Shown one piece after another: positions 1-27,668 of a stretch of 27,668 nt of DNA. The stretch is from a virus. The stretch spans positions 1 through 27,668 of IMG/VR virus record IMGVR_UViG_3300030117_000895. One strand, written 5' to 3'. A program made the position numbers and the translations under genes. Positions within the stretch are counted from its first letter, which is position 1; each line of letters begins with the position of its first letter. The notes below the pieces were generated by a model. That model searched no databases and was not told where the DNA came from. It worked only from the letters and a program-made list of their open reading frames with translations.

Positions 1-57
1 TTCTCCTATTATGTATCTCAGCTTGCGAGGCGAGAATGTCTCCTTATCTGAGATTGT
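1..57 (-). promoter_or_regulatory. Intergenic spacer with stem-loop and RBS of an off-window gene
   Basis: Read on the minus strand, the spacer after the 143-residue gene holds a perfect 7-bp inverted repeat (ATCTCAG at 15-21, CTGAGAT at 48-54) and then AATAGGAGAA at the very edge. The latter looks like a ribosome binding site for another minus-strand gene starting just outside the window. No U-tract follows the stem, so a terminator is not supported. Confidence 0.4.
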
Positions 58-489
58 TTAAACTAAATTTGGTACCTTAACAACACGGCTACCGCCAGTC
101 TTGTCTTTCTTTCTTACGCCATATCTTTGTATAGCTTCCTTAAATTTTCTTTCGTGATTCATACCCATAGACATAGATAGTTGAGAAATGTTTGGGTCTT
201 GAGAAGTTCCAGCTCTGTCCATATATAAACATTTCTTAACATAGTCAACAACTGCTAGCTCTAAAGTATTATCTATATCTAAGCTATCTGTTATAGCTGA
301 TACGCTATTTGGTTCAGCGTAATAATGTATTAATATACCATCTGTTACAGCTTCAGATATAGCTTTCCATTGTTTTCTAGCTGAAGTTCTATTAGCTCCA
401 GACGAATCTACTTTTGTTATTAAACCTAGCTTGTCTCCTTCTATAAAGTACATTGCTTGGTTTTCTGGATATTTAATACTACTTGCCAT
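58..489 (-). CDS. Hypothetical virion-operon protein, 143 aa
   Basis: I do not recognise the family. The product is soluble-looking, with no signal peptide or membrane segment. The C-terminal third is basic (KEAIQRYGVRKKDKTGGSR). It is the last whole gene of the late operon here, two bases after the preceding gene, in the place where many phages keep head-to-tail connector or neck proteins. A structural or assembly role is inferred from position only. The ATG at 489 is the natural start. Confidence 0.75.
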   Translation of the reverse strand: MASSIKYPENQAMYFIEGDKLGLITKVDSSGANRTSARKQWKAISEAVTDGILIHYYAEPNSVSAITDSLDIDNTLELAVVDYVKKCLYMDRAGTSQDPNISQLSMSMGMNHERKFKEAIQRYGVRKKDKTGGSRVVKVPNLV

Positions 490-491
490 AA

Positions 492-842
492 TTAATCCGG
501 TGCGTTTAAGTTTGACTCACTTGTTATATCAGCTAGTAATAAGTTTTTATCTACTAATCTAGGTATCTGTATATAGTCACCATCATTATCCATAAGATAT
601 ACTCTAAAAACTTGATTAGCTTCTAATCTATTACTACTTGAATCTGTTGCTCCATCAGCTAAGTTATAGTACATTCTATCAGCAACTGTAGTTATTTTAG
701 CATGAACTACTTTTACTTTGTGAGTACCTATCTCAACTAATGCATCATTAATTAAATTTATTATATAATTTTCAGGAGCGTCTGGAAATACCTGACGAAC
801 TCTACTAATTAATTTTTTAACAGTTATTGAATGAACAGCCAT
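492..842 (-). CDS. Probable head-tail connector/adaptor protein, 116 aa
   Basis: The N-terminus (residues 7-38, about VKKLISRVRQVFPDAPENY and a following helix) reads as a helical bundle, followed by beta-rich segments (KITTVADRMYYNLADGATD, FRVYLMDNDGDYIQIP). Helices plus a short beta part of about 110-120 residues is typical of small connector or adaptor proteins that seal the portal in tailed phages. Its start codon overlaps the upstream stop (TAATG), so it is translationally coupled to the 161-residue gene. Family identity is inferred from shape and position. Confidence 0.6.
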   Translation of the reverse strand: MAVHSITVKKLISRVRQVFPDAPENYIINLINDALVEIGTHKVKVVHAKITTVADRMYYNLADGATDSSSNRLEANQVFRVYLMDNDGDYIQIPRLVDKNLLLADITSESNLNAPD

Positions 843-1327
843 TACACCCCACCATCGTCACATACTGCAAATACCATAGCTTGTATATTTCCAGATGATG
901 AATCAGCATTAACGTCATTTATTTCTGTATTACCAAGTCTGGCAAAAAAACATTCATTTGGTTTTAAAACAATATCGCCAACAGCACTACCTGTAGCGGC
1001 TCCACCACTCAGGTTTAAATGAAGAGTGGATGTAGTTTCTGTGCTACCATCTGTAGTTCCAGTATGCTTTACAAAAAGAAACACAATGTCGTCTGCACTA
1101 TTAGAACTAGCAGTATCGCCTTGCTCTGCTGTCCCTTGACCTAGGTATGGAACAGCCGCTACTAAAGCATCTGAAGAACTAGCTCCAACTATTCTTAGAG
1201 AATAAGTCCATTTATTATTATCGCCTAAGTCATTTAAATCATAGATTGTAGTTCCACCAACTGCTGTTTTAATTTCATCCGGTAATAAAGAAGCTGTTAC
1301 ACTTACCGTTGCTCTGTCTGCCGCCAT
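842..1327 (-). CDS. Beta-rich virion protein, 161 aa
   Basis: The protein is rich in Ser, Thr, Gly, Ala and Val with alternating hydrophobic strands (ATVSVTASLLPDEIKTAV; STLHLNLSGGAATGSAVG), no helix-forming stretches and no Cys-rich motif. This composition fits a beta-sandwich surface or decoration protein of the particle. A strong GGAGGAAA lies inside the end of the upstream stalk gene, and only one base separates the two genes. The domain (VGDIVLKPNECFFARLGNT) resembles sugar-free structural beta domains of tail or head fibres. No enzymatic motif is visible. Confidence 0.65.
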   Translation of the reverse strand: MAADRATVSVTASLLPDEIKTAVGGTTIYDLNDLGDNNKWTYSLRIVGASSSDALVAAVPYLGQGTAEQGDTASSNSADDIVFLFVKHTGTTDGSTETTSTLHLNLSGGAATGSAVGDIVLKPNECFFARLGNTEINDVNADSSSGNIQAMVFAVCDDGGV

Positions 1328-1328
1328 T

Positions 1329-3686
1329 CTAATTTCCTCCTAGTAATAATTGCAAACCCTTATCATAGTCTGCTTGTAATTTTGCTTGTTGTTTTTCATA
1401 CCAAGAATAATATGCACTATCAACTGTTAATCTAGCCTGCACTTCATTTGCATATGCTTGAGCTGATTGTACATAAGAATTTGCTGTGGATATATAAGAC
1501 TGGACTGCTTGCACTTTAGCTGATGTAAAATTACTTCTAGCTGAAACTTCTTGAGCATATCCATTTGCTTGAGCAATCGTTGATTGAGCTTGCTGAAGAA
1601 AAGCACTGCCAGCATTTACTCTAGCTTGAGCTTCTTGATAATAAGATGATTGTATTTTTATACTAGACTCAACTTCTTGAATTTTTTGCTGTATGTTAGC
1701 TTGATACTCTTGCACCTCTTTATTTACTTGGGCACTGTATTTATTTAATTCAGCACTAAATTTTGCAATTAAATCGTCATTATTAGAAATACTAGCCTCT
1801 AATGCTTTAGCTTTATTTGCTAAGTCAAGAGCTTGGTCTTGAGCTTTATTAAATTTATCTATATCTACGGTTTGAGCCGCTTCTTGTTGGGCATCTTCAG
1901 CGTCTATTCTTGCCTGAGTTAAAGCTTTTTGTAAGTCTGAATTATGTTTAGCTAATTCTGCTTGAACATTGGCTTGGTACCTTACATTTTCTTTATTAAA
2001 TTCATTTAGTTCGTTTTGTATGTCTAGTTGAAATACTTGCAAGTTATCAGATTCTGTTTTAGACCAAGCTTGAAAAGCTAAATTAATTTCTGTTTTATAC
2101 CTGTCTATTTTTTGAGAATAACTTTGAACATCTGAATTTACCTGAGCTTGATATTGAGAAATTTTAGCTTGATACTCTTGAGTTTCCTTTTGTAATTTCA
2201 AAGAAGCTTCTTGCTGTGCATCTTGAGAATCTAATCTAGATTGCTCTATTTGTTTTTGAATTGTTGCTTGGTATTCTACATTGGCATCATTAAAAACATT
2301 TAACTGATTTTGTAAAGCCGCTTGATATGCACTTATATAAGCACTTATCTTTTGCAACTGAACGTTTGCTAATTCTATATCTTCAGAATCTTCTATATAT
2401 TCACCAACAACTGTAAACCATTTTGAAAAATCTAAAAAATCTGCATCTGTTCCCGGCTCATTGCTTGTTAAAGCAGTTAAAGACGCAGTTAATTCTTCAG
2501 TTGCACCGCCAACAGTTGGTGCTGTGTAAGCTGGAGCTGTTCCAAAACTTCCTATTGTAATAGGAGAAACTTCAGGGTTAGAAAAAATTGGTGGAGGAAC
2601 AGGTGGAGCAACAGTAGAAAACTCTAATGGGTCATTATCTCCAAATGGGTTACCATCTTCACTTAGATTAAAAAAATCCTCAAAAGAAACTTGAGTAGGA
2701 TGACCCGGCTTTGTATATGCTGGAACATTTCCAGACATATCAGCCGTAGAAACACTGGCAACTGTTATAGCTCCAACAGCTGAAGTTGATGCATCTGCGT
2801 TAGAAGCATCGCTATATGATACAGTTGCTAATGATGGAGCCTGTGGGGCTGGGGATGTTATATTTAAATCATTTATTGAAATTGCACTAGGAACAGCCGA
2901 CCTTGCTTGTGTGATTGGAGAGGTTGCAGTTGAACTTACTTCAGCCGCAACTTCGTCAAACTCTTCATGTGCTAATAATATTATTTCATCTACCTTGTCT
3001 AGCTCTGCTTTCATAGCGTCGCAAGCTGTTTCAAATTCTCCGCTGTTATCTGTTTGTGATGCTATCTCAGCGGCTTCTATTTTAGCTAATGCTATTTCAG
3101 ACAATGAAGCGTCTATGTTATCATTTGTGGCTGTTAATGCTGTTGTTATAGTTGAACTAGCAGTTTTACTTCCTAATACATTTTGTAAAGCTTTTACAGA
3201 TGCGTACAATGGAACCAAGTACTCTGCCTCATCTGGAAACCTAGTAATGGAGCTATCTCCATAAGCTACAGATGGGTATGCCAATGTTTGAATTTGAGCA
3301 TTGTTTGAATTAGTTGGTTCAGGTATGACACTCAATATATTGTTAGTTATGTAATATACTGGGTCTGTTGCTGAAGCCGCATTCATATCATCTGAATCAC
3401 TGGCTCTGCCACTCATATTTGCAGGTATCAATCTGCAAGGTTGGTTAATTGTTCCATCATCTCTTGTAACGCTAAATATCTCAGAACCACCTATGGTTAA
3501 GTTAGCACTACTTGAATTTAATGAAGTAGCTGTTGTGTATAAAGCTTTTTTTGCCGATGGAAGAACATTTAAAATTTCTTTTGCCCCATCAGTAAGAAAC
3601 TGAGTTAGTTCAGTTTGCGTTGGAGCACTGCTTCCATCTATACTTAGGCTAGTTAAGCCTTCTACTTGTGCTTCAAAAGTAGCCAT
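1329..3686 (-). CDS. Connector-like N-terminus fused to a long helical stalk, 785 aa
   Basis: Residues 1 to about 170 look like a phage connector domain (FLTDGAKEILNVLPSAKK and a beta segment ending near YLVPLYASVKALQNVLG). Residues 180-430 are a low-complexity Ala/Ser/Thr/Pro region with proline-rich linkers (STVAPPVPPPIF). Residues 430-785 are a long amphipathic alpha-helical coiled coil full of Gln, Ala and Tyr. The coil contains internal duplication: units of the type LNxFNxxNVxYQAxxQ are followed by AxxDAQQEA, seen at least twice, with a third weaker YQANIQQKIQE unit. It is probably a virion stalk, tail fibre shaft or neck protein. It starts at an ATG overlapping the preceding stop, with GGGGAT upstream. 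Confidence 0.7.
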   Translation of the reverse strand: MATFEAQVEGLTSLSIDGSSAPTQTELTQFLTDGAKEILNVLPSAKKALYTTATSLNSSSANLTIGGSEIFSVTRDDGTINQPCRLIPANMSGRASDSDDMNAASATDPVYYITNNILSVIPEPTNSNNAQIQTLAYPSVAYGDSSITRFPDEAEYLVPLYASVKALQNVLGSKTASSTITTALTATNDNIDASLSEIALAKIEAAEIASQTDNSGEFETACDAMKAELDKVDEIILLAHEEFDEVAAEVSSTATSPITQARSAVPSAISINDLNITSPAPQAPSLATVSYSDASNADASTSAVGAITVASVSTADMSGNVPAYTKPGHPTQVSFEDFFNLSEDGNPFGDNDPLEFSTVAPPVPPPIFSNPEVSPITIGSFGTAPAYTAPTVGGATEELTASLTALTSNEPGTDADFLDFSKWFTVVGEYIEDSEDIELANVQLQKISAYISAYQAALQNQLNVFNDANVEYQATIQKQIEQSRLDSQDAQQEASLKLQKETQEYQAKISQYQAQVNSDVQSYSQKIDRYKTEINLAFQAWSKTESDNLQVFQLDIQNELNEFNKENVRYQANVQAELAKHNSDLQKALTQARIDAEDAQQEAAQTVDIDKFNKAQDQALDLANKAKALEASISNNDDLIAKFSAELNKYSAQVNKEVQEYQANIQQKIQEVESSIKIQSSYYQEAQARVNAGSAFLQQAQSTIAQANGYAQEVSARSNFTSAKVQAVQSYISTANSYVQSAQAYANEVQARLTVDSAYYSWYEKQQAKLQADYDKGLQLLLGGN

Positions 3687-3931
3687 TAGCTAATCCCCGC
3701 TTGTTTTACTCTGTCTTTCCAAATTTTATTCTGTCTCTCTTTTTTCTCTTTATTTACTTTGGCTATATGCTTATCCATGCTAATTGAAGAAAACTCCATA
3801 TCAGTTCTCTTACCAGCTTCACTCATCATAAACAAGTTTGTAGTGTACACAGCTTCAGATGCTTTTTTTCCACAAGCTCTGCAGTAGAACCATCTTTCTG
3901 GGTTTGGGTTTTTACAATGTACGCAATTCAT
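3686..3931 (-). CDS. Zinc-ribbon protein in the late operon, 81 aa
   Basis: The N-terminus holds two CxxC knuckles (C3/C6 and C18/C21 within NCVHCKNPNPERWFYCRACG), a classic small zinc ribbon, followed by a basic helical tail (KHIAKVNKEKKERQNKIWKD). It probably binds nucleic acid or a protein partner. Zinc ribbons of this kind are common in phage genomes but unusual between capsid and connector genes. The start is preceded by AAAAAAGGAATTAT, and its stop overlaps the start of the 785-residue gene, so the two are co-translated. Function unknown. Confidence 0.75.
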   Translation of the reverse strand: MNCVHCKNPNPERWFYCRACGKKASEAVYTTNLFMMSEAGKRTDMEFSSISMDKHIAKVNKEKKERQNKIWKDRVKQAGIS

Positions 3932-3951
3932 ATAATTCCTTTTTTAGATTC

Positions 3952-3978
3952 GGGGGCTATCTTTTATTGATAACCCCC
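3952..3978 (-). terminator. 10-bp stem-loop after the beta-rich virion gene
   Basis: On the minus strand GGGGGTTATC and GATAGCCCCC pair over 10 positions with a 7-base loop. One pair is U.G in minus-strand RNA but would be a C/A mismatch on the plus strand, which supports an RNA structure of the late transcript. No U-run follows, so it may be a transcript-stabilising or attenuating hairpin rather than a full terminator. It lies between the capsid group and the zinc-ribbon gene. Confidence 0.5.
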
Positions 3979-4013
3979 ACAGTTCTAATTACTGCTTAAC
4001 TTTATTGATTCAG

Positions 4014-4442
4014 TTATGATGTTTGGATACCGTTATTAATACCACTCATTGACTCAGCTAACCACTCAGCGTTCCAAGCCATTATATTTACATAGTCACC
4101 ACGTTGAGCAGTTGTATCTAATATAATATTTGAAACTTGAGTACCAGCAGTAGAAACAGCCGCATCGCCTCCAGCGTCTTTAGACGCAAGGCTAACGATT
4201 GCACTTCCTGCTCCAATAGTAATGTCATTACTTGGGGTTTCTTCCCACACTATAAATTTGTAATGAACACCATCTACTAAAGTAGTTGGCAAAGTAATAG
4301 CTACTGCTCCGCCTGTAGCGGCACAAACAAATACTTTACCACTGTCTTCGCTTGTTAACGTTCTATCTGCATTGATGTATTCTATTTTCTTCTTGTATCC
4401 GTCGGTTTTTCCACTATTTTCATTTAGATAATCAGCTCTCAT
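4014..4442 (-). CDS. Putative capsid decoration or fibre protein, 142 aa
   Basis: Directly after the major capsid gene (2-base gap, AAGGAG upstream) lies a beta-rich protein. The segment TLTSEDSGKVFVCAATGGAV, followed by AITLPTTLVDGVHYKFIVW, is a pattern often seen in phage head-fibre, decoration or tail-fibre beta domains. Position next to the capsid gene favours a decoration protein on the head. No catalytic motif, membrane segment or signal is visible. The exact family is not known to me. Confidence 0.65.
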   Translation of the reverse strand: MRADYLNENSGKTDGYKKKIEYINADRTLTSEDSGKVFVCAATGGAVAITLPTTLVDGVHYKFIVWEETPSNDITIGAGSAIVSLASKDAGGDAAVSTAGTQVSNIILDTTAQRGDYVNIMAWNAEWLAESMSGINNGIQTS

Positions 4443-4444
4443 TG

Positions 4445-5776
4445 TTAAACTCCTTCTAAGTTAAGTAGATAGTGAGTCTCTGGAAGAGAAACTTCTAAAC
4501 CAGCTTCTGTAAGAATCATATCCTTACGAAGGTCTTCATCAGCAGACTGTACGTTAGTTTGCACTTGAGTATCACGATTAACACCGTTACCAACTAGTGG
4601 ACGATATGCCACATGGTCTAAGTCAACCATCATCAAGAAACCGGAAGAGAATCCTCTAAATAGAGGTTCTTTTACCATGTTCATTGCACCGTGAATAGTG
4701 TCAATGGTTAAAACTTTATGACCAAACCTGCCATCTTTCTGACTTACATCGTATTTGTAAACATTGTTTGAATGTCCCATAGATGCGTCAAGAAATAAGC
4801 CGTCACCAAGTTTGTTAAAGAATGTTAATACTGGCAAACTAGCAAGAGCTAATTTACTATCAGTGCCTCCACGAGCAGGGTCATATACAACTTCAAAATC
4901 AGATAAGATTCTGTCGTATGTTAATTCTGCCGCAGTTGAACTACGAAAGTATGGAGCACCAGAACTGTAAGATAACGCACTGTCATCTACAACTGCTGTT
5001 CCATTTTTAATAACGTGTCCAGCAATACCTTCTGTGTACTGAATACCGCCAGTGCTTGCACGTTGTCCGAAAAGCATAGCACGTTCAATGTCTACTTTAT
5101 GCTCACGAAGCTTAAGATTCCAAATTCTTTGGAACTCATCTGCGTATCCACGATATTTCGTAGCACGAGCAGTGTTAGACATTTCACAAGCTGTTTTAAA
5201 GATTTGGGTATATCCAAAATCATTATCTAGCTCTTCAGCAAAAACGTCTGGAGCACCAGTTCCTTCAGCAAATGAAGTACCGATTACCTGACATTTTGCG
5301 TTATCCGCACCAGTTTCAGCTCCGTCAACTGCTGAAATTGTTTTTCCTGTAAAAGTTGTTGTCGAACCAGCATCAACTGGAGCAGACTCAACTCTCACTA
5401 TGATTGTTTCAGGTGAGTTATTTTCTTCATAACCAACTGCAAACACCATACCTTTCACAAGCCAATCAACTGACGCACCGCCAGAAGTATCAACTGTGTA
5501 TGTTAATGAAGAACCAGCCGCAGGAATCGCATGAGAGCCAGCAAGCAAAAATGCTCTGTCTGTCATTGAAACCTTTGTTCTGTCTTCTAAGAATCGGAAT
5601 TGTGGGTCATCCGTAGGGACTTTAGCTACCTTTGAAAGGTACACGAAGAATGGAGATTCCTCTGGAGCTAAGTCAGCCACACGGTCTGAGAAGTTAAATA
5701 ACCTACGAGTATGATAGCCAGAAGCGGCTGAACCCGGGTCACCAACCTTCACAATACCTTGATTGTAAGTGCTCAT
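4445..5776 (-). CDS. Major capsid protein, 443 aa
   Basis: The gene follows portal and scaffold in the usual order of tailed-phage head genes. Its length (443 residues), its long beta-rich and helical mix, its lack of other motifs and a strong GGAG eight bases before the ATG fit a highly expressed capsid subunit, presumably of HK97 fold. Segments such as FNFSDRVADLAPEESPFFVY near residue 27 and the late stretch VDLDHVAYRPLVGNG resemble capsid proteins of the SU10/DUF5309-like group, but I can only judge this by eye. The subunit would assemble around the scaffold into the procapsid. Confidence 0.85.
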   Translation of the reverse strand: MSTYNQGIVKVGDPGSAASGYHTRRLFNFSDRVADLAPEESPFFVYLSKVAKVPTDDPQFRFLEDRTKVSMTDRAFLLAGSHAIPAAGSSLTYTVDTSGGASVDWLVKGMVFAVGYEENNSPETIIVRVESAPVDAGSTTTFTGKTISAVDGAETGADNAKCQVIGTSFAEGTGAPDVFAEELDNDFGYTQIFKTACEMSNTARATKYRGYADEFQRIWNLKLREHKVDIERAMLFGQRASTGGIQYTEGIAGHVIKNGTAVVDDSALSYSSGAPYFRSSTAAELTYDRILSDFEVVYDPARGGTDSKLALASLPVLTFFNKLGDGLFLDASMGHSNNVYKYDVSQKDGRFGHKVLTIDTIHGAMNMVKEPLFRGFSSGFLMMVDLDHVAYRPLVGNGVNRDTQVQTNVQSADEDLRKDMILTEAGLEVSLPETHYLLNLEGV

Positions 5777-5792
5777 AATTACTCCTTAGAGA

Positions 5793-6563
5793 TTATATAT
5801 TTGTATTTCTAGACGCACCCATAATACCAGACCAGACATCTTCTATTTCTTTTGGTTTTTCAGGAGCCGCTCCCTGAACAATACCAGCCGTAGGGGCTAT
5901 GTTTTTTGTTCTTTGAACTGCTTCTAAATTTTGAGAAACCTTTTGCTCTCCACCTTTATGCTTTCTATACACATCAACCAATAATTCCAAAGGAAGTTCT
6001 TCTCTTGGAGTTGTGGCAAAGTTTATAAAATCATCAGCCATTGCAGGGTCTTCAAATCCATATTTATTAGTTAAGTCTTGTCTTAAATTATTGACTGCCA
6101 TTTGCTGTTGTAAACCACTAAACTGTTGTTGAACAGCTTCGTTTACAAGAGCCTTCTCTTGGTTAACCCTCATTTCATATGAAGGCGAACCGGGCTTGTA
6201 ATAAGCTTCCCAAGGGTCAAAAGAATCTTCAGTTAATTCTTGAGCCTTTGGCTCTTGCTGATTACTTACCTTGTTACCACTCAAAGTGCTTCTCATAGCT
6301 TCAACAACGTCTGGTCTTTTTTCTAAGACCTCTCCTAATTGTTTATACTTGCGAAGTTCCTCGACTTCGGAATTAAGCTTTTCGTATTCGGCTGTTCTCT
6401 TATCATACATTGATTGGAACTTTTTAGCTTCATCAATAGGTTGCTCCTCAGTTCCACTAACTTCTGGATTACCTACTTGTTCAGGCTCAACAACTTGTTC
6501 TAAAACTTGCCCTTCCACACCTTCTATTGTGTTAACTTCTCCGTTCATAGTGTTATCTTCCAT
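5793..6563 (-). CDS. Capsid scaffolding protein, 256 aa
   Basis: A highly acidic N-terminus (Glu/Gln/Val rich, residues 1-45) is followed by a coiled coil (about 48-80, KRTAEYEKLNSEVEELRKYK), a linker, and a helical C-terminal half with a basic patch. This is the composition of tailed-phage scaffolds, which guide capsid assembly and leave before packaging. The position between portal and major capsid gene is diagnostic. GAGG lies before the start, and the start lies inside the end of a 34-codon upstream reading frame, which suggests coupling. Confidence 0.85.
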   Translation of the reverse strand: MEDNTMNGEVNTIEGVEGQVLEQVVEPEQVGNPEVSGTEEQPIDEAKKFQSMYDKRTAEYEKLNSEVEELRKYKQLGEVLEKRPDVVEAMRSTLSGNKVSNQQEPKAQELTEDSFDPWEAYYKPGSPSYEMRVNQEKALVNEAVQQQFSGLQQQMAVNNLRQDLTNKYGFEDPAMADDFINFATTPREELPLELLVDVYRKHKGGEQKVSQNLEAVQRTKNIAPTAGIVQGAAPEKPKEIEDVWSGIMGASRNTNI

Positions 6564-6657
6564 TATATTCCTCGATTTCTTTTATTATTAGCATCACCTT
6601 CTTACAGATGTCTATAAAAGCAGAACCGTGTAATATGTCCACTACTTCTGTTTTCAT
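6553..6657 (-). CDS. Possible 34-aa peptide between portal and scaffold
   Basis: An ATG overlaps the portal stop codon (TAATG), and the frame runs 34 codons (begins MKTEVVDILHGSAF) to end 11 bases inside the scaffold gene. It fills the only gap in this part of the operon, so it may be a real small gene, or a device that carries ribosomes from portal to scaffold. No motif is visible. No independent ribosome binding site is clear. Confidence 0.4.
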   Translation of the reverse strand: MKTEVVDILHGSAFIDICKKVMLIIKEIEEYNGR

Positions 6658-8558
6658 TAGCTTACAGCCTGCGTTTCTGCATCAACAATTCTTTTTAGAT
6701 TATCAACTTGAACTTTGCTTTTGAACTTAGTATCATTTTGAATTTCATTGAGCCTAGATTTAAACTTTTCGGTTTCTGCACGCTTACGAGAACTAACTGT
6801 TTCACGTTCTGCTGTTTGCAGGTCTCCACTAAGTTTTTTAATCTGCTCTTCTAATTGCTTGATATATGATTGCATTTGAGCCATTTGACCCTTTCGCTGT
6901 AAAACTCCTTCTTTGTCAAAGATTTCAGTTTTCTTTAAAACCTCGACATCGTCTACCAGATTCATTTTAAACGCTTCCAAGTACATTTCATATTCAGCTA
7001 TCCTATTGGAAGGTAAAGTAGAACCGGATATTATTCTCACATCATAATGCCCAATGGTGATATCGTTTGTTATGGCATTAACTTCTTGACCTTTATTATC
7101 GTACATACTATTTACTGTAAATTCAGTAATATCGTTATTTGGTTGCACAATTCTAAATGTCTTTTGGTAAGTATAGTGACCTTTAGCTAGATTGTATATA
7201 CTACGACCTAACCTAGTCAAACTTCCTTCGACATCTCGTAGCTTTGATTTACCACGAGTTTCACCCATCTCAGCAAGTAAAGCAGTTCCTCTAACTGTTT
7301 CAGGAGCCGCTTCTTTAAATCCTTGCATTAATTCAGGTATGCCGAAACTTAAGTCTATATAATGTTCTATACGACTTATTAAATTATAAAACTCTCCAGA
7401 TAATGATTGTGGGGCAGGGAAGTGCGGTGCACCAAACTCAGGGTTATATGGTATGACAGCATTGGGTCTTGCCCAATCCTGCTCCAACTGCCCCAAATCA
7501 TCTACGCTCCCCTCTGGGACTAGTAGTTTTAATCCAGCAGAGGCTTGGGCGTGTGAGAGAGTAAGAGAGAAAAGTTTGTTCAATAACCTTTGAGAGTCTT
7601 GAACTTTTGATATATCTGATTTTGGGTACGGAGTTCCTGTCCATATATTTGGAACTGGTACTATTGGGTATATATCAGTATTTAAAATTTGTTCATATAA
7701 AAGTAACTCACCAACAGTGCAAGTTATCTTAATTCTTGTTTGGACTACTTCAACAATTTCAATCATTCCAGCTTTAATAAGCAACTGAGCTTGTTCATTT
7801 GCTACAAATTCTTCATATTTTTCTGGACTTAGTATAACTTCAGAACCATCTTGTTTGTTGAATACCCTATAAAATGGAACTTTTACTTTTGTAAATCTTT
7901 CAAGTATTCTATACTTACTAACTCTGTTATACTGAGAGTCGTATGTATTGTCAGGTGTAAACGAATTAGAACTATTTCTTTTTAATGACTCTGGGTAATC
8001 ATCTTCATCATAGTATGTGTCAAGTTCTTCTATGTATGGCTCAACTTGAGGATACATATTAAGAAGTTGGTCTTCTGTAAGTATAGTAGACATAATAATA
8101 CCAGACGCATCATCAGCATATCTATGTCTTGAAGCTGGGTCTATGTAAATACGAAATGGGTCAACATATGTAAACTTTACTTCTCCTCTTCCGTAATCAG
8201 CTTCTGGGTCTATATATGCATAAAAGTAACCCATGCCTGCTGTGGCATAATCATGAACTGCTTGTTTAAAATTAACATCTCCATCTGAGATATCCCATAT
8301 ATACTCTAGTATAGTTCTCCACACATTAGATATTCTACTATCAGAGTCTTCCCTACCAACTGCACTATACTTTGGTGTCTTAGATGTTAATAATGATTTT
8401 AACTTTTCAATAGCGGCATATACACGGTCTATAACAAAATCACCTTGCCCTACTGCTCGTAAGGCATCTGATTCTTCTTGCGTGTAATGGTTTCCTAAAA
8501 AGAAGTCTACTGAGTCTCTTGCTTCTATATCCCAATCTGCTCTGGCATCTTTCCACAT
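6657..8558 (-). CDS. Portal protein (P22-like head-to-tail connector), 633 aa
   Basis: The product forms the dodecameric ring through which DNA enters and leaves the head. The N-terminal part (WDIEARDSVDFFLGNHYTQE, then GQGDFVIDRVYAAIEKLKSL) and the middle (YVDPFRIYIDPASRH) match the look of P22-type portals, and the length is in the right range. The C-terminus is a coiled coil (MQSYIKQLEEQIKKLSGDLQ). The start is uncertain. GGAG sits only one base before the ATG at 8558, and the frame stays open with coding-like sequence upstream for over 20 codons without ATG, GTG or TTG. An ATT codon at 8627, five bases after AGGTG, is a possible start. The order terminase, portal, scaffold, capsid supports the call. 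Confidence 0.9.
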   Translation of the reverse strand: MWKDARADWDIEARDSVDFFLGNHYTQEESDALRAVGQGDFVIDRVYAAIEKLKSLLTSKTPKYSAVGREDSDSRISNVWRTILEYIWDISDGDVNFKQAVHDYATAGMGYFYAYIDPEADYGRGEVKFTYVDPFRIYIDPASRHRYADDASGIIMSTILTEDQLLNMYPQVEPYIEELDTYYDEDDYPESLKRNSSNSFTPDNTYDSQYNRVSKYRILERFTKVKVPFYRVFNKQDGSEVILSPEKYEEFVANEQAQLLIKAGMIEIVEVVQTRIKITCTVGELLLYEQILNTDIYPIVPVPNIWTGTPYPKSDISKVQDSQRLLNKLFSLTLSHAQASAGLKLLVPEGSVDDLGQLEQDWARPNAVIPYNPEFGAPHFPAPQSLSGEFYNLISRIEHYIDLSFGIPELMQGFKEAAPETVRGTALLAEMGETRGKSKLRDVEGSLTRLGRSIYNLAKGHYTYQKTFRIVQPNNDITEFTVNSMYDNKGQEVNAITNDITIGHYDVRIISGSTLPSNRIAEYEMYLEAFKMNLVDDVEVLKKTEIFDKEGVLQRKGQMAQMQSYIKQLEEQIKKLSGDLQTAERETVSSRKRAETEKFKSRLNEIQNDTKFKSKVQVDNLKRIVDAETQAVS

Positions 8559-8654
8559 TCTCCAGAGTTGTTGGTTGACTTCAGAATGTTTTACTTCGTT
8601 TTGTTCTAACTCTCTTATACTAGAAATGGGTACACCTATAAATTTATACTATAT

Positions 8655-8684
8655 AATATAATAAAATTATTATAAACTATGCAA
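8655..8684 (-). promoter_or_regulatory. Promoter for the portal-capsid operon
   Basis: On the minus strand TTGCAT (8684-8679), an 18-bp spacer and TATATT (8660-8655) form a sigma70-type promoter, with an A-tract just upstream. The same arrangement recurs at four other unit heads in the window. Transcription would start near 8648, about 20 bases before the possible ATT start of the portal gene. Confidence 0.6.
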
Positions 8685-8692
8685 GTGTTTTT

Positions 8693-10291
8693 TTATATTT
8701 TTTGACCAGTAACCCAAGATATAACTCTTTTAGTTGTGTGAGATACTGTTTTAGGCATAGTGTTCTCTTCAAACATAGAAGCTTCAAACTTTTTACTTAT
8801 TGGAGGTCTGGCTTTATTTACAGCATACCATAAACCATCCAATACATCATCGTTCTTTCCTTTAGGAAACTGAAACATTTCATCTACAAGATGAGTATGC
8901 ATTCTTTTTATAAACATTTTACCTCTATTTACAAGAGGAGCAAGTAACGATTCTAATCTATCTTCTTTTTTTATTCCAGATGGAGGTCTAACACCTAGAG
9001 CTATACCCGGAGCGACCTTTCTTTCAGTACCTGACATCTTATTTACAGCATCCTTTATTATCCCTTGAGCACCAACCATTTCTACATTTACACGTTTTAC
9101 AGGAGCATATTCTCTAGCGTACTCCATTATTTGCTCTGGCATATCATATAACGGCATATGTTCTCTCATATAGTCTATAACGTATATATTCCTATCGCTA
9201 TCTATGCCTATAACCATAATTACTTGAAAGTCACTTGACTCATTAGCTTCGTATGCTAAATCAACTCCTATGTATACATTAATGGGAACTGCATCTTTAG
9301 AGTTTACAAGGTATGCATATCCCTCTCTGCTTTCAAATTCATGGTCATAATACTCAAGTCTTTCTGTTTTAAACTTAGCATTTTCTAAATCTCTAGCTTC
9401 ATTTAAATATTCTTGTGCAAATTTATGTGCTAATCCAACATCCTCAAATCTTCTTCGTATATCTGCAAGTTTTTCTTTAGAAAAATAACTAGACCACAAC
9501 ACCTCACCATCTGCATTTATAGCCTTTTTATACATTACATCCCAAGCATAGTTTCTTTTTTCTCTTTGAGCCTCTAAGTATCCATCATATATACTTTGTA
9601 AAAAAGAATCATAGTGGACTATTGTACCTATTAACCACACAGAACCCTCGTTTCCAGCTGAGTTTTCTAATGCTGGTTCAACTGTTGACATAACCCACTC
9701 TTTAATCTCCCGTCTTCTATCTGGAGTTTTGGTGTTTAACTCAGATTCAAAGTCATCAAGTATAATTTTTGTATATCTTAATCCTAACTGAGAACGACCA
9801 CGTAATCTTTGAGATGTTCCTTTAGCTATTACCCTATCACCCTTACTTGTTGTAAATTCTTTTTCTGTCCACTTTGTACCCCTTAGGTCGCCAAAGTAAT
9901 AATTTAATGCAGGGTTGACTTCTATATGGTTTTGTAAGTATTTAATATGGTCTATTGCCTGAGATTGCTCTTCTGCTACCCACGCAATAAACTCTTTCTT
10001 ACCCTCTGGATTAAAATATAAATGATGCAATAGTGCAGTTTTAGCCAATGTAGACTTACTATGACCCCTTGGTAGTATAATGCATATTCTTTTTTTAGTG
10101 GGGTCTAATAATAAATTATTTAACTCATAATGATATGGAGCTGGTGATGACTTCATAAAGTCTTCTGGTAGGAATAACTGACCAAAAGATATAATATCTT
10201 TTTTAGCCATTTCAAGCACACGTTCTTTATCTGATACGTTATGCTTATTTATATTTACTTTCTTAGGTTTAGGCATTCCTTTGACATCCAA
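8693..10291 (-). CDS. terL: Terminase large subunit (packaging ATPase/nuclease), 532 aa
   Basis: This is the DNA-packaging motor that pumps DNA through the portal and cuts the concatemer. Visible motifs are a Walker A variant LPRGHSKST (73-81, K79), a Walker B region IILDDFE (D179/D180/E182), and a RNase-H-like nuclease with IGVDLAY (D344), VNVEMVG (E404) and KNDDVLDG (D481/D482/D485). Length is normal for the family. The start at 10291 overlaps the end of the cyclotransferase gene by 37 bases. A second ATG at 10276 (MPKPKK) follows AAAGGA very closely and is the alternative. No terminator follows the stop; the next promoter is immediately downstream. Confidence 0.95.
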   Translation of the reverse strand: MDVKGMPKPKKVNINKHNVSDKERVLEMAKKDIISFGQLFLPEDFMKSSPAPYHYELNNLLLDPTKKRICIILPRGHSKSTLAKTALLHHLYFNPEGKKEFIAWVAEEQSQAIDHIKYLQNHIEVNPALNYYFGDLRGTKWTEKEFTTSKGDRVIAKGTSQRLRGRSQLGLRYTKIILDDFESELNTKTPDRRREIKEWVMSTVEPALENSAGNEGSVWLIGTIVHYDSFLQSIYDGYLEAQREKRNYAWDVMYKKAINADGEVLWSSYFSKEKLADIRRRFEDVGLAHKFAQEYLNEARDLENAKFKTERLEYYDHEFESREGYAYLVNSKDAVPINVYIGVDLAYEANESSDFQVIMVIGIDSDRNIYVIDYMREHMPLYDMPEQIMEYAREYAPVKRVNVEMVGAQGIIKDAVNKMSGTERKVAPGIALGVRPPSGIKKEDRLESLLAPLVNRGKMFIKRMHTHLVDEMFQFPKGKNDDVLDGLWYAVNKARPPISKKFEASMFEENTMPKTVSHTTKRVISWVTGQKI

Positions 10292-10626
10292 TCTTGCTTT
10301 GGAACCATTTCAAAAACTTTTGTACCTTGAAGAAGTGCGGCTCCAATAGTATACATCCAAGCATCTATAACATCGGACTTATTATGCACCTTAACCATTC
10401 TTCTTTCATACAGACCAGTATCTATGCTTTCATACCTGTCATAGTTTGCTAGGTCAAATTCATCAACATCAATTAATTCAACAACCATATCTTTGGCTTT
10501 TCTATCATGCATTGCGGCAGGATAGTGTCTATGCCCCGGAAAAACCAATGAAAACCCATTAACTTTCCATAGGTCTCGCTTACCGTTTCTTAATGTTCCG
10601 TATACTGCTAATTTATTCGTCTTCAT
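10255..10626 (-). CDS. Gamma-glutamylcyclotransferase-like (Aig2/GGCT) protein, 123 aa
   Basis: The N-terminal YGTLRNG (residues 9-15) is the substrate-binding signature of the GGCT/AIG2 fold. DRYESIDTGLYERR (63-76) supplies the acidic catalytic residue (probably E66) and the conserved LYxR segment, and AWMYT (89-93) is the usual last strand. Family members cleave gamma-glutamyl amides with release of 5-oxoproline. Pfam notes Aig2-type cyclotransferases as gene neighbours of Amidoligase_2 enzymes, and this phage has two of those on the other strand. The gene lies between TerS and TerL and overlaps TerL. I chose the ATG at 10626 over the TTG one codon upstream. Confidence 0.8.
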   Translation of the reverse strand: MKTNKLAVYGTLRNGKRDLWKVNGFSLVFPGHRHYPAAMHDRKAKDMVVELIDVDEFDLANYDRYESIDTGLYERRMVKVHNKSDVIDAWMYTIGAALLQGTKVFEMVPKQDWMSKECLNLRK

Positions 10627-10825
10627 CAAAGTCTCTTCTATACTCCCAATAATCTTTCAAATCACCCATATATCCAGAATCGTAATGCTCGGGGTATGAT
10701 TGGTACTCATAAAACAATTCATACACCTCAGTTGCTATAATCTCACGACATCTTTCATCTGATAGGTTCATTTCTAAATCATGGGCGTGTTCCAAGACTT
10801 CCATGCATATATCAAATAAGTTCAA
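10613..10825 (-). CDS. Small acidic protein of the terminase operon, 70 aa
   Basis: The protein is acidic and Tyr-rich, ends in RRDFDEDE, and is predicted all-helical. I do not recognise it. The frame begins at a TTG (10825) eight bases after AAAGGAAA and overlaps the TerS stop; an ATG at residue 8 (10804) is the alternative. It also overlaps the start of the cyclotransferase gene, so expression is tightly coupled to TerS and TerL. Confidence 0.65.
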   Translation of the reverse strand: MNLFDICMEVLEHAHDLEMNLSDERCREIIATEVYELFYEYQSYPEHYDSGYMGDLKDYWEYRRDFDEDE

Positions 10826-11586
10826 CTTTCTATTTCCTTTTTAGCACTTGCTAGTTTTTTAACATTGTTACCACTTATAGCATCAAGTTGTTCGGATGAG
10901 AAACCTTGGAATACAGTAACAGATTCTGATTTTTTCTCAGTATCTCTCATACCAGCAATAGCAACAAGCTCTTTTAGTAAAGAAACCTTATCGCTGTCTC
11001 TGGCAACCTCAGACTCAATGATATCTTTCATTTTCTCAAGAATGTACAACGGAGTTATTTCCGCTTCATTCATTACTTTTTCTATTTCTTCTCTAATCAA
11101 ACCTTGTATCCTTTTTGTGCTCATAAGCAATTTAGATTCGCTTTTAGCATATTCTTTACTTTTTGCAGGAAAAGCTTTAAGAAAAGCCTCTACCGTGTCT
11201 TCTCCCTTAGCTACGTACTTTGCAAATAAAAATTCTTTATTTGTTGGTTTCTTTCTGTTTTTTACAATCTGATAAGGTGTTTTATCTGTAGCTCCAAAAG
11301 CGTATATATTTTTTCTCATGCCACCATCCATTGTAACAGTTGGGCGACAAACAAAAGAACCAATAATTGTTCTTATGTAGTAATTGTATATATTTTCACT
11401 AGCACCGTTTTTTAACCCACCTTTCTTAAGAACTTGACATATTTGACCATCGTCACTTAATACCCAATCTCCTTCGTTTCCTTTTCTCCAATCTGTAATA
11501 ATTGGGGTATTTGGCATATATTTATTAAATTCGTCTTCATTATCAAATAACAAATGGTCTATGCCCTTTATTGTTCTTGTATTCAT
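10822..11586 (-). CDS. terS: Terminase small subunit, 254 aa
   Basis: Residues about 110-190 carry the helix-turn-helix pattern of Terminase_2-type small subunits (NKEFLFAKYVAKGEDTVEAF followed by STKRIQGLIREEIEKVM), with a helical oligomerisation part afterwards (LEKMKDIIESEVARDSDKVS). It would recognise the packaging site and load TerL. Residues 1-100 form an extra beta-rich domain (GDWVLSDDGQICQVLKKGGL) not usual in short small subunits. Location just before TerL supports the call. Its start overlaps the phosphoesterase stop (ATGA). Confidence 0.8.
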   Translation of the reverse strand: MNTRTIKGIDHLLFDNEDEFNKYMPNTPIITDWRKGNEGDWVLSDDGQICQVLKKGGLKNGASENIYNYYIRTIIGSFVCRPTVTMDGGMRKNIYAFGATDKTPYQIVKNRKKPTNKEFLFAKYVAKGEDTVEAFLKAFPAKSKEYAKSESKLLMSTKRIQGLIREEIEKVMNEAEITPLYILEKMKDIIESEVARDSDKVSLLKELVAIAGMRDTEKKSESVTVFQGFSSEQLDAISGNNVKKLASAKKEIES

Positions 11587-12344
11587 TTGTGCGTTAAAAC
11601 TTTACCATCTACAGTACTAACACCATTTACTATTTGATGCACTGTTACGTTGAAGTTTCCACCCTTATGAAAGTCCACAATAGCAAAAGCGTGTTGCCAA
11701 TTATGCTGTCTATTACCTAACCATTCATTAGCCTCTGCCCTCATGTCTTTGAGACATCCTATTGACCACGCCGACTTAACGCCATCAATGTGCGTGATAG
11801 AGCTTTGCTGAATATCGTGATGGTGACCATACATAACATTACCACCGAGACGCAACAAGTGATTACGAGTGTGATTAATTCCTGCAAAGTGATGCCCATG
11901 ATAAAAATTAATTTTGCCAATCTTAAGCATTTTTCCGATTTTATGGTACTTGTAACCACGTTCTGCAAGTTTAAGAGCATTCTTAACGAGTATCTCTTTA
12001 GCGAGATATGGATTTTCTTCAGCGAATCTATTAAGCCAATCATCATGATTTCCTTCTATGAAGTGCCTTTCTTTGGTTTTTGCTTTATCTAAAGAGCTGT
12101 CAATAATATCCATACCCTTATTAACATTTTCTATTTCCTTATATACAAACGGTAATTGATATTCCAAAGGAGGTCTTTTTTTCTTTTTCCATTGCCAGTG
12201 AGACACAGACTCCCATTCACCTGTGTCCCCTAGGTCTATATATATATCTGGCTTAACAAGTTCTATTGCCTTGCACAGAACCCTTATTGCTTTTTTGTCT
12301 TCAAATGGGAAGTGCTTGTCGGGAGTAACAATAGCACGTTTCAT
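11583..12344 (-). CDS. Calcineurin-like metallophosphoesterase, 253 aa
   Basis: The binuclear metal motifs are in order: DKH (D9/H11), IDLGDTGEW (D40), EGNHDDW (N99/H100/D101), HGHH (149-152) and YGHHH (172-176). Such enzymes hydrolyse phosphodiesters or phosphomonoesters; the substrate here is unknown, with DNA ends, nucleotides or protein phosphates possible. I start it at the ATG at 12344, which follows a strong AAGGGGGTGAT and overlaps the stop of a 36-residue gene. A longer frame reaching 12407 lacks a ribosome site and would swallow that gene. It lies at the head of the terminase operon. Confidence 0.88.
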   Translation of the reverse strand: MKRAIVTPDKHFPFEDKKAIRVLCKAIELVKPDIYIDLGDTGEWESVSHWQWKKKKRPPLEYQLPFVYKEIENVNKGMDIIDSSLDKAKTKERHFIEGNHDDWLNRFAEENPYLAKEILVKNALKLAERGYKYHKIGKMLKIGKINFYHGHHFAGINHTRNHLLRLGGNVMYGHHHDIQQSSITHIDGVKSAWSIGCLKDMRAEANEWLGNRQHNWQHAFAIVDFHKGGNFNVTVHQIVNGVSTVDGKVLTHK

Positions 12345-12451
12345 TTTATCACCCCCTTGAGCACTCTTACTAGGCAAATTACAAACAAAGCTTCTAGAAA
12401 AAACCATAGCTTTCCAGAAATCATAGTTATTATAACAATAGCTGTCTTCAT
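12341..12451 (-). CDS. 36-aa single-pass membrane peptide
   Basis: The frame begins MKTAIVIITM and contains a hydrophobic stretch (about 15-30, LWFFLEALFVICLV) ending in basic residues. GGAG lies before the start, the start overlaps the upstream stop (TAATG), and the stop overlaps the phosphoesterase start (ATGA). This double coupling is good evidence for a real gene. Function unknown; holin-like or membrane-anchoring roles are possible. Confidence 0.6.
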   Translation of the reverse strand: MKTAIVIITMISGKLWFFLEALFVICLVRVLKGVIK

Positions 12452-12735
12452 TACTTTACTCCAGACTGCTTCCATAATAAGTCACCAACTCCTAATTGTA
12501 GTAACCCATTGGCTATTGTGTCTATATAATGCTCATCTTGCTCTTGAAAACCGGCATTAGTCAGTATAGCGTGCAGTGTTTCATGTATTAATGTTTCTTT
12601 CTTTCTAGATGGTGTTAGGTTCTTATCTATGTTGATATTGCATTTTCTTGCGTCATGTACGCCCATTATGCTTCCACCCTCTACTTTCATCTCATTTACA
12701 AGGTTAATTTTATATTGATGTCCACCAATTATCAT
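12451..12735 (-). CDS. HExxH zinc metallopeptidase-like protein, 94 aa
   Basis: The motif LIHETLHAIL (H51, E52, H55) is the zinc-binding site of gluzincin/ImmA-SprT-like peptidases. The domain is short, about the minimum size (94 residues), with an N-terminal beta part (GHQYKINLVNEMKVEGGSIM) and a C-terminal helix. The third ligand is probably an acidic residue in EQDEHYID (65-72). Such small proteins occur in phage genomes; their targets are mostly unknown. It is the second gene after the leftward promoter and directly abuts the gene before it. Confidence 0.75.
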   Translation of the reverse strand: MIIGGHQYKINLVNEMKVEGGSIMGVHDARKCNINIDKNLTPSRKKETLIHETLHAILTNAGFQEQDEHYIDTIANGLLQLGVGDLLWKQSGVK

Positions 12736-12957
12736 TTACTCTCCTAGTCTTTTTATTATTGTTTTATTATCTATTCCCGGTACGACAACATTATCAAAGT
12801 ATTCACAACCCTCTTCAACACTACAATTTTTACCACTGAGTTTAGAACTGATAAAATATGTTAGTTTTTCATTTTTTCTTGTAAAAACACAACCAACGCA
12901 TTTTCCAGCGTTCCAATTACTACAGTACTGCCTAGCAATGTTTAATAATTTAGTCAT
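12736..12957 (-). CDS. Small Cys-rich protein, first gene of the leftward unit, 73 aa
   Basis: Five Cys residues (C12, C20, C23, C46, C51) suggest a metal-binding or disulphide-bonded fold, but no known finger pattern is clear. It is the first gene after the leftward promoter, and the predicted transcript start lies only about six bases before the ATG, so its mRNA may be nearly leaderless. Function unknown. Confidence 0.65.
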   Translation of the reverse strand: MTKLLNIARQYCSNWNAGKCVGCVFTRKNEKLTYFISSKLSGKNCSVEEGCEYFDNVVVPGIDNKTIIKRLGE

Positions 12958-12969
12958 ACACTCTGGGTA

Positions 12970-12999
12970 AATTTATCACATAAACAATAAATAAAGCAA
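12970..12999 (-). promoter_or_regulatory. Leftward promoter for the peptidase-terminase operon
   Basis: On the minus strand TTGCTT (12999-12994), an 18-bp spacer and TAAATT (12975-12970) match the promoter motif shared by five sites in this window. Transcription would begin near 12963, just ahead of the ATG at 12957. It stands back to back with the rightward promoter at 13037. Confidence 0.65.
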
Positions 13000-13036
13000 G
13001 TATTTTATATATATTGATACTTTTTTTAAAAAAGAC

Positions 13037-13066
13037 TTGCATAACTAGGGTATTTGTTATTAAATT
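13037..13066 (+). promoter_or_regulatory. Rightward promoter before the 80-aa gene
   Basis: TTGCAT (13037-13042), an 18-bp spacer and TAAATT (13061-13066), with an A/T tract just upstream (TTTTTTTAAAAAAG). Transcription would start near 13073 and give a leader of about 80 bases that contains an 8-bp inverted repeat. Confidence 0.65.
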
Positions 13067-13118
13067 GTATAGGGTTTTAGCCCGAGAGTTTATTAGTTTA
13101 CTAAGTAAAAGAAAGAAA

Positions 13119-13138
13119 TATATTACTAACGTAATATA
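13119..13138 (+). promoter_or_regulatory. 8-bp inverted repeat in the leader
   Basis: TATATTAC, four bases, GTAATATA form a perfect inverted repeat 16 bases before the ATG of the 80-aa gene. It may be an operator for a DNA-binding protein or a small hairpin in the leader RNA. Nothing in the sequence decides between these. Confidence 0.45.
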
Positions 13139-13153
13139 AAAAGAAAGAAAAGT

Positions 13154-13396
13154 ATGACAACAGTGTTATTTTCATTATTATTACTACAACAAGACAGTTT
13201 TAACATAAATAAACTGTTTAAAGATGCTAAATGGGAAGAAATACAAGAAGTCACTACTGAAGCTTATGAAGTAGAAAAAGTAACTGCTACTGCTGGAGTA
13301 AGAGGAGATGAAGCAGAACATGAGATATTACACCACTTATATTACCTAGTTGACACTAGAACTAGAGAAAATTCACTAAAGATACCTAAACCTTAA
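13154..13396 (+). CDS. Early small protein of unknown function, 80 aa
   Basis: The N-terminus (MTTVLFSLLLLQQ) is hydrophobic, too short and uncharged for a convincing membrane anchor. The rest is acidic with a His-rich patch (EAEHEILHHLYYL). It is the first gene to the right of the divergent promoter region, a place where phages often keep host-takeover or regulatory genes. The ribosome site is only a weak purine run (AAGAAAGAAAAG). No family recognised. Confidence 0.65.
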   Translation: MTTVLFSLLLLQQDSFNINKLFKDAKWEEIQEVTTEAYEVEKVTATAGVRGDEAEHEILHHLYYLVDTRTRENSLKIPKP

Positions 13397-13426
13397 AAAA
13401 TTTTTTACAATATTTTTGAAAAACCC

Positions 13427-13456
13427 TTGCTTTAATTAACTTTTTACAAGTAAATT
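13427..13456 (+). promoter_or_regulatory. Promoter before the 106-aa gene
   Basis: TTGCTT (13427-13432), an 18-bp spacer and TAAATT (13451-13456) are identical in both boxes to the leftward promoter at 12999. The expected start near 13463 leaves a short leader with AAAAGGG before the ATG at 13480. Confidence 0.65.
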
Positions 13457-13479
13457 CAATTAACAAAAGGGTTAAAAAA

Positions 13480-13800
13480 ATGAAACTTATAATAAAAGAC
13501 TTTCCGGGTGATGAGGGAAAACAAAGTTTAACTTATAAAAAGAAGAATAAACTTTTTTCAATGGGAAAAGCACTCTATCAACTACTAGATTCTTTCTTCT
13601 GGTCAGCAAAGGCATTAGGATGGACAAGGTTACAAATAATAAATGTTGGTTTAAAAGTAATGTTAGAGCAATTAGAGATGGTTACTCCAGACAATGACAA
13701 TAAATTTAGACCAAAAGCTTATGAATTACCACAAGAACTAGGAGATAAGCTATGGAAACTAAGAAATGATTACTTTAAAAAGAAATCTGATGAAAACTAG
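13480..13800 (+). CDS. Basic hypothetical early protein, 106 aa
   Basis: It has its own promoter and a good AAAAGGG site. The protein is Lys-rich at both ends with a central amphipathic region (MGKALYQLLDSFFWSAKALG; then VGLKVMLEQLEMV). A DNA-binding or host-protein-binding role is possible, but no helix-turn-helix is convincing. Unrecognised. Its own promoter suggests a dose different from its neighbours. Confidence 0.7.
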   Translation: MKLIIKDFPGDEGKQSLTYKKKNKLFSMGKALYQLLDSFFWSAKALGWTRLQIINVGLKVMLEQLEMVTPDNDNKFRPKAYELPQELGDKLWKLRNDYFKKKSDEN

Positions 13801-14023
13801 ACTAGATAGAGCTATGAAAAACGAGTTTAGCAAAGACAGTAGTATGGAAAATATTAACAAATCCATAGAAATAGCTAAAAATATGAAAATATTAGACATT
13901 ATAGACGCAGATACTAAAACTAGGTACGAATTAGCAGAAATAGTCAACAGGCTACAAAACGCAGAAACACTAGAAATACTAGATTTTGAAGAATATGCAG
14001 GTAATATGTACCCCTGTAGCTAA
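13790..14023 (+). CDS. Small helical hypothetical protein, 77 aa
   Basis: A mostly helical, charged protein (NINKSIEIAKNMKILDIIDA; RYELAEIVNRLQNAETLEIL). I place the start at the ATG at 13790, which overlaps the preceding gene's last codons; an in-frame ATG at 13766 would extend it by eight residues. Neither has a strong ribosome site, so coupling to the upstream gene is likely. It is the last gene before the gene-free control region. Function unknown. Confidence 0.6.
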   Translation: MKTRLDRAMKNEFSKDSSMENINKSIEIAKNMKILDIIDADTKTRYELAEIVNRLQNAETLEILDFEEYAGNMYPCS

Positions 14024-14106
14024 AAATAACACTATATTAAACTCATAAACTATAAAAAATAGCCGTACAATGTGCGTAAGCCTTATTTGCGCTATGTGCC
14101 CCCCTT

Positions 14107-14206
14107 ACGTTTCCGTTAGGAAATTCACGTTTAGGTTAGAAAAGTGACTTTTGGGTTAGTTACCTTACGTTAACGTCAGATACCTTACCTATACGTCAGT
14201 AAAACG
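14107..14206 (+). repeat. Five direct iteron-like repeats with exact 20-bp period
   Basis: Units start at 14107, 14127, 14147, 14167 and 14187. Each begins AC(G/T/C)T and has GTTAG (units 1-3) or GTCAG (units 4-5) at offset 8-12, followed by a 7-base linker that often ends in CTT. Unit 1 begins ACGTTTCCGTTAG, unit 2 ACGTTTAGGTTAG, unit 3 ACTTTTGGGTTAG, unit 4 ACGTTAACGTCAG and unit 5 ACCTATACGTCAG. The period is close to two helical turns, so a protein bound to all units would sit on one face of the DNA. Confidence 0.75.
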
Positions 14207-14211
14207 CCTGG

Positions 14212-14230
14212 AATGAGAATGAGTCTCATT
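14212..14230 (+). promoter_or_regulatory. Fur-box-like operator 1
   Basis: AATGAGAATGAGTCTCATT reads as hexamers AATGAG, AATGAG, one base, CTCATT. This is the same 6-6-1-6 layout as the Fur consensus GATAAT GATAAT C ATTATC. As a 7-1-7 element (TGAGAAT G AGTCTCA) 11 of 14 positions fit TGATAAT N ATTATCA. It is followed by TTGCATTAA, as is site 2. Confidence 0.55.
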
Positions 14231-14253
14231 TGCATTAACTATCTAGTATCCTT

Positions 14254-14272
14254 ATTGCGACTGAGTCTCACT
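14254..14272 (+). promoter_or_regulatory. Fur-box-like operator 2
   Basis: ATTGCGACTGAGTCTCACT, 42 bp after site 1. Its core TGCGACT G AGTCTCA has arms matching at 6 of 7 positions. It shares CCTTATTG upstream with site 3 and TTGCATTAA downstream with site 1. It is the weakest of the three against the Fur consensus (9 of 14). Confidence 0.5.
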
Positions 14273-14289
14273 TGCATTAAGCCCACCTT

Positions 14290-14308
14290 ATTGAGATTGA
14301 GTCTCATT
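14290..14308 (+). promoter_or_regulatory. Fur-box-like operator 3
   Basis: ATTGAGATTGAGTCTCATT, 36 bp after site 2. Its core TGAGATT G AGTCTCA has arms matching at 6 of 7 positions; 10 of 14 positions fit the 7-1-7 Fur model. The consensus of all three sites is the perfect palindrome TGAGACT-G-AGTCTCA. Confidence 0.5.
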
Positions 14309-14411
14309 ATCACCGAAAAAGCTGGAATTTACGAAATTAATAGCAAATATACAATATATTTATAATGCTAATTTTGTTGTATTATTGGGCATGAAATTAC
14401 ATAAAAAAACA

Positions 14412-14429
14412 CAAAACGCTCAAAACGCT
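14412..14429 (+). repeat. Tandem 9-bp direct repeat
   Basis: CAAAACGCT is repeated twice without gap, just after the AT-rich tract and about 50 bp before the first gene of the rightward operon. It could be a binding site for an initiator or regulator. No function can be read from it alone. Confidence 0.55.
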
Positions 14430-14479
14430 CATTTTAATAGAAATATGAGTTTAGTAGAGCGGAAAGGATAATAGATACA

Positions 14480-14782
14480 ATGAGTATAATAACAAAACCA
14501 AAACCCAAAACAAGTGAAAAACAGTTTAGGCTATCTCTAAGCTCGGCAGGTATGGATAAAGAGCTAATAGATGATTTAGTCAGAAAAGCTCAATTAGCTG
14601 GTACTGTTACGACTACTAGCAGAGGGAAATTAGATGTATTAAGAGCTAACTTTCCAGAGTTTGCGGAGATATGTGAAAGACTAGAACGCTTCGAAGCAGA
14701 GAATAAAGAAGAGATAGATACAATTATGATAGAAAATGGATTCCCTCCTGTAGCGAAAATGAGTATAAACATAGCGAAGTAG
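14480..14782 (+). CDS. Hypothetical protein after the control region, 100 aa
   Basis: The protein starts with a basic, flexible segment (MSIITKPKPKTSEKQFRL) and continues as helices (GMDKELIDDLVRKAQLAGTV; EICERLERFEAENKEEID). The middle part SRGKLDVLRANFPEF could belong to a small DNA-binding fold, but no family is recognised. As first gene after the iteron array it is a candidate regulator or origin-binding protein by position only. AAAGGA lies 11 bases before the ATG. Confidence 0.65.
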   Translation: MSIITKPKPKTSEKQFRLSLSSAGMDKELIDDLVRKAQLAGTVTTTSRGKLDVLRANFPEFAEICERLERFEAENKEEIDTIMIENGFPPVAKMSINIAK

Positions 14783-14796
14783 AACGGCACCAATAG

Positions 14797-14828
14797 AACG
14801 GGGCTAGTAGTAAAATATTAGCCTCGTT
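14797..14828 (+). terminator. 10-bp stem-loop, possible weak terminator
   Basis: AACGGGGCTA pairs with TAGCCTCGTT over all 10 positions, one of them G.U in plus-strand RNA, with a 12-base loop. It lies 14 bases after the 100-aa gene. The bases after it (TACTATAAAC) are AT-rich but not a U-run. The G.U pair would be a mismatch on the other strand, so the plus transcript is the likely carrier. Confidence 0.5.
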
Positions 14829-14913
14829 TACTATAAACTCATCTATTAACTTCGTTTCTATTGTATTATATAGTAGATACGAATTTTGTAGAATGTTAAA
14901 TAGTAGGTACTAA

Positions 14914-15387
14914 ATGAATAATAACAATATGATAGTAGATATGCAATCACCTACACCACTAGACGAGTACAGGTATAGTACTAAAGGTGTAGTAGATATA
15001 TTTATCTCTAAAAAAGATAGTAGCAGTAGTTATTCTTTAGAGTTACGTGACAAATCTCTAGCTAAACCTGTTCTATTAGATAGTTGTATTAACTCCATGC
15101 TTAACGTATGGAAGCTAATAGAAATATTCAGAGCAGATGCTTATAAGAGTAATAAAATAGTAAACGTACACGATATGAACAACAATGCTACCTATAAGAA
15201 AATATCTATTGCTACAACTCTAAAACAAGAAGAGATAGAAGAAGCAGTAGAACGTCAAGCCAAACTAGTTATTAGCACTCGTAGAAGGATGGGTAATACA
15301 CCTTATTACAGTAGAAGAACTAAAAAAGTAGATATGAGAGCACAAGACAGAACTAGGTATGCTAGTAGCAGTAGTAGAGGGGTGTAA
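14914..15387 (+). CDS. Hypothetical protein with basic C-terminus, 157 aa
   Basis: The N-terminal half is mixed alpha/beta (GVVDIFISKKDSSSSYSLEL). The C-terminal part is strongly basic and Ser/Arg-rich (STRRRMGNTPYYSRRTKKVD, ending YASSSSRGV), which suggests contact with nucleic acid. No recognised family. About 130 bases with a stem-loop separate it from the gene before. There is no strong Shine-Dalgarno; TAGTAGG lies 12 bases before the ATG. Confidence 0.65.
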   Translation: MNNNNMIVDMQSPTPLDEYRYSTKGVVDIFISKKDSSSSYSLELRDKSLAKPVLLDSCINSMLNVWKLIEIFRADAYKSNKIVNVHDMNNNATYKKISIATTLKQEEIEEAVERQAKLVISTRRRMGNTPYYSRRTKKVDMRAQDRTRYASSSSRGV

Positions 15388-15388
15388 A

Positions 15389-15556
15389 ATGAGTAGAAAA
15401 TTTATTGAATTTCAACCTAGATTAAGTAGTTGGTTTATGCCTAGATATTGGTTTACTAATATAGAATGGCTAGAGAGAAGAATTATTATTAATATATTTA
15501 ATACAAGAATAAAAATTAGATTTACTAACATGAAACATATAAAGGTAAATAGATGA
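15389..15556 (+). CDS. Small basic protein, 55 aa
   Basis: I start this gene at the ATG at 15389, which follows AGAGGGGTG and comes one base after the preceding stop. It is Arg- and aromatic-rich (RLSSWFMPRYWFTNIEWLER) with a final basic strand. A membrane-surface or nucleic-acid-binding role is possible. No family recognised. It overlaps the next start (ATGA). Confidence 0.55.
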   Translation: MSRKFIEFQPRLSSWFMPRYWFTNIEWLERRIIINIFNTRIKIRFTNMKHIKVNR

Positions 15557-15681
15557 AACATTATAGCAAACTAGATAAATTTATGGATTATGTAATAGAT
15601 AAAATAGAATGTGTAGGTGAATTTTTATCTATATTCGCTATTATCTACCTAATCTTACAACTACTAAGAGTGTGGGTATAG
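15553..15681 (+). CDS. 42-aa single-pass membrane protein
   Basis: The frame begins MKHYSKLDKFMDYVIDKIE and ends in a clear hydrophobic helix (about residues 21-42, FLSIFAIIYLILQLL). Its start overlaps the preceding stop (ATGA). The charged N-terminal helix would lie in the cytoplasm. Function unknown; small phage membrane proteins of this type can act in lysis or superinfection exclusion. Confidence 0.55.
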   Translation: MKHYSKLDKFMDYVIDKIECVGEFLSIFAIIYLILQLLRVWV

Positions 15682-15683
15682 AT

Positions 15684-15896
15684 ATGTGTAATAGATGCGA
15701 TAATTACAGAGGTAGATGGTATATAGCCTACTATCTAAAAGGAGAATATGGAGAAATATATAATTATAGACCTACTAATTTTGAAGGTGGTAAAGAAGTA
15801 TTAGTAGATGGTGGAATCTTATCTATGAATAAAAGTAGAAAAGATATGTTAGAGTTTGATGAGTATAAAGGTAAAGTTTATAGAAGGATAGGTTAA
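15684..15896 (+). CDS. Small CxxC protein, 70 aa
   Basis: It starts MCNRCDNYRGRWYIAYYL, with one CxxC pair at residues 2 and 5, then a Tyr/Gly-rich beta segment and a basic tail. I prefer the ATG at 15684, three bases after the preceding stop, to the upstream in-frame GTG at 15672. Not recognised. Confidence 0.55.
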   Translation: MCNRCDNYRGRWYIAYYLKGEYGEIYNYRPTNFEGGKEVLVDGGILSMNKSRKDMLEFDEYKGKVYRRIG

Positions 15897-15899
15897 TAG

Positions 15900-16319
15900 A
15901 TGCAGACATTTCTACCACATAAAGATTTCTCTATCTCTGCTAGTATACTAGACTATCGCAGACTAGGTAAGCAGAGAGTAGAAGCATTACAAATATACAA
16001 TGCATTAGTAGGTAATCCTACCTTACAAGGTAGAACCTACAAAGGTTGGTTAAGACATCCTGCCGTTCTAATGTGGGATGGTTATGTAGAAGCGTTGTTA
16101 CTCTATAAAAACAAAATGATAGAAGAATGGATACTAAGAGGATACAATAATAGTATGGAGTTAGTAGGTTTGCCAGATTCTATAGAGATGCCTCCTTGGT
16201 TAGGTGATGATAGAGTACACGCTTCTCATAGAAGCAACTTACTACGTAAAGACTTCAACTATTACTCTAAGTATAATTGGAAAGAACCAATAGATATGGA
16301 GTACTATTGGGCAGTCTAG
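15900..16319 (+). CDS. Endonuclease V/pyrimidine-dimer glycosylase-like protein (MSMEG_6728 type), 139 aa
   Basis: The opening MQTFLPHKDFSISASILDYR, followed by RLGKQRVEALQIYNAL (21-36), RHPAVLMWDGYVEALL (52-67), LPPW-like MPPWLGDDRVHASHRSNLLR (97-116) and KDFNYYS, matches the bacterial MSMEG_6728 family as I remember it. That family is related to T4 DenV, the pyrimidine-dimer DNA glycosylase. Length is that of DenV. A role in repair of UV-damaged phage DNA follows from the family, although activity of this branch is little tested. The start is four bases after the preceding stop. Confidence 0.75.
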   Translation: MQTFLPHKDFSISASILDYRRLGKQRVEALQIYNALVGNPTLQGRTYKGWLRHPAVLMWDGYVEALLLYKNKMIEEWILRGYNNSMELVGLPDSIEMPPWLGDDRVHASHRSNLLRKDFNYYSKYNWKEPIDMEYYWAV

Positions 16320-16353
16320 TAAATTTAACAATAACAACAAGATAGGAGAGAGT

Positions 16354-16500
16354 ATGCAAGAGATACTTAAACATCTACTTGGCTCTTGTGGAGAAAGTCA
16401 CGTTAGTCTACTAACGATTTTCTCTAGTGGGATTGTATTTCTATATAGAGATTATATAGTAGCAATACTAAAGGAGATAAGAGATGTTCTATTCAAATGA
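16354..16500 (+). CDS. 48-aa small membrane-associated protein
   Basis: The frame begins MQEILKHLLGSCGESHVSLL and holds a hydrophobic segment (about 17-31, VSLLTIFSSGIVFLY) followed by a charged helix. GATAGGAGAGAG lies just before the start. It fills the gap between the glycosylase and the first ligase gene, and its last codons overlap that gene by 17 bases. Unrecognised. Confidence 0.5.
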   Translation: MQEILKHLLGSCGESHVSLLTIFSSGIVFLYRDYIVAILKEIRDVLFK

Positions 16501-18298
16501 AGTAGTATTAATGAAAACACATTCTTGTAGATATGTAGATTCTACTAACATAAGGGATTTAGATTTATCTATTGATGGCGTACTACATAAGGATAATGCT
16601 GTATTAGGTAGTGAGTTCAAAAGCGTCAAGTCTCGTATATTTAAAATAGTAGATGTATATTACCATACAGAACGAGAACTATCTATTACACGTAATCCTA
16701 CATCTATTATAATACAAGGTAAGTATGACCCTAATGTAAAATTAATATGTAGAGCAAGTGACCTATTATATATGCACGAGAATATAGCAACTGTTAAATA
16801 TAATAGTTTGTATGCTACGTATGATATTTACACGTTAGGAGCATCTAAAACAGAAGATAGCTACTATGATATTGCTGATATGTACTCATATATTAGATAC
16901 AATAATGATGAACAGATACATAAAATAGTACAAAAAATATATGCAAGTGACAAGTTTGTAGATAGCTCAGATGTTAGGTTACATAGTAATAGTTCTTATT
17001 ATAAATCTATATATAGTATAAATCTTGGTATTATAATACGTCAAATAGCTAATAATAATAATAGAATATTAGAGTATATTCATTGTAGAAAATGTCTAAA
17101 TGACACTCTCAAGTATAGAGAATTTCCTAACTATGGAGATTTATGTAGATGGTGTTATGAGAACTCATTAATAGAATGTGATGTATGTGGATGTGAGTCA
17201 AAGCTAGATAAAGTAAAAACTAAAGAATCCCTTAGAATCAATAGAAATTTACAGCTAGAAAGTGTTTTTATAGATAGCGAAGTTGATGTATGTTGCCATG
17301 AATGTATAGAATCATTTCATATATCTTGCACTAAATGTAAGAAAATAGATTACATAGATTTTGAATTAGTACGAAACTCTGAGTTTAAGTCACAAACTTT
17401 TAGAGATTTTCAACATAATAACAAAGAATACTCTCGTATATTTAGTAGTATTTACTGCAATAACTGTGCAACATCTAGATTATCAAACTATCTAGATAAT
17501 CCTTTTAGAGGTAGAGATTTACCTAGATTGTTTGCATCTAAAAGTGAATTTAATAGATTTGTAGGTATAGAAAGTGAAGTTATTACTCATTATGACAGTG
17601 CAGGTAACTATTCAGAAGAAGCTGATGTACCTATAAATTTTGAAGTAGTAAATGATGGCTCACTAAATGAAGGTGGAGTAGAATTTAGAACTAATAGACC
17701 AATTATTGGAAAAACTGTATTATCTGCATTAGATAACCTAGAAAAAGTACATAGAGTCTACGACAATTACACAGATAGTAGTTGTGGTGTACATATACAT
17801 ATGAACGCAAGAGACTTTGCGTTTGTAGAAATAAAATCTCTATTAATGATTATGACAAAAATACAACCATTACTATACCTATCTCTACCAAGTAATAGAG
17901 GTGAGGATTATTGCAGGCAATTAGAATGGAGTATGGAAGAATTAAGAGGTATAAAAAACTTACCTCAATTAGTTACTAGCTATTACAACTTACAAGACTC
18001 TATATTTTCAGATGATAAATACAACGAAGCTAGATATACAGGTACTAATATACACGCTAGATTTCTACTAGGTTCAATAGAGTTTAGATACCATGAGGGT
18101 ACTACTAACTCTACTAAAATAGTAGAATGGATAAGATTTCTAAATAAGATAATGAAACAATCTATTAATCTACATAGTAATAATAGATTATATAGAAAAA
18201 TCATTAATAACAAAACTCACGCTATGGATGTAGTAAGAGAAATTACTGGTATTAGTGGTGTTGAGTACTTAGAAAACAGAATAAATAACAACGAATAG
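16484..18298 (+). CDS. Amidoligase_2 family COOH-NH2 ligase with Cys-rich modules, 604 aa
   Basis: Residues about 355-560 are a glutamine-synthetase-like amidoligase: FVGIESEV (G361-E363), INFEVVNDGSLNEGGVEF, SSCGVHIHM (C434, H437, H439), NIHARFLLGSIEFRYHEG (E533, R535) and KIVEWIRFLNKIM. These motifs form the ATP/metal site of enzymes that join a carboxyl to an amine. Residues 200-345 hold several CxxC pairs (HCRKC at 201/204, LCRWC, ECDVCG, VCCHEC, SCTKCKK, YCNNC), probably zinc-binding treble clefs. Residues 1-200 are unrecognised. AAGGAG stands before the ATG. It is followed closely by an amidotransferase gene and a second ligase, so the three probably act together. Confidence 0.85.
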   Translation: MFYSNEVVLMKTHSCRYVDSTNIRDLDLSIDGVLHKDNAVLGSEFKSVKSRIFKIVDVYYHTERELSITRNPTSIIIQGKYDPNVKLICRASDLLYMHENIATVKYNSLYATYDIYTLGASKTEDSYYDIADMYSYIRYNNDEQIHKIVQKIYASDKFVDSSDVRLHSNSSYYKSIYSINLGIIIRQIANNNNRILEYIHCRKCLNDTLKYREFPNYGDLCRWCYENSLIECDVCGCESKLDKVKTKESLRINRNLQLESVFIDSEVDVCCHECIESFHISCTKCKKIDYIDFELVRNSEFKSQTFRDFQHNNKEYSRIFSSIYCNNCATSRLSNYLDNPFRGRDLPRLFASKSEFNRFVGIESEVITHYDSAGNYSEEADVPINFEVVNDGSLNEGGVEFRTNRPIIGKTVLSALDNLEKVHRVYDNYTDSSCGVHIHMNARDFAFVEIKSLLMIMTKIQPLLYLSLPSNRGEDYCRQLEWSMEELRGIKNLPQLVTSYYNLQDSIFSDDKYNEARYTGTNIHARFLLGSIEFRYHEGTTNSTKIVEWIRFLNKIMKQSINLHSNNRLYRKIINNKTHAMDVVREITGISGVEYLENRINNNE

Positions 18299-18314
18299 AA
18301 AAGGAGAAAATAGA

Positions 18315-19355
18315 ATGTGTGGTATCTTTGGTTTTGCCAAGACTAATGGCAGACAATCAGACAACCAACTAGATATTCTTAAGAGAGTTTTTACAGAACT
18401 AACAGACGAATCTTCTATCAGAGGTACTGATAGTACAGGTTTTTCTATTATGGATGACACTAATAGATTTACCTACAAGACTCTGTTGGATTCTTCTGCT
18501 CTCGTAGATACAGATAGTTGGAACACAGAGATTCTTGATAGAATCACAAGAGATACTACTATTGTTATGGGACACGTTAGATTAGCTACACAAGGTTCTA
18601 TAAAAGTGCAGAACGCTCACCCATTTAATATAGGTAGAGTAACAGGTGCACACAATGGTATTATCTACAATTACAATCAAGTAGCAAAACAACTAGGTAA
18701 AGACATACCTGACGTAGATTCTCAAGTACTGTTTCAATCTCTTAATAAAAATAGTAAAGCTAATGCTTTTAAAGAAATAGATGGAGACTTTGCTATTACT
18801 TGGGTTAAGGATAGTAACAAGCAAATACATCTAGCTAGAGAATCTGGTAGACCTATGGTAGTTGCCTATTGGAAGAAGGCTAGGACATTGTTATGGGCAT
18901 CTACTAAAAATATATTACTAGATGCTATGACTAGAGCAGGCTTAGTCCTACCTATTAAGAAGATAAAAGAGGATTATGTATTTACTTACGATGTAGATAA
19001 CTTTGATAAAAGTCCTAATAGGACTCAAGAGAAGTTTGAGACCATAAGCCAATACGATAATTACAGTAGAAGATACTATGGTCATGGAAATACTGCTTGG
19101 GGTGGATACCACTACTACGGTTTTGGTAATGGTAACAATGGCTATGCTTCTAGTCCAGCTACATCTATGATAACAGATGGTAGTTCTTCTAATCCTCAGA
19201 AGAAGGTAGAGATGTGTGACTACTGCTATGAATGGATAGATGTAGATGAGATATGGACAGATGCAAGTAGTAAAAAGGTGTGTTTTGATTGTGAGTATTT
19301 CCCTAGTGCTTATGATAGTAAGGAGGTGGATAATGAAGATTCCTGCCCCTTCTAA
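18315..19355 (+). CDS. Class II glutamine amidotransferase with C-terminal zinc module, 346 aa
   Basis: MCGIFGFA puts the catalytic Cys at position 2, exposed after Met removal. Further class II (Ntn) motifs are RGTDSTG (36-42), GHVRLATQGS (86-95), NAHPF (100-104), HNGIIYNY (113-120), D135 and GDFAITW (157-163). The domain would release ammonia from glutamine. After residue 250 a Tyr/Gly/Asn-rich linker leads to a zinc knuckle pair (C301/C304, C323/C326). No synthetase domain is fused, so ammonia must go to a partner, most simply one of the adjacent amidoligases. The start has AAAAGGAG. Pfam describes this pairing for Amidoligase_2. Confidence 0.9.
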   Translation: MCGIFGFAKTNGRQSDNQLDILKRVFTELTDESSIRGTDSTGFSIMDDTNRFTYKTLLDSSALVDTDSWNTEILDRITRDTTIVMGHVRLATQGSIKVQNAHPFNIGRVTGAHNGIIYNYNQVAKQLGKDIPDVDSQVLFQSLNKNSKANAFKEIDGDFAITWVKDSNKQIHLARESGRPMVVAYWKKARTLLWASTKNILLDAMTRAGLVLPIKKIKEDYVFTYDVDNFDKSPNRTQEKFETISQYDNYSRRYYGHGNTAWGGYHYYGFGNGNNGYASSPATSMITDGSSSNPQKKVEMCDYCYEWIDVDEIWTDASSKKVCFDCEYFPSAYDSKEVDNEDSCPF

Positions 19356-19647
19356 AAAGGTAATACTAATAGGGTTTCCTAATCCTATTAAACTAAAGTC
19401 TAAGAAATACGTAATAAAGAAACTATACGAAAGAGCTAAAAAGAATCCGTTCCTAGCTAATAGTTCATACGAAGAATACTTAGAATTTCTACATAATCAA
19501 ATAAAAGAACTTGGTTCAATAGATGTAGATATGGAGTCAGAACAAGTAGAACATAAATTGTACGACGCTCTTAAAGAGATTAAATGGTTAAAGGTGGTGA
19601 ATGCTTTTGTAGTAGGTTTTATACAAGCTACAAATATAGGAGTCTGA
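19333..19647 (+). CDS. Hypothetical protein inside the amidoligase cassette, 104 aa
   Basis: I start it at the ATG at 19333, seven bases after AAGGAGG and 23 bases inside the amidotransferase gene. The protein is basic at the start (KKVILIGFPNPIKLKSKKYV) and helical afterwards (ERAKKNPFLANSSYEEYLEF), ending in a more hydrophobic helix (VVNAFVVGFIQATNIGV). It lies between the amidotransferase and the second ligase. It could be a substrate, carrier or subunit of the system, but nothing shows which. Unrecognised. Confidence 0.7.
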   Translation: MKIPAPSKKVILIGFPNPIKLKSKKYVIKKLYERAKKNPFLANSSYEEYLEFLHNQIKELGSIDVDMESEQVEHKLYDALKEIKWLKVVNAFVVGFIQATNIGV

Positions 19648-19648
19648 T

Positions 19649-20806
19649 ATGCCAGTAGAAAACCAAGCACAAAGAACACGAACTAGAGCAGATGTAGATA
19701 CTAGAGACTGTGAATGTTGTGGTGATAGCCACGCAGTAAGTAACTTTTCTACTATGCATAATGTATGTGAATGTTGTGTAGAAAACAACTACTCTACGTG
19801 TCAAGGTTGTAATGACCAAGTACATGATGACTACATATATTGGGCACATGATAATGCCTACTGTGAGCATTGTTTCTATGATTACTTTACCTATTGTGAT
19901 AGTTGTGGAGAAGCAACAGATAGAGAGGAAACTATATACGTAGATGACTATCCCTATTGCGAATGTTGTGTTCCAGATTCATCAGAGAATTTAGTAGAAC
20001 GTATTGAAAACAGTACACCTCCAAGTAATTCTATAAAATGCAGTACTTTTAATTACAAAGTTAAGAGGCTTGTTGGTATAGAAGCAGAGTGTGTCTATGA
20101 ATATTCAGATGAGTTTTGGACACCTACAAATTGGAATAACGTATCTGATGGTTCTATAAGCACAGATATAGAAGAGTACAGTACAACAGAGTTAGTATCA
20201 GTTCCTATGAGTGGAGATTTTATAGTAGATGCAGTAGATAATCTAATGGGTTGGAAAAAGATATTTAATGCAGATGTTAATAGAAGCTGTGGTTTGCACA
20301 TACATATAGACTCTACTGATATGTCAGCTAAAGAAGTAGCTAGAGTTGGAATGGTTTATAGTTATTTTCAAGAGATACTAAAATCTATGATGCCAAAATC
20401 TAGGCAAGGTTCTAATTGGTGTAAAGATTTTAATATGATGTTTGATGATTTAGTAGGTATTGATTCAGAAGAACAGTTGGTAAGTCTATATTATGAGTCT
20501 ATGGATTCATACCCATCAACAGATAAGTATAACGACGCTAGGTATAGTGGTCTTAACTTACATAGTAGATACTATCACGGCTCATTAGAATTTAGACTAC
20601 ACTCTGGAACTCTTAACAAAACTAAGATACTTAATTGGATTAGTATATGTAATACAATAGTAGAAAAAGGCATAGAACTAAGTAAGTTAACAAGAGAAAA
20701 TGCTTATAAATGGTTTGATGTTTCAGCAGAGCATAAAATAAAAGAAGTGTTTGGTAAGAAGTTGTCTATCTATATGAATAAAAGAGTAGCAAAGTTTATG
20801 CAATAA
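19649..20806 (+). CDS. Second Amidoligase_2 protein with LIM-like Cys clusters, 385 aa
   Basis: Residues 138-345 carry the ligase motifs: LVGIEAEC (G143-E145), TTELVSVPM (E181), SCGLHIHI (C214, H217, H219), DARYSGLNLHSRYYHG, SLEFRLHSG (E314, R316) and KILNWISICN. Residues 20-110 hold repeated Cys pairs (C21/C24, C40/C43, C51/C54, C72/C75, C83/C86, C104/C107), spaced like tandem zinc ribbons or LIM halves. The ligase core differs clearly from that of the 604-aa protein, so this is an old duplication with divergence, perhaps with different acceptor specificity. GGAG precedes the start; no terminator follows, but the next gene has its own promoter. Confidence 0.85.
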   Translation: MPVENQAQRTRTRADVDTRDCECCGDSHAVSNFSTMHNVCECCVENNYSTCQGCNDQVHDDYIYWAHDNAYCEHCFYDYFTYCDSCGEATDREETIYVDDYPYCECCVPDSSENLVERIENSTPPSNSIKCSTFNYKVKRLVGIEAECVYEYSDEFWTPTNWNNVSDGSISTDIEEYSTTELVSVPMSGDFIVDAVDNLMGWKKIFNADVNRSCGLHIHIDSTDMSAKEVARVGMVYSYFQEILKSMMPKSRQGSNWCKDFNMMFDDLVGIDSEEQLVSLYYESMDSYPSTDKYNDARYSGLNLHSRYYHGSLEFRLHSGTLNKTKILNWISICNTIVEKGIELSKLTRENAYKWFDVSAEHKIKEVFGKKLSIYMNKRVAKFMQ

Positions 20807-20833
20807 AAAAAGGAAAATAACATAAAAAAGTAC

Positions 20834-20863
20834 TTGCATTGTCAAAATGCAAATTAATAAATT
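20834..20863 (+). promoter_or_regulatory. Promoter for the recombination/replication operon
   Basis: TTGCAT (20834-20839), an 18-bp spacer and TAAATT (20858-20863), with an A-tract upstream, match the shared motif. It lies in the gap after the second ligase. The expected start near 20870 shows that an in-frame ATG at 20847 cannot be the normal start of the nuclease gene. Confidence 0.65.
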
Positions 20864-20888
20864 CAAACTAAGAGAATGGGAGAAAATT

Positions 20889-21770
20889 ATGCCTTTGAGA
20901 GGGTTTATAGATAGTAGTGGTGCTATTATTCCTATAAAAGAAATACAGAGAGGTAATGTAGATGTTAGTAGAATGGGAGTATCTCTTCCAACACTTCTAC
21001 ATATGTCAAAAGACAGACCTGCTGATAGGAAACCATCTACTACAGAATTACTAAATGGAACTTGTCAATCTTATCTACAAAGAACTGTTGACTACAGTAT
21101 ACATCCTGAAGATAATGCTTTTTCACTAGCTGGTACTCTACACCATCTAAAGCTAGAAGAATCATCAAGTCTATTAGATAGATTAAAGTCAGAGATAACA
21201 CTAGAAGCACACGGTATAACAGGTACAGTAGACTTATATGATTCAGATACAAAAACACTTGTAGATTACAAGTTCTCTGGCTCATACAAGATAGCTAAAT
21301 GTTTAGGGCTACAGTATTATTACAGCAAACATCCTACAGAAGTATATAAGAGAAGTGGTAGATGGGGTAAGAAGGGAACACCAAAGAGAGTAAAAGAGTT
21401 TTATAGAGATGAGAACACGGCAGACTTAGAAGATTGGTCTTGGCAGGTAAATTTCTACAGATACCTACTAGAGACAAACGGTTATGAGGTAGATAAAATG
21501 TTTGTACAAGCAACGGTTAGAGATGCAGGGTTACAAATAGCTAGAGAACGTGGTGTAGTAGGAAAGATATATATGATAGAAGTTCCCTATATAGATAATG
21601 AGCACTTACTTGATAAGTATATCACTAAAAGGAATGCTCTATTAATTGCATTAGTGAATAAAGAATTACCAGAAAAATGTACTGATGAAGAGACGTGGAA
21701 CGGTATGAAGTGTGAATCCTACTGTCCCGTAAGAGAAGTATGTCCATACAACAAACCAAAAGGAGATTAA
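20889..21770 (+). CDS. Cas4/RecB-like PD-(D/E)XK exonuclease with Fe-S cysteines, 293 aa
   Basis: The nuclease core has AGTLHHLKLE (H85), GITGTVDLYD (D115), LVDYKFSG (D127, K129) and WQVNFYRYL (Q186, Y190), the motif order of Cas4/AddB/RecB nucleases. Four Cys (C59 and C275, C279, C285 near the C-terminus) fit the iron-sulphur staple of this family. It would resect DNA ends to give single strands. The ATG at 20889 follows GGGAG. Downstream genes include a Rad52-type annealing protein and an SSB-like protein, so this is the exonuclease of a phage recombination module. Confidence 0.85.
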   Translation: MPLRGFIDSSGAIIPIKEIQRGNVDVSRMGVSLPTLLHMSKDRPADRKPSTTELLNGTCQSYLQRTVDYSIHPEDNAFSLAGTLHHLKLEESSSLLDRLKSEITLEAHGITGTVDLYDSDTKTLVDYKFSGSYKIAKCLGLQYYYSKHPTEVYKRSGRWGKKGTPKRVKEFYRDENTADLEDWSWQVNFYRYLLETNGYEVDKMFVQATVRDAGLQIARERGVVGKIYMIEVPYIDNEHLLDKYITKRNALLIALVNKELPEKCTDEETWNGMKCESYCPVREVCPYNKPKGD

Positions 21771-21772
21771 AG

Positions 21773-21985
21773 ATGTGGACAATAAAAGAAGAGAGAGATG
21801 GCACTACATGGTGGATGATAAGAGGTGGTGCTTTTTCTAACATAATAAATAACAAGTACCCTCATAGAATATGGGAAGATAAAGACGAAGCAGATAGATA
21901 CTGTGCTAATATGAATAGGAGGGCTAACAGAAACAGCAAAGTCATAGAGGTTAGGTATAAATATGGAAGCGAAGAGGAAGAGTAA
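21773..21985 (+). CDS. Small hypothetical protein, 70 aa
   Basis: It starts MWTIKEERDGTTWWMIRGG at the ATG at 21773, seven bases after AAGGAG and two after the nuclease stop. The Trp-rich beta start and a short helix (EDKDEADRYCANMNRRA) resemble a small phage accessory domain, but I cannot name it. It overlaps the next gene by 23 bases. Confidence 0.65.
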   Translation: MWTIKEERDGTTWWMIRGGAFSNIINNKYPHRIWEDKDEADRYCANMNRRANRNSKVIEVRYKYGSEEEE

Positions 21986-22172
21986 GGTAAGAGAACTAGA
22001 GTTTAGGCTAGAGCAAATAGAGATAGCAGTTATGAACTTAATGTTTGTAGTTGCACATCCAGAGAAAGAGCTATCTAACTTTAAACAACTTATGGAAAGA
22101 GCAGAGAAGATGAGTAAGAAGCAAGAAGAAATATTCTCTATGATGGTCAATGAAGAAGGGGCAGAAGCATGA
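21963..22172 (+). CDS. Coiled-coil protein, 69 aa
   Basis: Nearly all helical, with heptad-like charge pattern (KVRELEFRLEQIEIAVMNLM; MERAEKMSKKQEEIFSMMV). It may oligomerise or act as an adaptor in the recombination operon. Start and stop both overlap the neighbours. Unrecognised. Confidence 0.65.
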   Translation: MEAKRKSKVRELEFRLEQIEIAVMNLMFVVAHPEKELSNFKQLMERAEKMSKKQEEIFSMMVNEEGAEA

Positions 22173-22363
22173 TAGATGAAAACGACGTATTATTTGATAA
22201 CGTATATGATGAAGAGTGTGATAAGCTAGATTCTATATTACTAGAAGTAGCTAATGAACTTAAGGAAGATGGTGGCTATTCTAAAAACATGGTAGAGAAG
22301 ATAATAAATACTTGGTGTGAAGGTGCTGGTATAAGACTAATAGAGGAGTGGGATGAAGGCTAA
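22169..22363 (+). CDS. Small acidic protein, 64 aa
   Basis: Acidic, helical (MIDENDVLFDNVYDEECDKL; LEVANELKEDGGYSKNMVEK). The ATGA overlap with the gene before and an 11-base overlap with the gene after indicate coupled translation. No family recognised. Confidence 0.6.
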   Translation: MIDENDVLFDNVYDEECDKLDSILLEVANELKEDGGYSKNMVEKIINTWCEGAGIRLIEEWDEG

Positions 22364-22682
22364 AGAATATAAAAAGCTAAGAGATGAGTTCATACTAGAT
22401 ACATTTGTATTGTCTGATGTGAAACGAGTAGAATATACTGAAGGAAACCACAATGATAATGTACTATGGAACTTTGAAAGCATAGCTGATAAAGTAAACC
22501 TAACGCCTTTACAAGTTTTATCTGTCTACTATCAGAAACACAACTCTAGTATTAATAACTATTTTAAAGATGGTAAAGAATACTCAGAACCTATAGAAGG
22601 TAGAATACAAGACATGATAAACTATTTATTGTTAATGGTAGCTATGATACGTAAATATAAAAAGAGAGGTATAGATGAGTAA
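22353..22682 (+). CDS. Hypothetical helical protein, 109 aa
   Basis: GAGGAG precedes the ATG. The protein has a mixed, helical sequence with a likely helix-turn-helix-like middle (NFESIADKVNLTPLQVLSVY, residues about 35-54), so it may bind DNA, but I am not sure. A second half with hydrophobic residues (IQDMINYLLLMVAMIRKYKK) could be a packing helix. It lies just before the annealing protein. Confidence 0.65.
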   Translation: MKAKEYKKLRDEFILDTFVLSDVKRVEYTEGNHNDNVLWNFESIADKVNLTPLQVLSVYYQKHNSSINNYFKDGKEYSEPIEGRIQDMINYLLLMVAMIRKYKKRGIDE

Positions 22683-23301
22683 TAACATATCATTAGTAGA
22701 TGAAACACCTATGAATGGTGCTATTGTTACTAGTGATTCGTTTGATATAATAAGAAACTTACACGAAGAAGTGTCTATGGAAGATACACCTAAGTCTTTC
22801 ATTAAGAATAAGATGGGTGTTGACTATGTAGAGTATTCTTATATGAGGAAGTTAGCAGATAAACACTATCCCGGATGGTCTTGGACTATTATAAGCACAG
22901 AGACTCTAGGAAGTGAAGCATTTATGGTGCATGGTAGATTGAAATGGTTCGAAGGTGGAATATGGAGAGAAGGAGATTGTACTGCGGCTCATAGAATACA
23001 GAAAAAGAGGAACAGCGATAGCTTTGTAGATGTTGGTAACGACATAAAGTCTGCTAATACAGATTGTATTAAGAAGGCTTTTAATATGTATCTAAACATA
23101 GCTGACGACGTGTACAGAAACAGAGTAGAAGACACATCATTAAGTCAAGAAGATATAGATTTACTATATGAAGAAATGGAAGGCTTAAATGATGAGTGGA
23201 AAGAAAAAATATCATTATCTATTGAAAGCGGTGACATAGAGAAGGGTGACATAGATAAAGTGATAGCAAGAATAAACCAAATAAAGGAAGAAACTGAATG
23301 A
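22675..23301 (+). CDS. Rad52/Sak-type single-strand annealing protein, 208 aa
   Basis: Residues 48-150 match the pattern of Rad52-like annealing proteins: GVDYVEYSYMRKLADKHYPG, then WSWTI, EAFMVHGRLKWFEGGIWREG (82-100) and DVGNDIKSANTDCIKKAFNM (119-138). The last segment is the GD-K-A-TD-KKA hallmark that lines the DNA groove. The C-terminal 55 residues are acidic and helical. It would anneal single strands made by the upstream nuclease, driving recombination and concatemer formation. The gene overlaps both neighbours. Confidence 0.8.
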   Translation: MSNNISLVDETPMNGAIVTSDSFDIIRNLHEEVSMEDTPKSFIKNKMGVDYVEYSYMRKLADKHYPGWSWTIISTETLGSEAFMVHGRLKWFEGGIWREGDCTAAHRIQKKRNSDSFVDVGNDIKSANTDCIKKAFNMYLNIADDVYRNRVEDTSLSQEDIDLLYEEMEGLNDEWKEKISLSIESGDIEKGDIDKVIARINQIKEETE

Positions 23302-23864
23302 ACGTAGACAACGTACTTGGGGATGTAATGGGAGGAGAATCTTATTATGACCCAACAGAAGATAAACCTAATGTAATAGTACCAGAGGGTGATTTCTATG
23401 CCCATGCTAAGGATTACACGGTTAAAGAAGATGTTGTTATTAGAGGTAGACACCTAGCAGATATATATAATATCACATTCAAATTAGCAGAAGAAAATTC
23501 TGATAAAGACTTTGGAGAACATAGTGGTAATTTATTTGTAGGTAAAGATATTAGGTCTAAAGGATTCTTTAGATTTAAGAACCCCTCTGATAATAAATTA
23601 GAACCAAACTCTGGAGGAAATAGGCAGTTCAAAGAACTGTGTGAGGTACTAGGTATTAAACCAGAAGAGAAAGAAGTAGATGGAAAAACTGTATATGCCT
23701 TACCTGTTCTAAGTCCTTCAACACTAGAAGGAATGCCAGCTATTGTAAAAGTTAAACATGACACATGGACTAATAGAGATGGTGAGGATATTACTTCACC
23801 AACTGTTGTAGGTGTATATGCTTGGAACAATGGCAAAAGAGACATCTCTGACGTACCGTTCTAG
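23298..23864 (+). CDS. Single-stranded-DNA-binding-like protein, 188 aa
   Basis: A beta-rich protein (residues 25-165) with an acidic linker and the C-terminal tip DISDVPF (182-188), which closely resembles the DDDIPF tip of bacterial SSB used to recruit repair and replication partners. Together with its place behind a Rad52-type annealing protein and before helicase genes, this supports an ssDNA-binding role of the DUF669 or OB-fold kind. Fold assignment is by inference; the tip is seen directly. Confidence 0.7.
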   Translation: MNVDNVLGDVMGGESYYDPTEDKPNVIVPEGDFYAHAKDYTVKEDVVIRGRHLADIYNITFKLAEENSDKDFGEHSGNLFVGKDIRSKGFFRFKNPSDNKLEPNSGGNRQFKELCEVLGIKPEEKEVDGKTVYALPVLSPSTLEGMPAIVKVKHDTWTNRDGEDITSPTVVGVYAWNNGKRDISDVPF

Positions 23865-24113
23865 ATGAAGATAACTAATAGTGAATACTACATCATCATT
23901 AGAGCTATCAATACTATGATTCATTATCATAAAGAGTTAGATTCTTACATACAAGAAGCTCAAGTATTTAAAGATAAGCTGATGAAAGAGTATGATGAAA
24001 TAGCAGGACGAAACATGGAAGGTGGTATGACCTCAGATGAAGAGGAGATATACCCTAGTAGAATGAACACAGAGTACGGAGGTAGCCCTATTGGAGATAA
24101 AAAAGTGGAATGA
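23865..24113 (+). CDS. Hypothetical protein, 82 aa
   Basis: The ATG follows the preceding stop with no gap and without a ribosome site, so translation is probably coupled. The N-terminal half is helical (YYIIIRAINTMIHYHKELDS), the C-terminal half acidic and disordered-looking (EEEIYPSRMNTEYGG). Unrecognised. Confidence 0.6.
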   Translation: MKITNSEYYIIIRAINTMIHYHKELDSYIQEAQVFKDKLMKEYDEIAGRNMEGGMTSDEEEIYPSRMNTEYGGSPIGDKKVE

Positions 24114-24306
24114 AATCGAACACGCTTTCACATCTAAGTTCGGGTGGTACGATGGTATAAGACACTTAACCGAAGTAGGTAAAGAAGTGTATAAGTCTAG
24201 ATGCGTTACTGAACTTAACGAAAGAGAAGACCGATTACTAATAAAGAAACTAAGAATAAAATACGAAAAGGAGCCAACATGGCACGAAGAAGAAAATCAC
24301 AAGTAG
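24091..24306 (+). CDS. Hypothetical basic protein with TTG start, 71 aa
   Basis: The frame starts at a TTG (24091) seven bases after GGAGG; no ATG is available early in the frame. The protein (residues 1-20 MEIKKWNEIEHAFTSKFGWY) is charged and helical. It overlaps both neighbours by more than 20 bases. Unrecognised. Confidence 0.55.
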   Translation: MEIKKWNEIEHAFTSKFGWYDGIRHLTEVGKEVYKSRCVTELNEREDRLLIKKLRIKYEKEPTWHEEENHK

Positions 24307-24482
24307 CAAAAGTAAGAGACTTCCTATTTACAGGTAAAAAACTTACAGCTAAAACAGCATTAAGTCGTTTTGGAATATGGAGACTAGCCGCTGTAATACA
24401 TACACTACGTAATACGTTTAGTATGAATATAGATACTGACAATAGCAAAGGTTATGCTATATATAGTATATCTAGTAAGTAG
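24279..24482 (+). CDS. Winged helix-turn-helix DNA-binding protein, 67 aa
   Basis: The segment VRDFLFTGKKLTAKTALSRF plus GIWRLAAVIHTLRN is the pattern of phage winged-helix proteins (helix, 'T-x3-A' helix, G-I-x-RLAA-I recognition helix), followed by a beta wing (SMNIDTDNSKGYAIYSI). It begins MARRRKSQ, strongly basic. AAGGAG lies before the ATG. It probably regulates transcription or binds the origin. The gene is followed by a non-coding, structured stretch. Confidence 0.75.
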   Translation: MARRRKSQVAKVRDFLFTGKKLTAKTALSRFGIWRLAAVIHTLRNTFSMNIDTDNSKGYAIYSISSK

Positions 24483-24500
24483 TTGATACGATAGGCTTAA

Positions 24501-24521
24501 GGGGTGTGCCTTAAACACCCC
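24501..24521 (+). ncRNA. Hairpin with alternative fold upstream of the CxxC peptide gene
   Basis: GGGGTGT and ACACCCC pair perfectly over 7 bases around a 7-base loop. The same bases also allow a competing stem, TTAAGG (24497-24502) with CCTTAA (24509-24514). Two mutually exclusive folds 105-130 bases before a start codon could form a switch. No U-tract follows. The function is unknown. Confidence 0.5.
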
Positions 24522-24544
24522 AAAAGTTTATATCATGGTAGGTC

Positions 24545-24606
24545 TGGGTGTACCTTGAAGGTTTATAGTTTGTTTGACTATCTCCTTTACCCTTCTAAAA
24601 CACCCA
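24545..24606 (+). ncRNA. Nested three-stem RNA element
   Basis: Three stems lie one within the other: TGGGTGT/ACACCCA (24545-24551 with 24600-24606), GAAGG/CCTTC (24557-24561 with 24591-24595) and ATAGT/ACTAT (24565-24569 with 24577-24581), closed by a 7-base loop. The internal loops between them are short. It ends eight bases before AAGGAG of the 37-residue gene. Known regulators did not come to mind. Confidence 0.5.
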
Positions 24607-24625
24607 AACAATTAAGGAGTTATAT

Positions 24626-24739
24626 ATGCCTATGTTATTTCACTGTCACGACTGCGACAAACCAACACCTAATTTTTCAGTAGTGTGTGACAACTGTACA
24701 AAAAAAAGAGAAGAAAAAAAGAATAGGAGTAAAAAATGA
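24626..24739 (+). CDS. 37-aa zinc-ribbon peptide
   Basis: Two Cys pairs (C7/C10 in FHCHDCDKP and C21/C24 in VVCDNCTKK) form a tiny zinc ribbon, followed by a basic tail (KKREEKKNRSKK). AAGGAG stands before the ATG, and the stop overlaps the next start (ATGA). It probably binds RNA, DNA or a host protein. Such short ribbons are frequent in phages, roles mostly unknown. Confidence 0.65.
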   Translation: MPMLFHCHDCDKPTPNFSVVCDNCTKKREEKKNRSKK

Positions 24740-24915
24740 GATACTATTGGGAAGTTCTGTTTAGTTCAGAGTACTTTCCCTACTGGGAATTTACAATGTT
24801 AATGATGCTATGTATACAGCTAAGTGCTATATGGAGACTACATAGAATGGAAAGCAAGATAAATGGATTAATTGATGATATGTGGCACTTAATTAAAGAC
24901 ATAGCAGAGGATTAA
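24736..24915 (+). CDS. 59-aa single-pass membrane protein
   Basis: The frame begins MRYYWEVLFSSEYFPYWEFT and has a hydrophobic helix (about 17-34, WEFTMLMMLCIQLSAIW) followed by an amphipathic helix rich in Ile and Met with acidic end (NGLIDDMWHLIKDIAED). The overlap with the zinc-ribbon peptide indicates coupled translation. A membrane role such as holin-like or exclusion protein is conceivable. Confidence 0.6.
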   Translation: MRYYWEVLFSSEYFPYWEFTMLMMLCIQLSAIWRLHRMESKINGLIDDMWHLIKDIAED

Positions 24916-24920
24916 AAAAT

Positions 24921-25041
24921 TAGATACGTTGGGGGCAGTGAACTCTTTCTAGTCCGAACATAGCATAAAGCTTAGGATAGAAAAAAAGAGGATGACAAAT
25001 ACATTTTAGGTTGGCGTTTAGAATGTGCCCCCAGCTATCTA
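24921..25041 (+). ncRNA. Structured RNA, three-way junction with 16-bp closing stem
   Basis: The ends (24921-24937 and 25026-25041) pair over 16 base pairs with one bulged C: TAGATA/TATCTA, then GTTGGGGGCA/TGCCCCCAGC including one U.G. Inside, arm 2 pairs 24946-24955 with 24975-24983 (9 bp with one bulge) and arm 3 pairs 25001-25008 with 25019-25026 (8 bp with one U.G). Both wobble pairs work only in plus-strand RNA, the transcribed strand here. It stands ahead of AAAGGAG of the 38-residue gene. Unrecognised family. Confidence 0.65.
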
Positions 25042-25058
25042 TAAACAAAGGAGTAGAT

Positions 25059-25175
25059 ATGGATATATTTATTAAAGTTGCAAAAGGAATGGAGAAGTTT
25101 TTAGAAAGTCCTTTTAAAAAGAAAAAGAAAAGAGGTAGAAAACGTGCCGTCAAAAAGCAAAGCAAAAGGAAATAG
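25059..25175 (+). CDS. 38-aa very basic peptide
   Basis: Starts MDIFIKVAKGMEKFLESPF, then a run of Lys and Arg to the end (19 of the last 20 residues are basic or small). AAAGGAG precedes the start directly after the structured RNA. It overlaps the resolvase-like gene by 32 bases. It probably binds nucleic acid; perhaps it binds the RNA just upstream, which is speculation. Confidence 0.5.
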   Translation: MDIFIKVAKGMEKFLESPFKKKKKRGRKRAVKKQSKRK

Positions 25176-25485
25176 ATTTGAAAGAGAATGCGTAAACCTA
25201 GCTAAGGAATACGGATTAGAAGCTAAGAGAGCTTGGGGTTCTGATGGTCGTTCATTAGGACTACACCCAGAAGTAGATATAACAATAGAAGAATACACTG
25301 TACAATGCAAAGTACGGAAAAGGATAGCAGAATGGTTGAAACCTTCGGAGCAAATAGGGGACTTACACCTACAGTTAGTAAAGGAGTCAAGAGGAGAAAT
25401 ATACGCTATACTACCGATGACTCAGTTAATAGAAATGATAGTGGCTCTAAAGACACTAAAGAAAAATACAAAGAGCAAACAATAA
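25144..25485 (+). CDS. Holliday-junction-resolvase-like PD-(D/E)XK nuclease, 113 aa
   Basis: The layout KGNRFERECVNLAKEYGL (E13/E15), KRAWGSDGRSLGLHPEVDIT (S33, D45) and YTVQCKVRK (Q54, K56) is that of the archaeal Hjc/restriction-fold nuclease family. It would cut four-way junctions or branched DNA before packaging. The GTG at 25144 is the natural start and lies inside the basic-peptide gene. Length (113) fits the family. A fragment-like endonuclease with another substrate is the alternative. Confidence 0.75.
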   Translation: MPSKSKAKGNRFERECVNLAKEYGLEAKRAWGSDGRSLGLHPEVDITIEEYTVQCKVRKRIAEWLKPSEQIGDLHLQLVKESRGEIYAILPMTQLIEMIVALKTLKKNTKSKQ

Positions 25486-25748
25486 CTAGAATAAAAGATA
25501 TAGAATATTACTTAGGTAGAGATTGGATTGATTGGAATACTATAAAAGTTAATCTAAATAAAACTACTAGAATTGGTGCTATGAATAGAAGAATACCTAG
25601 TGTACCTATGCGTTGTGATATATGTGATACACCATTTGAGACAAAAGCGTTTACAGGTAGTAGAATGACAGGTAATAAAATACTTCCAGAGTCAGTTTTT
25701 AGAAGAGTACCATTGCTACGTGGAGAATGTGGAATGTGTGATGGCTAA
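25332..25748 (+). CDS. CxxC zinc-finger protein overlapping the resolvase gene, 138 aa
   Basis: The C-terminal half (RRIPSVPMRCDICDTPFETK and later RGECGMCDG) holds two CxxC pairs that probably bind zinc. The only good start is the ATG at 25332 with AAAGGA seven bases upstream, which places the first 51 codons out of frame inside the resolvase gene. The overlapped part is low-complexity and could be an N-terminal extension tolerated by both genes. No family recognised. It is followed by another CxxC protein and the helicase. Confidence 0.6.
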   Translation: MVETFGANRGLTPTVSKGVKRRNIRYTTDDSVNRNDSGSKDTKEKYKEQTITRIKDIEYYLGRDWIDWNTIKVNLNKTTRIGAMNRRIPSVPMRCDICDTPFETKAFTGSRMTGNKILPESVFRRVPLLRGECGMCDG

Positions 25749-26121
25749 ATGCCCACTATGTAATGGAAGAGTATCTAAGAAAAACGTCAAGGCTAGATTA
25801 AACTCTCTTAGATTAGCAAGACCTCCTAAGATATTAAATGCAATAGATAAAGTATTTGATAAACTATCCAAGCATTGGACAATAGACGACACTATAAAAG
25901 CTGGATTCTTAGCTGATATAGAACAAGTAGAAGGTACTATAATAATAGACTCTATACGAAAGTTTATTAACAAGGGTGGAATAGAACAGGGTTACAATAT
26001 AAAATACCTAGCTGGTATTATAAAAAACGAGGGCAAGAGAGTGTTGCTTAGGCGAGAATGGGAGAGGAAAAACTTAGATAGAATACCACCTAAACTAAAG
26101 GATTTAAATGAAGAGTATTGA
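25741..26121 (+). CDS. Helicase-adjacent zinc-knuckle protein, 126 aa
   Basis: Begins MAKCPLCNGRVSKKNVKARL with one CxxC, then helical segments (PPKILNAIDKVFDKLSKHWT; GYNIKYLAGIIKNEGKRVLL). The ATG at 25741 overlaps the end of the previous gene; an in-frame GTG at 25720 is the alternative. It ends 14 bases inside the helicase gene, where phages often place a helicase loader or replisome organiser. That role is inferred from place only. Confidence 0.6.
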   Translation: MAKCPLCNGRVSKKNVKARLNSLRLARPPKILNAIDKVFDKLSKHWTIDDTIKAGFLADIEQVEGTIIIDSIRKFINKGGIEQGYNIKYLAGIIKNEGKRVLLRREWERKNLDRIPPKLKDLNEEY

Positions 26122-27439
26122 ATTAGAAAAAACATTACTAGGTTGTTTAATAACTGATAGTGAATATATAGATTCTGTAAAGCAATATATTCCCAATGAA
26201 ACTTTCTTCTATTCTGACTTCAATCAGAAAGTATGGAAAGTATTAGACGACCTACATTCTAGGCACGAAAAAATAGACTTGGTAACTATATGTGAAGAAG
26301 TTGGTGGAAAGGTAGATGGCTACAGTTCTAAGTACGAGATAACAGGTTTCTTAGACTCTGTAGTTTCTCCATCATCATCAGTTGATTATGCAAAAAGATT
26401 ACATTCATATTATCTAAGACGAATTTTACACAAACAAGTGCATGGAATACAAAAAAATATAAATGATACATCACTTAAAACAAATAAGTTATTAGAAGAT
26501 GCACATACAACTATAAGTAATATCATAAAGTTGCAACCTAATATATCATTTGATATAGATACACTGCTAGAAGATACAAAAGATTCTATATTTAATTCTA
26601 CTACACAGATACAAACTGGTATAGGTACTCTAGATAGAGTTATAACTGGAATGACTAGAGGTGAGATAACTATTATAGCAGGTAGACCCGGAAATGCAAA
26701 GACTACTGTGTCAGCTAATATAGCTAGAAACTTAGTACATCGTGGTCTTAAGGTTGCTATGTTCAATAGAGAGATGCCAAACACAGAAATGATGAAGAAG
26801 TTTATAGCTATGGAGTCTAAGTACATACAGTATAGAAACTTAAGAAGTAATATAGGTATAGACGAGGTATCATTAAGTCAAACAATGTCTATTATATCTG
26901 AGGTATATAAGGACAAGCTATTTATGTTTGATGATGTTAGAGATATAGAAGGTACGTTTAGAGAGATAAAGTCTATCAAACCAGATGTAGTTATTGATGA
27001 CCATATAGGTCTTATAGAATACCCTACTCACGATAGACGTGACTTGCGTCTTAAGATAGGAGATGTTAGCCGTAGTTATAAATGGTTGGCTAAGGCTGAG
27101 AATATGTCTGTTATATTAGTATCACAGATGAATAGAAATATGGAGCATAGAAATGATAGAGTACCTAGGTTGTCTGACTTGGCTGAGTCTGGTAACTTAG
27201 AGCAAGATGCAGAGATTGTAGTATTCTCTCACTATCCTTGGGTATCTAGGTATGGAGATGATGGTAATAGTGATTGTTATTTAGAGCTGATAGTAGCTAA
27301 GAATAGATACGGTAGTACTAATTCATGCGAGGTTGGGTATCATGGTAACAGTTGCTTGGTAACTGATAGCGAAGCTGATGCTATTAAGATAGCTAAAAAT
27401 ATGGGAGATAATGTAAGTGGTACGCCTAAGCCTTTTTAA
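26108..27439 (+). CDS. dnaB: Replicative DNA helicase, DnaB type, 443 aa
   Basis: The hexameric helicase of the replisome. The N-terminal DnaB domain (residues 1-105: LEKTLLGCLITDSEYIDSVK) is followed by a RecA-like core with Walker A GRPGNAKTT (192-200, K198), FNREM (E222), Walker B VVIDDHIGLI (D297/D298), VSQMNR (338-343) and DLAESGNLEQDAEIV (357-371). Two usual residues differ: Ala for Gly in the Walker A loop and Asn-Arg-Glu for Ser-Leu-Glu in motif H1a. Length is normal. It is the last plus-strand gene before a minus-strand gene that meets it head-on. Confidence 0.93.
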   Translation: MKSIELEKTLLGCLITDSEYIDSVKQYIPNETFFYSDFNQKVWKVLDDLHSRHEKIDLVTICEEVGGKVDGYSSKYEITGFLDSVVSPSSSVDYAKRLHSYYLRRILHKQVHGIQKNINDTSLKTNKLLEDAHTTISNIIKLQPNISFDIDTLLEDTKDSIFNSTTQIQTGIGTLDRVITGMTRGEITIIAGRPGNAKTTVSANIARNLVHRGLKVAMFNREMPNTEMMKKFIAMESKYIQYRNLRSNIGIDEVSLSQTMSIISEVYKDKLFMFDDVRDIEGTFREIKSIKPDVVIDDHIGLIEYPTHDRRDLRLKIGDVSRSYKWLAKAENMSVILVSQMNRNMEHRNDRVPRLSDLAESGNLEQDAEIVVFSHYPWVSRYGDDGNSDCYLELIVAKNRYGSTNSCEVGYHGNSCLVTDSEADAIKIAKNMGDNVSGTPKPF

Positions 27440-27447
27440 GAAATGGG

Positions 27448-27668
27448 TTAGTAGGTAGGAGCGTCTAGCAACCTATTTAAGTTTTTTTGTAGCGTAGAGC
27501 CAGAGTACATACGGCTTTGTGGTCTATACTTTCTAAACATTTTATCCATAAATCTAATTTCGTCTGTTGTTTTAGAGCTTCTGATTATTGGTATATTAGA
27601 TTTAGATAACTGATTTAACATCTCAGCCGCTTTAAATCTTTGACCTGCACCTTGTGGGAAATACGCTA
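27448..27668 (-). CDS. C-terminal part of a minus-strand gene, 72 aa visible
   Basis: Read on the minus strand from the right edge, an open frame (begins in the window with AYFPQGAGQRFKAAEMLNQL) runs to a stop at 27450-27448. The end is basic and Tyr/Gln-rich (MFRKYRPQSRMYSGSTLQKN). The helicase gene stops eight bases before it, so transcription converges. The gene probably belongs to another late or virion unit. The start is outside the window. Confidence 0.65.
   Translation of the reverse strand, partial: AYFPQGAGQRFKAAEMLNQLSKSNIPIIRSSKTTDEIRFMDKMFRKYRPQSRMYSGSTLQKNLNRLLDAPTY

What the first reader, a model, noticed from the sequence alone, without database searches (positions are those of the whole stretch)
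14212..14308. Three Fur-box-like sites in the phage control region
Sites at 14212, 14254 and 14290 have consensus TGAGACT-G-AGTCTCA, a 7-1-7 palindrome. Site 1 shows the 6-6-1-6 hexamer layout of Fur boxes. Placed between iterons and the rightward operon, they could let host iron state control phage replication or early transcription. A phage repressor with similar operators is the alternative.
Basis: partly seen in the sequence, partly recalled or inferred. Interest (0 to 1): 0.78.

Follow-up and report, generated by a model that had tools for sequence, protein, structure and literature searches.

The report
Host iron-regulator sites in marine phage
An uncultivated marine virus and many of its relatives carry a row of copies of the DNA site that bacteria use for their iron regulator Fur, set at a fixed place in front of the virus's rightward genes, so the host's iron state may well influence the infection.

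Summary
Relatives show that the unit is 21 bp, TGAKANTGAGTCTCANTAKCA: two 7-1-7 palindromes offset by 6 bp, the known Fur-box architecture. They are the three best motif hits in the window (35, 31, 24 bits; shuffles at most 13). Of 42 distinct syntenic control regions in the virus family, 27 hold one to six such sites.

The same 21-mer occurs in bacteria (mostly Planctomycetota, Verrucomicrobiota, Poribacteria; a near variant in Marinimicrobia) before fur, feoA, FTR1, flavodoxin, ExbB and TonB-receptor genes, with no reversed-control hits. So it is an iron-Fur box. No Fur gene was found in 31 virus records. In 18 regions a conserved promoter-proximal block accompanies the boxes, at a fixed distance from the last upstream box, which suggests an operator. 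Other virus groups carry such arrays too.

Most likely host Fe-Fur binds the array and makes the rightward genes iron-responsive; a Fur sponge is the main rival. Binding, direction of effect and host (Marinimicrobia is a weak best guess) are inferred. The known precedents are single sites (stx1), so this is a new variant of a known kind.

The parts
14214..14234 (+). Fur box 1, TGAGAATGAGTCTCATTTGCA
   Evidence: 30.8 bits; identical in L288
14256..14276 (+). Fur box 2, TGCGACTGAGTCTCACTTGCA (weakest)
   Evidence: 24.3 bits; one difference in L288
14292..14312 (+). Fur box 3, promoter-proximal, TGAGATTGAGTCTCATTATCA (exact array consensus)
   Evidence: 35.3 bits; 8 bp from the conserved block
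14321..14333 (+). conserved promoter-proximal block GCTGGAATTTACG
   Evidence: in 18 of 42 control regions, all with boxes; in none of the 15 without
14380..14385 (+). putative -10 TATTAT of the rightward promoter
   Evidence: position in the alignment of relatives; no standard -35 at 17 bp, so tentative
14391..14471 (+). conserved tiny leader ORF (window: MKLHKKTQNAQNAHFNRNMSLVERKG), possibly leaderless
   Evidence: alignment of relatives, distance to the block 93-95 bp; translated by eye
14480..14782 (+). first larger rightward gene after the array, function unknown
14100..14198 (.). iteron-like repeats upstream of the array
   Evidence: sequence, repeat search

Best explanation
The three sites are a tandem array of Fur boxes for the host's own ferric uptake regulator. 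Shown: the motif, its conservation in relatives, its identity with boxes before iron genes in bacteria, and the fixed spacing of the last box to a promoter-proximal block. Inferred: iron-loaded host Fur dimers bind each 21-bp box on the phage DNA, and the bound array, ending about 68 bp upstream of a putative -10, makes rightward (early and replication) transcription depend on host iron. Repression under iron sufficiency and release under iron limitation is the likeliest direction. The further boxes raise occupancy and, once the genome has replicated, would also draw Fur away from host promoters.
For: Same 21-mer before fur, feoA, FTR1, flavodoxin, ExbB and TonB-receptor genes in bacteria; reversed control without hits in genomes and in viral contigs; overlapping 7-1-7 layout (PMC7536154); arrays conserved in relatives; the block occurs in 18 regions, always with a box, and lies 7-9 or 17 bp after the last box upstream of it; four regions keep only this proximal box; no Fur gene in 31 virus records.
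Against: No binding or expression data. The last box lies upstream of the putative promoter, not over it. 15 of 42 relatives' control regions have no box. The host is not proven. The putative -10 has no standard -35. Upstream boxes show no helical phase, as one might expect of a sponge.
Confidence: 0.55

Rival explanations
1. Fur sponge: the array mainly titrates host Fur. Replicating phage genomes with several strong boxes each pull Fe-Fur off host promoters and derepress host iron uptake and flavodoxin, as in the Fur titration assay.
For: Variable number of boxes and no helical phase between them; arrays at other places in other virus groups; the boxes do not cover the putative promoter.
Against: Fixed geometry of the proximal box to the promoter block, and retention of only that box in four regions.
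Confidence: 0.22
2. A different host Fur-family protein (Zur, PerR or Mur type) reads the boxes, so another metal or peroxide is the signal.
For: The family shares the 7-1-7 layout (general knowledge); neighbouring fur genes score below the curated NCBIfam cut-offs.
Against: Neighbouring genes are those of iron (FTR1, feoA, flavodoxin), and the fur genes beside boxes score best as iron Fur in all five cases tested.
Confidence: 0.08
3. Operators of a phage-encoded repressor that happen to resemble Fur boxes.
For: Tandem operators beside an early promoter are typical of phage repressors; several small neighbouring genes have no known function.
Against: The same 21-mer lies before host iron genes and in other virus groups; no Fur-family gene; genes 13154 and 13766 also occur in relatives without boxes.
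Confidence: 0.06
4. Part of a replication origin: the boxes couple initiation to Fur or serve as initiator sites together with the iterons.
For: Iteron-like repeats adjoin the array, and GC skew changes sign at about 13000.
Against: The array is tied to a promoter block and absent from many relatives; the skew change also coincides with the change of gene direction.
Confidence: 0.07

Closest known systems
Fur box, 21-bp (7-1-7)2 model of Baichoo and Helmann (as described in PMC3090418 and PMC7536154)
   Same: Two overlapping heptamer palindromes offset by 6 bp; the array consensus matches TGATAATGATAATCATTATCA at 16 of 21
   Different: Central TGAGTCTCA replaces TGATAATCA; used in other phyla; in tandem arrays within a virus
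Fur site in the stx1 promoter of Stx1 phages (PMC10042803)
   Same: Host Fur site in a phage genome
   Different: There a single site between -35 and -10 of a toxin gene in a prophage; here an array upstream of the rightward gene series of a virus with no integrase seen in the record
Fur titration assay (FURTA; e.g. used in PMC3145626)
   Same: Several boxes on a multicopy DNA would compete for Fur
   Different: A laboratory device; here natural, and the last box has fixed promoter geometry
Phages using other host regulators (corynephage DtxR, CTXphi LexA; from memory)
   Same: Phage genes placed under a host regulator
   Different: Other regulators, fewer sites

Membership tests
Fur box | 21 bp of two overlapping 7-1-7 palindromes | tested here: met
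Fur box | Same motif before iron-regulated genes in bacteria | tested here: met
   reversed control without hits
Fur box | Close match to the E. coli consensus GATAATGATAATCATTATC | tested here: inconclusive
   13, 10 and 14 of 19; unrelated places in the window reach 14
Fur box | Metal-dependent binding by the host's Fur | not testable with these tools
   needs gel shift or footprint; the host is not known
Classical Fur-repressed promoter | Box overlaps -35/-10 or the start site | tested here: not met
   last box ends about 68 bp upstream of the putative -10; the promoter itself is not mapped
Fur sponge | Sites free of promoter geometry | tested here: not met
   7-9 or 17 bp to the block; but the upstream boxes are unphased
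Operators of a phage-encoded Fur-like repressor | A cognate Fur-family gene in the virus | tested here: not met
   PF01475 in 0 of 31 virus records, some of them fragments; rings in 13 of 14 controls
Iterons | Direct repeats bound by the virus's own replication initiator | not testable with these tools
   the boxes are palindromes shared with host iron genes; separate iteron-like repeats lie at 14100-14198

The most novel reading that the evidence does not exclude
Several lineages of marine viruses have independently acquired arrays of the host's Fur boxes, so that cellular iron state gates their early genes while their replicating genomes sequester Fur and derepress host iron import: viral takeover of the host's iron response in an iron-limited ocean.
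Probability: 0.35. Interest if true: 0.85.

Novelty: new variant of a known kind. Interest (0 to 1): 0.7.

Why it matters
Iron limits much of the ocean, yet control of a virus by host iron status is known, to my knowledge, only from single toxin promoters in prophages. A conserved array of host Fur boxes in a common uncultivated virus group, repeated in other groups, would tie viral replication directly to iron and gives a plain test: does host Fur bind, and do viral transcripts follow iron? The motif is also a regulator-based hint to the hosts of viruses without a known host, and it describes the iron box of poorly studied phyla.

Tried and rejected
Nucleotide search of phages with the control region: no match. 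Known phages are too distant to give a host: best identities of terminase, capsid and helicase about 25-30%. The isolated Puniceicoccales phage P8625 lacks the sites. Close relatives of the terminase were not found in 273 genomes of the order of an Opitutales MAG, 245 Marinimicrobia, 387 Verrucomicrobiota or 294 Planctomycetota; hits of 31-36% occur in both Marinimicrobia and Planctomycetota, so the terminase does not decide the host. No tRNA in the window or in ten related loci. TGAGACTGAGTTTCA copies just beyond the metallophosphoesterase gene in one subclade were set aside as probably coding (the next gene starts there). SAR11 was judged an unlikely host because no classic Fur boxes were found in Pelagibacter (PMC3090418). 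Literature searches found no report of Fur-box arrays in phages in the held library; most subscription papers are not covered.

Full report
What the window is. It is an IMG/VR virus record of 27,668 bases. Leftward genes are structural (capsid, portal, large and small terminase). Rightward genes from 14480 include a pyrimidine dimer glycosylase, two amidoligases, a glutamine amidotransferase, an exonuclease, a RusA-like resolvase and a DnaB-like helicase. The sites lie in the intergenic stretch 14024-14479, between two rightward genes, after iteron-like repeats.

Three 15-bp palindromes occur at 14214, 14256 and 14292, each one mismatch from TGAGACTNAGTCTCA. The coordinates given are 2 bases too low.

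A nearby metallophosphoesterase gene retrieves 377 relatives, of which 80 were kept. In their syntenic control regions lie arrays of up to six such sites in the same orientation. From 91 unique sites the consensus is cTTAtTGAKANTGAGTCTCANTAKCAa. This can be read as two 7-1-7 palindromes offset by 6 bp, the arrangement described for two Fur dimers on DNA (PMC7536154, PMC3090418). A matrix from 88 relatives' sites puts the three window sites far above everything else: 35.3, 30.8 and 24.3 bits, against at most 13.2 in 40 shuffles. A near relative, L288, keeps all three boxes with at most one difference each and nearly the same spacing.

It is an iron box in bacteria. By record title 96 of the 118 are Planctomycetota, Verrucomicrobiota or Poribacteria. 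In 13 such genomes, with up to 2 mismatches, every genome has matches and the reversed pattern none; these genomes were chosen because they hold a match. The unbiased case is Marinimicrobia: of 245 genomes 29 have a match with at most one mismatch, the reversed pattern none. Neighbouring genes include TonB receptors (in Opitutales often behind two boxes 23 bp apart), fur itself, feoA, FTR1, flavodoxin, ExbB, FecCD and a periplasmic binding protein. The neighbouring Fur proteins score best as iron Fur, though below curated cut-offs. I conclude that a Fur of such hosts would recognise the sites. In Planctomycetota many sites precede DUF1559 genes (14 of 73 genes scanned); I do not explain that.

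No Fur gene in the virus records. PF01475 is absent from 31 virus records, some of them fragments; the same search rings in 13 of 14 control genomes. Small proteins of unknown function remain possible binders.

Operator or sponge. Of 42 distinct control regions, 27 have at least one site and 15 have none. Eighteen have a GCTGAATTTACG-like block, all of them with a box; none of the 15 box-less regions has it. The box just upstream of the block lies 7-9 bp from it, or 17 bp in four regions that keep only this box, about one helical turn more. In L045 the last listed site lies beyond the block, so no gap was printed for it. The distance from the block to a conserved leader ORF is 93-95 bp. This fixed geometry argues for control of the promoter that follows. 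The upstream boxes vary in number and have no helical phase (R = 0.14, n = 62), so they may raise occupancy or titrate Fur. Other virus groups carry arrays at other places, which keeps the sponge open; some of these share a metallophosphoesterase of 62-79% identity with the window, others show no homology to the window proteins tested. The direction of the effect is not known. The last box ends about 68 bp upstream of the presumed -10, unlike the stx1 Fur site, which lies between -35 and -10 (PMC10042803).

Host. Unproven. Three weak lines favour Marinimicrobia. Free positions and flanks of the boxes fit its boxes best (45 of 91 sites, small margin). Tetranucleotide usage is closest among 20 sampled stretches, without a wider marine panel. 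One Marinimicrobia MAG has a 5.3-kb contig with the metallophosphoesterase at 50% identity and weaker homologues of two control-region genes; binning error is possible. Against: the central GAG is more constant in the virus sites than in Marinimicrobia boxes, and no close terminase relative was found in any group tested.

Judgement. Identity as boxes for a host Fur about 0.85; control of transcription as the main role about 0.55; sponge about 0.22. A host-regulator site in a phage is a known kind (the stx1 Fur site; from memory corynephage DtxR and CTXphi LexA). An array conserved in a marine virus group and recurring in others is a new variant of it.

Noticed in passing
window 14391-14471: A tiny ORF conserved in most box-bearing relatives, M/V-K-I/L-x-x-K-x-Q/E-N-A-Q-N-A-H, without a Shine-Dalgarno sequence and 5 bases after a TATTAT; possibly a leaderless leader peptide, or a DNA element with the repeat AAAACGCTC.
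   Followed up: partly
L226, L228, L238, L239, L266, L220/L260/L272/L324: Other virus groups carry two to five Fur-type boxes in intergenic regions, some beside a terminase small subunit gene; L228 has five at exact 31-bp steps.
   Followed up: partly
L009, L016, L017, L028, L038, L043, L049, L050: Relatives without the array have a different promoter-like module (TTGCATGG or TTGACTTTTGGCAAAA), as if control cassettes were exchanged.
   Followed up: no
Planctomycetota loci, e.g. L088, L108, L113, L168: The exact Fur-type box often precedes DUF1559 genes with an N-terminal methylation motif; no link of these to iron is known to me.
   Followed up: no
L098, L126, L130, L139, L170, L193: In Opitutales two boxes exactly 23 bp apart precede a TonB-receptor gene.
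   Followed up: no
window 14058-14095: A stretch like ATAGCCGTACAATGTGCGTAAGCCTTATTTGCG after gene 13766 is conserved in relatives with and without the array; function unknown.
   Followed up: no
L186 (TMED88 MAG contig): A contig binned in a bacterial MAG carries a phage terminase small subunit gene and two Fur-type boxes 30 bp apart; probably a virus contig.
   Followed up: no

Follow-up and report, generated by a model that had tools for sequence, protein, structure and literature searches.

Podophages of several groups, namely phiEco32/kuravirus, LUZ24/PaP4/UFV-P2 and RIO-1/PSA-HP1, carry a proposed "peptidoglycan modification cassette", a hypothesis that dates from 2009. The classical cassettes, with a core of glutamine amidotransferase (GATase), amidoligase and gamma-glutamyl cyclotransferase (GGCT), are likewise described in the literature as putative peptidoglycan modification modules. 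They contain one PF12224 ligase, one PF14395 COOH-NH2 ligase, a protein of about 200 aa and an ATP-grasp enzyme. The literature searched held no demonstrated target for amidoligase/GATase cassettes, which form a recurring, unexplained metabolic module in many podophages. The cassette of Poriferisphaera phage ZRK32, which joins GATase, amidoligase and GGCT as the phage studied here does but has the classical make-up with PF14395 and ATP-grasp, was interpreted as serving nitrogen metabolism, and growth promotion was reported. Prophages phi13-alpha and phi13-epsilon of Clostridium clostridioforme resemble our phage in having two amidoligase ORFs (PHROG 2443) and a gamma-glutamyl cyclotransferase; no GATase or SM-like small protein is listed for them, and the likeness is one of annotation. 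Phage cassettes of this general kind, with a published hypothesis, are already known, which the initial annotation had missed, and prophages with two amidoligase ORFs and a cyclotransferase are already annotated; what is new here is the particular composition of the cassette.

The window, that is, the whole 27,668-nucleotide stretch of IMG/VR record IMGVR_UViG_3300030117_000895, carries on its plus strand, at 16484-20806, four ORFs in the order LIG1-GAT-SM-LIG2, just where the initial annotation had placed them, and a fifth relevant gene lies apart from them.

10255-10626, minus strand: GGCT, AIG2-like gamma-glutamyl cyclotransferase (PF06094), 123 aa, with the small and large terminase genes on either side
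16484-18298, plus strand: LIG1, Amidoligase_2 (PF12224) ligase, 604 aa
17084-17467, plus strand: LIG1 zinc-ribbon-like array, three CxxC...CxxC units, residues 201-328
17552-18157, plus strand: LIG1 GS-like catalytic domain, residues ~357-558
18315-19355, plus strand: GAT, class II (Ntn) glutamine amidotransferase, 346 aa
19215-19292, plus strand: GAT C-terminal zinc-ribbon-like unit, CxxC-x18-CxxC
19333-19647, plus strand: SM, 104-aa helical protein; its gene overlaps GAT at the 3' end of the latter, and 1 nt separates it from LIG2
19649-20806, plus strand: LIG2, Amidoligase_2 (PF12224) ligase, 385 aa
19709-19969, plus strand: LIG2 zinc-ribbon-like array, three CxxC...CxxC units, residues 21-107
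20057-20683, plus strand: LIG2 GS-like catalytic domain, residues ~137-345

Inspection of the sequence revealed a good ribosome-binding site before each of the four genes; the start codon of SM lies inside the end of GAT, with AAGGAGGT upstream. Purifying selection acts on the codons, with dN/dS of 0.06-0.5 for the three pairs compared, and profile searches and the gene neighborhood place the cassette among replication genes (exonuclease, DnaB helicase). None of the five proteins matched the PADLOC models of anti-phage defence. A survey of gene neighborhoods showed the four genes in identical order on over 50 further IMG/VR contigs, and among contigs retrieved by the GAT or SM sequence the block is intact and syntenic in 16. 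Such recurrence, intact and in synteny, is far beyond chance.

Both ligases had been assigned to Amidoligase_2 on their GIE, CG-HIH and EFR motifs, and the Pfam profile search agrees, with 71.7 bits (E=1.2e-19) for LIG1 and 82.2 bits (E=6.8e-23) for LIG2 against a curated PF12224 cut-off of 22 bits. Each contains GIE(S/A)E, CG(V/L)HIH and EFR, and the GS-like catalytic set (GxExE, D-x-S, E, CGxHxH, R/N, EFR) is complete in the two. Residues E363, E365, D391, E400, H437, H439, R517, N522, E533 and R535 of LIG1 are 94-100% conserved in 31 LIG1 sequences and are common to LIG2, in which E145, E147, D167, E181, H217, H219, R298, N303, E314 and R316 are 100% conserved in 33 sequences. The AlphaFold2 model of LIG1 (pLDDT 82.5) matched phage amidoligases in BFVD with E values down to 5e-14, and its weak matches in the PDB were led by glutamine synthetases (E 0.02-0.3). 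In front of the ribbons, about 195 aa at the N-terminus of LIG1 form a region without an assigned function. The 12 cysteines of its array are invariant across 17 homologues, and the cysteine columns of LIG2 can be aligned with them; these ribbons suggest docking to some partner. In the tree the two ligases form sister clades, and their pairing is the result of one old duplication, which is clade-wide and thus no oddity private to the window phage. Both proteins match PHROG 2443.

The initial annotation was also right that GAT is a class II glutamine amidotransferase. It matched GATase_6 (PF13522) with E=1.9e-18, over the curated cut-off; the predicted nucleophile Cys2 directly follows Met1; and C2, R89, N114, G115 and D135, which include the glutamine-binding residues, are invariant in 17 sequences. 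The ligases and GAT thus fall inside Amidoligase_2 and the Ntn amidotransferases, and their active-site residues are retained in relatives. The Amidoligase_2 partner recorded in Pfam is a thiol-peptidase-like glutamine amidotransferase, a type other than the class II Ntn enzyme of the window. A profile comparison with PDB sequences matched GAT to the glutaminase domains of GlmS and PurF, and GAT falls far under the equivalog cut-offs of GlmS, AsnB and PurF. We rejected an identity with GlmS itself, for which GAT scored 53.4 bits where 418 are required and showed no sugar-isomerase domains in Pfam. Many phage homologues of GAT carry the GlmS name. No partner synthase domain was found in GAT with Pfam and equivalog profiles; therefore, its ammonia must pass to a separate ligase. 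Cysteines C301, C304, C323 and C326 of its C-terminal unit are invariant in 17 homologues, and because the similarity of this unit to the ligase ribbons falls short of significance, the likeness is limited to spacing. A search of bacterial genomes with the GAT profile retrieved only distant relatives of GAT (best identity, 32%).

SM gave only chance-level matches in Pfam, PHROG, PDB-sequence and fold searches. Its AlphaFold2 model has four helices at moderate confidence (mean pLDDT 70), and the fold search found no solved structure resembling it. LIG2 follows SM in 53 of 53 loci, and GAT precedes it in 52, the one exception being a contig end. The overlap of GAT with SM, the 1-nt gap between SM and LIG2 and this constant pairing all argue for GAT-SM-LIG2 as a functional unit. 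Profile searches excluded SM as the AIG2 protein. In GatCAB and MurT-GatD, the ammonia released by a glutaminase goes to a partner that activates a carboxylate with ATP, and GatC is a linker of about 100 aa. SM is of similar size and may link likewise, yet none of these proteins is homologous to those of the window, and both the glutaminase classes and the ligase folds differ. None of 14 SM members matched the Pfam GatC family, so that homology was rejected, and the SM-GatC likeness is a speculation about function only. As a tightly linked protein without a known family, SM may represent a novel type of amidotransferase subunit.

The initial annotation had counted both recorded ligase partners within the block; the GATase is indeed there, and the phage does encode an AIG2/GGCT protein, but that gene lies 6 kb away, on the opposite strand and in a separate packaging operon. 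GGCT matched PF06094 with 44.6 bits (E=4e-13; cut-off, 22.8 bits) and keeps the VYGTLRNG loop as well as a Glu, taken as catalytic, aligned with that of other phage cyclotransferases. It is present in 16 of 17 records of a first set and 17 of 22 of a wider one, several of these records being fragments.

By comparing this lineage with the podophage cassettes, we found that Amidoligase_2, class II GATase and AIG2/GGCT occur together in one phage in both, and that the genes for the ligase and the GATase lie in the early region or the replication region. However, the podophage GGCT gene is usually in the same operon, whereas that of the window phage is between terminase genes; the window lineage has PF12224 twice, has added SM and bears zinc ribbons on both ligases, which are absent from the seven classical-cassette amidoligases compared. 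The podophage protein of about 200 aa was not found in the window lineage. The PF14395 ligase was detected in 0 of 16 relatives by a search that was positive in 7 of 8 named phages, and a home-made PF14395 profile detected it neither in the window nor in 10 long contigs; an ATP-grasp profile built from six phage members likewise gave no match in these sequences at E values up to 10. It seems that the lineage holds a simplified system, in which PF14395 and ATP-grasp are gone and one paralogous ligase has been gained and lost. LIG1 is missing in nine contigs that retain the other three genes, and therefore GAT is paired with LIG2, and GAT-SM-LIG2 is the core. Since the core is cut to these genes in nine contigs and the set is simplified, three or four purified proteins would be enough to test directly which ligase uses the ammonia, and on which substrate. 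Simple LIG-GAT pairs were also found in Omnitrophota genome contigs.

According to the protein families, the conserved catalytic residues, the obligate gene linkage, the one duplication and the co-occurrence of GGCT, the block may be regarded as an early-operon, ATP-dependent amide-forming module; amide formation is very probably the reaction, and the complete amide-forming pathway proposed initially is the natural reading of the families and active-site motifs. GAT would hydrolyze glutamine and release ammonia, SM would dock GAT onto LIG2 like the small linker subunit of other ammonia-channelling complexes, and LIG2 would activate a substrate carboxylate with ATP and then amidate it; we incline slightly toward the existence of this three-protein complex. 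LIG1 is an old paralogue that shares the catalytic residues but differs in the surroundings of its pocket and has an additional N-terminal domain; it would form another amide or isopeptide bond, on that substrate or a related one, and so take the place that PF14395 has in the classical podophage cassettes. GGCT, whose gene lies with those for packaging, could later cleave or trim gamma-glutamyl amides. The most likely substrate would be the peptide carboxylate of cell-wall precursors, and the modified wall might let the infected cell resist competing phages or untimely lysis. Taken whole, with GAT-SM-LIG2, LIG1 and GGCT acting on cell-wall peptides, the explanation is a tentative one that falls a little short of an even chance, and the wall as target is plausible but doubtful. 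The published classical cassettes with the same core speak for the wall, as does the M15-type peptidase annotated as endolysin in relatives. Peptidases of the M15 type act on stem peptides. Against the wall stand the missing PF14395 and ATP-grasp enzymes of the published cell-wall scheme and the Omnitrophota pairs, for which a function in superinfection is harder to see. It is rather unlikely that GAT-SM-LIG2 constitutes a glutamine-dependent amidotransferase of three subunits not described before, with a new protein of about 100 aa as the connection between the class II glutaminase and the GS-like ligase, and that its modification is made early with LIG1 and undone or trimmed late by the packaging-expressed cyclotransferase.

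The substrate could instead be small. Gamma-glutamyl amides of amines or peptides might be made and broken, redirecting host nitrogen or building an infection metabolite; a GGCT partner suits such chemistry, LIG-GAT pairs occur in bacterial genome contigs, and the related ZRK32 cassette was read in terms of nitrogen metabolism with growth promotion. That effect is not reported to have been linked to the cassette genes by mutation, however, and in the window lineage GGCT sits in its oppositely transcribed packaging operon, so we regard this role as unlikely. Protein modification, in which side chains of host or virion proteins are amidated by LIG1 and LIG2 or joined by them to amino acids while the ribbons recognize a protein or nucleic-acid complex, would account for three ribbon-like units per ligase that classical amidoligases lack and for the position among replication genes. 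The title of the 2009 article by Iyer et al. reportedly names protein modification among the roles. Nevertheless, the action of GGCT on gamma-glutamyl amines suits small or peptide substrates at least equally, and protein targets appear distinctly unlikely.

The neighboring exonuclease and DnaB helicase genes could also point to amide or amino groups added to phage DNA bases or nucleotides. But no thymidylate-synthase-like, hydroxymethylase, QueC or DpdA type appears among the families listed for the 50 proteins of a close 46-kb relative (25 of 43 PHROG families), and we consider nucleic acid a very improbable target. A further alternative leaves catalysis to LIG2 alone, with LIG1 as a regulatory or scaffold paralogue that positions it. 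LIG1 evolves faster than LIG2 (identity to the closest relative, 47% versus 83%; dN, 0.49 versus 0.10) and was lost in the nine contigs, as such a role would allow; unlike a typical pseudoenzyme, though, it keeps all its predicted catalytic residues at the level given above for 31 sequences, so that we do not favor a pseudoenzyme and hold the scaffold role improbable.

The four ORFs at 16484-20806 are real and lie where the initial annotation had placed them; the window is an entire 27.7-kb IMG/VR record and encodes a podovirus-like phage with a P22-like portal, an SU10-like major capsid protein, a terminase, and a DnaB helicase. Their reading as two Amidoligase_2 ligases with a glutamine amidotransferase was borne out: LIG1 and LIG2 scored above the Amidoligase_2 cut-off in Pfam, as did GAT for GATase_6. 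An AIG2-like cyclotransferase had also been counted in this interval; the PF06094 gene does exist, but it is located elsewhere in the window.

Features of the cassette and its cyclotransferase partner
LIG1, + strand, 604 aa, Amidoligase_2 (PF12224) ligase
GAT, + strand, 346 aa, class II glutamine amidotransferase
SM, + strand, 104 aa, small protein
LIG2, + strand, 385 aa, Amidoligase_2 ligase
GGCT, 10255-10626, - strand, PF06094 cyclotransferase, between the terminase genes

GAT and SM overlap by 23 nt, and SM ends 1 nt from the start of LIG2. The gene immediately 5' of the cassette, at 15900-16319, belongs to PF03013 (pyrimidine dimer DNA glycosylase-like), and L003, a relative, likewise has one upstream.

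Searches with GAT or SM retrieved 16 other contigs, each with two Amidoligase_2 genes and the complete LIG1-GAT-SM-LIG2 cassette in identical order and strand (16/16); one contig carries two cassettes. In G011 (IMGVR_UViG_3300030101_002855, 63.9 kb), differing copies of the entire cassette at about 3-6 kb and 46.8-49.8 kb are some 43.7 kb apart, near one genome length, which points either to two related phages joined in tandem or to an assembly chimera. LIG2 and SM profiles widened the set to over 50 contigs in addition to the window; in a few of these, LIG1 is truncated at the contig end. LIG2 lies immediately 3' of SM in all 53 loci of the SM-profile search and GAT lies 5' of SM in 52, the remaining locus ending at a contig edge. 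Nine contigs keep GAT-SM-LIG2 without LIG1, and no ligase was found 5' of GAT in those listed gene by gene; therefore, GAT-SM-LIG2 is the core and LIG1 an optional part. The 138-aa ORF 5' of GAT in some of these contigs may be the same PF03013 gene.

SM had been described as unknown, and it indeed matched no family in Pfam, PHROG, PADLOC, NCBIfam, or PDB. Its AlphaFold model shows four helices with disordered ends (mean pLDDT 70) and no convincing structural neighbors; invariant residues are dispersed over the whole protein, and there is no CxxC motif. Its obligate place in the cassette makes it natural to suppose that SM is a subunit with a linking or regulatory role, and we infer, with a slight leaning, that it couples GAT to LIG2.

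In a quick tree of 106 catalytic domains with SH-aLRT as the only support measure, all LIG1 formed one group (82) and LIG2 a second (90), and the two were sisters (86), separate from all other phage and bacterial Amidoligase_2. The LIG1-less contigs occupy two positions inside the LIG2 clade beside lineages with LIG1 (moderate supports, 89-91), a nesting that makes loss of LIG1 more likely than late gain. The N-terminal ~195 aa of LIG1 (16484-17068), modeled as beta-rich and then helical, matched no family and are shortened or missing in some LIG1 proteins (L097 and L101, about 457 aa).

Loss of active-site residues in relatives would have spoken against these assignments; the predicted catalytic columns are kept in LIG1, LIG2, and GAT. 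Across 31 LIG1 and 33 LIG2 sequences, the shared columns are E363/E145, E365/E147, D391/D167, E400/E181, H437/H217, H439/H219, R517/R298, N522/N303, E533/E314, and R535/R316, most of which are also kept by 41 more distant Amidoligase_2 proteins, and GAT retains Cys2, Arg89, Asn114-Gly115, and Asp135 in 17/17. The paralogues differ around these columns at LIG1 Tyr476 (LIG2 Trp257), and S251, T321, N323, K326, and N329 are kept by LIG2 only. Every gene had dN/dS under 1 in three pairs; within the pair that includes the window, LIG1 evolves fastest and SM and GAT slowest.

Each ligase carries six CxxC motifs N-terminal to its catalytic domain, which align from one paralogue to the other, and the GAT C-terminus has a single CxxC...CxxC pair. 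A profile of the GAT zinc-ribbon-like unit did not detect the ligase ribbons; therefore, we do not claim common descent of these modules. Seven classical podophage amidoligases examined (L005-L011) have no CxxC motifs ahead of the domain; simple LIG-GAT pairs on other viral contigs and Omnitrophota genome contigs (L141 6666-9023, L142 392-2735) do have them. The L141 pair has as neighbors an apparent coupling-protein-like gene, an apparent RadC-like gene, and others resembling mobile-element genes. Distant GAT relatives within proteins of 590-730 aa occur on Omnitrophota, Dehalococcoidales, Chloroflexi, and Sumerlaeaceae contigs (L145-L151), with no amidoligase detected nearby.

Judged from family and residues, the module very probably makes amide bonds with glutamine-derived ammonia. 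A cell-wall peptide is a tentative candidate target, mainly by analogy with the literature and from the M15 peptidase of relatives, and a small molecule or a protein may be modified instead; a nucleic-acid target is unlikely, because no base-modifying enzyme is among the matches listed for a close relative. The small M15-type peptidase (SxHxxGxAxD motif; G001:20834-21286, with equivalents in nine other long contigs) is the probable endolysin of this phage group.

A classical podophage cassette has PF12224 and PF14395 once each, together with a class II GATase, GGCT, an ATP-grasp enzyme, and an unknown protein of ~200 aa. Our positive controls recovered PF14395 in 7/8 named phages and exactly one PF12224 in 8/8, whereas the window lineage lacks PF14395 (0/16), and neither the ATP-grasp enzyme nor the 200-aa protein was found in it. 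The GGCT counterpart usually lies within the classical operon, in contrast to its position between terminase genes here, where a packaging-operon location suggests late expression; it is present in 16/17 records of the first set and 17/22 of the wider set, several of them fragments. No record in a 50,697-record phage collection had two places matching LIG1 or LIG2. However, prophages with two amidoligase ORFs and a cyclotransferase are already annotated, and the viral contig G023 (IMGVR_UViG_3300035698_019371, 50 kb; L128) has seven PF12224 matches and a GATase; thus, the composition of the window cassette is new, but its general kind is already known. The Amidoligase_2 expansion in G023 far exceeds the window's two.
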